A DNA stretch of 64,000 nucleotides from Oscillospiraceae bacterium (GTDB lineage Bacteria > Bacillota > Clostridia > Oscillospirales > QAMX01): contig SVLY01000003.1 in the NCBI GenBank assembly GCA_015067715.1, positions 1 through 64,000 on the forward strand, in the 5' to 3' direction. Numbering within the stretch: position 1 is the stretch's first letter; every line of letters begins with the position of its first letter. The notes below the pieces were generated by a model, which saw nothing but the letters and a program-made list of their open reading frames with translations, searched no databases and was not told where the DNA came from. The position numbers and the translations under genes are program-made. Below are positions 1-64,000 of this stretch, piece by piece.

Positions 1-1
1 T

Positions 2-1837
2 CAGCTTCCCGCTCCCCTCTTCCGCTGGAAAAGCCCGGACGGAAGCGAGATCTCCGCCTTCCGGGCAGATAACGCCTACGCCAAAAACTGGCAGGACTCT
101 GCCGCCGCCGTCCCCGACGGGGAGGATTCCCTCATCGTTTACGGCGTTACCGACCACGGCGGCGCTCCCACCAAAAAGGCCATCGCAGAGATCCGCACCT
201 CCCCGGAGGCGGAATTTTCCACCGTCAGCCGTTTTTTTGACGACCACGCCCCAAAACAAGTCTTCGACGGCGAGCTGATCACCGGAGATTTCGGCCCCTA
301 CGCAAACTACAGCGCCATAAAAAAGCTCAACCGAACCGCGGAATACGCCCTTCAAAACGCCGAAAAGGCGACCCTGCTTGCCGGGCACGACCGTCGGAAG
401 GCCTTAAGCGATGCCTGGAAAACCGTGCTTTTTAACCAGTTCCACGATATTTTGGGCGGCGCCTCCATAAAAGACGCCTACACCGACGCCGAAAACCAGC
501 TCGGCGGCGCAATTGCAAAGGCAAACGAGGCAATGCACTTCGCCCTCCAGTCTCTTACCCGCCGGATAAAAATGCCCGGTAAAAACCCGGACAATGCCTG
601 GAACCTCGTGGTGTGGAACCTCAACGGCGCACCCTTTGAGGGCTTTGTGGAGGCCGAGGTCCAGTGGGCCCATGAGTTTGACTGGTACAGCGGCGGCCTT
701 TGCCTTGAAGACGGAGAGGGCAACTCCGTGCCCTGTCAGATAATCCGGGAAAAGTCTGTGATCCCCGGCTTCCGCTCGCGGTTCATCTTCCCCGCAAAGC
801 TCCCGTCCATGGGCTACCGGGCATTTAAGGTGGTTCAAAAGGGCAAGCCCCGAAGCATTCCCGCCGATTTCCCCTTCTCCATCGACACCGGGCGGCTCCG
901 GGTGGAGTTTTCCCCAAAGACCGGGTGCATATCCTCCGTAATGGACACGTTCTCCGGCAGGACCCTTTCCGGGGACGTGCTCGTCCCCCGGGTCTACGCC
1001 GACGAAGGCGATACCTGGTGCTTCAACACCCAAGGCTACGGGGACGTTCCGGAAAGCTTCCGGTTCGAAGGCTTCAAGGTCATCGAATGGGGCGAGCTGT
1101 TTTGGGAGCTGAAGGCCTCCTACCGCTACGGGGATTCAAAGCTTGATATATATTACCGGTTCTACGCCGGTCTTCCGGAGCTTGACCTGCGCTACCGGGT
1201 GAATTGGGAGGAAAAGCACCGGGTGCTCAAGCTTGAGCTCCCCCTCTCCTCCCCCTGCCACAGTGTCGCCGTTCCCCTGGGAGAGGTCTGCCGGGGCGAA
1301 AGCAGGGCAGATCTTCCCCTTGGCCCGTGGATAAGGGCCGAGGGAGTCACACTTGCCGCCGACGGGATCTTTGCCTATTCCGTCACAGAAAACAGGCTCG
1401 GTCTCACCCTGCTCCGAAGCCCCATTTACGGCGACCTTCGCATCTGCGAGATCAACATGGACGAGGACTACGACGTGATCGACCGGGGCATAGTCGAAGG
1501 TAAGCTCAGACTCTCCTTCGGCGACGAAAAATGGGAGGTCGCAGACCGGCTCTGCAATCCCCCCGTTGTGGTGGTGGAGTCCAACCACCCCGGCGACCTG
1601 CCCTCTGAGATGAGCTTTTGCCGCACAGAGACTCACGGCGCCGCCGTCACGGCGCTGAAGCTCCCCGAGGACGGCTCCGGAGCAATTCTCCGCCTGTCTG
1701 AGCAAACGGGCGCTCACCGCTCCGCAACGGTCGTCCTTGGGGACAGAAAGCTCTCCTGTGACCTTGACCCCTGGGAGACAAAGACCCTTCGGATCGACGG
1801 CAACGGCGTTACCGAAACGGATATGCTTGAAAGATAA
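2..1837 (+). CDS. GH38 alpha-mannosidase, 5'-truncated by window edge
   Basis: The frame is open from the first bases of the window, so the N-terminus and the first catalytic region lie outside. About 611 residues remain. Near residue 144 there is the GH38 signature FNQFHDILGGAS, whose His is a zinc ligand in this family. The rest is the beta-rich C-terminal mannosidase region. Known GH38 enzymes are zinc-dependent retaining alpha-mannosidases acting on alpha-linked mannose oligosaccharides, usually in the bacterial cytoplasm. The gene ends at a bidirectional terminator (1843-1883) shared with the convergent GH16 genes. The family call is firm; linkage specificity cannot be read. Confidence 0.9.
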   Translation, partial: QLPAPLFRWKSPDGSEISAFRADNAYAKNWQDSAAAVPDGEDSLIVYGVTDHGGAPTKKAIAEIRTSPEAEFSTVSRFFDDHAPKQVFDGELITGDFGPYANYSAIKKLNRTAEYALQNAEKATLLAGHDRRKALSDAWKTVLFNQFHDILGGASIKDAYTDAENQLGGAIAKANEAMHFALQSLTRRIKMPGKNPDNAWNLVVWNLNGAPFEGFVEAEVQWAHEFDWYSGGLCLEDGEGNSVPCQIIREKSVIPGFRSRFIFPAKLPSMGYRAFKVVQKGKPRSIPADFPFSIDTGRLRVEFSPKTGCISSVMDTFSGRTLSGDVLVPRVYADEGDTWCFNTQGYGDVPESFRFEGFKVIEWGELFWELKASYRYGDSKLDIYYRFYAGLPELDLRYRVNWEEKHRVLKLELPLSSPCHSVAVPLGEVCRGESRADLPLGPWIRAEGVTLAADGIFAYSVTENRLGLTLLRSPIYGDLRICEINMDEDYDVIDRGIVEGKLRLSFGDEKWEVADRLCNPPVVVVESNHPGDLPSEMSFCRTETHGAAVTALKLPEDGSGAILRLSEQTGAHRSATVVLGDRKLSCDLDPWETKTLRIDGNGVTETDMLER

Positions 1838-1842
1838 TAAAT

Positions 1843-1883
1843 CCCGCACCGGGAGCATTTACCTGAGCCCGGTGCGGGTTTTT
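1843..1883. terminator. bidirectional intrinsic terminator
   Basis: The arms cccgcaccggg (1843-1853) and cccggtgcggg (1868-1878) pair perfectly and are followed by a T run. It lies between the convergent mannosidase and GH16 genes. Confidence 0.85.
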
Positions 1884-1894
1884 ACGTTTTTTGA

Positions 1895-2614
1895 TCAGTC
1901 TTCTTTTTTATACACCCTCACCCAGTCTGCGATCAGCTCGCCTGAGGGAGCATCGGGGCCGGGATCCTTTTCGGGTGCACAGAGGGAGAATATCAGCTCG
2001 TCCTCTTCAACGTTAACGCCGTCTGCCCAGGTCGAAACGCCAACACAAACGTCGTCTATAAAAATGCGGTAGGCCTCTTCGGTCCATTCAAGCCCGAAAA
2101 CGTGGTAGGCGGAATAGCAGTCGGGAAGCCGTTTGAAGGCGACGCACTGGCTGCGGATGCCGTTGGACTCGCTTCCGTCGTGGTAGCCTGCACAGTGGAT
2201 GTTGGACATCGCCGCAGGATAGCCCTCCGGGGTGCGGAAAGCCTCGACGATGTCTATCTCGGCGCCGTGGATACCGCCGCAGGATGCGGCAGTGTAGGGA
2301 TGCTTTGCCTGAAGCCAGAATGCGCTCCAGAAGCCGTTGTCGCCGGGATCGTTGCAAAGCATTTTTGCCTCGAAATAGCCCCGGCAGAACCACTCTTTAA
2401 GGGATATCTGGCCGGTGTACCAGCCTTCTCCCTCGGCTCCGGCACTAAGGTACTCGCATTTGATAATCAAATTGCCGTTTTCAACGCGCACCTGAGAGGG
2501 GTGACAGTTGGCAATGCGCTGTTTGCCCGTGCCGCGGTATCTCCACACCTCGGTATTGAGCTCAGTGCCGTTGAAATCGTCTTCAAAGATAAGCCTGTAG
2601 CCTTTGAGATTCAT
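1895..2614 (-). CDS. GH16 family glycoside hydrolase (copy 2 of tandem pair)
   Basis: This 239-residue protein is a single GH16 beta-jelly-roll domain. The family catalytic motif ExDxxE appears as EIDIVE, with Glu119 as the expected nucleophile, Asp121, and Glu124 as acid/base. GH16 enzymes are retaining endo-beta-1,3/1,4-glucanases or galactanases. The protein starts directly at the fold (MNLKGYRLIFEDDFNG) with no signal peptide, so it should be cytoplasmic, which is unusual for an endo-acting family. It follows a close paralog two bases downstream of that gene's stop and shares its promoter at 3353-3381. Substrate is unknown. Confidence 0.88.
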   Translation of the reverse strand: MNLKGYRLIFEDDFNGTELNTEVWRYRGTGKQRIANCHPSQVRVENGNLIIKCEYLSAGAEGEGWYTGQISLKEWFCRGYFEAKMLCNDPGDNGFWSAFWLQAKHPYTAASCGGIHGAEIDIVEAFRTPEGYPAAMSNIHCAGYHDGSESNGIRSQCVAFKRLPDCYSAYHVFGLEWTEEAYRIFIDDVCVGVSTWADGVNVEEDELIFSLCAPEKDPGPDAPSGELIADWVRVYKKED

Positions 2615-2616
2615 CT

Positions 2617-3333
2617 TCAGTCCTCCTTCTGATACACTCTGACGTAGTCTACCACAAATTCGCCGTGAAGACCGTTGTCTTCGGGAAGCTCTCCCGGAAG
2701 CTCAAGAGAAACGATAAGCTCCTCTGCCACGGTGGAAACACCCTCCGCCCAGGCGGAAACGCCGACGCATTTTCCGTCGATGTAAAAACGGTAGACCTCG
2801 TCGGTCCATTCAAGTCCGTAGGTGTGGTAGGCAGTGTAGCAATCCTCCAGCTTTTTAAAGGCAACGCACTGACTGCGGAGCCCCTGGGACTCGCTTCCGT
2901 CGTGGTAACCCGCGCAGTGGATGTTGGACTGGGCTCCGGGATAGCCCTCCGGGGTGCGGAAGGCCTCGAGAATATCTATCTCGGCGCCGTTAACACCGCC
3001 GCAGGATGCGGCAACGTAGGGGTTGCCCGCCTGCACCCAGAAAGCGCTCCAGAATTTGCTCTCCAAGGGATCGTTGCAAATGCATTTTATCTCGAAATAT
3101 CCCTTGAGAAATTCCTTTTTGGCACGGATCATGCCGGCATACCAGCCCTTTCCGTACTTGCCGTCACGGTAGTCGTACCGGATAATGAGATTGCCGTTTT
3201 CCACACGCACGGCATCTTCGGAGTTGAAGCCGCACCTGCGGGGTCCCTGGGCTCTGTGGCTCCATTTTTCAAGGTCCAGGCAGGGTCCGTTGAAATCGTC
3301 TTCGAATACAAGCTTGTAGCCTTTGAGATCCAT
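2617..3333 (-). CDS. GH16 family glycoside hydrolase (copy 1 of tandem pair)
   Basis: This 238-residue GH16 domain is closely similar along its whole length to the next gene, which indicates a tandem duplication. The catalytic motif is EIDILE (Glu118, Asp120, Glu123), so both copies look active. No signal peptide or carbohydrate-binding module is present. The ATG at 3333 has a GAGGTG ribosome site and a strong promoter 20 bases upstream. It is the first gene of a two-gene transcript ending at the 1843-1883 terminator. An intracellular laminari- or gluco-oligosaccharide is a guess for the substrate. Confidence 0.88.
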   Translation of the reverse strand: MDLKGYKLVFEDDFNGPCLDLEKWSHRAQGPRRCGFNSEDAVRVENGNLIIRYDYRDGKYGKGWYAGMIRAKKEFLKGYFEIKCICNDPLESKFWSAFWVQAGNPYVAASCGGVNGAEIDILEAFRTPEGYPGAQSNIHCAGYHDGSESQGLRSQCVAFKKLEDCYTAYHTYGLEWTDEVYRFYIDGKCVGVSAWAEGVSTVAEELIVSLELPGELPEDNGLHGEFVVDYVRVYQKED

Positions 3334-3352
3334 GATTCATCACCTCAGCTCA

Positions 3353-3381
3353 AGTATAGCAAGCAAAAGGGAGCCTGTCAA
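3353..3381 (-). promoter_or_regulatory. promoter of GH16 pair
   Basis: On the minus strand: -35 TTGACA (3381-3376), 17-base spacer, -10 TATACT (3358-3353). This is close to the sigma-A consensus and 20 bases from the start codon. Confidence 0.8.
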
Positions 3382-3439
3382 TCTTTTTTTTGCAAATCCC
3401 GCGCCGGAAAAATATTCGTCCGGATAAATTTTGTGCGGC

Positions 3440-4300
3440 TCAGAATTTTTTCACGGGCAAAAGCATTCTCGTCTGCTTTTTGTATTCGGCAAAACCCGGT
3501 TTTCGGGACTGACGGCGGTCGGCCATGGGAATGCTCACGGCAAAAAACAGCACCGTGTTTGCCACAGCCCCGGCAGCGAGATACCACACCCCCGGCTCTG
3601 CCCAGACAACGCTCAGCGCAACGCCCCACCACATCAGTATCTCCCCTAAATAGTTCGGGTGCCTTGAATGCTTCCAAAGCCCCACCCGGATAAAGCCACC
3701 GGTCTTCTTTTTGCGGAAGGAGTGCATCTGAACGTCCGCAACGCCCTGAATGCACGCTCCGCACATTGAAAGGCAGATAAACAGAGCACCTCCCCAGGTC
3801 AGCTCCGTGCCGTTTATCAGAGCGTAGACCGCCGGAAGAACACAGCCCCAGACGACGAGAGTGGGCACGGTGTGGATACCGACGAAATTTATTACCGGGT
3901 AGACGGCCCCGGTCTTTTCCTTCAGCATGGTATAGCGCCAGTCCTGATGTGTAAGATCCCCAAAGGTATAGCCCCAGTTAGCGGTAAGGCGGATACCCCA
4001 GAAAAACACGGCAACGATCAGCGCCACCCCAAGGGCGTTTAGCTCTCGGCCGAAGGCAAAGGCCGCCAGTATTACCGGGGGCTGAACGCTCCAATAGGGG
4101 TCGTATACCGAGGCGTTATTGAAGATGAGGCTGAACACAAAGGTGAACGCCGTGGCCGCCAGGTCGGCAACCAGCAGCGCCAGCCACCAGGGAAGCTCAA
4201 GGGCCCGGTAAACCGCTACACCCAATACCCCGGCGGCAACGTAGACAAGTCCCACCGCGATAAAGCTTGCCCCGGGGCTCTGTTTTATTTTGTTTATCAT
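3440..4300 (-). CDS. DUF1295 integral membrane protein (steroid 5-alpha-reductase-like)
   Basis: The protein has 286 residues and about seven or eight hydrophobic helices. The C-terminal third carries GLWKHSRHPNYLGEI, the signature shared by DUF1295 and the isoprenylcysteine methyltransferase/5-alpha-reductase superfamily, which binds NADPH or SAM at the membrane. Function in bacteria is mostly unknown. The ATG at 4300 follows a GGGAG site, and a TATAAT lies on the minus strand at 4344-4339. The gene is divergent from the sialidase-like gene. The family is clear; any reaction would be speculation. Confidence 0.85.
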   Translation of the reverse strand: MINKIKQSPGASFIAVGLVYVAAGVLGVAVYRALELPWWLALLVADLAATAFTFVFSLIFNNASVYDPYWSVQPPVILAAFAFGRELNALGVALIVAVFFWGIRLTANWGYTFGDLTHQDWRYTMLKEKTGAVYPVINFVGIHTVPTLVVWGCVLPAVYALINGTELTWGGALFICLSMCGACIQGVADVQMHSFRKKKTGGFIRVGLWKHSRHPNYLGEILMWWGVALSVVWAEPGVWYLAAGAVANTVLFFAVSIPMADRRQSRKPGFAEYKKQTRMLLPVKKF

Positions 4301-4389
4301 TTTCTTTTTTCTCCCACCCGAAAATACGTTTTGAACATATTATATCACACATCGACAGGCAGGAAAAGCACAAATTTGCCTCTTCTCCG

Positions 4390-4418
4390 TTGACAGGAAA
4401 GGGATAATATAGTATTAT
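4390..4418 (+). promoter_or_regulatory. promoter of sialidase-like/GH92 operon
   Basis: TTGACA (4390-4395), 17-base spacer, TATTAT (4413-4418), followed by an AAGGAG-like site before the ATG at 4460. Confidence 0.75.
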
Positions 4419-4459
4419 ATTTTCATAAGCCCCCCAAAACAAGGAGTGAGTGAGGAAAG

Positions 4460-5560
4460 ATGAAAGTTATAAGCCACGGAATTATCGCCAAAGCCCCCGA
4501 CCGGTTTTACGGATGGCCGGCAAACTGCGGGATGTGGAGCTGGCCGGGAGAATCCCCCTCCCGCCCGGAGATACTCGTGAGCTTTATCGAAGGCGCCCAC
4601 CTTGCAGACCACGGAGAGCATCACGCCATAGACACCGAACAGCCCAGCCGCACGGTCTTCGCCCGAAGCCTCGACGGCGGCGAAAGCTGGAGCATTGAGC
4701 GCACCGCCCTTTCCTGGCCGGACGTTGGCGCTCTTGAGGCGCTGGCTCCGGACGAAGAGGCAGACAACGCCTTTATTCCCACGCTCACACAACCCATAGA
4801 TTTCACCTCCCCGGATTTTGCCCTTATGTTCCAGAACATGGGCACCCACTACCCCTCCCGCTCCTGGTTCTATTACACCCTTGACCGGGGTCACAGCTGG
4901 AACGGACCTTACCGCGTGCCCATGATGGCCCGGGCAATGTCCATGCGCACGGACTACACCGTGCTGGACAAAAACACCCTTTACCTTGGCATGACCGCCT
5001 CCAGAGAGGACGGGTACGAGGGCGTTACCTTTGCCGGAAAGCTTTGCGACGGCGGTCTTCGCTGGGAGCGCCTTGGGGATATCGGCGCGGAGCCGGACGA
5101 CGGTTTTCGCATAATGCCTGCCACCTGTATTCTTCCCGACGGAAGCTATATCTCCGCCACCAGATTTTATCTCGACAGCGGATATAGGAGCATCGAGATA
5201 TACAAAAGCGCCGACCGGGGACAAAGCTGGGAAATGATATCGCAGGTCGGCTCATCCCACGACCCCAAGGCCGGAAATCCCCCGGCGATGTGCCTGCTCT
5301 CCGACGGAAGGCTTTTGCTGGTTTACGGCAAGCGGGACGTTCCCCAGGGCATCATCGCCCATACCTCTGCCGACGGGGGAAAGACCTGGAGCGAGGGCTT
5401 CGTTCTCCGCCACGATGCCCAAAGCGGAGACCTGGGCTACCCCAGAATGATCATCCGCCCCGACGGTATCGCCGTCGCCGCCTATTATTACACCCACGGC
5501 GAGCAGGATCTGCGGTTTATAGGCTGTACCCTGTTCGACCCCGAAAAACAGGAAAAGTGA
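4460..5560 (+). CDS. BNR-repeat sialidase-like protein
   Basis: The 366-residue protein should form a six-bladed propeller. Four Asp-box motifs are visible: SLDGGESW (70-77), TLDRGHSW (140-147), SADRGQSW (250-257) and SADGGKTW (303-310). Such proteins are annotated as exo-alpha-sialidases, but Asp boxes are structural and the full Arg triad of sialidases cannot be confirmed by eye. There is no signal peptide. The next gene, a GH92 enzyme, starts 13 bases downstream with a ribosome site in the gap, so the two are co-transcribed. This suggests work on the same glycan. Confidence 0.8.
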   Translation: MKVISHGIIAKAPDRFYGWPANCGMWSWPGESPSRPEILVSFIEGAHLADHGEHHAIDTEQPSRTVFARSLDGGESWSIERTALSWPDVGALEALAPDEEADNAFIPTLTQPIDFTSPDFALMFQNMGTHYPSRSWFYYTLDRGHSWNGPYRVPMMARAMSMRTDYTVLDKNTLYLGMTASREDGYEGVTFAGKLCDGGLRWERLGDIGAEPDDGFRIMPATCILPDGSYISATRFYLDSGYRSIEIYKSADRGQSWEMISQVGSSHDPKAGNPPAMCLLSDGRLLLVYGKRDVPQGIIAHTSADGGKTWSEGFVLRHDAQSGDLGYPRMIIRPDGIAVAAYYYTHGEQDLRFIGCTLFDPEKQEK

Positions 5561-5573
5561 GGAGAAAAAGACC

Positions 5574-7520
5574 GTGAAATACCTTCCCTACGTAAATGTG
5601 AAAATGGGCACGAAGTCCCATCCCCGCCGCTCTTACGGCAACACCCTGCCGCTCACCCAGCTCCCCTTCGCCATGGCAGGCTTTGCCATCCAGACCGACG
5701 GCCGCTCACAGTGGTTTTACCACCCCGACCACGAATTTGCCGAGGGCGTGCGCCTTACCCACCAGCCCAGCCCGTGGATAAACGACTACGGCACCTTCCT
5801 TATGACTCCCCAGAACGACGTTGTTGCAAACACCGGCGGCGGAGCCTGGTCCGGCTACAGAATTCAGGACTCCGTTCAGATGCCCCACTACCTCCGGCTG
5901 AAATTTCTGCGGTCAAACTGCGTTTTCGAGCTTGTGCCAACCACCCGGGGCGGCGCCGTGCGTCTGACCTTTTGCGACGGCAGACCCTCCTGTCTGTCCT
6001 TTTTGCCCGTGAAGGGAAACTACACCTACCGCTTCGACGAGGCCTCCTCCACCCTTTTCGGCCAGACCGACGGCCACTCCAACGACAGGGCAAAGGACTT
6101 TAAAATGTACTTCGCCGTAAAATTCCTCTCCGGCGTTGCGGACCCATCCCGCATTACTACGGGAGAAAACTGCATTCACGTCGGCCTTAAGGAAAAGACC
6201 GCCGAGGCACGCATCGGCATATCCTATATCAGCCACGACCTTGCCCTTGCCGCCCTTGAGCGGGAGTGCGGAGACGCCGGCTTTGAAGAGCTTAAGATCG
6301 CCGCCGAGGAAAACTGGGAGGAAAAGCTCTCCCGGATCGAGATCGAGGCCGACGATGACATGATGCGCACCTTCTATTCCTGCCTCTACCGCCCCTTCCT
6401 CTTCCCCCACATGGCCTACGAGCTGAACGAAAAGGGCGAGCCCATCCACTATTCCCCCTTCGACGGCAAGACCCACCCCGGCGTGCGCTACACCGACAAC
6501 GGCTTTTGGGACACCTACCGCACGGTCTATCCCCTTTACACCCTCATCGCCAGAGAAGAGTTTGCCGAGATCCTCGAGGGCTTCGTTGCGGACTACACCG
6601 AGGGCGGCTGGCTGCCCCGGTGGCCCTCCATCGGTGAGGTGGGCTGTATGCCCAGCACTCTGATCGACGCCGTTATCGCCGAGGCCGCCGTCAACGGCAT
6701 CGGCAGCCGCGAGGTTCTGGAAAAGGCCCTTGAGGGCATGCTGAACCACGCAAACAATCCCGCTCCCGAGGATCGCTTCGGCCGCACCGGCGTTGAGTTT
6801 TACGTTGAAAAGGGCTACGTGCCACGGGAATACCGGGAATCCGTCAACCTCACCCAGGATGCCGCCTACGGCGACTGGTGCATTGCGGTCGTTGCGGAAA
6901 AGCTTGGCAGAACGGACCTTGTGGACGAATACATGGCCCGCTCCAAAAACTACAAAAACGTCTTCGACCCCGTCAGCGGCTTTATGCGCGGAAAGGACAG
7001 ACAGGGCAATATGGCAGAATTCTTCGACCCCACCTCCTGGGGCGGAGAATACACCGAGGGCTCTGCATGGCAAAACTCCTTTGCCGTGCCCCACGACCTC
7101 GAGGGGCTCGCCCAGCTTCACGGCGGCAAGGAGGCGCTCTTTGCCAAGCTGGATGAGTTCTTCACCGCTACCCCTGCCTACCGGGTCTTTGGCTACAACT
7201 GCGAGATCCACGAGATGACCGAAATGGCCCTCATCGACTTCGGCCAGATGGCCATCTCAAATCAGCCCTCCTTCCACATCCCCTTTATCTACGCCGCGCT
7301 GGGCTGTCAGGAAAAGACGGACTACTGGGTGGAGCGCCTTGCCCGGGAGACCTTCTCCGCCGCAGACAACGGCTATCCCGGAGACGAGGACAACGGCACC
7401 ACCTCCGCATGGTATATCTTCGCCGTGCTGGGCTTTTACCGCCTCTGTCCCGGCAAGACCGAATGGATAAAATGCCGCCGCCTGGCCCGCAAGGCAAAGA
7501 TCCTGGGCAAAGAGATCTGA
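5574..7520 (+). CDS. GH92 glycoside hydrolase, catalytic-acid Glu replaced by Gln
   Basis: This 648-residue protein spans the GH92 fold. Family motifs are DNGFWDTYRTVYPLY (from about 308), SNQPSFHIPFIY (562-573) and GYPGDEDNGTTSAWYIF (from about 599). GH92 enzymes are calcium-dependent inverting exo-alpha-mannosidases. In ordinary members the second motif reads GNEPSHHIPYLY, with Glu as catalytic acid; here that residue is Gln564. From memory, a mannose-1-phosphate-type GH92 enzyme carries Gln there, so a phosphodiester-linked mannose substrate is possible. The GTG start at 5574 has a GGAG site. No signal peptide is present. It ends 11 bases before the palindrome element at 7532. Confidence 0.9.
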   Translation: MKYLPYVNVKMGTKSHPRRSYGNTLPLTQLPFAMAGFAIQTDGRSQWFYHPDHEFAEGVRLTHQPSPWINDYGTFLMTPQNDVVANTGGGAWSGYRIQDSVQMPHYLRLKFLRSNCVFELVPTTRGGAVRLTFCDGRPSCLSFLPVKGNYTYRFDEASSTLFGQTDGHSNDRAKDFKMYFAVKFLSGVADPSRITTGENCIHVGLKEKTAEARIGISYISHDLALAALERECGDAGFEELKIAAEENWEEKLSRIEIEADDDMMRTFYSCLYRPFLFPHMAYELNEKGEPIHYSPFDGKTHPGVRYTDNGFWDTYRTVYPLYTLIAREEFAEILEGFVADYTEGGWLPRWPSIGEVGCMPSTLIDAVIAEAAVNGIGSREVLEKALEGMLNHANNPAPEDRFGRTGVEFYVEKGYVPREYRESVNLTQDAAYGDWCIAVVAEKLGRTDLVDEYMARSKNYKNVFDPVSGFMRGKDRQGNMAEFFDPTSWGGEYTEGSAWQNSFAVPHDLEGLAQLHGGKEALFAKLDEFFTATPAYRVFGYNCEIHEMTEMALIDFGQMAISNQPSFHIPFIYAALGCQEKTDYWVERLARETFSAADNGYPGDEDNGTTSAWYIFAVLGFYRLCPGKTEWIKCRRLARKAKILGKEI

Positions 7521-7531
7521 AGACAATAAAA

Positions 7532-7943
7532 AAACAAGGGCACACTCAGCGTGTTATCCTTAACGGATAACACGAGTCAAATCCGTCTTCGACGGGTGAA
7601 ATCCACCTCTGGTGGATGAAATCGCTTTCGCGATGAAATCCTGCTTCGCAGGGTTGTATTCAGACGGATTTGATTTCATCCAAGGACTTGTCCTTGGATT
7701 TCATCTGAACGAAGTGAAGATTTCATCGTTGCCGCGCAACGATTTCATTAAACCAACAGAAAAAGAGATAACATTTCGGATTGACCCGATTTGTTATCTC
7801 TTTCTGTCGTTATAAGGGTTTGGGCAACTGCCCATGTTTGCGTTTGACTGGTCAAATGCGATGCTTGCACTTTGCTCAAAGCATAAGTTCTCCGCTAAGA
7901 ACGTCACCCTTCAGAGCGCAGGGTTTTGAGTGTGCCTTTGTTT
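7532..7943. repeat. long palindrome-array element A inside terminator arms
   Basis: This 412-base element fills the gap between two convergent genes. Its ends, aaacaagggcacactca (7532-7548) and 7927-7943, are inverted repeats with one mismatch and look like a bidirectional terminator stem. Inside are, in order: a head hairpin near 7549-7573; a chain of small hairpins, each led by GAAAT and then mirrored as ATTTC (about 7575-7750); a long stem from AGAAAAAGAGATAACA with its partner; and a 3' domain with GGGCAACTGCCC, a GCGTTTGAC/GTCAAATGC hairpin and TTCTCCGCTAAGAAC. No plausible gene is present. The same layout recurs at 56451-56868. Confidence 0.8.
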
Positions 7944-8646
7944 ATCTGCTGTAAGACCCGGTGGTGCGGCCTGTGAGCCTTTTGAAGACGGTGTAAAAAT
8001 ATTTCACGTCGTTAAAGCCGCACAGGGTCGCTATTTCTTCGTTACGGTAGTTTCCGCTTTCAAGAAGAAGAATGGCCTTGTTTATGCGCATACGGTTAAC
8101 GTATTCCGTTGGGGTGGTGCCAAGCTCCGCCTTGAAAAGCCTGTTGAAATACGTCCGGCTCATGCCCGACCGGCGGCAGAGGGAGGCCACGGAAAAGTCC
8201 CGGCAGTACATTTCCGCCTGAAGCTGTCTTAAGGCCGATGCAAACTGCGGGCCCTTCCCCTGTTTTTCCGGGGAGCTTAAGTCTACATGGGAGAGTATCT
8301 CATAGAGCAGAGCCGTTGCCCGGTGCGCCCCGCCGGGCTCGGTGCCGGTAAACTCCCGGTACGCCCGGAGAAAAAGAGATATCATCCCCTCCGGGTCGCC
8401 GGGGGAGAAAATGCAGATATCCGGGGGCATTTTGCTGTAGGCCTCAAGGTGGAAGGTGATTATCTCTTCTCCCGGGCTCTCCTGAAAGTATGAGCTTCCC
8501 GCCGGAATATAGATCACGTCCCCCCGGGAGACCCCGTGGGTGCCGTTGCCGTAAAAAAACAAACTTTCGCCCCGAATGCGACAGCTAAGGGCAAAACAGG
8601 ATTTGTTTATGGTCTTTATACGGGAATTGGTTCTTTCTATTCTCAC
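7942..8646 (-). CDS. AraC-family transcriptional regulator
   Basis: At least 234 residues. An N-terminal cupin-type sugar-sensing region (about 20-100) is followed by two helix-turn-helix motifs (SVASLCRRSGMSRTYFNRLF and the segment around EEIATLCGFNDVKYFYTVFK). It is divergent from the GH38-like gene and probably controls it. The listed start is GTG at 8646, but the open frame continues upstream as AYILKILDIVR, which resembles the normal N-terminus of the family. No ATG, GTG or TTG lies in frame within the transcript after its promoter (8719-8747). The true start is therefore uncertain. The stop codon overlaps the right arm of element A. Confidence 0.87.
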   Translation of the reverse strand: MRIERTNSRIKTINKSCFALSCRIRGESLFFYGNGTHGVSRGDVIYIPAGSSYFQESPGEEIITFHLEAYSKMPPDICIFSPGDPEGMISLFLRAYREFTGTEPGGAHRATALLYEILSHVDLSSPEKQGKGPQFASALRQLQAEMYCRDFSVASLCRRSGMSRTYFNRLFKAELGTTPTEYVNRMRINKAILLLESGNYRNEEIATLCGFNDVKYFYTVFKRLTGRTTGSYSR

Positions 8647-8718
8647 TATGTCCAGAATTTTCAGTATATACGCCTGTTCCGTAACTGCCGCCCCCTTTGC
8701 CGCTTTCCTTTTACCCTT

Positions 8719-8747
8719 AGTATACCACAGCCCAAAGGGAAAATAAA
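8719..8747 (-). promoter_or_regulatory. promoter of AraC-family gene
   Basis: Minus strand TTTATT (8747-8742), 17-base spacer, TATACT (8724-8719). Confidence 0.6.
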
Positions 8748-8851
8748 CAGTTTACAAAATTAAACTTTTATTATTCATTTGTGGGTTAACCCCAAAAGGG
8801 GACTCTGTTAAAATAGAACCGCAGAACAAGCTTCCGGAGGTGGAGGACCCA

Positions 8852-11572
8852 ATGAGAATAACCGGCTTTACCCAGACTCCCTTTGTTTCCCACAGCGACG
8901 GAAACATGGTCTACCTAAGCGTTGGGGACTGGGATCACTGTAATCCCTTTACGCTCACCCTCAGGGCAGAGGGAAAAAACCTTCTCACAAAAAAGCTGTT
9001 TGCCGAAGAGTTTTCCCTTATGCTCCCCCGGTTTGATAAGGACACCCTTCTTGAAACCGAGATCACGCCTTTCGAGGACCTTCCCGTTCGCCAGAGCTTT
9101 TTGCTCAGACCCTGCCGGGAGCTGAACATCTCCCTGATCTATTCCTCCCACGAGGATCTGGGCTATTGCGCCTACGTTGACAAGCTCCACCGGGAAAGCT
9201 ACGAATACCTTCTCAAGGCCATGGAGCTCTGCGAAAAGCACGGGGGCTTCAGATATATGATCGAGCACTTCTGGTGGCTGGACGCCTTCGACACCTACGC
9301 AACCGAGGATGAAAAGCTGAGGCTGAAAAAGCTCTTTGCCGAAGAAAAGATAGAGCTAAACGCCATCCACAGCGGAGTTCACACCTCCTGGAGCAATTCC
9401 GAACAGCTTGTGCGTGAGGTATATTTCAGCACCCTTAAGGCACGCGAGCTCTACGGAGCTTGCCCCAGGTGCGCCATCTACACGGACATTTCCGGCATGA
9501 GCCGAGCCTGTATCAACGCCCGGAAGAGCATGGGCATACGCTATATGGGAGCCCTGGCAAACCCCTGGCGGGCCGGTGACCCGGAGCCTTCCATCCCTCC
9601 CCTGTTCTGGTGGCAGGATGAAAGCGGAAAAAACAGGGTGCTCTTCTGGTACCAGCGGTCTTACAGACCCACGGGGCTTGGCTGGGTGTGGTGCGACACC
9701 ATGCGCCAATACCCCCAGGGTGAGTTCGTTTTCGACGAAACCAAGGCCCTCCGCACGGAAAAATGGGTCACCGAACAGTTCCGTGAGCTCTACGGCTACG
9801 GCTTTACCCACTTTCCCGTCAGCTTCTACGACGACAGGGAGCTGCCCACAACCATGCTCCTCACCGTGTGCGACGAGATGAACCGCCGCTGGAAATTCCC
9901 CCGGTTCTCCCTCGACCTGCCCTCCCGGGTCATGGAGCGGATCGAAAAGGAAAACGGCCATCTGCTCCCCACCCTTTCCGGGGAAATAACTGATCAGTGG
10001 GCAGATTTTGCCACGATCGCCCCGGCATATTTAAAGCAAAAGCGAAACGCCGCCCGGGCGCTGTACGATGCGGAGCTTCTCTCTGCCATTTCCGGCAGGG
10101 AACGGGAAAAGGATATCTTTGACAGAGCGGTTTTCGACATGTGCTCCTTCGACGAGCACTGCTGGGCGACCTCCTCGAAGCACCCTCAGGAAATGCACCG
10201 GAGCAATATTCAAAAGGTTAAAAAAGAAACCGCAGAAAACGCCTTCCGCGAACTTTGCGCCGTGGTTGAAAAACACGCCGGTAAAGCGAAAGCCGAGGGT
10301 ATCTCGGTTATAAACACCCTCCCCCGCCCCCGGAAAAGCCGCCTTACCGTGGAAAAAGACGGGTTTGTTCCCCAAAACCTGGGCCACCAGATACTCCCAA
10401 GCGGCAAAACCGTCACGGAAGAGATAGAGTTTTCGGCCATGGGCGTTAAAAAATACCCCGCCTGCCGTCCCGTCTCTCCGTCCCGGCTGATCCCGGACGG
10501 GGGCTTTGAGACCGAGTATTACCGGGTAACTCTCGACCGCTCCGCAGAAAAGATCGCCCGGGTCACGGACAAGTCCACGGGACGGGAGCTTTTCGACGGG
10601 GACGCACGCTTTGAGCCGGGGCAGTTTATTTACGCCTACTCCGAGCAAAAGGACGCCCCCCCAAGCGGCATCGAGGTGCCAAAAAAGCAGGGGCTTGAGC
10701 TGTACGAGGGGGACGTTGCCTACGTCGTGCGGCTGAAGGGCTACGAGGAACAGAGCGGCGCCGAAACCCTTGCGGACTTTATCTTCTACAAGACCGGAAG
10801 GACCGTGGACGCAGAGCTTTCCTACAAAAACGCCACCGGGCTTTTGGGTGACTTTTACGACAGGTATAAGAAAAACTATTTTTTCGCCTTCCCCTTCAAG
10901 GTGGACTCTCCCCGGTTTTTCACGGAGACTCAGCTTGGGGAAAGGGATGAGGAGAGGGACTATATCCCTCTGAACCCCCGGGACTTCACCGTTGCCCAGA
11001 ATTACGTCCGGGCAGAAAACGGAAGGGACGGGAGCGGAATTGCCCTTTACTCCCGGGATATGCCGGTTTTCCATCTGGGACAGATAAAATACAACCGTTT
11101 TTCAAAGGACTTTAGCGAAAGCCTTGGCCACGTTTTCCTCTACGCCAGCTCAAACAGGTGCAATAACCTTATCTACAGATCGCCCAGGGATTGCCACGGT
11201 GAGTTTTCCTTCTCCATTCTGCCCTACGGCTCTGCATCGGAGGTGGCGCAGTGGAGCGAGAATGCGGACAGGGAGCTTCTCACGGGAAGTATATCCACCC
11301 TCGTCCCCGTGGGCGTAGACAGGCAAAACCTTCGCCTGGTGTGTCTTAAACAGGCGGAAGACGGGTCGGGCGACCTTATTTTCCGCTTCACCGAGACTCA
11401 AAACACAGCCACAACCGCAACGCTCACCCTCCCCTTTGAGCCGGAAGCGGCCTTTCTTGCCACAAACAACGAGCACCCCACCGGCAAGCTTTGCATTTCG
11501 GGCAATTCGGTCACCTTCTTCTCAGAGCCCTCTTCCTACACAACGGTGAGGATCAGCAGACCCGAAAAATAA
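8852..11572 (+). CDS. GH38-like alpha-mannosidase family protein
   Basis: The 906-residue protein starts at ATG 8852, preceded by TGGAGG five bases upstream; a GTG at 8840 would place the start inside that ribosome site. Near residue 99 is SSHEDLGY, matching the His-x-Asp zinc site of GH38, and IYTDISGMSR around 210 could hold the nucleophile Asp. A later SFDEHCWAT segment resembles the DEHTWGA motif of a divergent GH38 subgroup. The C-terminal half is beta-rich, as usual. No signal peptide. The palindrome ccccaaaagggg at 8791-8802 upstream may be an operator. Exact substrate is unknown, and no standard -35 was found. Confidence 0.82.
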   Translation: MRITGFTQTPFVSHSDGNMVYLSVGDWDHCNPFTLTLRAEGKNLLTKKLFAEEFSLMLPRFDKDTLLETEITPFEDLPVRQSFLLRPCRELNISLIYSSHEDLGYCAYVDKLHRESYEYLLKAMELCEKHGGFRYMIEHFWWLDAFDTYATEDEKLRLKKLFAEEKIELNAIHSGVHTSWSNSEQLVREVYFSTLKARELYGACPRCAIYTDISGMSRACINARKSMGIRYMGALANPWRAGDPEPSIPPLFWWQDESGKNRVLFWYQRSYRPTGLGWVWCDTMRQYPQGEFVFDETKALRTEKWVTEQFRELYGYGFTHFPVSFYDDRELPTTMLLTVCDEMNRRWKFPRFSLDLPSRVMERIEKENGHLLPTLSGEITDQWADFATIAPAYLKQKRNAARALYDAELLSAISGREREKDIFDRAVFDMCSFDEHCWATSSKHPQEMHRSNIQKVKKETAENAFRELCAVVEKHAGKAKAEGISVINTLPRPRKSRLTVEKDGFVPQNLGHQILPSGKTVTEEIEFSAMGVKKYPACRPVSPSRLIPDGGFETEYYRVTLDRSAEKIARVTDKSTGRELFDGDARFEPGQFIYAYSEQKDAPPSGIEVPKKQGLELYEGDVAYVVRLKGYEEQSGAETLADFIFYKTGRTVDAELSYKNATGLLGDFYDRYKKNYFFAFPFKVDSPRFFTETQLGERDEERDYIPLNPRDFTVAQNYVRAENGRDGSGIALYSRDMPVFHLGQIKYNRFSKDFSESLGHVFLYASSNRCNNLIYRSPRDCHGEFSFSILPYGSASEVAQWSENADRELLTGSISTLVPVGVDRQNLRLVCLKQAEDGSGDLIFRFTETQNTATTATLTLPFEPEAAFLATNNEHPTGKLCISGNSVTFFSEPSSYTTVRISRPEK

Positions 11573-11719
11573 CCAAAACCCGGCCGGGCCTCCGTCCTTT
11601 TCGCAGAGGATGATGCGCTTTGACTTTTTCAGCATGGCGCAGAGCAGGGTGCATATCCCCGCGCAACAATCTGGCTTCTTTTTTCTTCAAATATCAATAG
11701 TCCTGCCGCAGTAAAACCT

Positions 11720-11760
11720 GAAAAAAAACATCTCCCGGGGCATCAGTACCTCGGGAGATG
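11720..11760 (-). terminator. intrinsic terminator overlapping a stop codon
   Basis: On the minus strand CATCTCCCGAGG and its partner CCCCGGGAGATG are followed by eight T (11728-11721). The last codons of the gene ending at 11743 form one arm, so translation termination and the hairpin overlap. Confidence 0.85.
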
Positions 11761-12690
11761 ATCTTTTATAGGCAACATAAGGTTTGAAGCTCTGAATCTT
11801 TTTCTGTATCGCTCGATGAACTCTTCCATCCACCAAAGAGAGTCGCCGGAATAGTGTTTCATTTCTGTCCCGTAAGGGCCTGCAGTAAAGCAGTCCACCG
11901 TTCTGCGCCCTGCGGGCTCTCCGCGGAATTCGGCAAACAGCTCTGAAAGCTCGGGGTATCTGCTTCTTTTTTCGCAGAACACGTTCATATTGAAAAACAT
12001 GGGTCTGTTTTTTTCCATATTGCTTGCCCTGTCGTAAAGGGATGGCATTTCTGCCTTCAGCTTTTCGTAGACCGCCCCGGTGCACTCGGCGTAGGACACG
12101 AAAAAGTCCTTTATTACAGCCTTTCCCACCAGTCCCACTTCAAGGGTGGTGAGCCTGTGGAGCCCCACGCCGCACATGACCACCCGGTTTCCGTAGGGTA
12201 TCTCCATATAGCAAAAGCGTCCGCTCAGATTGGAATACACCTGGTAGTCCAAAAGCCTTTCCCGGTCTTTTCGGGCTACGGCGATAACGTTGTTCAGGTA
12301 GACGTTGTGCTCCACCGCTTTTTCCATTATCTCCTGAAGCGTGGCCACACGGAAACAGCACCTGCGGTATCCGTGGGTGACGTTATAGGTTTCAACCTTC
12401 AGCCAATAGAGATTACAGTCGGCCTTGTCTGCCACCAGAGCAAAATAATCGAAAATGTCGTTTTCCTGAAGCCAGATAACGTGGACCCTGACCTTCACTT
12501 GACCGTGGGGATACACGTTTCGGCAATTGCGGGGAATATCACAGGTCAGAACGTGGTCGGGAACGCAGGCATTTCCGATGCCGTAAACCGTTTTTTCCAA
12601 GGGTTCAACCTCGTCCCTGCAAGTAAAATAGCGGCCGGTATTCAACGCCACCAGCTCTGCCGCTCTGACAACGGGTGTTTTGTCGGCCAT
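11743..12690 (-). CDS. unrecognised protein, partner of NIF3-family gene
   Basis: A 315-residue soluble protein with no signal peptide or membrane segment. I do not recognise the family. It is fairly Cys-rich, with a YRRCCFRV segment near residue 130 that faintly recalls PilZ-type RRxxFRV motifs, but no DxSxxG follows. The start ATG at 12690 is chosen because GGGGGAGGAG precedes it; longer starts overlap the upstream gene without a ribosome site. It lies 44 bases after the NIF3-family gene on the same strand and shares its promoter, so the two probably work together. It ends in its own terminator. Confidence 0.7.
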   Translation of the reverse strand: MADKTPVVRAAELVALNTGRYFTCRDEVEPLEKTVYGIGNACVPDHVLTCDIPRNCRNVYPHGQVKVRVHVIWLQENDIFDYFALVADKADCNLYWLKVETYNVTHGYRRCCFRVATLQEIMEKAVEHNVYLNNVIAVARKDRERLLDYQVYSNLSGRFCYMEIPYGNRVVMCGVGLHRLTTLEVGLVGKAVIKDFFVSYAECTGAVYEKLKAEMPSLYDRASNMEKNRPMFFNMNVFCEKRSRYPELSELFAEFRGEPAGRRTVDCFTAGPYGTEMKHYSGDSLWWMEEFIERYRKRFRASNLMLPIKDHLPRY

Positions 12691-12734
12691 GTTCTCCTCC
12701 CCCAAACGTACTTTGCGCTCCGTCTGCCAAAAAT

Positions 12735-13523
12735 CTATCTGTCCGTATAGCGGGAGACCTCGCCGCACTCAAAATATTTTGCCTCAACCCCGGGAATTCG
12801 GGCGTTTATCATGTCTGCCACCAGCTTCATGCCGTCACGCTCGGAGCCGATATGTCCCATGAGGATAACGGCCTTTTTAAAGCCCATATCCGCCGCGTCA
12901 CGGCAGTATTCTCCCAGACCGATCTCGCTGCCCTCGCCTGTGAGCATCACCTGGCAGTCGTCGGAACGAAGCTCCTCGTAAACTCCGCCGGGCGTGCCGA
13001 ACATACAGCTCAGCTTTTCAAAGCTTGCGTCCATGTCTCCGCAAACGCGGACGTGGGCAATACCCAGATTGCGCTCTATCTGAGACGCTATCTGCCCCAG
13101 GGTCATGGGGCTGTCAAGATGAATCCTTCGCAGGTCGAAAACGTCGGTATATTCGGTCTCCCCCGCAAAGCCCATGGCTTTCACCACGCCGTCCGCAATA
13201 AGGTCGGTGGGCGCAGAGTGGGGATAGTCGTGGTAGCGCCAGATGACGATGCCCGTCTCTTCAATGCGGCGGCGCTTTTCGCACTCTATCTTTTCGTCGG
13301 TGTGAACGTCCATATGTGTGTAGTACAAGGGCTCGTGGACAATGAGCAGCTCCGCGCCCCACTCCCGCGCGGCCTTCACCACACCAAGCGTGCCAAACAT
13401 ACACACGGCGACCTTTTTTACCTCGCGGTTTTCATCTCCGCACTTAAACGTGTCGCAGGTACGCTCAAAAACGCCCTTCTCCGCCCAGGAAGCAAGCCTT
13501 TGGGTTATCTCGTAAGCCTTCAT
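12735..13523 (-). CDS. NIF3-family protein (putative dinuclear metal centre)
   Basis: 262 residues. The segment LLIVHEPLYYTH (around 59-70) matches the LVVHHPLF metal-binding motif of NIF3 proteins, and GHIGSERDGM near the C-terminus matches the second ligand motif. NIF3 proteins bind two metal ions and have been linked to GTP cyclohydrolase-like hydrolase chemistry, but the biological role is unsettled. The length fits the short form without the inserted PII-like domain. The ATG at 13523 follows GAGGTG, and a promoter is at 13553-13582. It is first in a two-gene operon with an unknown protein. Confidence 0.8.
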   Translation of the reverse strand: MKAYEITQRLASWAEKGVFERTCDTFKCGDENREVKKVAVCMFGTLGVVKAAREWGAELLIVHEPLYYTHMDVHTDEKIECEKRRRIEETGIVIWRYHDYPHSAPTDLIADGVVKAMGFAGETEYTDVFDLRRIHLDSPMTLGQIASQIERNLGIAHVRVCGDMDASFEKLSCMFGTPGGVYEELRSDDCQVMLTGEGSEIGLGEYCRDAADMGFKKAVILMGHIGSERDGMKLVADMINARIPGVEAKYFECGEVSRYTDR

Positions 13524-13552
13524 AAATCCAGCACCTCGTCTTTCACGGTCTT

Positions 13553-13582
13553 ATTATACCACCGCCCCCGGGGCAATTGCAA
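13553..13582 (-). promoter_or_regulatory. promoter of NIF3-family operon
   Basis: Minus strand TTGCAA (13582-13577), 18-base spacer, TATAAT (13558-13553). Confidence 0.7.
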
Positions 13583-13605
13583 GAGCAATCACACCCCCTA
13601 CCTTA

Positions 13606-13751
13606 GTAAAAGGAAACACCTTTTGTCTGGGACAAAAGGTGTTTCCTTTTACAATGAAATTTGCCCTGCGGGCAAGTGAAATCGCTTCGCGATGAAATAT
13701 TTACTTCGTAAATGTGAAATATTCGCTGACGCGAATGTGGGCAAATTCATT
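13606..13751. repeat. palindrome-array element E
   Basis: A perfect 22-base inverted repeat (13606-13627 with 13631-13652, centre TGG) is followed by an array enclosed by the stem aatgaaatttgccc (13653-13666) and gggcaaattcatt (13739-13751). Inside are small hairpins joined by GTGAAAT or GATGAAAT, for example ATCGCTTCGCGAT. The copy at 22418-22560 is almost identical, but its head loop is flipped. Confidence 0.85.
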
Positions 13752-14017
13752 TCTATTCGCCCTACCGCAATTATTCATTATTCATCAGCGAAGCGGCTTC
13801 ATTATTCAATATTCATTCGTCCCACGTGTCATCCCGCTTGCCTCCCGGCAATACAGTTTCACACATTCATCGCAGCAAAAAGCCCCCCTTGCCTAAAGGG
13901 GGGGGTAGGGGGGGATTCCGTAAGCCTTCCCCGGCAACACCGTGCCAAAGGCGATGTTTGCGGGCGTTCACAGAACGCCCCTACGGGCAAAAGGTAAACC
14001 TTAATCCCAACGTTCCC
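13752..14017. repeat. intergenic repeat mosaic
   Basis: This stretch continues the duplicated block: ATTCATTATTCAT-type tracts, GGCAATACAGTTTCACACA, poly-C/poly-G palindromes near 13892-13917, and CCGTGCCAAAGGCGATG. The same modules recur at 15077-15260 and 22561-22810. Short open frames exist but consist only of repeat sequence, so no gene is called. Confidence 0.75.
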
Positions 14018-14054
14018 TAAAAAAACTTCCCCCAACCGACTCCGGTTGGGGGAA
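14018..14054 (-). terminator. intrinsic terminator of lipoprotein gene
   Basis: Minus strand TTCCCCCAACCG (14054-14043) pairs with CGGTTGGGGGAA (14038-14027), followed by a seven-T run. Confidence 0.9.
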
Positions 14055-14058
14055 AAGC

Positions 14059-14904
14059 TTATTCCGGTCTGATGCCGTTTATGTCGTAAATTGCCGTTCT
14101 GCGGTGGGAGACACCGTCTTTTTCGTATTCCAGAACTATCCTGCAGGACTCACCGTCGATATCCTCGCAGTAGAACCCGGTCACGGATTGAAAGAAAACG
14201 TAGCCGTCGTCCAACTGTCCTTCCCCGGCGCCGACGAAGTCTTCTGCCGGGAAGAGGTAGGAGAGGTCGAGCTGGTCGTACCCATCCCCGTACCACGGAG
14301 CGTAATATCCATAAGCGGAGAGATTAATTCCATCTTCAAAAATGCCGATGCCATATCCGTTTTTATAAATGTCCAGCAAAACTATAAAATGCTGTCTGTC
14401 TATGGCGTATATCCCAACGATTTCTTCTGCAAGGACGAGGTTGATCCTGTCCCAACACCCTTCACGATGCTCTGGTCCGCGGTAGCATATTTCATGGTTA
14501 AATTCCGGACCCCACGCCGCAGAAACATAGGAGACAAACAGCTCGCTGTCGTTTTCGCCAAAGACACAGTAGGCCTCGGCTTCTACGTAGTGATTCGCAA
14601 AGCATTCGGGCATTGGAATATCATCCGGAAAACCCTCCCCGGGATTAACTGGTACAACCACTTCAACATCGCTTACTTTTTTATCTACAATTCGTTTTAC
14701 CAATCGCTCAACCTCCTCTAATGAAAAGAGTCTTTCAGGAGTGGAAGTTGTATCTTGGGCAGTCATATCTGCGGTACTTTCGATAATAATTACAGTCGGT
14801 CCGTCTGCTGTGGATTCCGACGGTACAGGCTCCGCCGTTCCGCAGGCAGAAAACAGGCTTATAAGCATTGTCGTAAGCAAAATAACAGTGACAGTTCTTT
14901 TCAT
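14059..14904 (-). CDS. secreted lipoprotein of unknown function
   Basis: 281 residues. Residues 1-21 are a lipoprotein signal peptide ending in the lipobox LFSAC, so Cys21 should be lipidated and the protein tethered outside the membrane. A Ser/Thr-rich linker (about 23-60) follows, then an acidic, aromatic-rich domain that I do not recognise. Base composition looks less GC-rich than the neighbours, which hints at a different history. It is monocistronic: promoter TATAAT at 14936-14931, GGAGAGGTG ribosome site, terminator at 14018-14054. Four TTACA boxes upstream suggest control by an OmpR/PhoB-type response regulator. Confidence 0.8.
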   Translation of the reverse strand: MKRTVTVILLTTMLISLFSACGTAEPVPSESTADGPTVIIIESTADMTAQDTTSTPERLFSLEEVERLVKRIVDKKVSDVEVVVPVNPGEGFPDDIPMPECFANHYVEAEAYCVFGENDSELFVSYVSAAWGPEFNHEICYRGPEHREGCWDRINLVLAEEIVGIYAIDRQHFIVLLDIYKNGYGIGIFEDGINLSAYGYYAPWYGDGYDQLDLSYLFPAEDFVGAGEGQLDDGYVFFQSVTGFYCEDIDGESCRIVLEYEKDGVSHRRTAIYDINGIRPE

Positions 14905-14930
14905 TTTGGTTCACCTCTCCTTTGAGCTAT

Positions 14931-14936
14931 ATTATA
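14931..14936 (-). promoter_or_regulatory. -10 element of lipoprotein gene, framed by an inverted repeat
   Basis: Minus strand TATAAT at 14936-14931 has no good -35. It is framed by the inverted repeat cctctcctttg (14913-14923) and caaaggagagg (14940-14950). The missing -35 fits an activator-dependent promoter. Confidence 0.6.
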
Positions 14937-14959
14937 GCACAAAGGAGAGGCAAATACGA

Positions 14960-14997
14960 TTACAAAACGGTTACAGTTTGGTTACAAAACGGTAACA
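14960..14997. promoter_or_regulatory. four TTACA direct repeats, 11-base period
   Basis: TTACA starts at 14960, 14971 and 14982, and TAACA at 14993, exactly 11 bases apart. Direct repeats with one helical turn spacing are typical for tandem dimers of OmpR/PhoB-family response regulators. They lie just upstream of the lipoprotein promoter. Confidence 0.6.
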
Positions 14998-15000
14998 GCG

Positions 15001-16036
15001 AGCCCTCCGTGCCTTCGGGGCACCTCCCCCGAGAGGGGGAGGTTTATTAGGGTCGATTTGTAAATCGACCCTACCGCAATTAGTCATTCGTTCCAACGTA
15101 TCATCCCGGTTGCCTCCCGGCAATACCGTTTCACACATTCATCGCAGCAAAAAGCCCCCCTTGCCGGGTGAGGGGGGTAGGGGGGGATTCCGTAAGCGTT
15201 CCCCGGCAACACCGTGCCGATGGCGACGTTTGCGGGAGGCTGATAGCCTCCCCTACGGGTGCAAAGGTAAACCGCGAGCCGTAGGGGCGAACTGCGTTCG
15301 CCTATCTTGCCGTATCATCCCGTTTGCCCCTCCCGGCAACATTGTGCCGATGGCAACGTTTTCCGGACGCCCCGGGAGGGGCGTCCCTACGGGCAAACAG
15401 ATAAACCGCACACCGTAGGGCGGGGGCTTGCTCCCGCCGAACCCCTGTGAAGGCACACGGTTTACAAACTGTGTAAGGACATGGTATACGCCCCAAGGCT
15501 CCCTCTCCGAGGGAGCTGGATCGGCCAAAGGCCGAGACTGAGGGAGTGAATGCACCAACGTATCATCCCGGTTGCCTCTCCCGGAGACATTGTGCCAAAG
15601 GCGACCTTTTCCGGACGCCCCGGGAGGGGCGTCCCTACGGGCACTCCCACGTATCCGCGGGCGATTTAAAAATCGCCCGAGGCATATACAATCGGGGCGA
15701 TTTAAAAATCGCCCCTACCGCAACTTTTCACTCTTCACTATTCTCTATTCACTCTTCACTTAATCCCAACGTGACGGACCGTCGGGGCGCCGGTCCCTAC
15801 GGGTGCAATGGGCGATTTAAAAATCGCCCATAATAAACCGCAACCCGTAGGGGCGAACTGTGTTCGCCCGTTTTACCGCCAATATGCCGTTGTTCAACAC
15901 CGTGCTAAAGGCGCCCTCCGTGCCCCCTCCGCCCCTGCGGGGCACCTCCCCCGAGAGGGGGAGGTTTATATGGGGCGATTTAAAAATCGCCCCTACCTCT
16001 TCTTTTCTCTGTTCACTATTCACTATTCACTCTTCT
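15001..16036. repeat. 1-kb intergenic mosaic of short palindromic repeats
   Basis: No gene is seen here. Modules include cctcccccgagagggggagg (15023-15042, 15945-15964), regulator-like palindromes gggcgatttaaaaatcgccc (15659-15678, 15694-15715, 15810-15829, 15972-15993), a related gggtcgatttgtaaatcgac (from 15050), GTAGGGGCGAACTGYGTTCG (15282, 15849), a GGACGCCCCGGGAGGGGC block (15365, 15613), a CTCCCTCTCCGAGGGAGC block (15500-15547), and TTCACTATTCACT tracts. Many are also at 13752-14017 and 22561-22960. Confidence 0.85.
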
Positions 16037-16040
16037 CTGA

Positions 16041-16088
16041 AATATAACAGAGGCACACTCCCCGTGGAAGTGTGCCCCTGTTATATTT
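16041..16088 (-). terminator. terminator of queA
   Basis: A long hairpin with arms aatataacagaggcacact (16041-16059) and 16070-16088, tightly downstream of queA. It is A/T-rich at both ends, so it may work both ways. Confidence 0.75.
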
Positions 16089-16093
16089 ATTAA

Positions 16094-17116
16094 TTACACT
16101 ATCATCATTGCGTCGCCAAAGGAGAAGAACCTGTATCTTTCCTCCACGGCTTCACGGTAGGCGTTCAGAACGTTTTCTCTTCCCGCCAGAGCTGAGACCA
16201 GCATGACAAGGGTGCTTTCCGGCAGGTGGAAATTGGTGATAAGGGCGTCCAGAGCCTTGAATTTATAGCCGGGGTAGATAAAGATCTCCGTCTCGGCGCT
16301 TGAGGCGGCGAAGGTGCCGTCCTCCCGGGCGAGGGATTCAACGGTTCGGCAGGAGGTGGTGCCAACGCAGACTATCCTGCCGCCGTTTTTCTTCGTGGCG
16401 TTCAGAAGCTCCGCAGTTTCGGCGGACATCATACAGAGCTCGGAGTGCATATGGTGCTCTGAGATATCCTCTGCCTTAACCGGGCGGAAGGTGCCAAGCC
16501 CCACGTGGAGGGTGACGAAGGCGGTGTTCACGCCCATGGCGCGCACTTTTTCCAGAAGCTCGGGCGTAAAATGCAGTCCCGCCGTTGGTGCGGCGGCAGA
16601 GCCCACCTCACGGGAATAGACCGTCTGGTAGCGCTCCTGGTTTTGAAGTTCCTCTTTTATGTAGGGCGGCAGGGGCATTTTGCCAAGGCGCTCCAGAACC
16701 TCAAGAAAGATGCCCTCGTAAAAAAACTCAACGATGCGGTTGCCGTCTTCCTTAACCTCGCGCACCACGGCGGTGAGCTCGCCGGAGCCGAAGGTCACCT
16801 GCTGACCCTCTTTAAGCCGTCTGCCGGGTCGGGCAAGGCATTCCCATTTTCTGTCTCCAAGGTCGCGGAGCAGCAAAAGCTCCGCCGCGCCGCCGGAGGG
16901 ACGGCTGCCCAGAAGTCTTGCGGGAAGCACCCGGGAATCGTTGAGCACAAGACAGTCTCCCGGGCGAAGATAGTCCGTTATATCGTAAAAATGGCGGTGA
17001 GAGGTCTTTCCCGTGGCCCTGTCCAAAACCAGAAGCCGGGAGCTGTCCCGCTGTTCCAGAGGGGTCTGGGCGATAAGCTCTTCGGGAAGCTCGTACCAGA
17101 AGTCGTGTGTTTTCAT
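16094..17116 (-). CDS. queA: tRNA preQ1(34) S-adenosylmethionine ribosyltransferase-isomerase
   Basis: 340 residues, the normal QueA length. It opens with [25 protein letters not shown], the family's conserved N-terminus, followed by [13 protein letters not shown] near residue 58 and, in the C-terminal half, [14 protein letters not shown] and [12 protein letters not shown]. QueA transfers the ribosyl part of SAM to 7-aminomethyl-7-deazaguanine at position 34 of tRNA, giving epoxyqueuosine. Its start lies 27 bases after the SpoIID-like gene on the same strand, so they may share a transcript. No tgt or other queuosine gene is in the window. Confidence 0.95.
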
Positions 17117-17143
17117 TGTGTGATCCTTTTGTCTGTTTCAGGC

Positions 17144-18937
17144 TCAATAGTCAAAGCCGCTGATCTGAACGCCGGTGAAGTAGTATTTTATGATCTGGTC
17201 AAAGGTGTAGCCCGCTCTGCCCATGCCAATGGAGCCCCACTGGCAAAGACCCAGGCTGTGACCCCAGCCGGCACCGTCGAAGATCCATACGTTGTCTCCG
17301 GAGGAGGAGGCAGAGATGACCTCCTGTCCGCTTGCGGTAAGGGCAGTTCTCGCGGTGTCCGGGAGAAGCACGGCCTCCCCGTCCCCACCCATGACGTAAA
17401 CGTCCGTGAGTCCGGAGGAAAGCTCAACACCGTCGTTGACGTAAACAGAGCCCTCCTGATAGACCTTAAAGTTCTGGCTTAAGAGCACGTCCGTGCCCAG
17501 CACCATGCGCATATTCTCTTTTTTGAGGTTGACGGTGTGGGTCCCGTCGGATATGGTAAGGGTGAGGGCACTGCCCGCTTCGCTTCGCTCGGTGACCTTG
17601 ACGCTGGTGACCGTGTTCATAATGTAGTTATAGCGGTTCAGCTTAACGGCGATCTCGTAGCCCGTGAGCTCGTTTGTCCAGATACCGTTCTGTCCCCTTG
17701 TGGCGCCCTCGGTGGTCTGCTCGAATTTCTCCGGCACGGAGCGCAGATAGGGCAGTGTTGCCACCCAGACGTTCTCGCTGTTTTCCGTCCAGCCGCCGTT
17801 GGTGGAGTGGTAGACAGCCTGAATGGGCTCGCCGTCGTAGGTTATGACCATACCGTCCACGGCGGTACAGCAGTCAACGACCTTGTCCGTCTCGTATCTG
17901 TTGGAGGCTGTGCCGATACCCCGGTAGACCTGGCAGTGCTGGCCGGTGCAAACGTCGAAGCCGTAGGAGGAATGGCGGCCCTCGTTGTAGGCCGCGTAGG
18001 TGGCGGCGATGATGGCCATGGCCTTGGTGCTCTCGTCGGGGTAGCTCATGCCAAGCTCGTAGGGCACGACGCCCCGGATATACAGCCCCAGCGGCACCAC
18101 GTTGACCACGCCGAAGGTGGTGGAGGAGGAAGAGGTCTTTACAAAGTCCATAATACCGTAGTAGCGGTAGGTGCCGGAAGAGGTGGCCATATAGGTCTCC
18201 GGGGCGCTTCCGCCGTAGGCCTTAAGGGCAAGCTCCTGGCTGGCGCCGTCCCACTCGAAAAGGATGTTCCGGGTGCCGTATTCCAGCACGGCGTAGCCGT
18301 TTGCTCCGCCGGAAACGGTGGAGAGCGTTGCCCCGGCAAAGGTTGAGGTGGAATTCAGCCGTTCGGTGATCTTTGCCTTCACCTCTGCGGCATCGTCGGA
18401 GGAGGTAAAGCGGCCTATCCTCACCCTGTAGCCCCCCTGGGTAAATGCGGGGTAGCATACGTAGCCCGAAGCGGAAGCCGCAGCGGAAACGGCGGCGTCA
18501 AGCTCAGAGGCGGTATCGTAGTCGATCTGGATCTCAAGATGCCATCTGCCCACGCAGACAGAGCTGTCCGCCCCGTCGGAAACGTAGGAGCCGGTGTTTA
18601 CGTTGTAGTTTTTTCCGTAGGTGCGGATAACGGTCACCTTGGTTGCGGGGATATTGTAATAGGTGGTGAAAACGTCGGTGGAGGGGTTGATATATCCCGC
18701 CCGGAAGCCCGTGCCCGTGCCGGAGGCCACCTGAAGGGTGGCGGCGTTTTTGGAGCTTGAGCCGTAGGCAAGACCCACACGGACGTGGTGCTCGGCATAG
18801 TCCACAACGGCCCGGGTTCGGTTTACGGGAAAAGCGGAAAAGAGCATCACCAGCGCAAGAGCAACAAGGGCAACGCGTCCGCAATATCCAAAAGAGCAAT
18901 TTTTCTTCAAAAGGGCACACCCGCCTTTCCTCTGCAT
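17144..18937 (-). CDS. SpoIID/LytB-domain secreted protein
   Basis: About 597 residues from ATG 18937; a TTG at 18913 is also possible. A longer frame to 19090 runs through promoter DNA of asd and is not used. A signal peptide or anchor (VALVALALVMLFSAF) begins the protein, then a possible SPOR-like repeat region, and a SpoIID domain with VVPYELGMSYPDESTKAMAI, TGQHCQVYRG and a C-terminal GWGHSLGLCQWGSIGMG. SpoIID-domain proteins cut the glycan strands of peptidoglycan. It differs from the compact SpoIID at 60696 and may act in the vegetative cell wall. It precedes queA. Confidence 0.85.
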   Translation of the reverse strand: MQRKGGCALLKKNCSFGYCGRVALVALALVMLFSAFPVNRTRAVVDYAEHHVRVGLAYGSSSKNAATLQVASGTGTGFRAGYINPSTDVFTTYYNIPATKVTVIRTYGKNYNVNTGSYVSDGADSSVCVGRWHLEIQIDYDTASELDAAVSAAASASGYVCYPAFTQGGYRVRIGRFTSSDDAAEVKAKITERLNSTSTFAGATLSTVSGGANGYAVLEYGTRNILFEWDGASQELALKAYGGSAPETYMATSSGTYRYYGIMDFVKTSSSSTTFGVVNVVPLGLYIRGVVPYELGMSYPDESTKAMAIIAATYAAYNEGRHSSYGFDVCTGQHCQVYRGIGTASNRYETDKVVDCCTAVDGMVITYDGEPIQAVYHSTNGGWTENSENVWVATLPYLRSVPEKFEQTTEGATRGQNGIWTNELTGYEIAVKLNRYNYIMNTVTSVKVTERSEAGSALTLTISDGTHTVNLKKENMRMVLGTDVLLSQNFKVYQEGSVYVNDGVELSSGLTDVYVMGGDGEAVLLPDTARTALTASGQEVISASSSGDNVWIFDGAGWGHSLGLCQWGSIGMGRAGYTFDQIIKYYFTGVQISGFDY

Positions 18938-19008
18938 AAAAACAGAACAAAATGTAAATTTAATGCAAATACAATACGGCAACAACGAAATATTTGTTGG
19001 GTTTTCAG

Positions 19009-19038
19009 TTGACACCGTCCCCCCCGGTCTGTTATAAT
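19009..19038 (+). promoter_or_regulatory. promoter of asd-dapA-dapB
   Basis: TTGACA (19009-19014), 18-base spacer, TATAAT (19033-19038), both perfect hexamers. The leader to asd is about 135 bases. It holds CTTGCA/TGCAAG arms near 19085-19120, but no recognisable lysine riboswitch. Confidence 0.85.
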
Positions 19039-19178
19039 AACTCACAGCCGAAAGAGGGAAAAAGTGCGGCATTTTCTGCCTTACTTGCATATTATACTAT
19101 ACAGAGGCTTCATTTGCAAGCATCAAAGTTGTAAACTCGTATTCGGCGGCTATTACACGGAACGAAGGTAATGTTGAA

Positions 19179-20264
19179 ATGGAAAAGTACAGTGTAGGTA
19201 TTATCGGCGCCACGGGCATGGTCGGTCAGCGCTTTGCGCTTCTTTTGGCCGAGCATCCCTGGTTCGACGTCAAGGTCATGGCCGCAAGCGCCCGCAGCGC
19301 AGGCAAGACCTATAAAGAGGCTGTTGGCAAGCGTTGGCTCCTGGCCGACCCCATGCCCGCCAAGTTTGAAAACATGATCGTCATGGACGCTACCGCAGAC
19401 ATGAAGACCATCGCCGGTGCCGTTGACTTCGTCTTCTGCGCCGTTGATATGCCCAAGGCCGAGATCAAGGCCCTTGAAGAGGCCTACGCTTCCCTTGGCT
19501 GCCCCGTTATGTCCAACAACAGCGCAAACCGCTTCACCCCCGACGTACCCATGATCATCCCCGAGATCAACGCCGACCACGCCGAGGTCATCAAGTACCA
19601 GCAGAAGCGCCTTGGCACCGACAAGGGCTTTATCGCAGTCAAGTCCAACTGCTCTCTCCAGAGCTACGTTCCCGCCATCCACCCCCTGCTTCCCCTTGGC
19701 GTTGAGCGCGCCCTTGCCTGCACCTATCAGGCCATCTCCGGCGCCGGCAAAAACTTTAACACCTGGCCCGAGATGATCGACAACGTCATCCCCTACATCG
19801 GCGGCGAGGAAGAAAAGAGCGAGCAGGAGCCCACAAAGATCTGGGGCGTTCTTGAAGACGGCGTTATCAAGCCCCGGAACACCGTTCCCATCACCGCCCA
19901 GTGCATCCGCGTTCCCGTGAGCGACGGTCACATGGCCGCAGTTTTCGTCAAGCTGGAAAACAACCCCGGCATGGACGAGATCAAGCGCCTCTGGGCTGAG
20001 TTTGCCGGCGAGCCCCAGAAGCTTGGCCTGCCCAGCGCCCCGGCTCAGTACATCCACTATTTCGAGGAAGACAACCGCCCCCAGACCAACATGGACCGCA
20101 TGCTTGAAAAGGGCATGGCCGTTTCTGTGGGACGTCTCCGCGAGGACAGCCAGTATACCATCAAGTTCGTCTGCCTCTCCCACAACACCCTTCGCGGCGC
20201 CGCCGGCGGCGGCGTGCTCATGGCTGAGCTTCTCTGCGCCAAGGGCTATATCAAGAGATCCTGA
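19179..20264 (+). CDS. asd: aspartate-semialdehyde dehydrogenase (archaeal/fungal-type)
   Basis: 361 residues. The NADP-binding motif GIIGATGMVGQR is at 8-19 and the active-site Cys158 is in SNCSLQSYVP. It reduces aspartyl-phosphate to aspartate semialdehyde, the branch point to lysine, threonine and methionine. The length and the SNCSLQ context fit the archaeal/fungal-like subgroup, which some Clostridia use. dapA follows after 30 bases and dapB after that, so this operon feeds diaminopimelate and lysine. The ATG has only a moderate site (GAAGGTAA). It starts a clear three-gene operon with a perfect promoter. Confidence 0.95.
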   Translation: MEKYSVGIIGATGMVGQRFALLLAEHPWFDVKVMAASARSAGKTYKEAVGKRWLLADPMPAKFENMIVMDATADMKTIAGAVDFVFCAVDMPKAEIKALEEAYASLGCPVMSNNSANRFTPDVPMIIPEINADHAEVIKYQQKRLGTDKGFIAVKSNCSLQSYVPAIHPLLPLGVERALACTYQAISGAGKNFNTWPEMIDNVIPYIGGEEEKSEQEPTKIWGVLEDGVIKPRNTVPITAQCIRVPVSDGHMAAVFVKLENNPGMDEIKRLWAEFAGEPQKLGLPSAPAQYIHYFEEDNRPQTNMDRMLEKGMAVSVGRLREDSQYTIKFVCLSHNTLRGAAGGGVLMAELLCAKGYIKRS

Positions 20265-20294
20265 ATTTATTAAAAGCGAGGTTTCCGCACAGCA

Positions 20295-21185
20295 ATGAAA
20301 AAACCCGTATTTACCGGCGCCTGTGTTGCCATCGTAACCCCCTTCAAGCCGGACGGTTCCGTGGATTTCGACACTTTGGGCAACCTCATTGAGCTCCAGA
20401 TCGCCAGGGGCACCGATGCCATCACCATTTGCGGCACCACCGGCGAAAAGTCCACCCTGGCTGACGGCGAGCACAAGGAGTGCATTGAATACTGCGTTAA
20501 AAAGGTGGCGGGCCGTGTTCCCGTTATCGCCGGCACCGGCGGCAACGACACCCGCTATTCCCTCTCCCTCTGCCAGCACGCCGAAAGCGTCGGCGCGGAC
20601 GCTCTGCTCTGTGTCACCCCTTATTACAACAAGGCAAGTCAGGCCGGTCTTATCAAGCACTTTGAGTATCTGGCGGACAACGTCAATATCCCCCTCATTC
20701 TCTACAACGTCCCCTCCCGCACGGGCATGACCATCACCCCCGCGACCTACGCCCACCTTGCAAAGCACCCCAACATCAACGGCACCAAGGAGGCCAGCGG
20801 TGACTTTTCCCTTGTGGCAAAGATCCGCGCCGCCTGCGGCGACGAGCTCAACGTCTGGAGCGGCAACGACGACCAGATCGTTCCCATGATGGCTCTGGGC
20901 GCAAAGGGCGTTATCTCCGTTCTTTCCAACGTGGTGCCGGAGGTCGTGGCAAACATGACCCACGCCGCGCTTGCAGGGGATTTTGCCGCGGCCGCTTCCA
21001 TTCAGCTTGAGTATCTGCGCCTTGCAAACGACCTCTTTTTGGAGGTCAACCCCATTCCCGTCAAGACCGCTCTGGGCATGATGGGTCTCTGCAGACCCGA
21101 CCTGCGCCTGCCCCTTTGCGAAATGGGCGAGGCTACCTCAAAGACCCTGGCAGAAACTCTCGCCGCCTACGGTCTTATAAAGTAA
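20295..21185 (+). CDS. dapA: 4-hydroxy-tetrahydrodipicolinate synthase
   Basis: 296 residues forming a TIM barrel. The Schiff-base Lys165 sits in NGTKEASGD, the GTTGE motif is at 47-51, and the catalytic Tyr137 is in LYNVPSRTG. The enzyme condenses pyruvate with aspartate semialdehyde, the product of the gene upstream. The context makes the DapA call safer than other class I aldolases of the same fold. The ribosome site (GCGAGG) is modest; translation may be partly coupled. Confidence 0.96.
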   Translation: MKKPVFTGACVAIVTPFKPDGSVDFDTLGNLIELQIARGTDAITICGTTGEKSTLADGEHKECIEYCVKKVAGRVPVIAGTGGNDTRYSLSLCQHAESVGADALLCVTPYYNKASQAGLIKHFEYLADNVNIPLILYNVPSRTGMTITPATYAHLAKHPNINGTKEASGDFSLVAKIRAACGDELNVWSGNDDQIVPMMALGAKGVISVLSNVVPEVVANMTHAALAGDFAAAASIQLEYLRLANDLFLEVNPIPVKTALGMMGLCRPDLRLPLCEMGEATSKTLAETLAAYGLIK

Positions 21186-21212
21186 CCCACACTCAGAGGA
21201 GCACAAAGGACC

Positions 21213-21974
21213 ATGCTGAAGATAATTCTCTGCGGCTGCTGCGGCCGCATGGGCAGGGCAATAACCGAGCTTGTCTCACGCACGGAAGGCGTTGAGATAG
21301 CCGCCGGTATCGACCCCGTCGGGGCTTCCGGCCTTGCCTACCCCGTTTTTTCCGATATTTCCCTCTGCGAGGTCTCAGCGGACGTTGTGGTGGACTTTTC
21401 CCACAGAAGCGCCCTTGGAAACATTCTGGACTTCTGCCGCCGCACCGCCACCCCGGCCGTGCTGGCCTCCACGGGTTATCTGCCCGAGGATATTGAAGCT
21501 CTGGAAGCCGCCGCAAAGGAGATCCCCCTTTTCCGCTCTGCAAACATGAGCATCGGCGTTGCGATCCTCACCCGTCTCGTCCGGGAGGCCTCAAGCCTTT
21601 TCGGTGACGATTTTGACGTTGAGATAATCGAGCGCCACCACAACCAGAAGCTTGACGCTCCATCCGGCACGGCGCTCCATCTGGCAAAAGCCGTGAAAGA
21701 AGGGGCCGCTTCTCCCAAGACCGAGATCTACGACCGCCACGCCGTGCGCCGCAAGCGCGAAAAAAGCGAGATCGGCATGCACGCAGTCCGTGGCGGAACC
21801 ATTATCGGCGAGCACGAGGTGCTCTTTGCCGGTTGGAACGAGACAGTTTCTATTTCCCATTCTGCCCAGAGCAGAGAGGTTTTTGCCTCCGGCGCCGTGC
21901 GCGCCGCGGCCTTTATGGCAGGGGTGAAGACCCCCGGCATCTACGGAATGGACGATATCTTCGCCGGCGAATAA
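21213..21974 (+). CDS. dapB: 4-hydroxy-tetrahydrodipicolinate reductase
   Basis: 253 residues. The dinucleotide-binding loop GCCGRMG is at 8-14, and the substrate-binding and catalytic segment ERHHNQKLDAPSGTA at 140-154 carries His142, His143 and Lys146. It makes tetrahydrodipicolinate with NAD(P)H. It begins 27 bases after dapA with an AGAGGAG site. The remaining diaminopimelate genes are not in the window. No convincing terminator follows; a separate promoter for rpmB begins about 30 bases later. Confidence 0.96.
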   Translation: MLKIILCGCCGRMGRAITELVSRTEGVEIAAGIDPVGASGLAYPVFSDISLCEVSADVVVDFSHRSALGNILDFCRRTATPAVLASTGYLPEDIEALEAAAKEIPLFRSANMSIGVAILTRLVREASSLFGDDFDVEIIERHHNQKLDAPSGTALHLAKAVKEGAASPKTEIYDRHAVRRKREKSEIGMHAVRGGTIIGEHEVLFAGWNETVSISHSAQSREVFASGAVRAAAFMAGVKTPGIYGMDDIFAGE

Positions 21975-22004
21975 AAAAATTTTCGATTTTTTCCGTTTTA
22001 CCTA

Positions 22005-22033
22005 TTGCAATTTGATTCGATTTGTGATATCAT
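22005..22033 (+). promoter_or_regulatory. promoter of rpmB
   Basis: TTGCAA (22005-22010), 17-base spacer, TATCAT (22028-22033). A perfect AAAGGAGGTG ribosome site lies in front of the ATG at 22087. Confidence 0.7.
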
Positions 22034-22086
22034 CTTAAGGCTGTTCTTTCGATGCAGTTTTAAGATTACAAAGGAGGTGTGCCACA

Positions 22087-22275
22087 ATGGCAAAATGCGA
22101 TATCTGCGGCAAGGGCGTGAATTTCGGCATCAACATTTCCCATTCGCACCGTCGTTCAAACAGGGCTGTTAAGCCCAACGTGAAAAGGGTCAAGGCCGTG
22201 GTCAACGGATCGCCCTGTCACATCTATGTTTGCACAAGGTGCCTCCGCTCCAATAAAGTCACCCGCGCCATCTAA
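22087..22275 (+). CDS. rpmB: 50S ribosomal protein L28
   Basis: 62 residues, normal for bacterial L28. It starts MAKCDICGKGVNFGINISHSH, keeping the CxxC pair of the zinc-binding form, with a second CTRCLRS at the C-terminal end, so the zinc-ribbon (C+) version is present. It is a monocistronic gene with its own promoter and terminator, which is common for rpmB. Confidence 0.96.
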   Translation: MAKCDICGKGVNFGINISHSHRRSNRAVKPNVKRVKAVVNGSPCHIYVCTRCLRSNKVTRAI

Positions 22276-22296
22276 GGTTAATCTTTAGAAAATTAA

Positions 22297-22329
22297 CAGG
22301 ACTGTCGGTTTCGGCGGTCCTGTTTTTTT
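22297..22329 (+). terminator. terminator of rpmB
   Basis: CAGGAC (22297-22302) pairs with GTCCTG (22317-22322) around a GC-rich apical stem, followed by seven T. Confidence 0.85.
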
Positions 22330-22417
22330 GCTGTATTTTACACTATTTGAAATAGCCGCAGGGGCGTATCATCCCGGAAGAAATATTTGGTACAACGTCA
22401 AAAGCGGGCACTCCCTA

Positions 22418-22560
22418 GTAAAAGGAAACACCTTTTGTCCCAGACAAAAGGTGTTTCCTTTTACAATGAAATTTGCCCTGCGGGCAAGTGAAATCGCTTC
22501 GCGATGAAATATTTACTTCGTAAATGTGAAATATTCGCTGACGCGAATGTGGGCAAATTC
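22418..22560. repeat. palindrome-array element F
   Basis: A near-identical copy of element E at 13606-13751: a 22-base perfect inverted repeat (22418-22439, 22443-22464) and the same GTGAAAT-linked hairpin array. The three-base centre is CCA here and TGG in E, i.e. its reverse complement. Confidence 0.85.
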
Positions 22561-22960
22561 GTCTCAAATCGCCCTACCGCAATTATTCATTATTCATCAG
22601 CGAAGCGGCTTCATTATTCAATATTCATTTGTCCCCATGTATCATCCCGTTTGCCTTCCGGCAATACAGTTTCACACATTCATCGCAGCAAAAAGCCCCC
22701 CTTGTCTAAAGGGGGGAAGGGGGGATTCCGTAAATCTTCCTTATGCGCCCCCCTTGCCGGGTGGGGGTAGGGGGGGGATTCCGTAAGCGTTCCCCGGCAA
22801 CACCGTGCAAAAGGCAACCTCCGTGCCCCCTCCGCCCCTGCGGGGCACCTCCCCCGAGAGGGGGAGGTTTATATGGGGCGATTTGAAAATCGCCCCTACC
22901 GCTTCTTTTCACTTTTCTCTGTTCACTATTCACTCTTCTCTAAAACACAACAGTATCATC
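22561..22960. repeat. intergenic repeat mosaic
   Basis: Modules shared with the two other mosaics: ATTATTCATTATTCAT tracts, two poly-C/poly-G blocks (about 22690-22790), cctcccccgagagggggagg (22848-22867), ggggcgatttgaaaatcgcc (from 22875) and CTGTTCACTATTCACT. No gene is seen. Confidence 0.8.
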
Positions 22961-22974
22961 CCAAATACAAGGTT

Positions 22975-23781
22975 TTACCGCTTTGAATAATAATACTCCG
23001 ACACCCGGCGGATATAGTCAAGCTTTATGCTTCGAAGCTCAAGGTCAACCTCACGCTCGCCGCTGATCTCGTAGTTGTAGAGCCCGTCGTAGCCGATGGC
23101 CCTGGTCCCGGCAAAGACGGCCGCAAAGTCCACCGTGCCCTTTGCGGAGGGCATGATATGCTGGTCGCCGGATCCGTCGTTGTCCGCAAGGTGGAGAGCT
23201 CTGAGATATTTTCCGGCGGTGCGGATGAATTTTGCCTGATCCCTGTGGGGAGTGAGGTTCAGATGCCCCGTATCAAGGCAGATGCCCATGTTTTCTCCGC
23301 CGATGCGCTCAATAAACCAGAGCAGGTTTTCCGCAGAGTTTGCAATGGGAGCTTTTATGTTCTCAAGGCAGATCACCGTATCCCTGCCGGAAACGTGGGC
23401 GGCAAGGTCGGCAACAGCCGCCAGGTTTGCCTCTCTCAGCTCCTCAAAGCTGAGCTCCGTCCGGGTGCGGTCCACGTGGAGAACGGCGTTTTTGACCCCC
23501 AGAGCCTCAAACATATCAAGCTGAGCCTTTATATAGTTCCTGTCCACGTCGTTGAGGATATGCGCCCGGAGCATGAGATGCCCCTGGAGAAAGCTTACGC
23601 CGTGGGAGGCGGCAAAAGCCCTGAACTCCGCTCCAACCTGTCTGGGGTCGCCCCGGGAGAGAAGCACGTCGGCGTGCTCGTCGGAAAGCTCGCTGTAGTC
23701 GTAGCCGTTCTTCTCAAGCTCAAGAACGGCCTCCTCCGGGCTGAGATCAATGTAATAAGCGGACCACATACTGAGTTTCAT
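22975..23781 (-). CDS. sugar phosphate isomerase/epimerase-type TIM barrel
   Basis: 268 residues from ATG 23781, which has AAAGGGTG six bases upstream; a GTG at 23790 is less likely. The fold is the xylose-isomerase-like (AP endonuclease 2) barrel. Metal ligands are visible in VICLENIK, LDTGHLN, ALHLADN and YNYEIS, which give the Glu-Asp-His-Glu set. Members isomerise or epimerise sugars and inositols, or cleave hydroxypyruvate derivatives; the exact substrate cannot be read. It is the last gene of an operon with two sialidase-like genes, so it may process the sugar they release. Confidence 0.85.
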   Translation of the reverse strand: MKLSMWSAYYIDLSPEEAVLELEKNGYDYSELSDEHADVLLSRGDPRQVGAEFRAFAASHGVSFLQGHLMLRAHILNDVDRNYIKAQLDMFEALGVKNAVLHVDRTRTELSFEELREANLAAVADLAAHVSGRDTVICLENIKAPIANSAENLLWFIERIGGENMGICLDTGHLNLTPHRDQAKFIRTAGKYLRALHLADNDGSGDQHIMPSAKGTVDFAAVFAGTRAIGYDGLYNYEISGEREVDLELRSIKLDYIRRVSEYYYSKR

Positions 23782-23793
23782 TTTATTCACCCT

Positions 23794-24942
23794 TTACTGA
23801 TTTATCTCTGAAAATTCCACTTTGACTACCTTGGTGCAGTTAAGCCGTCGGTCGGTTCCGTTGCTGTGATAATAGCTCACCAAAAAACCGTCACGCACGC
23901 CGATCACCGCAGGGTAGCAATAGCTGTCGGATTCGTCGTCTTCCAGCATATAGCAGTTTTCCTCAAAGACTCTGAACTCCTTGTCCACAAAGGTCTTTGC
24001 CGTGCCGTCGAAGGACTTGCCCCCGTCGTAGCTCACAGCGCAGAGAATGGGCGTGCGCCTGATTCCGCTCATTGTCTCTCTGTTTTGTCCCACGTGGCAA
24101 AAGCTTCGTGGGTTGAACACCGCAAGGGTCATGTTTTCGACTCTTTTGACCCGCATTGGGGCATCGGGAGACATGAAGAGAAAGTTTGGCTCGGCAGGGG
24201 TCCAGCTTTCGCCGCGATTCTGTGAGAAGCTTTGGTACTGGAAGCCGTAGTTTGTGCGGCAGTACGTCCAAAGCGTACCGTCTTCGTATTCGTGAATACC
24301 CGGCTCGGCAAAACCCACGTTGTCGTCAAAGGGGGACTCTATAGTGTAGGGAAGCTTCGTCCAGGTCTTCCCGCAGTCATCCGAGACCGCAAACTGAACG
24401 ACTCCGCTTTTGAACTTTGTGTAGCTGAATCCCGACCTTCCGAAAGAATCGTGGCTCGCCCCGTGAAACGCAAGGGGAACCCATATGCGCCCCAAACTGT
24501 CCACCATGCAACCGTCGTTTATAGCGCAGTAATAGCCCACCTCGTCGGTGCAGGGAACAGCCTTGCTCCACGTCTTTCCCTCGTCGGAAGAGCTTCGAAA
24601 CCACGGCATACAGGTCACGGTTCCGTCTTCTATAACCTCTTTTCGCAGGTATTCAAATCCAAGCTCCCCGTTTGACATTCTGAAAAGGCATGGGGACATA
24701 TAGTTTTGGGCTTTCTCGTCCTTTTCAAGGAGTATTTCGGGTGTTGTCCATGTCTCACCCTCGTCGGAGGAATAACAGGCGGAGATCCTTGCCGTGCCGT
24801 GGTCGTCCCACTCTTCGCTGTAATACTCGGTAAAGGCGTGGCAGATCCGCCCGTCGCTCAGCCGCACAAAAGCAGCTTCGCCGTTGCGGGGATTAAATTT
24901 CGACGTTGTAATAAACAGGGTCTCCCGTCCGATCTTTTTCAT
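23794..24942 (-). CDS. BNR-repeat sialidase-like protein (tandem copy 2)
   Basis: 382 residues. Asp-box motifs SSDEGETW, SSDEGKTW, SDDCGKTW and YDGGKSF mark a six-bladed propeller. It is highly similar throughout to the upstream gene, so the pair is a tandem duplication. There is no signal peptide, and the family name does not prove neuraminidase activity. Twenty bases separate it from the first copy and about a dozen from the isomerase, so translation of the three genes is probably coupled. The ribosome site is AGGAGG. Confidence 0.82.
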   Translation of the reverse strand: MKKIGRETLFITTSKFNPRNGEAAFVRLSDGRICHAFTEYYSEEWDDHGTARISACYSSDEGETWTTPEILLEKDEKAQNYMSPCLFRMSNGELGFEYLRKEVIEDGTVTCMPWFRSSSDEGKTWSKAVPCTDEVGYYCAINDGCMVDSLGRIWVPLAFHGASHDSFGRSGFSYTKFKSGVVQFAVSDDCGKTWTKLPYTIESPFDDNVGFAEPGIHEYEDGTLWTYCRTNYGFQYQSFSQNRGESWTPAEPNFLFMSPDAPMRVKRVENMTLAVFNPRSFCHVGQNRETMSGIRRTPILCAVSYDGGKSFDGTAKTFVDKEFRVFEENCYMLEDDESDSYCYPAVIGVRDGFLVSYYHSNGTDRRLNCTKVVKVEFSEINQ

Positions 24943-24962
24943 TTCAAGACCTCCTAACCTTT

Positions 24963-26099
24963 CTATTCCAGCTCGGAATATTCTATCTTGACGAGCTTTG
25001 TGCTGTTAAGGCACACCTTGGTTCCCGCGCTGTGGTAGTAGGCAACCAAGAATCCGCCCTCCACACCGATTGTTGCGGCGTAGCAATAGCTGTCGCTCTT
25101 GTCGGTCTCAAGCAGGTAGCAGTTTTCGATAAAGTCCGCAAACCCGCCGTCGTGGGCAAGAGTTTTGCCGCACATGAAGGATCTTCCGCCGTCCCGGCTG
25201 ACAGCGCAGACAAGGGGAGTTCTCTTTGGGCTTCCCCAAATCTCTTTCTCCTCGTCCAGACAGCAAAAGCTTCTGGGGTTGAACAGCGAAACCGTATATT
25301 TTCCCACGTTTTTAATACGCATGGGTGCATCGGGCGAGGTAAACTTGAAGTTCGGCTCTATGGCAGTCCAGCTTTCGCCTCGGTCGCCTGAGAAGCTCTG
25401 GTACTGGAAGCCGTAGTTCGTGCGGCAGTACATCCAAAGCGTACCGTCCTCAAACTCAAAAACCCCGGGCTCCGCAAGTCCCGCATCGTCCGAAAAGGGG
25501 GCTTCGATGGTCACGGGAAGCTTCCGCCACGTCTCCCCGCAGTCGTCGGAGACCGCAAACTGAATAACGGCGTTTTTGTACTTTTCAAACTTAAAGCCGA
25601 TGTCCATTATGCAATTTCCGTGGTAGGACACGGGAACCCAAATGCGCCCCGTGCTGTCCACAAAACAGCCGTCGTTTATAATGCAGTAGTAGCCCATCTC
25701 GTCGGTGCACAAGACCCGCTTGCTCCATGTCTTGCCCTCGTCTTCCGAGTAGCAGAACATGGGCATACAGGTTATCTCGATATTGTCCACGATGGCTTTG
25801 CGAAGATAGGTCATACCGAGCTTTCCGTTTGCAAGTCGGAAGAGGTTCGGCGCCATAATGTTTTGGTCGGTCTCTTCCTTTTCGATGAGTATTTCGGGGG
25901 TTGTCCATGTCTCGCCCTCGTCGGAGGAATAGCAGGCGGAGATCCTTGCTGTGGCGTGGTCGCTCCAGTCGCCTCCGTAGTATTCCGTAAAGGCAAGGCA
26001 AATCCGTCCGTCCTTCAGACGGACAAAGGTGGATTCTCCGTTGCGGGGATTCTTTTCCGTGGTAGAAAGAAACAAAGTCTCCCGTCCGATCTTTTTCAC
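24963..26099 (-). CDS. BNR-repeat sialidase-like protein (tandem copy 1)
   Basis: 378 residues. Asp boxes include SSDEGETW, SEDEGKTW, SDDCGETW and RDGGRSF. It begins MKKIGRETLF like its neighbour. No secretion signal is visible, so it should act on an imported glycan. It is the first gene of the three-gene operon and has its own promoter at 26132-26160, downstream of the terminator of the candidate RNA at 26176-26315. Compared with the protein at 4460 it is a different subgroup with longer loops. Confidence 0.82.
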   Translation of the reverse strand: MKKIGRETLFLSTTEKNPRNGESTFVRLKDGRICLAFTEYYGGDWSDHATARISACYSSDEGETWTTPEILIEKEETDQNIMAPNLFRLANGKLGMTYLRKAIVDNIEITCMPMFCYSEDEGKTWSKRVLCTDEMGYYCIINDGCFVDSTGRIWVPVSYHGNCIMDIGFKFEKYKNAVIQFAVSDDCGETWRKLPVTIEAPFSDDAGLAEPGVFEFEDGTLWMYCRTNYGFQYQSFSGDRGESWTAIEPNFKFTSPDAPMRIKNVGKYTVSLFNPRSFCCLDEEKEIWGSPKRTPLVCAVSRDGGRSFMCGKTLAHDGGFADFIENCYLLETDKSDSYCYAATIGVEGGFLVAYYHSAGTKVCLNSTKLVKIEYSELE

Positions 26100-26131
26100 T
26101 GTTCCGGCACCTCTCTTTTATCTTTACGGTC

Positions 26132-26160
26132 ATTATAGCACAGCAACAGCCAAAGCGCAA
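26132..26160 (-). promoter_or_regulatory. promoter of tandem sialidase-like operon
   Basis: Minus strand TTGCGC (26160-26155), 17-base spacer, TATAAT (26137-26132). Confidence 0.7.
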
Positions 26161-26175
26161 TCCCGGCAGACAAAG

Positions 26176-26315
26176 AAAAAAAGCCTCGTAACGAGGCTTT
26201 GGAGCAAATACAAGCGGATGGGCGGTGTATCCATCATCTCAGGTACTTCTAACGAAGTGCGTCGGGAACCATTTCCGACCTCGCCTGTATCTGCAGAGTA
26301 TTATATTAATTCTCC
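26176..26315 (-). ncRNA. candidate structured small RNA of unknown family
   Basis: About 140 nucleotides with an own promoter and terminator. A 13-base-pair stem, GCAGATACAGGCG (26294-26282) with CGCTTGTATTTGC (26216-26204), closes a junction of three hairpins: GTCGG/CCGAC (26279-26261), ACTTC/GAAGT (26256-26243) and GATGG/CCATC (26235-26217). Then comes a terminator, AAAGCCTCG/CGAGGCTTT plus seven T. It contains no start codon with a ribosome site. I could not match it to SRP, 6S, tmRNA, RNase P or the riboswitch consensus sequences I know. The following gene has its own promoter, so this is more likely an independent RNA than an attenuator. Confidence 0.6.
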
Positions 26316-26321
26316 GAACAC

Positions 26322-26350
26322 ATTATACCAGACAATATCCTCTTTGTAAA
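26322..26350 (-). promoter_or_regulatory. promoter of candidate small RNA
   Basis: Minus strand TTTACA (26350-26345), exactly 17 bases, TATAAT (26327-26322). The -35 lies directly at the T run of the pnp terminator arm. Confidence 0.8.
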
Positions 26351-26351
26351 G

Positions 26352-26525
26352 AAAAAACACCGCCCCGATAAAGGGTGTTGTTCTATTCGCCATAAACTGT
26401 CCGCAGGACAATATCACTATGCGTAGCATAATATCACTGCGAAGCAATATAACTCGCCGTCAGGCGAATAGAACTGGCGTGATACTCCGAAAAGAGTATC
26501 ACGCCAAAGCTGAACGGTGTTTTTT
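26352..26525. repeat. palindrome-array element C inside pnp terminator arms
   Basis: Outer arms aaaaaacaccg (26352-26362) and cggtgtttttt (26515-26525) are perfect inverted repeats placed like the pnp terminator. Read on the minus strand, the interior has a head hairpin (26505-26476, GGCGTGATACTC arm) and then an array starting GTTCTATTCGCC and closed by GGCGAATAGAAC. The small hairpins inside are linked by GTTATATT or GTGATATT. It lacks the 3' domain of elements A and B. Confidence 0.8.
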
Positions 26526-26539
26526 GTCAGATATTTAGC

Positions 26540-28654
26540 TTACTGCTCGTCGGTGGGGGGAACGGCGTCCTTGTGGGAGAGGTTGATTCTGCCCTTTTCG
26601 TCAAGCTCTTCGAACTTGACCCAGAGCATATCGCCCACGTTGCAGACGTCCTCGACCTTGTTGATGCGCTTCTTGGCCAGCTTGGAGATGTGCACGAGGC
26701 CTTCCTTGCCGGGAGCGATCTCGACGAAAGCGCCGAAGGTCATAATGCGGGTGACGCGGCCGTAGAACATCTGGCCGGGTTCGGGCTCGAAGACGATGCT
26801 CTTGATGGTGGCTTCGGCAGCGCGGCAGGCCTTGGCGTCGGCGCTGGAGATAAAGATGCGGCCGTCCTCTTCGATGTCGATCTTGGCGCCGGTGTCGGCG
26901 ACGATCTTCTGGATAACGGAGCCGCCCTTGCCGATGACCTCGCGGATCTTGTCCACGTCGATCTGCATCTGGATCATCTTGGGAGCGAATTCGGAAAGCT
27001 CGGCGCGAGGCTCGGCGATGCAGGGGAGCATGATCTCGTCGAGGATCTCGAGTCTGGCTTCGTAGGTCTGGTTAAGGGCTTCGCGGATGATGGCGGGGGT
27101 GAGACCGTCGATCTTAAGGTCCATCTGAATGGCGGTGATACCGGTCTTGGTGCCGGCAACCTTGAAGTCCATGTCGCCGAAGAAGTCTTCAACGCCCTGG
27201 ATATCGGTGAACACCATCCAGCGGTCTTCCTCGGTGATGAGGCCGCAGGAGATGCCCGCAACGGGAGCCTTGATGGGAACGCCGGCGTCCATCAGAGCAA
27301 GGGTGGAGCCGCAGACGGAACCCTGGGAGGTGGAACCGTTGGAGGAGAGGACCTCGGAGACAAGGCGAATGCAGTAGGGGAACTCGGCCTCAGAGGGAAT
27401 GACGGGCTCGAGAGCTCTTTCGGCAAGAGCGCCGTGGCCGATCTCGCGGCGGCCGGGGCTGCGGGCGGCACGGGCTTCGCCAACGCTCCAGCTGGGGAAG
27501 TTGTAGTGGTGCATATAGCGCTTGGTGGTCTCGGGGGAGATACCGTCAAGGGGCTGGTAGTCGGCTACGGTGCCAAGAGTGCAGGTGGTGAGGACCTGAG
27601 TCTGGCCGCGGGTGAACATACCGGAACCGTGAACTCTGGGAAGAATGCCGACTTCGGCGGCGAGGGGACGGACCTGGTCCATGCGGCGGCCGTCAACGCG
27701 CTTCTTGTCGTCAAGCAGCCAGCGGCGGACGACGAACTTCTCAAGCTTGTAGAGGCACTCGTCGAAAGCGGCTTCGCTGTCGGGATACTTCTCGCCCAGA
27801 GCGGCAAGAACCTTTTCCTTCAGAACGGCAAGGTTGGCATCGCGGACGGTCTTATCGTCGGTGTCCATGGCGAAACGCATGTCTTCGATAAAGCCGGCCT
27901 TGATCTCCTCGAACATCTCTTCGGGAACGTTGACGTGGGGATAGTCGAACTTGGGCTTGCCGATCTTTGCCTGGATGTCGGAGATGAAGCGGCAGATGGG
28001 CTTGATCTCTTCGTGGGCCAGCATGATGGCGTTGTACATGATATCGTTGGGGATCTCGTTGGCGCCGGCTTCGATCATAACGACCTTTTCCTCGCTGCCG
28101 GCAACGGTGAGAGCCAGGGTGGAAGCGGCGCGCTGGGCCTCGGTGGGGTTGATGACGTACTTGCCGTCAACAAAGCCAACGTTCAAAGCGGCGGTGGGGC
28201 CGTTCCAGGGGATATCGGAGATGGACAGGGCAACGGAGGTGCCGATCATGGCGCAGATCTCGGGGGAGTTGTCCTGTTCGACGGACATGACGGTGCAGGA
28301 GATGCAAACGTCGTTTCTCATGTCCTTGGGGAAGAGGGGACGGATGGGACGGTCGATGACGCGGGAGGTCAGAATGGCCTTCTCGCCGGGGCGGCCTTCT
28401 CTTCTGCCCCAGGAGCCGGGAATGTGGCCCACGGAGTAGAGCTTTTCTTCGTAGTCAACGGAGAGAGGGAAAAAGTCGATGCCGTCGCGGGGCTTGGCCG
28501 ATGCGGTGGCGTTGACGAGAACGGCAGTGTCGCCATATCTGACGAGGCAGGAGCCGTTGGACAGACCGGCCATCTTGCCGATCTCGATCTTCATTGTTCT
28601 GCCGCCGACGAGAGTTTCGAACTCGTGGGTGGTGAACTGCATTTTGGTTACCAT
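26540..28654 (-). CDS. pnp: polynucleotide phosphorylase
   Basis: 704 residues from ATG 28654, which has AAGGAGG 11 bases upstream; the frame extends to 28747 without support. Two RNase PH-like domains are followed by a KH domain (IREVIGKGGSVIQKIV, about 560) and an S1 domain (GQMFYGRVTRIMTFGAFVEI, about 625). It degrades RNA 3' to 5' with phosphate and is part of degradosome-like assemblies. It lies downstream of rpsO, the usual bacterial order, and the hairpin between them is probably an RNase III-type or attenuation site. The end is the terminator that holds element C. Confidence 0.97.
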   Translation of the reverse strand: MVTKMQFTTHEFETLVGGRTMKIEIGKMAGLSNGSCLVRYGDTAVLVNATASAKPRDGIDFFPLSVDYEEKLYSVGHIPGSWGRREGRPGEKAILTSRVIDRPIRPLFPKDMRNDVCISCTVMSVEQDNSPEICAMIGTSVALSISDIPWNGPTAALNVGFVDGKYVINPTEAQRAASTLALTVAGSEEKVVMIEAGANEIPNDIMYNAIMLAHEEIKPICRFISDIQAKIGKPKFDYPHVNVPEEMFEEIKAGFIEDMRFAMDTDDKTVRDANLAVLKEKVLAALGEKYPDSEAAFDECLYKLEKFVVRRWLLDDKKRVDGRRMDQVRPLAAEVGILPRVHGSGMFTRGQTQVLTTCTLGTVADYQPLDGISPETTKRYMHHYNFPSWSVGEARAARSPGRREIGHGALAERALEPVIPSEAEFPYCIRLVSEVLSSNGSTSQGSVCGSTLALMDAGVPIKAPVAGISCGLITEEDRWMVFTDIQGVEDFFGDMDFKVAGTKTGITAIQMDLKIDGLTPAIIREALNQTYEARLEILDEIMLPCIAEPRAELSEFAPKMIQMQIDVDKIREVIGKGGSVIQKIVADTGAKIDIEEDGRIFISSADAKACRAAEATIKSIVFEPEPGQMFYGRVTRIMTFGAFVEIAPGKEGLVHISKLAKKRINKVEDVCNVGDMLWVKFEELDEKGRINLSHKDAVPPTDEQ

Positions 28655-28824
28655 GCTAATGGGTTCCTCCTTTTTGGAACGTTTTTGTCCGGAGCGCGCC
28701 CAATAGCACTTGAAGCCGCCCTTCCTTCGTTTTTTTCTCTTTACCAAACGAAGGGTGCCTTCAACTGCTAACAGGCGCAGCCCGCCTTTTTTTAACTTAC
28801 GCTTTTGTCGGCTAAACAGTATAT

Positions 28825-28856
28825 ACCGGCGGACAGGATCCCGCCTGTCCGCCGGT
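28825..28856 (-). promoter_or_regulatory. strong hairpin between rpsO and pnp
   Basis: The 13-base arms accggcggacagg (28825-28837) and 28844-28856 pair perfectly. No T run follows, so it looks like an RNA-processing or partial attenuation site, as known for rpsO-pnp in other bacteria. Confidence 0.6.
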
Positions 28857-28869
28857 GTTCTGTTTATCC

Positions 28870-29136
28870 TTACTTACGGATCTCCAGCTTCTCGATGAGA
28901 GCTCTGTAACGCATGATGTCCTTGCGCTGCAGATAGTCGAGCATGGAGCGGCGGTTGCCAACCATCTGAAGGAGGCCACGACGGGAGTGGTTGTCCTTGG
29001 GATGGGTCTTCAGGTGCTCGTTGAGCTCCTTGATTCTGGCGGTGAGGATGGCGATCTGAACTTCGGGAGAACCGGTGTCAGTCTCGTGGGTGCGGCAAGC
29101 CTCGATAACGGCCTGCTTCTTTTCGGTGCTGATCAT
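28870..29136 (-). CDS. rpsO: 30S ribosomal protein S15
   Basis: 88 residues, the standard length. The conserved core [22 protein letters not shown] and [20 protein letters not shown] is intact. S15 binds the central domain of 16S rRNA. It has an AAAGGTG ribosome site and a long leader (about 120 bases) that may bind S15 for feedback, as known for other rpsO leaders. It heads the rpsO-pnp operon. Confidence 0.97.
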
Positions 29137-29265
29137 AGCTGTTTTTCACCTTTCAAAAAATATTTTCCACGCGCAACGCCGCAATACCGGGACGGGAGCG
29201 GGTGAAACCACCCCGGTTCGGGGCTTTACCTCCGGGCTCAGTAAAGGGCTTACGCACGCTTTCAT

Positions 29266-29294
29266 ATCATAACATAAACTCTCCCGTTTGTAAA
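29266..29294 (-). promoter_or_regulatory. promoter of rpsO-pnp
   Basis: Minus strand TTTACA (29294-29289), 17-base spacer, TATGAT (29271-29266). The leader down to 29137 is GC-rich with a CCCCGAACCGGGG hairpin near 29213-29225 and could be the S15 target. Confidence 0.75.
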
Positions 29295-29340
29295 GAGCTT
29301 TTGTGAAAAAATTGCGAATTATACAAAATTTTTTTCGCCC

Positions 29341-29369
29341 TTGATTTTGCCCCCCAAGTGTGATATGCT
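29341..29369 (+). promoter_or_regulatory. promoter of cupin gene
   Basis: TTGATT (29341-29346), 17-base spacer, TATGCT (29364-29369). Confidence 0.65.
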
Positions 29370-29401
29370 AATTGCATAAACCACTAAAGGAGAACCGCCT
29401 T

Positions 29402-29749
29402 ATGATAAAGCACGGACACGAGCTTAAATGCGAGACCAGAGAGAACATGCGCGGCGGCGCGGGAGAGGTCGTTTTGCGCGCCTTTCTTTCCCCGGAGGAA
29501 ATGAACGGCAAAAACCGCCTCTTTTCCCAGATAACCCTTGCCCAGGGCTGTTCCATAGGCTACCACGAGCACCACGGCGAAAGTGAGATCTTCGTTGTCA
29601 AGAGCGGCAACGGCGTTTTCAACGACAACGGCAAAGAGTATCCCGTTTCTGCCGGGGACGTTTGCATAACCACCTCCGGCAACGGCCACGCCATAAGCTG
29701 CGCCGGAAACCAGAACCTTGAGCTCATCGCCCTCATCATTCTGGACTGA
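29402..29749 (+). CDS. small cupin-domain protein
   Basis: 115 residues, a single cupin beta-barrel. The first cupin motif is GYHEHHGESEIFVVKSGNG, with His-His-Glu metal ligands, and the second is SAGDVCITTSGNGHAI with the remaining His. Such proteins bind a metal and small ligands; many are sugar isomerases or sensors, and no specific role can be read. ATG 29402 is chosen because AAAGGAG precedes it. It is monocistronic and followed by two terminators. Confidence 0.85.
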   Translation: MIKHGHELKCETRENMRGGAGEVVLRAFLSPEEMNGKNRLFSQITLAQGCSIGYHEHHGESEIFVVKSGNGVFNDNGKEYPVSAGDVCITTSGNGHAISCAGNQNLELIALIILD

Positions 29750-29767
29750 ACCAAAAAAAACGTATGG

Positions 29768-29804
29768 ACCGCGGGAGGGGGAGCCCCTTTCCGCGGTTCT
29801 TTTT
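29768..29804 (+). terminator. terminator of cupin gene
   Basis: ACCGCGG (29768-29774) pairs with CCGCGGT (29791-29797); the inner GGGG/CCCC also pairs; a T run follows. Confidence 0.85.
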
Positions 29805-29847
29805 CACCCTGCATATTAGTTTGCCTAAGCAACTGATTTTGTTTTCC

Positions 29848-29871
29848 GACGGAGGCTCTCCGTCTTTTTTT
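29848..29871 (+). terminator. second terminator-like hairpin
   Basis: GACGGA (29848-29853) and TCCGTC (29859-29864) with seven T, just before the ABC exporter promoter. Confidence 0.6.
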
Positions 29872-29898
29872 GTTTAAATTAAAGTGGTATAATATAAT
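29870..29898 (+). promoter_or_regulatory. promoter of ABC exporter pair
   Basis: TTGTTT (29870-29875), 17-base spacer, TATAAT (29893-29898); a second overlapping TATAAT starts five bases earlier. Confidence 0.6.
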
Positions 29899-29941
29899 GG
29901 TTATATTCTTTAAAGGACAGGAGGCGGTTGGTTAAAACCGT

Positions 29942-31774
29942 ATGAAAAAGCTGTTCAGGTACATTCTGCCATACAAATGGCTGGCGCTGGTATCTCCCCT
30001 GATGATGATGGGCGAGGTGGCCTGCGACCTTTGTCTGCCCTATTTAATGTCCTACATAGTCAATTTCGGCATTCTGGGCATGGACGTTTTCTCCCCCACG
30101 GAGGGCTCTCCCATGGCCGCAAGGCTTGTCGGCCTGTTTTTGGGCGAGGACTATACGGGTATGCAGCTTATTTTGCTCTTTGGCATACTCATGATCTCAC
30201 TCACTCTCGTTGGCGGATTTTTCGGCACCATGTGCGCCTACACCGCCGCCCGCGCGGCCCAGAGCTTTGGCCGGGACCTGCGGGTTGACGTGTTCAAAAA
30301 GGTGATGAGCCTTTCCATTGAACAGACCGACCGCTTTACAACGGGCTCTCTGGTCACAAGAATGACCAACGACATCACCATGATCGTGGACTTTATGGAA
30401 ATGCTCATGCGAATGTTCGTCCGCGCCCCAATGTTTCTCATCGGCGGCACGATAATGCTGCTGTCCCTTGAGCCGAAATTCGGTCTGGTGCTGCTGTGCT
30501 CCATTCCGGTTTTGCTTCTGGTCATGGTCCTGGTGCTGAAAAAGGCCGTTCCCCTGTTCAGCATCGTTCAGACCAGACTTGACAGGGTCAACTCCGTGGT
30601 TCAGGAAAACGTGAGCGGTGCAAGAGTTGTCAAGGCCTACGTCCGCGAGGAGCACGAGTGCGGCAGATTCAGAAATGCCAACGGAGAGCTCCGGGACGTT
30701 AACCTCCGTGTTCTGCGGCTCATGGCCATAATCAACCCCGTTATGATGATCGTTATGAACGTAACCGTTATCGTGGTCATGTATCTGGGCGGCGTTAACA
30801 TCGCCTTCGGGGACGCATCCATGAACACCGGCTCCATAATGGCCTCCATCACCTACGTTTCCATGGTTTTGAACTCCGTTCTCATGGTCACCGGCATGTT
30901 CGGCGCCATCTCCCGTGCCAGCGCCAGCGCAAAGCGCGTTGTTGAGGTCATGGGCGAGGAACCCGTTATTCTCGGGGGCGAAGGCGCAACAGAGCAGGGC
31001 GACATTGCCGTCAGCTTTAAAAACGTCAGCTTCCGCTACCCTGGCACCGTGGGACGTCCCGTGCTTTCGGGCATCGATCTGGATATCAAAAAGGGCGAGA
31101 CCCTTGCCATCATCGGCGCGACGGGCTCCGGAAAGAGCTCCCTCGTTGCCATGATACCCCGGTTTTACGACGCAATTGAGGGCGAGGTGTTTGTAAACGG
31201 CGCCCCGGTAAAGGACTATCCCCTTGCCGACCTCCGGGCAAAGATCGGCTACGTTATGCAAAAGACCGTTCTCTTCTCCGACACCATCGCCGGAAACATA
31301 CGCTGGGGCGACCCGGACGCATCGGACAAGGCAGTCCGCGCCGCCGCCGCTGCCGCTCAGGCAACGGAATTTATCGACGGCTTTGCCGAGGGCTTTGACA
31401 CCTTCGTGGCGGAGAAGGGCGCGTCCCTTTCCGGCGGACAGAAACAGCGCACCTCCGTTGCCCGGGCGCTGGTGAGAAAGCCCGAGATACTCATTCTGGA
31501 TGACTCCACCTCCGCTCTCGACCTTGCCACCGAGGGTAAGCTCCGCGCCGAGCTTGCAAAGATGACGGGGGACACCACCGTTATAATCATTGCCCAGCGA
31601 ATTGCCAGCGTTATGACCGCAGACAGGATCGCCGTGCTCGAAAACGACGGCACCATCGTCCACTGCGCTCCCCACGAGGAGCTTCTGAAGATAAGCGAGA
31701 CCTACCGCGATATCTGCGATTCCCAGATACGCTCCGGCGCTCTTGTGAGAAAGGAGGACGGCGAAGATGAGTGA
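29942..31774 (+). CDS. ABC exporter half-transporter, degenerate ATP site subunit
   Basis: 610 residues: six membrane helices in the first 320, then a nucleotide-binding domain with Walker A GATGSGKSS (about 393-401), signature LSGGQ (about 496) and Walker B LILDDSTSALD (about 517). After Walker B the usual catalytic Glu is Asp, and the switch His is Gln (IIIAQRIAS). Such changes mark the inactive partner of heterodimeric exporters of the TM287/288 and BmrCD kind. The partner overlaps by eight bases. Substrates are typically drugs, lipids or peptides, and cannot be told here. Confidence 0.92.
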   Translation: MKKLFRYILPYKWLALVSPLMMMGEVACDLCLPYLMSYIVNFGILGMDVFSPTEGSPMAARLVGLFLGEDYTGMQLILLFGILMISLTLVGGFFGTMCAYTAARAAQSFGRDLRVDVFKKVMSLSIEQTDRFTTGSLVTRMTNDITMIVDFMEMLMRMFVRAPMFLIGGTIMLLSLEPKFGLVLLCSIPVLLLVMVLVLKKAVPLFSIVQTRLDRVNSVVQENVSGARVVKAYVREEHECGRFRNANGELRDVNLRVLRLMAIINPVMMIVMNVTVIVVMYLGGVNIAFGDASMNTGSIMASITYVSMVLNSVLMVTGMFGAISRASASAKRVVEVMGEEPVILGGEGATEQGDIAVSFKNVSFRYPGTVGRPVLSGIDLDIKKGETLAIIGATGSGKSSLVAMIPRFYDAIEGEVFVNGAPVKDYPLADLRAKIGYVMQKTVLFSDTIAGNIRWGDPDASDKAVRAAAAAAQATEFIDGFAEGFDTFVAEKGASLSGGQKQRTSVARALVRKPEILILDDSTSALDLATEGKLRAELAKMTGDTTVIIIAQRIASVMTADRIAVLENDGTIVHCAPHEELLKISETYRDICDSQIRSGALVRKEDGEDE

Positions 31775-33623
31775 AAAAAGACACGGACCCGGCGGTCCCG
31801 GTCCCCGTCCCGGCGGCAGACCCGGCGGACCCATGGGCGCAAGGCTGAACGCCGAAAAGCCCAAGAACACAAAGCGCACCCTCTTCCGGCTTGCACGGTA
31901 CATAGGCAAGAGCGGCTGGGTGCTGGTGGGACTGCTGGCGATCATGCTGGTCGTCACACTGGTTGAGATACTCAACCCCTTCTTCCAGCAAAAGGCCATC
32001 GACACCATCACCCTGGTGGACGGAAAGCTGGCCGTTGACCTCAGAGCCATGGTGGGCTACCTTGCCGCCATCGGCGGAACCTTCGTGTTCAGCGCCACCC
32101 TCTCATATTTCCAGGGGCTTCTGGCGGCAAAGCTCTCCCAGACGACGGTTTACACCATGAGAAACGAGCTTTTCTCAAAGATCTCCCGCCTACCCATCAG
32201 CTACACCGACACCCACCGCCACGGCGACATTATGAGCCGCATGACCAACGACATTGAAAACGTTTCAAACGCCGTTTCCCAGTCCATTGCAACTCTGTTC
32301 TCCGCCGTGCTCACCCTTATCGGCGCGCTGACCATGATGCTCTACTACAGCCCCCTGCTCACGGCTGTGGCCATAACCATAATCCCCATGACCCTTCTGG
32401 TCTCCTCCGTGCTTGCAAAGTTCATGCGGAAGTATTTCGTCGCCCAGCAGAGAATACTCGGCCGCCTCAACAGCAACGTTGAAGAGTCCGTAACCGGCTA
32501 CAAGACCGTTGTCGCCTACGGCAAAGAGGCCGACGCCATCGCCAGCTTTGCGGAAAACGCCCAGGAGCTTCGCACTACCTCCATCAAGGCAAGAGTGTGG
32601 GGCTCGATCATGGGACCCATTATGAACTTCCTCGGCAATTTCCATTACGTGCTCCTTGCGGCCCTCGGCGGCTACATGGTCCTCTCCGGCAGGGGAGGGA
32701 TAACCGTTGGCAGTATTCAGGCAATGCTCCAGTACTCCAAAAAGTTCAGCCAGCCCATTAACATGATCGCAAACCAGTATTCCACCATTCTCACCGCCCT
32801 TGCAGGCGCGGAGCGCATTTTTGAGATAATGGACTCCGCAAACGAGGTGGACACCGGCAGAAGCGATATCCGCGTTGAGGATATCCGGGGCGACATCACC
32901 TTTGAAAACCTTCAGTTCGGCTACGTTCCCGGGGAGCCCGTTCTCAAGGGCTTCGACCTCGAGGTCAAGGCCGGACAGAAGATCGCCATCGTGGGCGCAA
33001 CGGGCTCGGGCAAGACCACCGTGGTCAACCTGCTCACCCGGTTCTACGAGCTGGACGGCGGACGCATCACCATAGACGGCGTGGACATCACCGAGATCCC
33101 CAAGGACACCCTCCGCCACGCCATCGCCATAGTCCTTCAGGACACCGTTCTCTTCTCCGACACCATCGGCGCAAACATCCGCTACGGCCGGGACAACGCC
33201 ACGGACGAAAGCGTTCGCGCCGCCGCCCACACCGCCATGGCCGACGTGTTCATAGACCGTCTGCCCGAGGGCTACGAGACCAGGCTCACCGAGTCCGGCT
33301 CCAACCTCTCCGAGGGTCAGCGCCAGCTTCTGTCCATATCCCGCGCGGTTTTGGCAGACCCCAAGATCCTCATTCTGGACGAGGCCACCTCCTCCGTTGA
33401 CACCCGTACCGAGCTGAGGCTCCAGCAGGCCATGAACAACCTGATGAAGGGGCGCACCTCCCTCATCATCGCCCACCGGCTTTCCACCATCCGCGACGCG
33501 GACAAGATCGTCGTCGTCTCCGACGGGCGCATCGTTGAGGTGGGCAGCCACGACGAGCTTCTGGCAAAGGGCGGGCAGTATTCAAAGCTCTATTCCAGCC
33601 AGTTTGCAGGCGTTGCCATTTAA
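31767..33623 (+). CDS. ABC exporter half-transporter, catalytic subunit
   Basis: 618 residues. A disordered Gly/Pro-rich N-terminus (HGPGGPGPRPGGRPGGPMG) precedes six membrane helices. The nucleotide-binding domain has Walker A GATGSGKTT (about 410-418), signature LSEGQ (about 514), Walker B ILDEATSSVD with the catalytic Glu, and the switch His in IIAHRLST. It therefore supplies the hydrolysing residues, while its signature differs from the canonical LSGGQ. Together with the preceding gene it forms a heterodimer. A terminator follows. Confidence 0.93.
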   Translation: MSEKRHGPGGPGPRPGGRPGGPMGARLNAEKPKNTKRTLFRLARYIGKSGWVLVGLLAIMLVVTLVEILNPFFQQKAIDTITLVDGKLAVDLRAMVGYLAAIGGTFVFSATLSYFQGLLAAKLSQTTVYTMRNELFSKISRLPISYTDTHRHGDIMSRMTNDIENVSNAVSQSIATLFSAVLTLIGALTMMLYYSPLLTAVAITIIPMTLLVSSVLAKFMRKYFVAQQRILGRLNSNVEESVTGYKTVVAYGKEADAIASFAENAQELRTTSIKARVWGSIMGPIMNFLGNFHYVLLAALGGYMVLSGRGGITVGSIQAMLQYSKKFSQPINMIANQYSTILTALAGAERIFEIMDSANEVDTGRSDIRVEDIRGDITFENLQFGYVPGEPVLKGFDLEVKAGQKIAIVGATGSGKTTVVNLLTRFYELDGGRITIDGVDITEIPKDTLRHAIAIVLQDTVLFSDTIGANIRYGRDNATDESVRAAAHTAMADVFIDRLPEGYETRLTESGSNLSEGQRQLLSISRAVLADPKILILDEATSSVDTRTELRLQQAMNNLMKGRTSLIIAHRLSTIRDADKIVVVSDGRIVEVGSHDELLAKGGQYSKLYSSQFAGVAI

Positions 33624-33638
33624 GTTCAAAAACCGTTA

Positions 33639-33676
33639 TAAGCCCCGGTTTTCTCCCAAACCGGGGCTTATCCTTT
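33639..33676 (+). terminator. terminator of ABC exporter operon
   Basis: taagccccggttt (33639-33651) pairs with aaaccggggctta (33658-33670), then a short T run. Confidence 0.85.
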
Positions 33677-33726
33677 TATGTATTGATATTTAAACTTATT
33701 GTTCCTCCCGGGGAGCAAAATGCGAC

Positions 33727-33755
33727 TTGTATTTTGCCTGCGGGTTTGGTATAAT
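33727..33755 (+). promoter_or_regulatory. promoter of yggS-to-dnaE operon
   Basis: TTGTAT (33727-33732), 17-base spacer, TATAAT (33750-33755). Confidence 0.7.
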
Positions 33756-33807
33756 GTATTCGGAGTATTGTCAATTTTTTTACAGTTAAGAAACGGGGGC
33801 GGTATTC

Positions 33808-34506
33808 ATGGATACCCAGACGATAAAATTAAATACGGCCCTTATAACCGGGCGTGTCCGCCGGGCGGAGAAGCTTGCGGGCAGAGCTCCGGGGGAGGTG
33901 ACCCTTCTTGCGGCCACCAAGACCCGCACCCCCGAAGAGATACGCGCCGTTATCGAAGCCGGCATTGACGCCTGCGGCGAAAACCGGGCTCAGGAGCTTC
34001 TTGAAAAGCTGCCCTCCGGGGCCTACAACGGCAAGCCCCTTCATTTTATAGGCTCGTTCCAGTCCAACAAGGCCCACCTGCTCTACGGCAAAACGGACAT
34101 GATAGAGTCTCTCAACTCCCCCAAGGCCGCGCGCATACTCTCCCGCATCGGTCTCGAGCAGGGGGGCGTGACCAACGTTCTTGCGGAGATTAACATCGGC
34201 CTCGAGCCGGGCAAGGCCGGCATTCTGCCCCAGGCGGCAGAGGCCTTCTGCGCGGATATCGCCGCAATGGACGCCATGCGCATCCGGGGACTTATGGCGA
34301 TTCCCCCCGCCGGAGAGGACGGAACACCCTATTTTGCCGCCATGAAGGAGCTTTTCGACAGGCTGGCAAAAAACCTGCCCGACTGTTTCGACACACTCTC
34401 CATGGGAATGTCCGGGGACTTTGAAAAGGCCATCGCCTGCGGCGCCACGGTAGTTCGCATCGGCACCGCCCTTTTCGGTCCCAGAGACTACGGAGCGGCA
34501 AAATGA
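33808..34506 (+). CDS. YggS/PLPBP-family pyridoxal phosphate homeostasis protein
   Basis: 232 residues, single-domain TIM barrel. The PLP Lys is Lys38 in LLAATKT, followed by GENRAQELLEK and HFIGSFQSNK. The C-terminal phosphate-binding segment SMGMSGDFEKAI and VRIGTALFG is intact. The family binds PLP and controls its level rather than catalysing a known reaction. It starts a run of genes in one direction; the next gene overlaps its stop by four bases. In many Firmicutes yggS lies near cell-division genes, which fits the peptidoglycan genes that follow. Confidence 0.93.
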   Translation: MDTQTIKLNTALITGRVRRAEKLAGRAPGEVTLLAATKTRTPEEIRAVIEAGIDACGENRAQELLEKLPSGAYNGKPLHFIGSFQSNKAHLLYGKTDMIESLNSPKAARILSRIGLEQGGVTNVLAEINIGLEPGKAGILPQAAEAFCADIAAMDAMRIRGLMAIPPAGEDGTPYFAAMKELFDRLAKNLPDCFDTLSMGMSGDFEKAIACGATVVRIGTALFGPRDYGAAK

Positions 34507-34838
34507 GCAGAAAGACCGAAAACACCACCTTCGTGTGCGAAAACTGCGGAAGGACCGTTCCTCCCCTCACCAACGGAAGCTACCGCAACCACTGTCCCTT
34601 CTGCCTGTGCTCAAAGCACGTGGACGAGACCCCCGGGGACAGGGCAAGCCTTTGCGGCGGGGTCATGGACCCCGTTGAGGTGATCTACCGCCCGGCAAAG
34701 GGCTGGCAGATCGTCCACAAATGCCGCATCTGCGGCCACGAACAGCGTAACCGCACCGCGGAGAACACCCTTGAGCCGGACAACGGCGAGCTTTTGCGAG
34801 CCATTGCCGCCGAGCCCCGGGGCTCCCGCCGGAGATAA
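34503..34838 (+). CDS. RNHCP-domain zinc-ribbon protein
   Basis: 111 residues. FVCENCG near the N-terminus and the name-giving RNHCPFCLCSKHVD, followed by PGDRASLCGG and KCRICGHEQRNRT, place it in the RNHCP family, with two CxxC pairs likely binding zinc. The family is small and of unknown function, possibly nucleic-acid binding. Its ATG overlaps the stop of the YggS-family gene (ATGA), so translation is coupled. Confidence 0.85.
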   Translation: MSRKTENTTFVCENCGRTVPPLTNGSYRNHCPFCLCSKHVDETPGDRASLCGGVMDPVEVIYRPAKGWQIVHKCRICGHEQRNRTAENTLEPDNGELLRAIAAEPRGSRRR

Positions 34839-34880
34839 AACTCACCAGCCAACCACACACAGCCTCGCCCCGAAAAAGCG

Positions 34881-37574
34881 ATGGGGCAGAAAGATCCGGG
34901 CAAAATGGAAAAAATCACTGATTTCTTCAAAAAAATAGATCCCCGCCGCAACAGCCGCTTCGTCCGCACGGTGGACACCATGACCTACGGCTTTTCCCTT
35001 GCGGCAAAGATCTTCATAAGCATTCTTTTCGTTATCCTCTTCACCGGCGTGATATGCGTGGGTGTTTTCGGCATATACGTTAAAAACCACCTTCAGCCCA
35101 TGGCGGAGATAGACATCGCCTCCATCAGCATGAACTACACCTCCGTGGTCTACTACACCGACGAGAACACCGGCGCCGAGGTGGAGCTTGAGCGGCTCTA
35201 CGGCACGGAAAACCGCGTGTGGGCCAATTACGAGGTCATTCCCCAGGACCTTAAGGACGCCTTCATCGCCATAGAGGACGAACGCTTCATGAGCCACAAG
35301 GGCGTTGACTGGAAGCGTACCGTCGCCGCAACGGTGAACCTGGTCCTGCCCTATTCCAGCGGCTTTGGCGGTTCAACCATAACCCAGCAGCTTGTCAAAA
35401 ACATCACCGGCGACGACGAGGTCACCATCCAGCGAAAGGTGCTTGAGATACTCCGCGCTCTGGACCTTGAGCGAAAGCTCTCAAAGGAAGAGATACTTGA
35501 AATGTATCTCAACACCATCAACCTCAGCCAGGGCTGCTACGGCGTTTCCAGCGCGGCCTACGTCTATTTCGGAAAGAGCGTAAGCGACCTCAGCCTTGCC
35601 CAGTGCGCCTGTATTGCAGGCATAACCAACAGTCCCACCTATTACGACCCCTTCCAGAACCCGGACAACAACAAGGAGCGTCAGGAGCTCATCCTTGGCA
35701 AAATGCTTGAGCTGGGCTCCATAACCCGGGAGGAATACGCCGCGGCCATGACCGAGGAGCTTGACTTCCGCACCGAGGACGACGACGTTACCGATACCTC
35801 CGGCGTTCAGTCATATTTCACCGACCTGCTCATAAGCGAGCTCATCGAGGATTTCCAGACGGAGCTGGGCTACAGCTCCACCATGGCCTACAAGCTTCTC
35901 TACGCCGGCGGCCTGAGGATCGAGTCCACCATAGACCCCCGCGTTCAGTCCACCCTTGAGAGCGTTTACGAAAACCGGGAGAATTTCCCCCGTGTTAAGG
36001 GCACCACCCAGCTTGAGTCCGCCATGGTCATTATGTCCTCCGACGGCTATCTTCGGGGCATCGTTGGCGGCATAGGCCAGAAGAGCGGCAACCTTGTTCT
36101 GAACCGCGCTCTTGCGGCACGCCAGCCGGGCTCGGCCATAAAGCCCCTTTCGGCCTACGCTCCCGCTCTGGAATACGGGCTTATCACCCCCTATTCCGTG
36201 CTCGACGATTCCCCCTCAAAATACATCTCCTCCACGGGAGCGCTGGTTGAGGGCGAATCCGTTATTCTTCTCAACGACTCGTCCATAACCTCGTGGCCCT
36301 CCAACAGCGACGATACCTACCGGGGGCTGATGAGCGTTACCGAGGCAATGGAGCGCTCCACCAACACCGTTCCCGTACGGGTGCTGGACATGATGACTCT
36401 GGACACCGCCTTTGACTTTGCCACCGAGCGTTTCCACCTCTCCCTCATCCGGGACGAGATACGAAACGACGTTTTCTGCACCGACCTTACCTACAGCGCC
36501 CTTGCCCTGGGCGGCCTTTCCTACGGCGTGAGCCTTCTGGAGATGACCGCGGCTTACGTGCCCTTCGTTAACGACGGCGTTTACAGCGACCCCACCACCT
36601 ATACCAGAGTCTACGACTCCGACGGTAACCTTATCCTTGACAACACCGACCGGGACTCCATTGCAGTTTCCGCCGAGACCGCCTATTACATGACCGAAAT
36701 GCTCCAGTCCGCCGTTGAAAACGGCACCGGCGCCGCCGCGGCCATTCCCGGCATGGCGGTGGGCGGAAAGACCGGCACCACCTCCAACGACTACGACCGC
36801 TGGTTCATGGGCGTCACCCCCTACTACGTGGGCGGCGTATGGGTGGGCTTTGACCGCAACAAGACCATCGGCCTTGACTACAACCCCGCTGTCACCGTCT
36901 GGCAGGACGTTATGGAGCTTTTGCACGAAAATCTTCCCTCCGCCGAATTTGAAGCCCGAAGCGACCTTGTCACCTGCTCTTACTGCATGGACAGCGGCGG
37001 AATACCCACCGAAAGCTGTAAAAACGACCCCAGAGGCTCAAGGATCGCCACCGGCGAATTCTTTGAGACCGACGCCCCCACCACCGTCTGCACGACCCAC
37101 GTGGACGTAAAGCTCTGCCCCGATACGGGCAAGATCTGCACGGACTACTGCAACCGGTCAGACGCCCGTGTGGTGACAAGGCTGAACCTGTACAGATATT
37201 TTGCCATTCCCAACGTTGAGGTGGCGGACGAGGGCTGGTGCGTCCACTACGACGACGCCATAAGCGACCGCGTGCGCACCTATTATTTCCCGGCCATCTC
37301 CCCCGACCCCGTGCAAAAGGCTCTGGCCGGTGAGTGCCATCTCCACATTGCGCCGGTATCCACCAGAGCTTCCTCCACCAAGCCCCGCACCACCCGCGCG
37401 CCCATGAACACCCCCAGAGTTATGACCGTTATAACCACCACCACCGAGGAGACCACCCTGCCCCCCGAGACAACGGCAGTTCCCCCCGGCGGAAGCGAGG
37501 GCAGTATCGTTCCCGGCGGCTCCACCTCCGGCGGCGGCGGAGGAAGCGGACTTCCCGAACCGCCTCCGGCATAA
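34881..37574 (+). CDS. class A penicillin-binding protein
   Basis: 897 residues. One membrane helix (about 42-66) leads to a glycosyltransferase 51 domain, with catalytic Glu132 in IEDERFMSHKG and GGSTITQQLVKN. The transpeptidase domain follows with SAIK (Ser418), STN (493-495) and KTG (630-632). The last 190 residues have about eight Cys, then a Thr/Pro/Gly-rich tail. It polymerises and cross-links peptidoglycan outside the cell. The start is ATG 34881 or 34905; neither has a strong ribosome site. murB follows after 20 bases. Confidence 0.95.
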   Translation: MGQKDPGKMEKITDFFKKIDPRRNSRFVRTVDTMTYGFSLAAKIFISILFVILFTGVICVGVFGIYVKNHLQPMAEIDIASISMNYTSVVYYTDENTGAEVELERLYGTENRVWANYEVIPQDLKDAFIAIEDERFMSHKGVDWKRTVAATVNLVLPYSSGFGGSTITQQLVKNITGDDEVTIQRKVLEILRALDLERKLSKEEILEMYLNTINLSQGCYGVSSAAYVYFGKSVSDLSLAQCACIAGITNSPTYYDPFQNPDNNKERQELILGKMLELGSITREEYAAAMTEELDFRTEDDDVTDTSGVQSYFTDLLISELIEDFQTELGYSSTMAYKLLYAGGLRIESTIDPRVQSTLESVYENRENFPRVKGTTQLESAMVIMSSDGYLRGIVGGIGQKSGNLVLNRALAARQPGSAIKPLSAYAPALEYGLITPYSVLDDSPSKYISSTGALVEGESVILLNDSSITSWPSNSDDTYRGLMSVTEAMERSTNTVPVRVLDMMTLDTAFDFATERFHLSLIRDEIRNDVFCTDLTYSALALGGLSYGVSLLEMTAAYVPFVNDGVYSDPTTYTRVYDSDGNLILDNTDRDSIAVSAETAYYMTEMLQSAVENGTGAAAAIPGMAVGGKTGTTSNDYDRWFMGVTPYYVGGVWVGFDRNKTIGLDYNPAVTVWQDVMELLHENLPSAEFEARSDLVTCSYCMDSGGIPTESCKNDPRGSRIATGEFFETDAPTTVCTTHVDVKLCPDTGKICTDYCNRSDARVVTRLNLYRYFAIPNVEVADEGWCVHYDDAISDRVRTYYFPAISPDPVQKALAGECHLHIAPVSTRASSTKPRTTRAPMNTPRVMTVITTTTEETTLPPETTAVPPGGSEGSIVPGGSTSGGGGGSGLPEPPPA

Positions 37575-37594
37575 ATTTAAAGGAGAACAGACCC

Positions 37595-38512
37595 ATGACT
37601 CTTCCCGTTGAAGAAATTAAAAAGGCCGTCGGGGCGGAAAACCTGCTCACAGGGGAGCCCCTTTCCCGTCACACCTCCTTTCACATCGGGGGAGAGTGTA
37701 CCATTGCCCTGCCCCGGAGCCCGGAGGCCTTCGCGGAGCTTTTCAGCCTTTCAAAAAGGCTTGGCTTTCCCGTTTTCGTCCTTGGCAACGGCACCAACGT
37801 CCTCGCATCGGACGACGGCTGGGACGGGCTGGTCATAAAAACAAAGGGACTTTCAAAAATCGGGATAAACGGCAACACCGTCACCGCAGGGGGTGGGGCT
37901 TTGCTCTCACGAACCGCCGTTGCCGCCGCTACGTCGGGGCTTTCGGGGCTTGAATTTGCCCACGGGATCCCCGGAAGCGTCGGCGGAGCCGTTGCCATGA
38001 ACGCCGGAGCCTACGGCGGAGAGATGAGCTCCGTCGTGCGCCGTACCCTGTGCATTACCCCGGAGGGAAATACCCTCACCCTGTCCGGGGCTGACCATCA
38101 CTTCGGCTACCGCCACAGCGCCGTCATCGAAACCCCCGGCACGGTGGTGCTGGAGACGGAAATTGAGCTGACCCCGGGAAACCGGGAGGATATAGAAGAG
38201 ACCATGCGCGCTCTGGCCGCAAAGCGAAAGGCCAGCCAGCCCCTTGAGCTTCCCAGCGCGGGAAGCGTTTTCAAGCGCCCCCAGGGACATTTCGTTGGCG
38301 CAATGGTTCAGGAGCTGGGCCTCAAGGGCCGCACCGTCGGCGGAGCTCAGGTCTCGGAAAAACACGCCGGGTTCATCGTTAACGTGGGCGGCGCCACCGC
38401 CGCAGACGTGCTGGACCTCATTGGCATCGTAAGAAGCGAGGTTCAAAAGGCCTTTGGAGTATGCCTTGAGTGCGAGATCCGTCCCCTTGGTTTGGGACGG
38501 GAGGAGATCTGA
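37595..38512 (+). CDS. murB: UDP-N-acetylenolpyruvoylglucosamine reductase
   Basis: 305 residues, type IIa length. RHTSFHIGGE and FVLGNGTNVLASD mark the FAD-binding region, GIPGSVGGAVAMNAGAYGGE the conserved core, and LPSAGSVFKRP the catalytic Ser loop. It reduces UDP-GlcNAc-enolpyruvate to UDP-MurNAc with NADPH. ATG 37595 has AAAGGAG in front; longer frames read through the PBP. Its stop overlaps the start of whiA (TGATG), so the two are translationally coupled. Confidence 0.96.
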   Translation: MTLPVEEIKKAVGAENLLTGEPLSRHTSFHIGGECTIALPRSPEAFAELFSLSKRLGFPVFVLGNGTNVLASDDGWDGLVIKTKGLSKIGINGNTVTAGGGALLSRTAVAAATSGLSGLEFAHGIPGSVGGAVAMNAGAYGGEMSSVVRRTLCITPEGNTLTLSGADHHFGYRHSAVIETPGTVVLETEIELTPGNREDIEETMRALAAKRKASQPLELPSAGSVFKRPQGHFVGAMVQELGLKGRTVGGAQVSEKHAGFIVNVGGATAADVLDLIGIVRSEVQKAFGVCLECEIRPLGLGREEI

Positions 38513-39429
38513 TGTCTTTTTCTTCCGAAGTAAAAAACGAGCTCTGCAAGATCTGGCCGGCCAAGCCCTGCTGCGCCCTTGCAGAGCTTTACGGCATGCT
38601 TTTGTACGCAAGCCAGCTTTCCGACCGGGAGATACGCATATACACCGCCACCCCCAGACTTGGCAAAAAGCTTATCCAGCTCTCCGCCGCCGCTCTTGGC
38701 CACAGCCTTCCCTGGGAGATAAGCTCCGGCAACACCGGCAGAAGCTCCCTGAGCCTCACGGACGTTTCCGCCGTGAGAGAGCTTTGCCGCAGATTTGACT
38801 ACGACTGCACCCACGGGGTGATCTGGCACTTAAACGGCTGGCACATTATCGACGACTGCTGCCGGGACGCTTTTCTTCGGGGAATGTTTTTGACCGGGGG
38901 CTACGTTGCCGACCCGGAAACCGGCTATTCAATCGAGCTCTCCGGCACCCACGCCGCCTTAGCTCGGGAAATATCCGCCCTTTTGGGGGAGATGGATATG
39001 CTCCCGGGCTATGTCCGCCGCCGGGACGAGCACGTGCTGTATTATAAGGATGCGGACAGTATAGAAGCCTTTCTCACCCACGCCGGAGCCCACCACGGGG
39101 TGATACGGCTCATGGAGGCACGGGTGATACGGGACATGAGAAACCGCATTAACCGAAAGGTGAACTGCGAGACCTCCAACCTCATGCGGACGGTGGAAAA
39201 GGCCGGAGACCATATGGAAGCCATCGAAAAGATCCGCGCCGCAGGAAAGCTTGGGGACCTTGAGCCGGGACTTCTCCAGGCCGTGCGTCTGAGAGAGGAA
39301 TATCCCGACGCCTCCCTTGCAGAGCTTGCGGCAATGTGTGAGCCGCCAATATCAAAATCAGGATTCAACCACAGAATGAAAAAGCTGGAGGCCATCGCCT
39401 CCGCCCTTTCCGGGAGAACACAGGAATGA
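38512..39429 (+). CDS. whiA: WhiA-type DNA-binding regulator
   Basis: 305 residues: a degenerate LAGLIDADG homing-endonuclease fold (DDCCRDAFLRGMFLTGGYV and CALAELYGMLL) followed by a C-terminal helix-turn-helix (SLAELAAMCEPPISKSGFNHRMKKL). WhiA influences cell division and chromosome segregation in Firmicutes and sporulation in actinomycetes. ATG 38512 follows GGAGG and overlaps murB. rapZ and yvcK, the usual neighbours, are absent between murB and whiA. dnaE overlaps by four bases. Confidence 0.95.
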   Translation: MSFSSEVKNELCKIWPAKPCCALAELYGMLLYASQLSDREIRIYTATPRLGKKLIQLSAAALGHSLPWEISSGNTGRSSLSLTDVSAVRELCRRFDYDCTHGVIWHLNGWHIIDDCCRDAFLRGMFLTGGYVADPETGYSIELSGTHAALAREISALLGEMDMLPGYVRRRDEHVLYYKDADSIEAFLTHAGAHHGVIRLMEARVIRDMRNRINRKVNCETSNLMRTVEKAGDHMEAIEKIRAAGKLGDLEPGLLQAVRLREEYPDASLAELAAMCEPPISKSGFNHRMKKLEAIASALSGRTQE

Positions 39430-42400
39430 ACGATTTCGTACACCTTCACGTACATAGCGAATACAGTCTTCTGGACGGTGCCTGCCGCATCAGCGAGTCC
39501 GTTCTGCGGGCGAAAGAGATGGGGCAGAAGGCCCTTGCCATCACCGACCACGGCGCAATGTACGGGGTCTACGATTTCTGGAAGGCCGCAAAGGATGCGG
39601 GCATAAAGCCCATTATCGGCTGTGAGGTCTACCTCGCCCCCAGAAGCCGCTTCGACCGCACCTACGACCGGGATTCCGAGGCCGAGCATCTGGTTTTGCT
39701 CTGCGAAAACGGCGAGGGCTACAAAAACCTTATGAAAATGGTAAGCCTTGCCTGGACGGAAGGCTTTTACATAAAGCCCCGTGTGGACATGGAGCTTATC
39801 CGGAGCTGTTCAAAGGGGCTTATCTGCCTTTCTGCCTGCATTGCCGGGCGTATCCCCCGGCTTATCTTAAAGGGGCAGTACGAAAAGGCAAAGGCCTTTG
39901 CCCTTGAGCTGGAGGGCATCTTCGGCAGGGGAAACTTTTACCTTGAAATGCAGGACCACGGTATTCCCGAGCAGAAGACCGTTAACGCCGCAATACTCCG
40001 GCTTCACGCCGAGACCGGCATTCCCCTTGTTGCCACCAACGACGCCCACTACGTAAAGCGTGAAAACGCCGAGCTTCAGGACGTTCTCATGTGCATCCAA
40101 ACGGTGAAAAAGCTGGACGACAAGGACAGAATGCGCTTTGAGAGCAGCGAGTTTTACCTTAAATCCGGGGACGAAATGGCCGCCCTCTTCCCATCCACCC
40201 CCCAGGCTTTGGAAAATACCGTGAAAATTGCCGACCGCTGTAACGTGGAGTTTGGCTTTACGGGCTATATCCAGCCCGTTTTCCCCCTGCCCGAGGGCTG
40301 GACGGACAGCGCCGAATACCTTCGCGAGCGCTGTAACCGGGGCTTTTTGCGGCGTTACGGTGAAAACGCCCCCCAAAAATACCGGGAGAGGCTTGAATAC
40401 GAGCTTTCGGTCATAATCGGCATGGGCTTCCCGGACTATTACCTCATTGTTGCGGACTACGTTAACCACGCCAAGGAAGTTGGCATTCCCGTTGGCCCCG
40501 GCCGCGGAAGCGGCGCCGGAAGCATTGCGGCGTACTGCATGGGCATAACGGATATCTGCCCCATGAAATACGACCTGCCCTTCGAGCGCTTTCTCAACCC
40601 CGAGCGTGTCTCCATGCCGGACTTCGACGTGGACTTTTGCCCCAAGCGCCGGGGCGAGATGATAGACTATATGGTGGAGCGCTACGGCGCAGACCACGTG
40701 TCGCAGATCATCACCTTCGGCACCATGGCCGCCCGCGCGGTCATCCGGGACGTTGGCAGAGTGCTGGACGTGCCCTACGCCGAGGTGGACAAAATTGCAA
40801 AGCTCATTCCAAACGAGCTCCACATTACAATAGAAAAAGCCCTTGAAAAGACCGCACCCCTCCGGGAGCTCTACGAGAGCGACGCCACGGTAAAGCGGCT
40901 TATCGACCTTGCAAAGGGTCTTGAGGGTATGCCCAGAAACGCCTCCACCCACGCCGCAGGCCTTGTGGTCACACCCCGTCCCACCGTGGAGTACGTTCCC
41001 CTTGCCAAAAACGACGAGGCCGTTGTCACCCAGTTCCCCATGAACACCGTTGCGGATCTGGGACTTGTAAAGATGGACTTTTTGGGGCTCAGAAACCTCA
41101 CCATCATCGGCGACACAGTCCGCCAGATAAAAAAGCGCGTTCCCTCCTTTGAGATCGAAAGCATTCCCGACGACGATGCCGAGACCTTTAAAATGCTGGC
41201 CGAAGGCCGCACCTGCGGAGTTTTCCAGCTTGAAAGCTCCGGCATGACCGGGGTCGCGGTGAGCCTGAAGGCTCAGTCCGTTGAAGAGATCTCCGCCGTT
41301 ATCGCCCTTTACCGCCCGGGTCCCATGGAACAGATCCCGAAATACATCGAAGGCAAGTTCCACCCCGAGCGTGTCACCTACCGACACCCCCTGCTTAAAG
41401 ACGTGCTTGGCATAACCTACGGCTGTCCGCTGTACCAGGAGCAGGTCATGGAGATCTTCCGCTCCCTTGGGGGCTATTCTCTGGGACACGCAGACATTGT
41501 CCGCCGCGCCATAAGCAAAAAGAAAATGTCCGTGTTGGAGCACGAAAAAAACAGCTTTATCTACGGCAACGAGGCCGAAGGCGTTCCCGGCTGTCCCGCA
41601 AAGGGCATAGACGAGGCCACAGCCCGTGCCATTTTCGAGGATATCGAAAGCTTTGCCAGCTACGGCTTCAACAAGGCCCACTCTGCGGCCTATGCCATGG
41701 TGAGCTACCAGACCGCCTATCTCAAATGCCACTACCCCGGAGAATATATGGGCGCCCTGCTCTCAAGCGTTCTGGACAACGCCGGCAAGGTTGCGGAATA
41801 TTCCGCCGAGTGCAAGGCCATGGGGATCTCCGTTCTGCCTCCCAACGTCAACAAAAGCGAGGACGGCTTCGTCGTTGAGGACGGAAACATTCGTTTCGGC
41901 CTCGTGGCCATCAAAAACGTGGGCATGAAGCTCATACTCGACCTTGTTGCCGAGCGGAACAAAAACGGCCCCTTTACCGGCTTTGGGGATTTTATAACCC
42001 GTATGTGCGAGTACGATTTCAACAAGCGCGCCGCAGAGAGCCTTATACGCTGCGGAGCCTGCGATTGCTTCGGGCTTTACCGCAGTCAGATGATGGCCAT
42101 GTTCGAGGGGCTCATCGAGTCTGCCGTCCACGCAAAGGCCAGCCGCATTGAGAACCAGTTCATGCTCTTCGAGGAAGAGGAGCTTCCCCAGGTGACCGAA
42201 CCCGTTCCCCCCAGAATGGAAGAGTTTACCCGCCGGGACCTTTTGCTCATGGAAAAGGAGACCGCCGGGATCTACCTCTCCGGCCACCCCCTGGACGAAT
42301 ACGCCCGGGACTTCGAGGTCAGCCGCACCCTGCCCCTTTCGGAGATCATCGGCGAGGCCAACCCCGAGGAGGACGAGTACGGTGAAGGCCTGCGGGGCAA

Positions 42401-43037
42401 TATGAGCTACGACGGAAAGATCGTCACCGTTGGCGGCATCGTCACCTCCGTCAAGCAGAAATCCACCAAAAACAGCCAGCTCATGGCCTTCGTCGGGTTT
42501 GAGGACCTCACCGGAAGCCTTGAAATGCTGGTCTTCCCCAAGGTTCTGGCAAGCTTTGGGGGATATATCCGCGCGGACAACGCCGTTGTCGTAAAGGCAA
42601 GGGTGAGCATTCGCGAGGGCGAGGATCCAAAGCTTATCTGCGAGGAGTGCCGCCCGGCACGTCCCGCAAAAATGGTTGAGGAGGAGCTTGCCGCCGAAGC
42701 TCAAAGGCACGCCGCAGAGCCCGAACGTAACAGACGCCCCGAGCCCGACGAGTCCAACCGCACCACCATCTTCGACCGTCCCGCTCCCCCAAGACCCGCT
42801 CCGCCCCGGGAAGAAAACCGAAAGCTTTTCCTCCGGGTGGAAAAAGAAGATCCCGCGCTTTTCAAACGCCTTAAGGGGCTTTTCCAGATGTTCCCGGGAG
42901 AAATACCGGTCATCATCTGGGTGAGCTCCACAAACCGCAGGCTTTCCGGCGGCGCAGATAACACCGTTTGCGCAGACGAGCGCTTTATTTCGGAGCTTAT
43001 ACGCCTTTTGGGTCAGGGAAGCGCCATAATAAAGTGA
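39426..43037 (+). CDS. dnaE: DNA polymerase III subunit alpha (DnaE type)
   Basis: 1203 residues. An N-terminal PHP domain (HVHSEYSLLDGACRI) precedes the palm with PDFDVDFCPKR near 397-407, which holds catalytic Asp residues, and GPGRGSGAGSIAAYC before it. The C-terminal part has helix-hairpin-helix and OB domains (VTVGGIVTSVKQK) and a variable Pro/Arg-rich stretch near 1085-1135. DnaE extends primers at the replication fork, where in Firmicutes PolC does most synthesis. Overlap ATGA with whiA. The whiA-dnaE order is known from Clostridia. Confidence 0.97.
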   Translation: MNDFVHLHVHSEYSLLDGACRISESVLRAKEMGQKALAITDHGAMYGVYDFWKAAKDAGIKPIIGCEVYLAPRSRFDRTYDRDSEAEHLVLLCENGEGYKNLMKMVSLAWTEGFYIKPRVDMELIRSCSKGLICLSACIAGRIPRLILKGQYEKAKAFALELEGIFGRGNFYLEMQDHGIPEQKTVNAAILRLHAETGIPLVATNDAHYVKRENAELQDVLMCIQTVKKLDDKDRMRFESSEFYLKSGDEMAALFPSTPQALENTVKIADRCNVEFGFTGYIQPVFPLPEGWTDSAEYLRERCNRGFLRRYGENAPQKYRERLEYELSVIIGMGFPDYYLIVADYVNHAKEVGIPVGPGRGSGAGSIAAYCMGITDICPMKYDLPFERFLNPERVSMPDFDVDFCPKRRGEMIDYMVERYGADHVSQIITFGTMAARAVIRDVGRVLDVPYAEVDKIAKLIPNELHITIEKALEKTAPLRELYESDATVKRLIDLAKGLEGMPRNASTHAAGLVVTPRPTVEYVPLAKNDEAVVTQFPMNTVADLGLVKMDFLGLRNLTIIGDTVRQIKKRVPSFEIESIPDDDAETFKMLAEGRTCGVFQLESSGMTGVAVSLKAQSVEEISAVIALYRPGPMEQIPKYIEGKFHPERVTYRHPLLKDVLGITYGCPLYQEQVMEIFRSLGGYSLGHADIVRRAISKKKMSVLEHEKNSFIYGNEAEGVPGCPAKGIDEATARAIFEDIESFASYGFNKAHSAAYAMVSYQTAYLKCHYPGEYMGALLSSVLDNAGKVAEYSAECKAMGISVLPPNVNKSEDGFVVEDGNIRFGLVAIKNVGMKLILDLVAERNKNGPFTGFGDFITRMCEYDFNKRAAESLIRCGACDCFGLYRSQMMAMFEGLIESAVHAKASRIENQFMLFEEEELPQVTEPVPPRMEEFTRRDLLLMEKETAGIYLSGHPLDEYARDFEVSRTLPLSEIIGEANPEEDEYGEGLRGNMSYDGKIVTVGGIVTSVKQKSTKNSQLMAFVGFEDLTGSLEMLVFPKVLASFGGYIRADNAVVVKARVSIREGEDPKLICEECRPARPAKMVEEELAAEAQRHAAEPERNRRPEPDESNRTTIFDRPAPPRPAPPREENRKLFLRVEKEDPALFKRLKGLFQMFPGEIPVIIWVSSTNRRLSGGADNTVCADERFISELIRLLGQGSAIIK

Positions 43038-43044
43038 TTTTCGG

Positions 43045-43073
43045 TTGACGGAACCGCCATATTACGATATAAT
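43045..43073 (+). promoter_or_regulatory. promoter of dnaB-tilS-hpt-ftsH operon
   Basis: TTGACG (43045-43050), 17-base spacer, TATAAT (43068-43073). Confidence 0.8.
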
Positions 43074-43110
43074 ATAATTTACCCCTCGGGAAAGGAGAGA
43101 TCGCGACAAA

Positions 43111-44451
43111 ATGGAAGACCTGGTACTCAGAAGGCAGCCCTACAGCGCCGAAGCGGAACAGGCTGTGCTGGGAAGCATACTTATCGACTCCGCAACGGTG
43201 GCAACCGCCGTTTCTATGCTGAAGACAGACGATTTTTATATTCCCGAAAACGCGAAAATATTCGATACCCTCGTTTCAATGTTTACAGGGGGCGAAAAGA
43301 TAGACCCCATAACCCTGCTGGACAAGCTCAAGGAGCTTGAGCTCTACGACGACGCAGGAGGAAGATCCTACCTCTACAAGATCATGGAGGCAACGCCCTC
43401 TGCGGTGAACATCGAGGCCTACGCCGCCATCGTAAAGGACAAGGCAAAGCTCCGCAAGCTGGCCGAGGTCACCGGCGAGGCAAACACCCGCGCCATGGGC
43501 GAGGTGGGCTCCGTATCCGAACAGCTTGAAACTCTGGAGCAGCAGCTTTTTGAGCTTCGCGGCGAGAGAAGCGGAGCGGGACTCGTGCCCATCCGGGAGG
43601 CGCTCAACGACAGCCTTCGGGAAATGAAGGAGCTGGCAGGCCAGGGAGGCAAGCTTCCCGGTCTTCCCACGGGCTTCCGCGACCTTGACTTTTACATTTC
43701 CGGCCTGAACCGTTCCGACCTTATAATCCTTGCCGCCCGACCGGGCGTTGGCAAGACCTCCGTCGCCCTCAACATCGCCCGTTACGCCGCAGAGGCCGGG
43801 GAGGGCAAAAACGTTCTCCTCTTCAACCTTGAGATGAGCCGCGTTCAGCTGGTTCAGAGAATGCTCTCCAGCGAGGCTCTGGTCGAGCTGGGCAAGCTCC
43901 GCACCGCCAACATGGTGCGGGACGAGTGGGACAGGCTTGTGGCCGGCGCACTGAAGCTGGCAAAGCTTCCCATTTACGTGGACGATACCTCAAACATCAC
44001 CGTTGCCGAGATAAAGGCCCGTGTCCGCCGGGTGCGGGACGTGGGCCTGGTGGTCATAGACTACCTCCAGCTCATCAAGGGCGGCCGAAAGGACGGTAAC
44101 CGCGTTCTTGAGGTCAGCGATATCAGCCGTTCCTTAAAGATCATGGCAAAGGAGCTTAACATTCCCGTGCTCTGCCTTGCCCAGCTCTCCCGCGCATCGG
44201 AACAGCGCAAGGACGATCCCAAGCCCAAGCTCTCCGACCTTCGTGACTCCGGCGCCATCGAACAGGACGCGGACATCGTTCTCTTCCTCTACCGCGACGA
44301 GCAATACCACCCGGACACCGCAGAAAAGAACGTCTGCGACTGTATAATCGCCAAAAACCGCCACGGTCAGTGCAACACGGTTCAGTTCCAGTGGCAGGGT
44401 CAGTTCACACGCTTTACAATGCGTGACAGAATACATGAAAAGCCACAGTAA
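43111..44451 (+). CDS. dnaB: replicative DNA helicase DnaB
   Basis: 446 residues (called DnaC in Bacillus). The N-terminal hexamerisation domain (AEQAVLGSILIDSATV) is joined to a RecA-like domain with Walker A ARPGVGKTS (209-217), Walker B VVIDYLQLI and the DnaB motif LSDLRDSGAIEQDAD. It unwinds DNA at the replication fork. An AAAGGAGAG ribosome site precedes the ATG. tilS begins inside its last codons in another frame. Confidence 0.97.
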   Translation: MEDLVLRRQPYSAEAEQAVLGSILIDSATVATAVSMLKTDDFYIPENAKIFDTLVSMFTGGEKIDPITLLDKLKELELYDDAGGRSYLYKIMEATPSAVNIEAYAAIVKDKAKLRKLAEVTGEANTRAMGEVGSVSEQLETLEQQLFELRGERSGAGLVPIREALNDSLREMKELAGQGGKLPGLPTGFRDLDFYISGLNRSDLIILAARPGVGKTSVALNIARYAAEAGEGKNVLLFNLEMSRVQLVQRMLSSEALVELGKLRTANMVRDEWDRLVAGALKLAKLPIYVDDTSNITVAEIKARVRRVRDVGLVVIDYLQLIKGGRKDGNRVLEVSDISRSLKIMAKELNIPVLCLAQLSRASEQRKDDPKPKLSDLRDSGAIEQDADIVLFLYRDEQYHPDTAEKNVCDCIIAKNRHGQCNTVQFQWQGQFTRFTMRDRIHEKPQ

Positions 44452-45775
44452 ACGGGTTTTGGCCTGGATAAGGCAAAACGGACTCATCTCCCCCGGGGAC
44501 AGGGTCGTCTGTGCCCTTTCCGGCGGCGCAGACTCCGTGGCAATGACACTTTTGCTCTTTTCTCTTCAGAAAGAGCTTGGGGCGGAGATATCCGCCGCCC
44601 ACGTTAACCATATGCTCCGGGGAGCCGAGGCCGACCGGGACGAGGCCTTTTGCAAAAGCCTCTGCGAAAACCTCGGCATTCCCTTCACCGCCCTTCATGG
44701 CGACGCCGCAGAGCTCGCCCGGAAAGAGGGAAAAAGCCTTGAGGACGGGGCAAGGGAGCTTCGCTATTCCCTTCTTGCAACCCTCGGTGCAGACAGGATC
44801 GCCGTCGCCCACAACACGGAGGACAACCTTGAAACCGTGATCATGCGCCTTGCCCGGGGCGGCGGAGCCCGGGGACTTTCGGGCATTCCCCCGAAAAACG
44901 GCAGGGTCATTCGCCCGGTCATGTGTCTTTCCCGGGCAGAGACCGAAGAGATCTGCCGCAACGCCGGAGCCGGCTTCGTCACGGACTCTTCAAACCTGTC
45001 CGACGACTATACCCGCAACCTCATCCGCCACAAAATTATGCCGGTCATGGCAGAGCTTAACCCTGCCGCGGCCGCTCTTGCCCTTGAAAACAGCGCCTTT
45101 CTCCGCCAGGAGGACGCTTTTCTGGACAGCCGCGCCCGGGAGCTTCTGGAAAGCGCCGGCCAGATGAATACCGGGCTTTTCACCGCCGCCGGAGAGGTGC
45201 TCTCCCGGAGGATACTCCGCATTGAAGCCGAAAAGGCCGGAGCGGAGCTTGACGGGCGCACCGCCCAAAGGCTTTACGACCTGACCCTTTCCGGAAAAAG
45301 CCGCTTTTACGCCGACGTTCCGGGAAAGAGGTTTTACGGGGAATACGGCAGGTTTTGGTTCGGAGACAGGTGCGACAGCACCGGGTTTTCCTTTGACCTT
45401 ATACCGGGCGTTCCCGTGGACACGGGGGCGTGGACGGTGGAGCTTTTGCCCCGCAAAGAGGAAAACATTTATAGAAAATTCAACATTTTCACCCTGTCTT
45501 CTGATAAAATACAGAATGGGCTGAAGATCCGCTCCGTCCGTGACGGAGACCGGTTTTGCCGCAACGGGAAAAGCGGCACCAAGACCCTGAAAAAGCTTTT
45601 TTCCGACATGAAGCTCCCCCGGACCGAGAGGGAAACGCTTCCCGTCTGCGCCGACGGGGAAGGGGTGCTTTTCGTGCCGGGGCTGGGAGAAAATTTTTCC
45701 CGGAGACCCTTTACGGGGGACGGGGAAATTTTTGATATAGTTTTCACGAAAAAGGAACAAACTAACAAAACATAA
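44435..45775 (+). CDS. tilS: tRNA(Ile)-lysidine synthetase
   Basis: 446 residues from ATG 44435; a GTG at 44423 would add four. The PP-loop ALSGGADS (27-34) binds ATP. HNTEDNLETVIMRLARGGGARGLSGI is the conserved N-type ATPase segment, and a C-terminal domain of about 100 residues completes the long form. It converts C34 of tRNA-Ile(CAU) to lysidine and is essential. The start overlaps dnaB, and hpt follows 17 bases after its stop: the classic tilS-hpt-ftsH cluster. Confidence 0.95.
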   Translation: MKSHSKRVLAWIRQNGLISPGDRVVCALSGGADSVAMTLLLFSLQKELGAEISAAHVNHMLRGAEADRDEAFCKSLCENLGIPFTALHGDAAELARKEGKSLEDGARELRYSLLATLGADRIAVAHNTEDNLETVIMRLARGGGARGLSGIPPKNGRVIRPVMCLSRAETEEICRNAGAGFVTDSSNLSDDYTRNLIRHKIMPVMAELNPAAAALALENSAFLRQEDAFLDSRARELLESAGQMNTGLFTAAGEVLSRRILRIEAEKAGAELDGRTAQRLYDLTLSGKSRFYADVPGKRFYGEYGRFWFGDRCDSTGFSFDLIPGVPVDTGAWTVELLPRKEENIYRKFNIFTLSSDKIQNGLKIRSVRDGDRFCRNGKSGTKTLKKLFSDMKLPRTERETLPVCADGEGVLFVPGLGENFSRRPFTGDGEIFDIVFTKKEQTNKT

Positions 45776-45792
45776 CAAAAGGGGAACAGAAA

Positions 45793-46338
45793 ATGGAACT
45801 GCACAACGACGTTGAGAGAATACTCCTTTCCGAAGAACAGATCAAGGCCCGCGTTGCCGAGATCGGCAGAGAGATCTCTCTTGATTACCAGGGCAAAAAA
45901 CCCCTGCTGGTGAGCGTTCTCAAGGGCTCCATTGTTTTTATGGCCGACCTTATGCGCTCCATCAACGTTGACTGCGAGATCGACTTTATGAGCGTCTCCT
46001 CCTACGGCAGAAGCAAGACCAGCTCAGGTGTCGTCCGCATTCTCAAGGACCTTGACCACGATATCACAGACAAGCATATTATCGTTGTTGAGGACATTCT
46101 GGACAGCGGCCTTACTCTGTCCTACATTCTCGAAATGCTCAAGAGCCGCGGCGCGGCGTCCATTCGCCTCTGCACTCTGCTGGATAAGCCCGAGAGAAGA
46201 AAGGTCAGCGTTGCCGTTGACTACGCCGGCTTTACCGTGCCGGACGATTTCGTCGTGGGCTACGGCCTTGACTACGGCGAGTATTACAGAAATCTGCCCT
46301 ATATCGGCGTTTTGAAGCCCGAGGTCTATACCAAGTGA
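45793..46338 (+). CDS. hpt: hypoxanthine phosphoribosyltransferase
   Basis: 181 residues. The PRPP-binding motif VVEDILDSGLT is at 98-108, preceded by KGSIVFMADLMR. It salvages hypoxanthine and guanine with PRPP. In Firmicutes Hpt also binds FtsH or TilS-linked regulators, which fits its place between these two genes. Ribosome site AAAGGGGAA. Confidence 0.96.
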   Translation: MELHNDVERILLSEEQIKARVAEIGREISLDYQGKKPLLVSVLKGSIVFMADLMRSINVDCEIDFMSVSSYGRSKTSSGVVRILKDLDHDITDKHIIVVEDILDSGLTLSYILEMLKSRGAASIRLCTLLDKPERRKVSVAVDYAGFTVPDDFVVGYGLDYGEYYRNLPYIGVLKPEVYTK

Positions 46339-46378
46339 CCTGTTTTCCGGGCGCTTTAATTGGAAAGGTGTGAAACCG

Positions 46379-48253
46379 TTGAAGAAAAAGAATTTCCGGG
46401 GCGTACTGATATACGTTCTCATGCTTGTGGGTCTCATCGTTGCTCTCACGGTGCTCTTTGACCGTGGCGGCAAGGGCGAGGAGCCTCCCACCTATTCCGA
46501 GGTGCTTGAGCTCTTCAGAGAATCAAAGGTCTCTGAGTTCCTCCTCGACGACAGAGAGCTTTCAATGAAGCTCACCGACGGCACCGAAATGGTCTACGAG
46601 GTGCCCTATCTCTCCCTGTTTATCGACGATATCAACGAGATAATGGACGAAAAGCGCGCCGCAGGGGAAGAGCTTCCCTCGTCCTACGACCTCATCCCCG
46701 CAGATGAGACTCCCTGGTGGCTGAACTTCGTGCCCTATTTGGTGCTGTTCGGCGTTATTATCATCCTCTGGTTCTTTATGATGCGCCAGGCAAACGGCGG
46801 CGGCAAGGCCATGAACTTTGGCAAAGCCCACGCCAGAGTCAGCGTCGGCTCCAAAAACCCCGTCACCTTCGCAGACGTTGCCGGTGCGGACGAAGAAAAA
46901 GAAGAGCTTTCTGAGATCGTTGACTTTTTGAAGGATCCCAAAAAATATACCGACCTTGGAGCCAGAGTTCCCAGAGGCGTTCTGCTTGTGGGCCCTCCGG
47001 GCACGGGTAAGACCTATCTGGCAAAGGCCGTTGCAGGCGAGGCGGGCGTGCCCTTCCTCTCCATTTCCGGCTCCGACTTCGTGGAGATGTACGTCGGCGT
47101 TGGCGCAAGCCGCGTGCGCGACCTTTTTGACCAGGCCAAGAAAAACCAGCCTTCCATCGTCTTCATCGACGAGATCGACGCCGTCGGCCGCCAGAGAGGC
47201 GCCGGTCTGGGCGGCGGTCACGACGAGAGAGAACAGACCCTCAACCAGCTCCTTGTTGAGATGGACGGTTTCACCGTGAACGAGGGCGTTATCATCATCG
47301 CCGCCACCAACCGTCCCGACATTCTGGACACCGCCCTTCTCCGTCCCGGCCGATTCGACCGTCAGGTCTACATCGGCATGCCGGACAAAAAGGCCAGAGA
47401 GGCCATTCTCCGCATCCACGCCAGAGGCAAGACCTTTGAGCCGGACGTTGACTTTGAGGTCATCGCCAAGGCCACCACGGGCTTCAGCCCCGCCGACCTT
47501 GAAAACCTGCTCAACGAGGCCGCTCTTCTCACCGCCCGCCGGAAAAAGACCGCTATCGGCATGACCGAGGTCAACGAGAGCGTCGTTAAGGTCATGATGG
47601 GCCCCGAAAAGAAGAGCCGTACCGTTACCGAAAAGGACAAAAAGCTCACCGCTTACCACGAAGCCGGCCACGCCGTTGTGCGCCGCTTCCTGCCCAACCT
47701 CACCCCCGTCCACGAGATCTCCATTATTCCCCGTGGGATGGCCGGAGGCTACACCATGTGGCTCCCCTCTGACGACAAGAACTACGTCTCACGCAACGAA
47801 ATGTACGAGAGCATCGTATGCTCCCTTGGCGGCCGTGTGGCCGAAAAGCTCTTCCTGGACGATATCTCCACCGGCGCTTCTTCGGACATTTCCCACGCCA
47901 CCGACACCGCAAGAAAGATGGTCATGAAATACGGCATGAGCGACGAGCTTGGTCCCATCGCCTTTGACAGCGAGAACCACGAGGTCTTCATCGGCCGCGA
48001 TTTCGGCGCCGTCCACAACTATTCCGAACAGGTCGCCGCCAAGATCGACGCCGAGATCTCCGGCATGATCAAGAGCGCCTTTGCCAAAGCCGAGGAGATT
48101 CTCTCCGAAAAGGCAGACAAGGTCCACGCCGTCTCCGCCTACCTTATGGAGCACGAAAAGATGGACGCGTCCGAATTCAACAGCTTCTTTGCCCAGGGCG
48201 AGGGTACTCCCGCCGTTGATACCCCCGAAGAGGCCGAAACCCTGGAAAACTGA
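46379..48253 (+). CDS. ftsH: ATP-dependent zinc metalloprotease FtsH
   Basis: About 624 residues. TTG 46379 is preferred because GGAAAGGTG lies eight bases upstream; GTG 46370 sits inside that site. Two membrane helices ([15 protein letters not shown] and [19 protein letters not shown]) flank a small extracytoplasmic domain. Then follow the AAA domain with Walker A GPPGTGKT (205-212) and Walker B IVFIDEID, and the zinc site HEAGH (427-431). It degrades membrane and regulatory proteins. It ends seven bases before the RluD-family gene. Confidence 0.96.
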
Positions 48254-48260
48254 AAACACC

Positions 48261-49130
48261 ATGGCAAGAACGGTTCTTCTCACTGCCGGAGAAAATGAAG
48301 GCAGAAGAAGTCTGTCCCGGGTTTTACGGAGCAGACTGTGCGCTTCGCACAGTCTGCTCGTTAAATTAAAGGCCAACTGCGCCGTTTCCGTAAACGGCGA
48401 GACCGCCCGGCTGGACAGACTGGTCTTTCCCGGAGATCTGATCTCCGTTGACGTTCCGGAGCTTTGGAGCGAGACCGGGGACGAGCCCAGCCTGGTCCCG
48501 GCGGACGTATCCGTGCCCGTTATTTTCGAGGACGAGGACTTCGTGGTCTTTTCAAAGCCTGCGGGAATGCCCAGCCACCCCTCCCACGGCCACCGGGACG
48601 ACACTTTGGCAAACGCCTTTGCGGCAATGTACCCCCAAAGGGTCTGCCGCACCGTGACAAGACTGGACTCCGGCACCTCCGGAGCCGTGCTCATCGCAAA
48701 AAATATGCTCTCCGGCGCAGTCGAGCGGGAGAGCGTGACCAGAATATACTACGGAATAACGGACAGACCCGTGAGCTTTTTCCGCAAAAGCTTTTCCGCC
48801 CCCATCCAACGGGAGCTTCCCGAACAGCCCCGGCGCATCGTCACACCCCGGGGAAAGAGCGCCGTGACCCATATTTTCCGGGTGCGGGAGAAAAACGGGT
48901 TCACCCTTTTGCGCTTCCGGCTTGAGACCGGGCGCACCCATCAGATAAGGGTACACTGCGCCGCTCTTGGCATTCCCCTTGTGGGGGACGGGCTCTACGG
49001 CGGCACCGAAGGTATTCTTGACCGTCCCGCGCTCCACGGGGCGTATCTTTCGCTGGTCAACCCCGTTACGGGCAGGCGAATTGCCGCAAAAGCCCCCCTC
49101 GCCCCGGACATGAGGGCGCTTATCATCTGA
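48261..49130 (+). CDS. RluA/RluD-family pseudouridine synthase
   Basis: 289 residues from ATG 48261; longer frames overlap ftsH with no ribosome site. An S4-like RNA-binding region (about 15-65) precedes the catalytic domain with Asp136 in VTRLDSGTSGAVLIAK, and LETGRTHQIRVHCAALGIPLVGD. It isomerises uridine in 23S rRNA or tRNA; the exact site cannot be told. A 13-base perfect inverted repeat lies inside the S4 part (48329-48359). Weak ribosome site, so translation probably depends on ftsH. Confidence 0.92.
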   Translation: MARTVLLTAGENEGRRSLSRVLRSRLCASHSLLVKLKANCAVSVNGETARLDRLVFPGDLISVDVPELWSETGDEPSLVPADVSVPVIFEDEDFVVFSKPAGMPSHPSHGHRDDTLANAFAAMYPQRVCRTVTRLDSGTSGAVLIAKNMLSGAVERESVTRIYYGITDRPVSFFRKSFSAPIQRELPEQPRRIVTPRGKSAVTHIFRVREKNGFTLLRFRLETGRTHQIRVHCAALGIPLVGDGLYGGTEGILDRPALHGAYLSLVNPVTGRRIAAKAPLAPDMRALII

Positions 49131-49156
49131 AATTTTCCGGAAAGGAGACCGCGCAA

Positions 49157-50929
49157 GTGAGCGTGAAAGGAAAAAGCATAGCTCCCGTTTTGGGCAGAGT
49201 TTTTGCCAGGATATGTGCCGCCTGGTTTTTGGGCATTGCCCTCACCCTTATCCTTCGCCCGGGAGACGCATCATACACGGAATACAGCCTTGAAAACCTG
49301 CGCCTCACCCTTATCTGTGCCGGAGCGGCTCTGGCGCTGTTCACCGGGGGCGACGCGGTCTTCCGGCTGAAAAAACGGCAGAATTTCGACCTTCTGGCCC
49401 TTCTGGGGTGTTCGGTACTGCTGTCTGCGGTGTCCGCATATAAGTTTATGAGCATTTTCTACTCCGTGGGTTGCTTTGTGGGGCTTTGCGCTGTTTGTGC
49501 GGTGTGTTTTTACCGCCGCAGGCTGACCCTTCCGGAACTTTCCCTGGGGAAAAAGGCATCCCTGCTTATTCTTCTCGCCTCCGGCGCGGCGGTGACCATC
49601 TTTGTGGCGGCGGTCAGCGTTGTGCGCTACCGGGCGTATTACGCTCCCTCCTTTGACTTTGGCATTTTTGCGAATATGTTCGAAAACATGCTCTCCACCG
49701 GGCTTCCCAACACCACCTGCGAGCGAAACGGCCTTCTGAGCCACTTTGCCGTCCACCTTTCGCCAATATTCTACCTTATTCTGCCCGTCTACGCCCTTTT
49801 CCCCCGTCCGGAAACTCTGCTCATCGTCCAGGCGGCGGCTGTGGTTTCCGGCTGTGTGCCGATGTGGCTCATCGCAAGAAAAAAGACCGGAAGCTCCGGC
49901 GCGGCGGCGGTTTTTGCCCTGCTTTACCTGCTCTACCCCGCATTTTCCTGCGGCGCGTTCTTTGATTTTCACGAGAACAAGTTTTTAGCCCCCCTTATCC
50001 TTTGGCTCCTGTGGTTTGTCGAGGAAAAAAAGCGGCTTCCCATGTACCTTTTCTTTCTGCTCACCCTTGCCGTTAAGGAGGACGCTCCGGTCTACACCGC
50101 AGTGATCGGGCTCTATCTCTTCTTCGGGAAAAAAGAACGGCTCCACGGCGGGATCATGTTTTTGGGGTCGGGAGCGTATTTTGCCCTTGCGCTGGGACTT
50201 CTTTCCCGTTTCGGTGAGGGGGCACAGCTCTGGCGGTACGACAATATCGCCCCCGGAGGCATACGGGAGGTTATAAAGGCCACGCTTTTGAACCCCATGC
50301 GTGTGATCGCAAGCTGTGTTGACGGGGACAAGATCAAGTTCATCTTCCAGATGCTCTTTCCCCTGCTGGGGCTTCCCCTGATGTGCCGAAAGCCCTCGGG
50401 CTGTTTTCTGCTGATACCTTTTTTGCTTGTAAACCTCATGCCGTCGTATGCCTACCAGCACGACATCGGCTATCAGTATACCTACGGCTCGGGAGCGCTG
50501 CTGGTCTACCTTTCGGTGGTGAACTGGTGCGACGTTAGAAAGGCTCTCGAATCCCGGTACGTCTCCGTCTGCGCCCTGGGCGTTTGCGCCGCGGCGCTGC
50601 TCTCGTTTATGAGCTCCGGAGCAAGGGGCGGAATGTATTTCAAAATGGCAAGGGAAGAGGCTCACCTTATCAGCTCCATAGACTACGCTCTGGACTCCAT
50701 TCCCGAGGAGAAAAGCGTTTGCGCCTCAACCATGTTCGTTGCCCACCTTGCCGACCGGGAGGAGATCTACGACCTGGACGACGAGTTCCGCCTTGCGGAC
50801 TACGTTGCCATCGACCTTCGCAACCGCAGTACCCAGGAGGCCGACACACAGATAATGAGCCTTGAGGCTCTTGGCTACCGCCAAAAGGTCATCTGCCCCG
50901 GGGCGGCGGTGATTCTTGAAAAATACTGA
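49157..50929 (+). CDS. DUF2079 multi-pass membrane protein
   Basis: 590 residues with about 12 hydrophobic helices. The family hallmarks SFDFGIFANMFENML and HLSPIFYLILPVYALFPRPETLLIVQ are clear. DUF2079 proteins resemble GT-C glycosyltransferases, which move sugars from lipid carriers on the outer face, but no function is proven. The start is GTG 49157 with an AAAGGAGA site. It is last in the dnaB operon or separately expressed; a promoter for the next gene begins 12 bases after it. Confidence 0.85.
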   Translation: MSVKGKSIAPVLGRVFARICAAWFLGIALTLILRPGDASYTEYSLENLRLTLICAGAALALFTGGDAVFRLKKRQNFDLLALLGCSVLLSAVSAYKFMSIFYSVGCFVGLCAVCAVCFYRRRLTLPELSLGKKASLLILLASGAAVTIFVAAVSVVRYRAYYAPSFDFGIFANMFENMLSTGLPNTTCERNGLLSHFAVHLSPIFYLILPVYALFPRPETLLIVQAAAVVSGCVPMWLIARKKTGSSGAAAVFALLYLLYPAFSCGAFFDFHENKFLAPLILWLLWFVEEKKRLPMYLFFLLTLAVKEDAPVYTAVIGLYLFFGKKERLHGGIMFLGSGAYFALALGLLSRFGEGAQLWRYDNIAPGGIREVIKATLLNPMRVIASCVDGDKIKFIFQMLFPLLGLPLMCRKPSGCFLLIPFLLVNLMPSYAYQHDIGYQYTYGSGALLVYLSVVNWCDVRKALESRYVSVCALGVCAAALLSFMSSGARGGMYFKMAREEAHLISSIDYALDSIPEEKSVCASTMFVAHLADREEIYDLDDEFRLADYVAIDLRNRSTQEADTQIMSLEALGYRQKVICPGAAVILEKY

Positions 50930-50940
50930 GCTCACGCCCC

Positions 50941-50969
50941 TTGATAACCAATGGGTTTTGTGATAAACT
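50941..50969 (+). promoter_or_regulatory. promoter of zinc-ribbon membrane protein gene
   Basis: TTGATA (50941-50946), 17-base spacer, TAAACT (50964-50969). Confidence 0.6.
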
Positions 50970-51004
50970 TAAAAGCGAAAAATATATGGGAGGAAAAAAA
51001 TCTT

Positions 51005-52105
51005 ATGTACTGCAAACATTGCGGCCGCAAGCTGGACGAAGACGCCCGCTTTTGTCCCGCCTGTGGAAAGACCGTTGAAAAAGACGCGGCCGAAGAACCC
51101 GTTTACGTTGCCGAAGAGCCCGTTTACACCCCCGAAGAGCCCGTTTACGTTGCTGAAGAGCCCGTTTACGCCGCTGAAGAGCCCACGGCGGCTCCCAAGG
51201 CAAAAAGCCCCGTTCTGCCAGCCATTCTCATGGGCGTGTTTTTGCTGGTCTGGAACTTTATTACCGTTCTGCTGAACCTCAACCTCCGCACCCTTACGAC
51301 CTTGATCCAGCAAGGGTTTGACCGGGGGCTGAGAAACTTTTTCATCTCCTTTAGCGTAAACGCCGGTCTTGTGTGCGTCCAGGCCTTTATCGGCGCGGTG
51401 ATCGTGCTGGTGGTCATTCTCATCCGCAGAAAAAAGCTTGCCTCTGTCACCTATAAGGACCTTATCGCCTTTGCCGTGTTTGTTGTATCCGTTTACGTTT
51501 TCAACCGGCTTGGCGGTCTGATCACCGCCAACGCCATGAACAGATACGGAGGCTCTATTTTCGCGGCAAAGGCCGCTTCAACCTCTGCGCTGAGCATAGC
51601 CAGCTTTTCGACCCTTCTTGGGTGGGTCGGCCTTGCCATTTTCCTGCTTGCCCGCTCCGGCGCAAAGATAGTCTCCCTTATCGCGGGCATCTGCGTCGTC
51701 GTTTTCTATTTTATCGTCGGCGTCTGTCTCGCCGTTTTCGCCGCACACGTCATGCGCCTGTTCACCCCCCATTCCTTCGTTCTTGAAAGTGCCGTCATTT
51801 TCCTTCGCATCGGCGCTATCGTGATGGTGCTCCCCGTTTTCCTTCAGCTTCTGTTCTACTGGGGCTGGGGCTCTGAAAAGATCGGCTTTATTCCCGCCGT
51901 TATCTACGGACCCGTTCAGGGTATTTTAAATCTTGTTCTTGGATCGGGACTTACTTACCTGCTTGTAGGAGTTATCAACACCGGTTTGGCATACGTTGAA
52001 GCAGCTTCCGTTCTGCCCTGGCTCGCCGGTGGAGTATATCTCATTCTTTTCACCGTTCTTGGCGCTGTTAAGGCCGCAAAGAAGAAAAAAGCACTGAACG
52101 CATAA
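51005..52105 (+). CDS. zinc-ribbon membrane protein with EEPVYxx repeats
   Basis: 366 residues. MYCKHCGRKLDEDARFCPACG is an N-terminal zinc ribbon. Residues about 31-61 are four seven-residue repeats of the type EEPVYVA, coded by 21-base DNA repeats (about 51095-51180). Then come about seven hydrophobic helices. I do not recognise a family beyond zinc_ribbon_2. ATG 51005 has GGGAGG in front. The membrane part is similar to the two genes that follow, which lack the ribbon; the three are an expanded local family. Confidence 0.75.
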   Translation: MYCKHCGRKLDEDARFCPACGKTVEKDAAEEPVYVAEEPVYTPEEPVYVAEEPVYAAEEPTAAPKAKSPVLPAILMGVFLLVWNFITVLLNLNLRTLTTLIQQGFDRGLRNFFISFSVNAGLVCVQAFIGAVIVLVVILIRRKKLASVTYKDLIAFAVFVVSVYVFNRLGGLITANAMNRYGGSIFAAKAASTSALSIASFSTLLGWVGLAIFLLARSGAKIVSLIAGICVVVFYFIVGVCLAVFAAHVMRLFTPHSFVLESAVIFLRIGAIVMVLPVFLQLLFYWGWGSEKIGFIPAVIYGPVQGILNLVLGSGLTYLLVGVINTGLAYVEAASVLPWLAGGVYLILFTVLGAVKAAKKKKALNA

Positions 52106-52121
52106 GGGGAAGTTTTTTACC

Positions 52122-53042
52122 ATGTATTCTGAACGTGCGGAAGCCCCCAAAAACAGGGCGCTTCTTCCGGCCTTTCTCATGGGCGGATTTTTGCTGGTCT
52201 GGAATTTCATAGCCTTCGTTTTGGGCATAAATTTCCGGGCGCTGAAGGTCATTGCCCAGCAGGTTGGCTGGGAAATGCTCCGGCCTCAGCTTGCTGTCAT
52301 TGGCATAAACGCCGGAAAGACCCTTGTCCAGGCTCTCGTCGGAGCGGTCATCGTTCTGATCATCATTCTCGTGTGCAAAAACAGGCTCAGGGTCACCTAT
52401 AAGGACCTTATCGCCTTTGCCCTGTTCACGGTCTCTCTGTGGGGCTTTGGCAGGCTGGAGGGTCTGTTTACCACGGTTTTGACAGGACAGATGCTGGGTA
52501 ATTCCTATCTGGCGGCAAGCGGTGCGGCAACTTCTGTGACAAACCTTATAAATTTCGGCGTGCTCTTTGGCTGGCTCTGCCTTGCCGTGTGGCTTTTGGG
52601 CAGGGCGGGGAAAAAGGTGCTCTCCCCCGTTTTGGGCGGATGCATTCTGGGCGTGCGCTTTTTCGTCGGAATATGTGCCGCGGTCTTTGCAATGCCTATG
52701 CTGAGGCGCTTGGGCGCTCCCGAATCCGTTATCGACATTGCCGCTGGCATTGTCCGCGTGAGCGCACTTCTCTCCATCGTCCCCGCAACGGTGGAGATGC
52801 TGTTCTTCTGGACATGGGGAACGGAGAAGATGGGCTTTGTCCCTGCCATGATCTACGGTCCGGCGCAGGGGCTTTTGAACCTGATGCTCGGCTATACCGG
52901 GGCGTTTCTGGTTTTATCCGTGTTCCGTCTCGGCGCAGCTTATGCCGGGCTGGGCACTCTCGTCGCATGGCTTTTGGGCGGAGTGTATCCCGTTATTTTC
53001 GCCGTTATCGGCATTATCAGACAGGCCAAACGAAAAGCATAA
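52122..53042 (+). CDS. multi-pass membrane protein, paralog 2
   Basis: 306 residues with about seven to eight hydrophobic helices. It shares MGGFLLVWNFIAFVLGINFRAL, the RVTYKDLIAFALF segment and FFWTWGTEKMGFVPAMIYGP with the preceding protein, so it arose by duplication, but has no zinc ribbon. It begins 16 bases downstream with only a weak GGGGAAG site, so it is probably expressed from the same transcript. Function unknown. Confidence 0.72.
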   Translation: MYSERAEAPKNRALLPAFLMGGFLLVWNFIAFVLGINFRALKVIAQQVGWEMLRPQLAVIGINAGKTLVQALVGAVIVLIIILVCKNRLRVTYKDLIAFALFTVSLWGFGRLEGLFTTVLTGQMLGNSYLAASGAATSVTNLINFGVLFGWLCLAVWLLGRAGKKVLSPVLGGCILGVRFFVGICAAVFAMPMLRRLGAPESVIDIAAGIVRVSALLSIVPATVEMLFFWTWGTEKMGFVPAMIYGPAQGLLNLMLGYTGAFLVLSVFRLGAAYAGLGTLVAWLLGGVYPVIFAVIGIIRQAKRKA

Positions 53043-53046
53043 GCTC

Positions 53047-53094
53047 AATACCGCACCTCCCGGGGGCAATAACGGGAAGGTGCGGTATTTTTTT
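53047..53094 (+). terminator. terminator after membrane paralog 2
   Basis: aataccgcacctcccg (53047-53062) pairs with a near-perfect partner ending at 53089, followed by a T run. Confidence 0.88.
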
Positions 53095-53115
53095 CGAAAA
53101 AAGTCGAATTTATTC

Positions 53116-53144
53116 TTGCAATCCTGCCGGTCGCTGTGTTATAC
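53116..53144 (+). promoter_or_regulatory. promoter of membrane paralog 3
   Basis: TTGCAA (53116-53121), 17-base spacer, TTATAC (53139-53144). Confidence 0.6.
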
Positions 53145-53181
53145 TCATATCAAAGAAAAGCTTTTGGGAGGTAATATCTTT

Positions 53182-54165
53182 ATGATGCGCAGGCTGAACA
53201 GCAAAGAAGCCCCTGCCGGGGGAGAAGCTACCGTCAAAAAAGCCGCGGTAATGCCGGCAATACTTATGGCGGCGGTTTGCTATCTTGCAGGCTGGATCAA
53301 CACTATGATGTCCCTTGACGTGGAGCGTGCCATAATCTTTATCCAGCAGGGCCGCACCGAACAGCTCAAAGCCATGCTCCTGGGCTTTGTCAAGGTTCTT
53401 GCCCACGACAACGCCGAACAGCTTTTGGGCGTTATTCTCGTTGCGGTAGTTATTTTCCTCAAGAGAAAATCCCTTGAAAACATAAAATACAAGGACATCG
53501 CCGTTGCGGCGGTGTGGTTTGTGTTCACTCTGGGTCTGGGCAAGCTCTCTGCCACGGTGAACCACCTGCTGGTCAGCGAGAACATGAGCCATATGGCAAA
53601 CGTTGCCATCGGCGAAAAGACCGCCGCTGTGGATATGTTCACGGTTCCCCTGCTTGTAAACTGGGTGGCTCTGGCCGTGTTCATTCTCGTCCGTTCCGGC
53701 GCTGTCAAGCTCGCCCGCACACTTTCCGGCGGCGTGAGCCTTCTGTCCCTTGTGGCAAGCGTTGCTTCCTGCATTTTCACAGGCAAGCTTCTGGGCGCGA
53801 TCTCCCAGAATATGCCCAACGTCATCGAAGCCGCCACACCCCTTACCCGGGTCGCACTTCTGCTGGACTTTATCGGCGTGGTCACCGTGCTGTTCTTCTG
53901 GTATATCTACGGTGAGGGCAGAATTAAGCTCTTCGGAGCCATTGTCTACAGCATCGTCCAGCCCCTTCTGCTCACCCTTTTGGGCGCGGCGTTCATCTTT
54001 ATCGGTGCCGCCCTCATGCCCGAAGGAGGAAAGATCGGCGCCGGTCTCGTGTTCACGGGCTTTGGCCAGCCTTTGGCATACTGCCTTGGCGGAGGCGGAC
54101 TCGTGGGCATTCTGCTTTTGAAAAAGCTCCGTGATGCCAAAAAAGCCGCAAAACAGCAGGCTTAA
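53182..54165 (+). CDS. multi-pass membrane protein, paralog 3
   Basis: 327 residues from ATG 53182 (GGGAGG nine bases upstream); the longer frame overlaps the previous gene and its terminator. About eight hydrophobic helices. The pattern AIIFIQQGRTEQLKAMLLGF, NIKYKDIAVAAVWF and FFWYIYGEGRIKLFGAIVYS matches the two preceding proteins, but more distantly. It has its own promoter and terminator. Function unknown. Confidence 0.72.
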   Translation: MMRRLNSKEAPAGGEATVKKAAVMPAILMAAVCYLAGWINTMMSLDVERAIIFIQQGRTEQLKAMLLGFVKVLAHDNAEQLLGVILVAVVIFLKRKSLENIKYKDIAVAAVWFVFTLGLGKLSATVNHLLVSENMSHMANVAIGEKTAAVDMFTVPLLVNWVALAVFILVRSGAVKLARTLSGGVSLLSLVASVASCIFTGKLLGAISQNMPNVIEAATPLTRVALLLDFIGVVTVLFFWYIYGEGRIKLFGAIVYSIVQPLLLTLLGAAFIFIGAALMPEGGKIGAGLVFTGFGQPLAYCLGGGGLVGILLLKKLRDAKKAAKQQA

Positions 54166-54181
54166 AACCCCAAAAAATCTT

Positions 54182-54217
54182 CGGGACAGAGCAAAACCTG
54201 CTCTGTCCCGTTTTTTT
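54182..54217 (+). terminator. terminator after membrane paralog 3
   Basis: cgggacagagca (54182-54193) pairs with tgctctgtcccg (54199-54210), then seven T. Confidence 0.92.
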
Positions 54218-54220
54218 CTT

Positions 54221-54250
54221 TTGACAGGGAGCTTGTCCCTGTGATATAAT
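54221..54250 (+). promoter_or_regulatory. promoter of glycyl radical enzyme gene
   Basis: Perfect TTGACA (54221-54226), 18-base spacer, perfect TATAAT (54245-54250). A GGGAGCTTGTCCC dyad lies in the spacer and may be an operator. Confidence 0.85.
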
Positions 54251-54285
54251 CAAGTTGACAAACAAGCCTTAAGGCGGTGAGAAAT

Positions 54286-56436
54286 ATGTACAGCTTTAAA
54301 ATAAAGGACGAGCCCTTTGCGGTGGGCTATCTCTCCTGCGAAAGCGAAAGCATTTACGTTCGCACGGGCACGGGCGTTTTGGAGACCGTGCGCCATGGAA
54401 AAATATACTTCGATAAGGACACCGGCTTTGCCTCTCTCGATCTTGGGGGAATGGCCTGCCGCAACACCTGGCAGGCAGGGCAGAGTCCCGACCTTGGGCG
54501 GCTGGAGCAAAAGGCTTTGGCCAACCCGGAAACGGCGGAGGACTACCGCTATATCGCCCGGGAAATGGCAAAGGTGGATCTGAACGCCATTGAAAGGCAC
54601 TTCACCGAAAACCAGCGGGACATAATAATCTCCTCCTCGGGCTGGGGCGGAACCTGGGGCGGTCACAGCGTTCCAAACCTTTTCCACTTTGCCCTTTTGG
54701 GAACGGAAGCTCTCCGGGAAAAGGTCGCCCGCTGCGCCGCAGAAAACCCGGGCTCTGCAGATTTTTACCGGGGACTTGAACTGGCACTGGATGCAATCGA
54801 GCTCCTCGCCGACCGCATTTGCGCATCCGCCCGGGAGGAGCTTGAAAAGACCGGGGACAAAAAGCTGGAAAGGCTGATACGCACCTTTTCGGAGTGCCCC
54901 CGCAGGCCTGCCGTCACCTTTGAAGAGGCCCTCTGCGTTTACCAGATGGTCTATAATCTCGACGGCCCGGACTCCCCGGGACATTTCGACCAGTATATGT
55001 ACGGCTTCTGGAAAAACTCGGACTACGCCCCCTCACGCCAGGCGCTGGAGGACATTTGGGTCTATTTCCACAAGACGAGAACCTGGAATCTGTGCATTTC
55101 CGGCTCGGACGAAAACTGGAACGACCTTTCAAACGACCTCACCTACGAAATTCTGGACGTCGCCCGGAAATTCCGCTTCCAGACCCCAAACCTCACCATG
55201 CGGTGTCACAGAAACACCCCGGAAGCCCTCTACGCCGCCGCCGCAAAGACCCTTGCCACAGGCATCGGAATGCCGGCGCTCTACAACGACGAGGTTGTCT
55301 GTCCCGCCCTTGAGAGCCTTGGCATTCCCCCAAAGGACTCCCACCTCTACGTTATGAACGGCTGTAACCAGATAGATATCCAGGGCAAATCCCACATGGG
55401 ACTTGAGGACGGCGAGGTGAACCTTGCCCTTGCTCTGAGCTACGCCCTCACAAACGGCTACAACAAGCGCTACGACAGGGTCATCGGCCTTGAGACCGGC
55501 GTGGCTGAGAGCTTTGACACCTTTGAAAAGTTCTACGCCGCCGTAAAGGCGCAGATCGCCCACCTTTGCGACCAGGTCTGCGCCAGCGCAAACACCGCCC
55601 AGGAGATGGTCGCCGCACGCTCGGCAAACCTTTTCCGCTCACTTTGCATAGAGGGCTGTGTTGAAAAAGGCCTGGACCACAAAAACCGCGGACCCCTCTA
55701 CGGCCACGGTCAGATCCTTTGGGAGGGAGGCGCCGAGCTTTACGACTCGCTTGCCAACATCAAACGCTACGTTTATGAGCAGAAAAAGTACACTCTCGCC
55801 CAGGTACGTGATGCCATTCTTTCGGATTTCGCCGGTCAGGAGGAAATGTACGCCGATTTCAAGCGCTCGGGGCTGAACTTTGGAAACGACGACCCCTACG
55901 TGGACGGGTTTGCCCGGGAGACCATGGACGAATTCAACCGCTATCTGCGAAAGAAAAAGACCTGGCGGGGCGGTTTTTACTCCGGCGGATGCTCGCCCTT
56001 TAACCGCGCCGCAGACTACGGCCGCCAGACCGGCGCTCTGCCCAACGGCAAGCTCTCCACGGAGACCATGTTTGCCGACTCCATCGGCGCCACCCCGGGA
56101 CGGGACGTGAAGGGCCCCACGGCTCTGCTGAACTCCTGCCTCGCATTTGATCACAGCCTTGCCGGAAGCGGGTTTATTCTGAACCTGAAATTCGAACGGG
56201 GGCTTTTTGAGAGCGAAAAGGGTCAGGCAGGCTTTATTGCCCTGTGGAAGACCTATTTTGCCCGGGGCGGCCAGCAGCTTTCCGTCACCGTTGCCGACCG
56301 CGCGATCCTTCTCGCCGCCAAAGCCGACCCCGACGCCCACAGAGACCTCATCGTCCGCGTGGGAGGCTACAGCGAGTATTTTGTAAACCTGTCAGCCGAG
56401 CTTCAGGAAAACATCATCGCAAGAACGGGATATTGA
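54286..56436 (+). CDS. glycyl radical enzyme (PFL-like) with atypical active site
   Basis: 716 residues from ATG 54286 (GGCGGTGAG upstream). The C-terminal glycyl radical motif is RVGGYSEYF, with Gly694 as the radical site, and the thiyl Cys is Cys360 in MNGCNQIDIQG. In dehydratases and lyases of this family the Cys is followed by x-Glu (GCVE); here Gln362 replaces that Glu. The middle part keeps GHGQILWEGGAELYDSLANI. Glycyl radical enzymes act without oxygen on alcohols, amines or acyl groups after activation by a radical SAM enzyme; none is encoded nearby. Substrate class is unknown and may be new. Confidence 0.85.
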   Translation: MYSFKIKDEPFAVGYLSCESESIYVRTGTGVLETVRHGKIYFDKDTGFASLDLGGMACRNTWQAGQSPDLGRLEQKALANPETAEDYRYIAREMAKVDLNAIERHFTENQRDIIISSSGWGGTWGGHSVPNLFHFALLGTEALREKVARCAAENPGSADFYRGLELALDAIELLADRICASAREELEKTGDKKLERLIRTFSECPRRPAVTFEEALCVYQMVYNLDGPDSPGHFDQYMYGFWKNSDYAPSRQALEDIWVYFHKTRTWNLCISGSDENWNDLSNDLTYEILDVARKFRFQTPNLTMRCHRNTPEALYAAAAKTLATGIGMPALYNDEVVCPALESLGIPPKDSHLYVMNGCNQIDIQGKSHMGLEDGEVNLALALSYALTNGYNKRYDRVIGLETGVAESFDTFEKFYAAVKAQIAHLCDQVCASANTAQEMVAARSANLFRSLCIEGCVEKGLDHKNRGPLYGHGQILWEGGAELYDSLANIKRYVYEQKKYTLAQVRDAILSDFAGQEEMYADFKRSGLNFGNDDPYVDGFARETMDEFNRYLRKKKTWRGGFYSGGCSPFNRAADYGRQTGALPNGKLSTETMFADSIGATPGRDVKGPTALLNSCLAFDHSLAGSGFILNLKFERGLFESEKGQAGFIALWKTYFARGGQQLSVTVADRAILLAAKADPDAHRDLIVRVGGYSEYFVNLSAELQENIIARTGY

Positions 56437-56450
56437 TTCTCCCCGACACA

Positions 56451-56868
56451 AAAAAGCTCCCTTTTTATGGCGTAATGTCCTTATGGGACATTACGCCAAC
56501 GAAATAAATCCCTCACGGGATTTATGAAATATCCTATGGATATGAAATATTGCTTCGCAATGTGAAATACGCTGCGGCGTATCGGGATTTATTTCATTTC
56601 ACGTTCGGGCGCAGTCCGAATATTTCACAATTCTCGAAGAGAATTATTTCACATTTTGCGTCAGCAAAATATTTCAATAAAAAGAAAGAGAAGGAACAAC
56701 CGATAGGTTGAGCCTTCTCTTTTTCTGTTGCAAGTGGGTTCGGGCAACTGCCCGACTGCATTTGTGCATACAAATGCGATGCCGGTTCTTTTCAGCAGAA
56801 ATGATAGAAAACGGTGCTTTCTAAAATTCTCCGTTAAGAACACAATCCTATCCAAAAGGGAGCTTTTT
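56451..56868. repeat. long palindrome-array element B inside terminator arms
   Basis: Perfect 15-base outer arms aaaaagctccctttt (56451-56465) and 56854-56868 look like a bidirectional terminator between convergent genes. Inside are a head hairpin GGCGTAATGTCC (56469-56480) with its partner (56486-56497), GAAAT-led then ATTTC-ended hairpins (56501 to about 56676), an AGAAAGAGAAGG stem with CCTTCTCTTTTTCT, and a 3' domain with GGGCAACTGCCC, GCATTTGT/ACAAATGC and TTCTCCGTTAAGAAC. This matches element A step by step. No gene is present. Confidence 0.8.
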
Positions 56869-56873
56869 ATTCT

Positions 56874-58508
56874 TCAGGAAACGATCTCGATCTCAACGCC
56901 CTCCGGGGCGGAGTATTCGGTCTTTATGCCGTCGGGAGTGGCGGTATGGCTTACGTTGACGACGCCGTGGGGTGTGGGGTAGGTGCCACGGGCGAAGGTC
57001 ATGCCGCAGAGATCGGGGCGAAGAATGAGCTTTTTACAGCCGGGCTCGGCAATTGTAATGCCCAGCACGGTTTCTGCCAGAAACGCCGTGACCGCGGAGG
57101 ACCAGCCGTGGCAAAGGCTGTGGCGCAGGCCAATATAGCAGAAGGCGCCGTTGTCCCCATGGATATCGCTCTTGCCCTCGGGCACGGGAGCGTCGATGGG
57201 CGCGGCGTTTTCCATCCAGTCGATGTTGAAATCCTCCCAGAAGGTGGTTGCGCCCATGGAGAGCATTGCGCCGTAGTATTCCTTGAGCACCTCAATTGCC
57301 CCGGGGGCGTCGGCCCGGGCGGCAACGGTGAAGAGGTAGTAGCTCATAAAGGTGGAAAAGCCCTTTGCGCCGCCGGAAAGGATGTTTTTACCGGCGGTGA
57401 CCGTGTCGCTCCAGCCCGAAAGGGCGGCAAAGGCCTCGACCTGCTTTGCGCCGTGGGTGTCGAGCGCCGTTGCGCAGATAAGCTCTGCCTTGGCAAGACA
57501 ATCCCCGGCCAGCATCACGTCTCCGCAGACCCCGGCGAGAAGCGAGGTCTTTCTCAGGCACAGCGCCATAAGGGCTCTGGTGCCTGCCTTTTCCCACGGG
57601 GTCTCGTGGCTGGGCCAGTCCAGGAAATAGCCCGGGAGGTGATCCTCGCCTGTTTCGTCCACAAGGGCTTCTATCTTTCGGGCAAGCTCAAGGGCGTATT
57701 CCCGGTTTTTCTCAAGGAAGGCCGTGCTTCCGGTGTAAAAATACCAGTCCCAGACCATTATCAGCCACCAGAGAGAGTAAGAGGGCATACCGTTCATCCA
57801 GCCGGAAAGAGGCGTCTGGTCCCGCATAAAGTCAAGGCTGTCCTCGAAGACCTGCTGAGGGCCGAAAACCGTGCGGACGGTGAGCATTTCGGGGTGCATA
57901 TCTCCAACCCAGACCAGCCTGTCACGCTTTATGCCGTCCCAGATAAACTGCTGCATACAGTTGCGGCAGGTGTAGGCGGCAGTGGAGTAGATGCGGTTGA
58001 GAAGCTCGCTGTCGCACTCGAAGCTTCCGAGATAGGGAATGTCCCGGACGATCTCAACGGCGGAGAGCGCCTTTATGCGAAGAGAGGAATTCGGCTCCTC
58101 AAGAATTATGCGCACGAAGCGAAAGCCGCTTTCGGGGTAGGTCATGTCGCTGAAGGGGCAGATAAAGGTCTCGAAATCCCGGATGGCGTGGTCGTTGGTG
58201 GCACCCTTTTCGCCCACGGTGCTCATGGTCTCGGAGACGCTCTCTCCCAGCACGATGCGAACCTTTACGTTTTTCATTCCGGAGGTAACGTGGGTGAGCA
58301 GTCTTGGGGAGCCGTTAAGCTCTCTGCCAAAGTCCAAAATCACCTCTGCCTTTTCGCCGCTTTCGCCGTTTGAAAGCAGGGTGCAGGCAGGCTCGTCGGT
58401 GGTTATCTGAAGGGGCTTTTGGCTGAGCAAAAGCTCAGCGCCGGAAACCTCTCCCCGGGTGAGCACTACCTTCGAGGGGAAAAGGTCGTATCTTTTTCTC
58501 TGATCCAT
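56874..58508 (-). CDS. GH78-like alpha-L-rhamnosidase family protein
   Basis: 544 residues. A beta-sandwich N-terminus (about 1-155) leads to an (alpha/alpha)6 barrel. The catalytic loop reads DGIKRDRLVWVGDMHPE from Asp191. In characterised GH78 enzymes the pattern is DCPxRExRLGWxGD-like, with Asp, Glu and Asp in set positions; here the middle residue is Asp196, with Asp191 and Asp203 kept. Activity on rhamnosides is plausible but unproven. No signal peptide. It lies 30 bases after a nucleotidyltransferase gene on the same strand. Confidence 0.82.
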   Translation of the reverse strand: MDQRKRYDLFPSKVVLTRGEVSGAELLLSQKPLQITTDEPACTLLSNGESGEKAEVILDFGRELNGSPRLLTHVTSGMKNVKVRIVLGESVSETMSTVGEKGATNDHAIRDFETFICPFSDMTYPESGFRFVRIILEEPNSSLRIKALSAVEIVRDIPYLGSFECDSELLNRIYSTAAYTCRNCMQQFIWDGIKRDRLVWVGDMHPEMLTVRTVFGPQQVFEDSLDFMRDQTPLSGWMNGMPSYSLWWLIMVWDWYFYTGSTAFLEKNREYALELARKIEALVDETGEDHLPGYFLDWPSHETPWEKAGTRALMALCLRKTSLLAGVCGDVMLAGDCLAKAELICATALDTHGAKQVEAFAALSGWSDTVTAGKNILSGGAKGFSTFMSYYLFTVAARADAPGAIEVLKEYYGAMLSMGATTFWEDFNIDWMENAAPIDAPVPEGKSDIHGDNGAFCYIGLRHSLCHGWSSAVTAFLAETVLGITIAEPGCKKLILRPDLCGMTFARGTYPTPHGVVNVSHTATPDGIKTEYSAPEGVEIEIVS

Positions 58509-58537
58509 ATATCTTTCGTCCCTTTGCGTCCGATTTA

Positions 58538-59425
58538 TTATGCCTTGCCGTTGAGCCGGGCAGAGTAGACTCCCGCCCGGTGGAGGGCGGCGAGCTTTTC
58601 CGCAACGGCAGGTCGGTCCTCCCGGTAGGTCACACCAAACCAGCTCCCCGCGGTGGGCCGCAGGAGTATCTCCAGCCGGTCAAGGGCCAGCATTCTGTTT
58701 ACGAAAACGGGAATGGGAAGCTCCTCGTTGTTTTTGCCGCCGTCGGTGGCGGCAAGGAATTCGGCAAAGCCGCGTTCAAGGTCACCGAAGATCTCCGGGC
58801 AGAAGCACCACATATTCATGGAGACCTGGGCGTCGGGGTCAAGCACCTCTCCGGAGACCGTGTCCACGATAGTGCCGTCGGGGTTCAGGCCGATTTTGGT
58901 GAGCTCTCTCACAGCGGTGAGTCTGCCGTTGCTGTTTTCAAATATTGCCCGGGCGACGGTGCCGTTGGGGCTGACGGTGTTTTTCAGCAGATAGGGCACG
59001 GAAACGCATTTGCCCTTTTCTCCGGCGATGTCGCAAAGCCCCCGGTAAGCCGCTCCAAAGGCCTCAGGCCCGTAATAATCGTCCGCATTGATCACCGCAA
59101 AGGGCTCCGCCACACAGGGCTTTGCGCACAAAAGGGCGTGGACGGTGCCGTAGGGCTTGGTTCTTCCGTGGGGCGCACCCTCCATGCTCTGGACGGCGTA
59201 TTTTATCTCCACGCCCAGCTCAAGCCTCGACCGGCAGAACTCGTCCATCCAGGGGCGCATATCCTCTTTGATTATGAACACGAGCTTGGAAAAGCCCGCC
59301 CTCACGGCGTCGTGAATGGCATACTCCATGAGTATCTCCCCGTTGGGGCCCACTCCGTCCAGCTGTTTACAGCCGCCGTACCTTTTTCCGAGACCTGCCG
59401 CCATGAGCACAAGTGACGCTTTCAT
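58538..59425 (-). CDS. sugar nucleotidyltransferase-like protein (paralog of 61882-62802)
   Basis: 295 residues from ATG 59425 with GGAGG 12 bases upstream; the frame to 59497 covers the promoter. The N-terminus LVLMAAGLGKRYGGCKQLDG is the NTP-binding loop of the NTP_transferase family, followed by the Asp pair in INADDYYG. Such enzymes join NTP with a sugar phosphate or similar substrate. The substrate is not known. Operon with the GH78-like gene. A paralog lies 2.5 kb away. Confidence 0.82.
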   Translation of the reverse strand: MKASLVLMAAGLGKRYGGCKQLDGVGPNGEILMEYAIHDAVRAGFSKLVFIIKEDMRPWMDEFCRSRLELGVEIKYAVQSMEGAPHGRTKPYGTVHALLCAKPCVAEPFAVINADDYYGPEAFGAAYRGLCDIAGEKGKCVSVPYLLKNTVSPNGTVARAIFENSNGRLTAVRELTKIGLNPDGTIVDTVSGEVLDPDAQVSMNMWCFCPEIFGDLERGFAEFLAATDGGKNNEELPIPVFVNRMLALDRLEILLRPTAGSWFGVTYREDRPAVAEKLAALHRAGVYSARLNGKA

Positions 59426-59467
59426 AAAAAAACAAAGCCTCCGCTGAATCTGGTAATCACTAAGACA

Positions 59468-59496
59468 ATTATAACAGATAGCAAAGGCTTTGTCCA
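59468..59496 (-). promoter_or_regulatory. promoter of nucleotidyltransferase/GH78-like operon
   Basis: Minus strand TGGACA (59496-59491), 17-base spacer, TATAAT (59473-59468). Confidence 0.7.
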
Positions 59497-59555
59497 CCGA
59501 TTTGAAATTATTTCGGCTTTTTTATCCGCAAAAAAGACCCCGCAATGCCGGAAGC

Positions 59556-60623
59556 TTATTCAAGAGAGATCTCCTTCTTAAGGGCGGCAGACTGATAGAG
59601 GTAGTCCAGCAGCTTGGCGCTTTCAAGTATATTGTCGATATGGCTGCGGTTCTTAACGCCGGAGTCGATCTCCTCCAGGAATGCGACGTCCTCGCAAAGG
59701 TACATATTGGGGATCTCGTAGTCGGGGGCTTCGGTCTCTAAGGTCTCGCCGTTGTAGAACTCAAAGTGTCCGCAATAGTCCAGCCTTGCGCCGCCCTTGT
59801 CTCCCAAAAAGTCCACGAACATATCACGCTTGTTAATATTCTGGGCCCAGGCGCCGTTGAAGGAGATGCTGGCCTTGTCGGTGCGGACGTAGCCGGTGAC
59901 GAAGTCCTCGACGTCGTTGGTGCCGTTTTCAACGTCGGAGGTATCCTCCGCCCACATACTTTCGTAGCGGTAGGACTTCATGTCCTTCGCCATTTCGCTG
60001 TAGGTGTCGCAGGTGAGATTTTCTATCTTTGCGCCGCCGAGAATGTAGAGAATAAGGTCCAGGAAGTGAACGCCCCAGTCGATGAGAGCGCCGCCGCCGG
60101 ACTGGGTCTTGGTGGTAAATGCGCCGCCAAGGCCGGGAATGGCGCGGAAGGAGCGGAAAGAGCAGTAAACGTGGTAGATATTTCCAAAGCGGCCCTCGCG
60201 CACCATCTGCTCGAGCATTTCAACGGAGCGGTGGAAGCGGTTGCAGACGCCGATGTTCAGCATCAGCCCCCGGGAGTTTGCAGCCTCGGCCATTTCGCAG
60301 GACAGGGCGTAGTTTACGGTGATGGGCTTTTCGCAGAAAACGTTCTTGCCCGCCTTCAGCGCGTCCATGGTAACGGTGTAGTGGGCGTAGTTGGGAGTGA
60401 GAACGTATACGGTGTCCACCTCGGGGTCGGAAAAGGCGACGTTGTAGTCCGTGATAACGTTTTCAACCTTTTCGGGATATTTCTCCTTAAAACTCCGGGC
60501 TTTTTCCTCTATAAGGTCACAGGCGTATTTAATGCGAACCTCGGGTATCTGTGTAAGGGCGGGAAAATGGGCGTCTCCGGCGATCCGGCCGCAGCCGACG
60601 ATGGCGATAACGTGTTCTTTCAT
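59556..60623 (-). CDS. Gfo/Idh/MocA-family oxidoreductase
   Basis: 355 residues. A Rossmann domain with GCGRIAG (10-16) and the catalytic Lys99 in the CEKPIT motif is followed by the alpha/beta substrate domain, with GGGALIDWGVHFLDLI and its conserved Asp and His. These enzymes oxidise or reduce sugars and inositols with NAD(P). The exact sugar cannot be read. It has its own promoter at 60659-60687. The neighbours point to carbohydrate use. Confidence 0.9.
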   Translation of the reverse strand: MKEHVIAIVGCGRIAGDAHFPALTQIPEVRIKYACDLIEEKARSFKEKYPEKVENVITDYNVAFSDPEVDTVYVLTPNYAHYTVTMDALKAGKNVFCEKPITVNYALSCEMAEAANSRGLMLNIGVCNRFHRSVEMLEQMVREGRFGNIYHVYCSFRSFRAIPGLGGAFTTKTQSGGGALIDWGVHFLDLILYILGGAKIENLTCDTYSEMAKDMKSYRYESMWAEDTSDVENGTNDVEDFVTGYVRTDKASISFNGAWAQNINKRDMFVDFLGDKGGARLDYCGHFEFYNGETLETEAPDYEIPNMYLCEDVAFLEEIDSGVKNRSHIDNILESAKLLDYLYQSAALKKEISLE

Positions 60624-60658
60624 GGATAACGGTCTTCCTTTCGCATATTTTCGGTTCT

Positions 60659-60687
60659 ATTATATATCCTCCGCCCCCATTTTTCAA
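60659..60687 (-). promoter_or_regulatory. promoter of Gfo/Idh/MocA gene
   Basis: Minus strand TTGAAA (60687-60682), 17-base spacer, TATAAT (60664-60659). Confidence 0.75.
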
Positions 60688-60695
60688 GCCGCTTT

Positions 60696-61748
60696 TCAGC
60701 TTTTCACAAAATAATCCGAAAGCTCCGTGCCGGGGTAGTAGTGGGAGAGTATCTGCTCCCAGCTTTTGCCCTCTTCGGCCATGGCCCGGGCGCCGTATTG
60801 ACTCATGCCCACCCCGTGGCCGTAGCCACGGACGTCGAAACGGATGAGATCCGTGCCCTCTTCCACGGCAAAGCAGGTGCTTTTCAGGCCGCAAAGGGCG
60901 CGGATCTCGCTCCCGGAGACCCATTCTCCTCCCACCTGCACCCTTTCCACGTAGCCCCCGTCGGAAAGCTCTGCCGCACCGAACCAGAACGCCCCGGAGA
61001 GATCCGCTCCCGGGTGGGAGGAGCGTATTGCCGCGGCGAAGGCCTGTTTTTCAACGTAGACCTCGCTGGACCAGGCGGAAAAGTCCTTTTCCCCCACCGG
61101 GCTGGGCACGCTGACCAGATATTCCACGTTTCCGCCCCAGACGGATGCGGCAGAGGCGGTGCGCCCGGCGCTGGATGCGTGGAACACCGCCAGAATGGGC
61201 TCGCCCTCAAAGGTAAGCACCTGTCCCGCCGTCTGCTCTGCGGCGGCTTCGATCCGGCCATACCAGCTCTCCCCGTTTTCTCCCCACGAGGCGACGAGCT
61301 CATCTTTTCCGGCAACGGCGCAGCAATGGCCGGGGTCGTCACAGACGGCGGCACCGGGGTGAGCCTCCACCGGACGGGAAAGACGGTAGGCGATATAGGT
61401 TCTGGCGGCAACTGCCTGGGCCTTTAGGGCTTCCTCCGGAAAAAGCGCCGGCATTTCCGCGGCGGTCACCCGGCAGACCAGCTCCTCAAGGGGAAGAAAG
61501 ACCTCTTCGCCCCCGAGAAGAGCGCAGATAAGCTCCTCCTCCTTTTCCCCGGGCGCGTCAGAGACCGAAACCGGGGGCAGAGAGGAAGAAGACGTGACCG
61601 GTTCAGCGGAGGTCGTCTCCGTGACCTGTGATTGGAGCTCCGCGGCCGTATCCGGCGGAACGGGGGGCTTATTCAGCGAAACAAAGGCCATGGGCAGGGC
61701 AAAGACCGCAAGGATCGCGCCGGACAGTAAAAATAAGAGCTTTCTCAC
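60696..61748 (-). CDS. spoIID: stage II sporulation protein D
   Basis: 350 residues. An N-terminal membrane anchor (about 4-26) and a Ser/Thr/Pro-rich linker lead to the SpoIID domain. Glu98 in [20 protein letters not shown] matches the catalytic Glu of SpoIID, a lytic transglycosylase that removes septal peptidoglycan during engulfment. [11 protein letters not shown] and [17 protein letters not shown] complete the signature. This supports an endospore-forming lineage. A second, longer SpoIID-domain protein is at 17144. Confidence 0.9.
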
Positions 61749-61815
61749 AACTTGTCCCTCCGGGATATTTATTCATCGGTAAATCACTATGCCAGGTCTC
61801 GCGGGGATATTCGTA

Positions 61816-61844
61816 TTGCTTTCACCGGCGAAAAGTAGTATAAT
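61816..61844 (+). promoter_or_regulatory. promoter of nucleotidyltransferase-galE operon
   Basis: TTGCTT (61816-61821), 17-base spacer, TATAAT (61839-61844). Confidence 0.7.
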
Positions 61845-61881
61845 ATAAAGAGATAAAATCCCGGAAAATCGGAGGTCAACC

Positions 61882-62802
61882 ATGGAAAAAGTTAAAACCT
61901 CGCTGGTCGTCATGGCCGCCGGCATCGGCTCCCGTTTTGGGGGAGGAATTAAACAGCTTGAGCCCGTCGGTCCCAACGGCGAGATCATTATGGACTACTC
62001 CATCCACGATGCCCTTGCCGCAGGCTTTGACCGCGTTGTATTTATAATCCGCAGAGCCATTGAAAAGGACTTTAAGGAGATCATCGGAGACCGCATTTCA
62101 AAGGTCTGCGAGATCGCCTACGTCTATCAGGAAAACTCCGCCATCCCCGAGGGCATCGCCGTTCCCGATGGCCGCACGAAGCCCTACGGCACGGGTCACG
62201 CCGCCCTCTGCTGCAAGGGTGTTGTGAACGAGCCCTTTGCGATCATCAATGCGGACGATTACTACGGCCGGGAGTGCTTTAAGCTCATCCACGACTATCT
62301 CGTCTCCACCGCAGACAAAAAAGACCCCGTTTGCTTCTGCATGGCGGGCTTTTACGTTAAAAACACCCTCTCCGAAAACGGCGGTGTTTCCCGCGGGCTT
62401 TGCCAGGTCGACGAAAACGGCTTCCTTGCCGACGTAACCGAGACCCACAATATCGTCCCCAACGGGACGGGCGTTGCCGTTAAGACCGAAGAGGGACTTG
62501 TTGAGATATCCCCCGAGAGCTACGCTTCCATGAATATGTGGGGCCTTACCCCTGCTTTCTTCGACCGCACCGAGGCCGGATTTGAAGAATTCCTCAAAAA
62601 CCTTGGCAAGGACGATATTAAGAGCGAGTTTTATCTGCCCCGCGCCATCGATACCATGCTCAAAGAGGGACTTGCCACGGTAAAGGTCCTGCCCACGGAT
62701 GAAAAATGGTTCGGCGTTACCTACCGCGAGGATAAGCCGGGCGTTGTGGATGCCTTTAAAAAGCTCTATGCCACCGGAGTTTATTCCGGAAAGCTCTTTT
62801 AA
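61882..62802 (+). CDS. sugar nucleotidyltransferase-like protein
   Basis: 306 residues. SLVVMAAGIGSRFGGGIKQ is the nucleotide-binding loop, and INADDYYGRE carries the metal-binding Asp. The protein at 58538-59425 is a paralog with the same order of motifs (VGPNGEIIMDYSIHDA). It is 22 bases upstream of galE and shares its promoter, so a role in making or interconverting a nucleotide sugar is reasonable. Substrate and nucleotide are unknown. Confidence 0.83.
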   Translation: MEKVKTSLVVMAAGIGSRFGGGIKQLEPVGPNGEIIMDYSIHDALAAGFDRVVFIIRRAIEKDFKEIIGDRISKVCEIAYVYQENSAIPEGIAVPDGRTKPYGTGHAALCCKGVVNEPFAIINADDYYGRECFKLIHDYLVSTADKKDPVCFCMAGFYVKNTLSENGGVSRGLCQVDENGFLADVTETHNIVPNGTGVAVKTEEGLVEISPESYASMNMWGLTPAFFDRTEAGFEEFLKNLGKDDIKSEFYLPRAIDTMLKEGLATVKVLPTDEKWFGVTYREDKPGVVDAFKKLYATGVYSGKLF

Positions 62803-62824
62803 GAAAAGGAGATAGATTTAAAAA

Positions 62825-63835
62825 ATGAAAGTTCTTCTCACAGGCGGCGCCGGATATATCGGCTCCCATACTGCCGTTGAGCTCATCAACGCCGGCCACG
62901 AGGCCATTGTGGCAGATAATTTTGCAAACAGCTCCCCCGAAGCAACAAAGCGCGTGGAGCAGATAACCGGAAAGTCCGTTCCCCTCTACGAGCTGGACGT
63001 TTGCGACAAGGCCGCTTTGGAAAAGCTCTTTGCCGCCGAGCGCCCCGACGCGGTCATTCACCTTGCCGGTCTCAAGGCCGTTGGCGAGTCCGTTGCAAAG
63101 CCCGTGCTCTATTACCGCAACAATATCGACTCCACCCTGTCCCTGCTTGAGGTCATGGAGGAATACGGCTGCAACAGGCTGATCTTCAGCTCCTCCGCCA
63201 CGGTCTACGGCGCGCCGGACACCCTGCCCATCACCGAAGAGTCCAAAGCCGGCGGCTGCACCAACCCCTACGGCTGGACGAAATACATGATCGAGCGCAT
63301 TATCGAAGGCGCCGCCGTTGCAAACAAAAACCTCTCCGCCGTGCTTCTGCGCTATTTCAACCCCGTCGGCGCCCACGAAAGCGGACTTATCGGTGAAAAG
63401 CCCAACGGCATCCCCAACAACCTTATGCCCTATATCTGCAAGGTCGCCGGCGGCGAGCTTAAAGAGCTTTCCGTTTTCGGCAACGACTATAACACCCACG
63501 ACGGCACCGGCGTGAGAGACTATATCCACGTGGTCGACCTGGCAAAGGGTCACGTTGCCGCCCTTGGCTATTGCGCCGAAAACTCCGGCACCGAGATATT
63601 CAACCTTGGCACCGGCATCGGCTACAGCGTTCTGGACATGGTAAACGCCTTTGAAAGAGCAAACGGCGTTCCCGTTGCCCACCGCATCGCCCCCCGCCGC
63701 CCCGGCGACATCGACGCCTGCTACGCCGACCCCTCAAAGGCCGCCAGGCTTCTCGGCTGGAAGGCCGAAAAGAACCTGGACGATATGTGCCGCGACTCCT
63801 GGACCTGGCAGAAAAACTGCCTGGCAGGGAAGTGA
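62825..63835 (+). CDS. galE: UDP-glucose 4-epimerase
   Basis: 336 residues. The NAD loop GGAGYIGSH is at 7-15, the Ser in SSSATVYG near 124, and the Tyr-x3-Lys pair is Tyr149/Lys153 in NPYGWTKY. It interconverts UDP-glucose and UDP-galactose (or the GlcNAc forms). It ends an operon with a nucleotidyltransferase. A palindrome array and a terminator follow. Confidence 0.95.
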   Translation: MKVLLTGGAGYIGSHTAVELINAGHEAIVADNFANSSPEATKRVEQITGKSVPLYELDVCDKAALEKLFAAERPDAVIHLAGLKAVGESVAKPVLYYRNNIDSTLSLLEVMEEYGCNRLIFSSSATVYGAPDTLPITEESKAGGCTNPYGWTKYMIERIIEGAAVANKNLSAVLLRYFNPVGAHESGLIGEKPNGIPNNLMPYICKVAGGELKELSVFGNDYNTHDGTGVRDYIHVVDLAKGHVAALGYCAENSGTEIFNLGTGIGYSVLDMVNAFERANGVPVAHRIAPRRPGDIDACYADPSKAARLLGWKAEKNLDDMCRDSWTWQKNCLAGK

Positions 63836-63936
63836 GTTATATTCGCCTTCGGCGAGTTATATTGCTGCGCAGTTATATTCGCCTTTGAGGCGAGTGATAT
63901 TGCTACGCAGTGATATTCGGCCTTCGGCCGAGTTAA
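63836..63936. repeat. palindrome-array element D
   Basis: Five small hairpins in a row, each preceded by GTTATATT or GTGATATT, for example CGCCTTCGGCG and GGCCTTCGGCC, between galE and its terminator. The linker type matches element C. It has no head hairpin and no 3' domain. Confidence 0.78.
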
Positions 63937-63951
63937 ACAAAAGATAAAAAT

Positions 63952-63982
63952 GATCCGGTCGTTTTGACCGGGTCTTTTTTTT
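63952..63982 (+). terminator. terminator of galE operon
   Basis: gatccggtc (63952-63960) pairs with gaccgggtc (63966-63974) including one G-U pair, then eight T. Confidence 0.85.
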
Positions 63983-64000
63983 GCGTGGGGCGTTTGGATA

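Follow-up and report, generated by a model that had tools for sequence, protein, structure and literature searches.

What is the RNA that lies between pnp and a sialidase gene in the genome of this Oscillospiraceae bacterium, and what could it do there? In the window (the whole analysed stretch of 64,000 nucleotides), the earlier note had described a small RNA with a four-way junction that matched no RNA family it knew, and had taken it for either a new small RNA or a riboswitch-like attenuator of the sialidase operon. The signals that it had listed were recovered: the promoter, TTTACA-17-TATAAT at 26350-26322, has the exact 17-base spacing and matches the consensus at 11 of 12 positions, and the fold and the terminator scan returned the 13-pair closing stem, three hairpins and an intrinsic terminator within about 140 bases. 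The Rfam search that the earlier note had proposed gave a strong match to a known family and refuted the claim of novelty: the RNA matched RF02924, 'skipping-rope', with 70.1 bits (E = 7e-15, gathering cut-off 36.7), the model being covered end to end. The feature belongs to the skipping-rope RNAs. The earlier note rightly saw a small RNA equipped with a promoter and a terminator of its own, but the RNA is not new, being a full-length member of RF02924. The family was reportedly first described by Weinberg et al. in 2017, and in a literature search outside which most subscription papers fell, no published function was found for it. A genome search returned one skipping-rope copy in the source genome, the window RNA. 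The features are as follows.

26322-26350, minus strand: promoter of the RNA, TTTACA, 17-base spacer, TATAAT, TG before the -10 (11/12 matches)
26176-26315, minus strand: predicted transcript, about 140 nt long (its start deduced from the -10 and its end from the terminator)
26209-26289, minus strand: skipping-rope RNA core, RF02924 model positions 1-80 of 80, 70.1 bits
26282-26294, minus strand: 5' arm of closing stem P1, 13 pairs, the conserved 8 on the junction side (fold; P1 covariation)
26204-26216, minus strand: 3' arm of closing stem P1 (fold)
26261-26279, minus strand: hairpin P2, 5 pairs, 9-nt loop AAAUGGUUC at 26266-26274 (fold, covariation)
26245-26258, minus strand: hairpin P3, 5 pairs, 4-nt loop, of varying length among homologues (fold, alignment)
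26217-26235, minus strand: hairpin P4, 5 pairs, 9-nt loop AUACACCGC at 26222-26230 (fold, covariation)
26268-26271, minus strand: pseudoknot strand UGGU in loop P2, pairing with 26223-26226 (covariation)
26223-26226, minus strand: pseudoknot strand ACCG in loop P4 (covariation)
26180-26200, minus strand: intrinsic terminator hairpin; the U run behind it reaches about 26172 (terminator scan)
26406-26476, minus strand: repeat element Gut-1 (RF01706), placed after pnp and ahead of the RNA promoter, a neighbour outside the RNA (Rfam scan)

The 140-nt sequence was predicted to fold with -50 kcal/mol (z = -5.6), a value equalled by none of 200 shuffled sequences. In this fold the three hairpins form the four-way junction and the terminator hairpin stands separate; P4 sits flush on P1, with zero unpaired bases in between. 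A homologue search with a covariation test, likewise suggested by the earlier note, bore the structure out: on 26 aligned homologues both the stems and the pseudoknot covaried, as judged against shuffling and sliding controls. Across 101 homologues, the complementarity between loop P2 and loop P4 of the same RNA was 10.13, compared to 8.35 for permuted partners (sd 0.15; reached in 0 of 1000 permutations), and the pairings ranged over GGC/GCC, GGU/ACC, UGUGC/GCACA and CGUACA/UGUACG. The window RNA pairs UGGU with ACCG between the loops of its first and third hairpins, as RF02924 requires. This pseudoknot (pk_1) is already drawn with covariation support in Rfam 14 (PMC7779021), and our covariation is thus a confirmation and not a discovery. 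In one phage copy (L448, 1460 onward) P3 seems to be expanded by a long insertion, and the 3' half, GAGATGCAGGATATGCCGCCCTGC, lies further downstream.

The surroundings of the RNA were inspected by eye. The T run of the pnp terminator abuts the -35 of the RNA promoter, and the sialidase gene, which starts on the same strand about 80 nt past the RNA terminator, is preceded by an extended -10 promoter of its own (TGCTATAAT, about 26130-26140, with the -35 TTGCGC and a 17-base spacer); both had been noticed correctly in the earlier note. The sialidase promoter is missing from the list of the promoter scan because its -35 matches at only 3 of 6 positions. Directly downstream of the RNA, 23794-26099 on the minus strand holds two tandem paralogous sialidase/BNR-repeat-like genes, a stretch that relatives lack behind pnp. 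Gut-1 occurs in the window at 7574, 13652, 22464, 26406, 56497 and 63870, and genome-wide with 72 matches in 2.7 Mb (37 above cut-off), some of them near contig ends. Although listed in Rfam as a small RNA, it is dispersed here and behaves like a REP-type repeat element, unlike a single-copy sRNA gene.

Open frames around 140 homologous loci were clustered into families, and one protein family stood out, being found at 55 loci and, within 1.5 kb, at 54 of the 140. The spacing between this gene and the RNA was mostly 3-114 nt, and its 3' end always pointed towards the RNA, in 51 cases from upstream on the strand of the RNA and in 4 convergently. PBECR3 is a predicted RNase family of Barnase/EndoU/ColicinE5/RelE-like type. 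According to Pfam the partner proteins are PBECR3/PBECR2, with 44 of 45 members matching PBECR3 (PF18812) at E ≤ 0.001 and the first member scoring 87.9 bits (cut-off 30). The family was defined in a paper in which the term 'noncoding RNA' is absent (PMC5512222), and our search, which most subscription papers again lay outside, returned no paper joining BECR proteins with RNA antitoxins. The partner was also considered as an annotated defense protein or other named family and rejected as such: NCBIfam gave no match and PADLOC only two isolated weak matches, in one member each.

When the loci were searched with a profile in six frames, PBECR lay beside the RNA at 35 of 59 loci from bacteria and 6 of 12 from named genomes, and at 15 of 64 loci from viruses and 2 of 5 from phage records. 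About 40% of the bacterial and 77% of the viral copies had no PBECR within 700 nt, and the RNA may therefore have another role. PBECR3 was present at 21 of 76 RNA loci and at none of 163 control loci from the same scans; the controls were chance matches of a loose pattern scan of genome contigs, most matches of which are chance. The linkage also held in reverse, when PBECR3 was sought directly in two genome draws. Open frames of up to 200 aa with PBECR3 had an RNA at Rfam level within 350 nt in 37 of 43 cases, while PBECR3 in frames over 200 aa (polyvalent or MuF-type proteins) had one in only 3 of 18 (p = 4e-7). Among the six exceptions, G722 carries a degenerate RNA (23 bits) and G338 a variant that is clear by eye; with these two counted in, the stand-alone genes with an RNA rise from 37 to 39. 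G724 has a weak match under the cut-off, the RNA of G372 lies 1.9 kb off, G316 has no RNA, and in G552 (L374), which breaks the pairing most clearly, the PBECR3 gene is intact and the RNA terminator is kept with the RNA core deleted. At two further loci (L322, G221 C65; L359, G609 C1) a PBECR-like domain ends a protein of about 500 aa, and a skipping-rope RNA follows behind; the start of these proteins resembles a phage MuF/head protein. RNA and PBECR3 are genetically linked in both directions.

The two partners also evolved jointly. RNA and protein distances correlated over 51 pairs with a Mantel r of 0.755 (none of 5000 permutations was as high, the highest being 0.16), and with r = 0.56 for remote pairs, although such a correlation would also be expected from the joint inheritance of neighbors alone. 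The losses were asymmetric. RNAs without a nuclease were common and kept their fold, with a pairing of 0.896 as compared to 0.899 in paired RNAs, and interrupted or truncated nuclease genes were seen beside intact RNAs (G309, G090 and the second G276 copy). Among the cases inspected by eye, a nuclease whose RNA was clearly lost occurred once (G552/L374). Common lone RNAs and rare lone nucleases are what an antidote predicts, unlike a guide or cofactor. The partner protein has no solved homologue by sequence. Its AlphaFold model reached a pLDDT of 93 and a pTM of 0.85, and the top of the list of PDB fold matches consisted mostly of HigB, RelE, BrnT and RelBE toxins, none of the matches being individually significant (best E = 0.06). 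This toxin-dominated list is in line with the Pfam name PBECR.

The distribution of skipping-rope RNA is patchy: of the genomes searched, 28 of 399 at the level of the phylum, 51 of 391 at that of the class and 3 of 21 at that of the family (one just under the cut-off) had it, and it was absent from the one other species of the genus examined. The RNA was also found in Enterocloster phages with genomes of some 100 kb, in prophages of Streptococcus and in a satellite phage; the copy in phiJH1301-1 is flanked by the lysis genes and the annotated attachment site. With an identical pattern, true RNA was found in 64 of 120 viral stretches as compared to 12 of 119 genome stretches, base composition being uncontrolled in this comparison, which points to an enrichment on viral contigs. 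Some viral loci are near-duplicates, and the viral counts thus overstate independence. Within 558 kb, the viral RNA loci held 56 tRNA genes, spread over 14 of the 64 loci, while control viral loci held 1 in 444 kb (1 of 56; p = 7e-4). At all tRNA-bearing viral loci except one, the nearest tRNA was on the strand of the RNA, in the closest cases at a distance of 1 nt (L115), 0 nt (L170) and 11 nt (L178). Copies in the tRNA context had a promoter in 21% and a terminator in 7% of cases, PBECR-paired copies in 93% and 82%; a promoter was found in 20% of shuffled sequences. As they mostly lack both signals, the tRNA-context phage copies are probably excised from the tRNA precursor. Several phages carry two tandem copies of unlike loop type (L083/L111/L132, L134, L151, L153), as if antidotes were collected, and further tandem RNAs were seen at G419 C7 27943-29644 and G751 C70 15355-15680.

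The window copy stands alone. No PBECR was found within 700 nt on either side, the upstream gene being pnp, and a toxin-antitoxin pair, which would need an adjacent PBECR gene, is therefore absent from the window locus. In the source genome, neither PF18812, whose controls gave no match either, nor a profile of 45 sequences returned a PBECR. An insertion behind pnp shared with relatives was considered and rejected, as in 16 family members the nucleotide similarity to the window ends near the pnp stop codon. With no PBECR found in the genome and nothing behind pnp common to the relatives, the window copy appears to be an orphan, lineage-specific antitoxin RNA with intact promoter, fold, pseudoknot and terminator. 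With the genome about 92% complete, the assembly may have missed a PBECR gene. The window copy may be the leftover of a lost toxin-antitoxin pair, or may guard the cell against PBECR nucleases that phages or other mobile elements import.

Because the RNA and the nuclease gene are linked in both directions, evolve jointly and are lost unequally, we consider it likely that skipping-rope is an RNA antitoxin of small PBECR3/PBECR2 ribonucleases and that the window carries an orphan copy. PBECR3 would be toxic and neutralized by the RNA, which would be made in excess from its own promoter, fold into a compact four-way junction locked by the kiss between loops P2 and P4, and in this form bind the PBECR nuclease and block it. 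The intact PBECR3 gene of G552 with its deleted RNA core counts against the antitoxin reading. Colicins E5 and D cut tRNA. A more speculative version, which we regard as possible though doubtful, is that PBECR nucleases cut tRNA as well and that skipping-rope acts as a decoy in the shape of a tRNA, its cloverleaf-like fold with a D-loop/T-loop-like kiss filling the PBECR active site; phages would keep one or several RNA subtypes inside their tRNA clusters, where tRNA-processing enzymes would mature them into antidotes to the PBECR toxins of bacteria or rival phages.

Linkage and joint evolution would equally be expected if the RNA were a guide, scaffold or activator of the nuclease in a two-part RNA-protein effector, not its inhibitor. 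We hold this to be unlikely, as the RNA is often retained with its fold but without the nuclease, nuclease genes decay next to intact RNAs, the RNA occurs in phages by itself, both in tRNA clusters and as tandem copies of unlike type, and a variable guide segment is not evident. An sRNA that acts in trans, as a regulator or for housekeeping, and that is unrelated to PBECR and shares only a mobile-element niche with it, would fit the finding of the RNA in phages, close to integrases and in tRNA clusters, places where accessory genes accumulate; the tight spacing and fixed orientation of the PBECR gene to the RNA, and a linkage that runs in both directions and is mostly missing for PBECR domains that form part of large proteins, make it similarly improbable. 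As for a riboswitch or attenuator of the sialidase operon, the position of the sialidase gene just past the terminator, on the same strand, is what speaks for it. Since the RNA is bounded by a promoter and a terminator of its own, and the sialidase gene is read from a separate promoter, this role is highly improbable; moreover, the downstream gene differs between loci, most paired copies end in a terminator of their own, and the copies in phage tRNA clusters precede no gene that could be attenuated. This second proposal of the earlier note is thus unsupported.

With the antitoxin reading, a catalogued RNA family for which no published function was found gains a testable one from its two-way linkage to a nuclease. 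What is new here is the position of skipping-rope directly behind PBECR3 genes and, most likely, a previously unrecognized toxin-antitoxin system. If true, this would be a system with an RNA antidote in which toxin family, gene order and RNA fold are unlike those of ToxIN, CptIN, TenpIN and AbiF; it would also give an antidote to the PBECR proteins that stand alone in phages and mobile elements, and suggest that antitoxin RNAs are carried in phage tRNA clusters too.

Compared to RF02924 as catalogued, the window RNA is a member with the same pseudoknot, to which the predicted function and the PBECR3 and tRNA-cluster contexts are added here. The RNA resembles tRNA in its size and its presence in phage tRNA clusters, as well as in having a closing stem with 7-8 pairs, a linker of 2 nt and three arms, the last of which is stacked without a gap on the closing stem, and a GG in the first loop that contacts the last loop. 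However, it has no anticodon loop, T-loop sequence, encoded CCA or match to the tRNA family, and the resemblance is one of layout only; a tRNA or tRNA remnant by sequence was rejected, as the Rfam scan gave no tRNA match up to E = 5. Phage PhiTE carries a pseudo-ToxI, an antitoxin-like RNA without a toxin, which was shown by experiment to neutralize the host toxin (PMC3475682); solitary skipping-rope RNAs in phages may play a similar role. The nearest precedent by analogy is the abiF RNA (RF03085; RCd22 of C. difficile), which was shown to neutralize the AbiF toxin. Its transcript is some 130 nt long and has a promoter and a terminator of its own, and the motif, credited to Weinberg 2017, is tied to one toxin gene in mobile elements (PMC12373285). 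Skipping-rope shares these traits, the linked gene in its case being that of a predicted toxin. The two RNA families are distinct, and so is the gene order: the abiF RNA lies ahead of the gene for a HEPN-fold toxin and shares a transcript with it, while skipping-rope comes after the gene for a predicted BECR-fold protein and is served by a promoter of its own. In the type III systems ToxIN, CptIN and TenpIN, a tandem-repeat RNA lies upstream of the toxin gene with a terminator in between and a single promoter, and the antitoxin RNA is cut by the toxin (PMC5086642). Skipping-rope resembles them as a pseudoknotted RNA beside a small ribonuclease gene with which it evolved jointly, but it is usually a single unit with its own promoter, it was downstream of the gene or convergent in 55 of 55 linked loci, and its partners are PBECR3/PBECR2 proteins (Pfam) and not of the ToxN, CptN or TenpN families. 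Skipping-rope with PBECR is therefore not type III as defined (PMC5086642), and is best read as a variant of type III-like systems.
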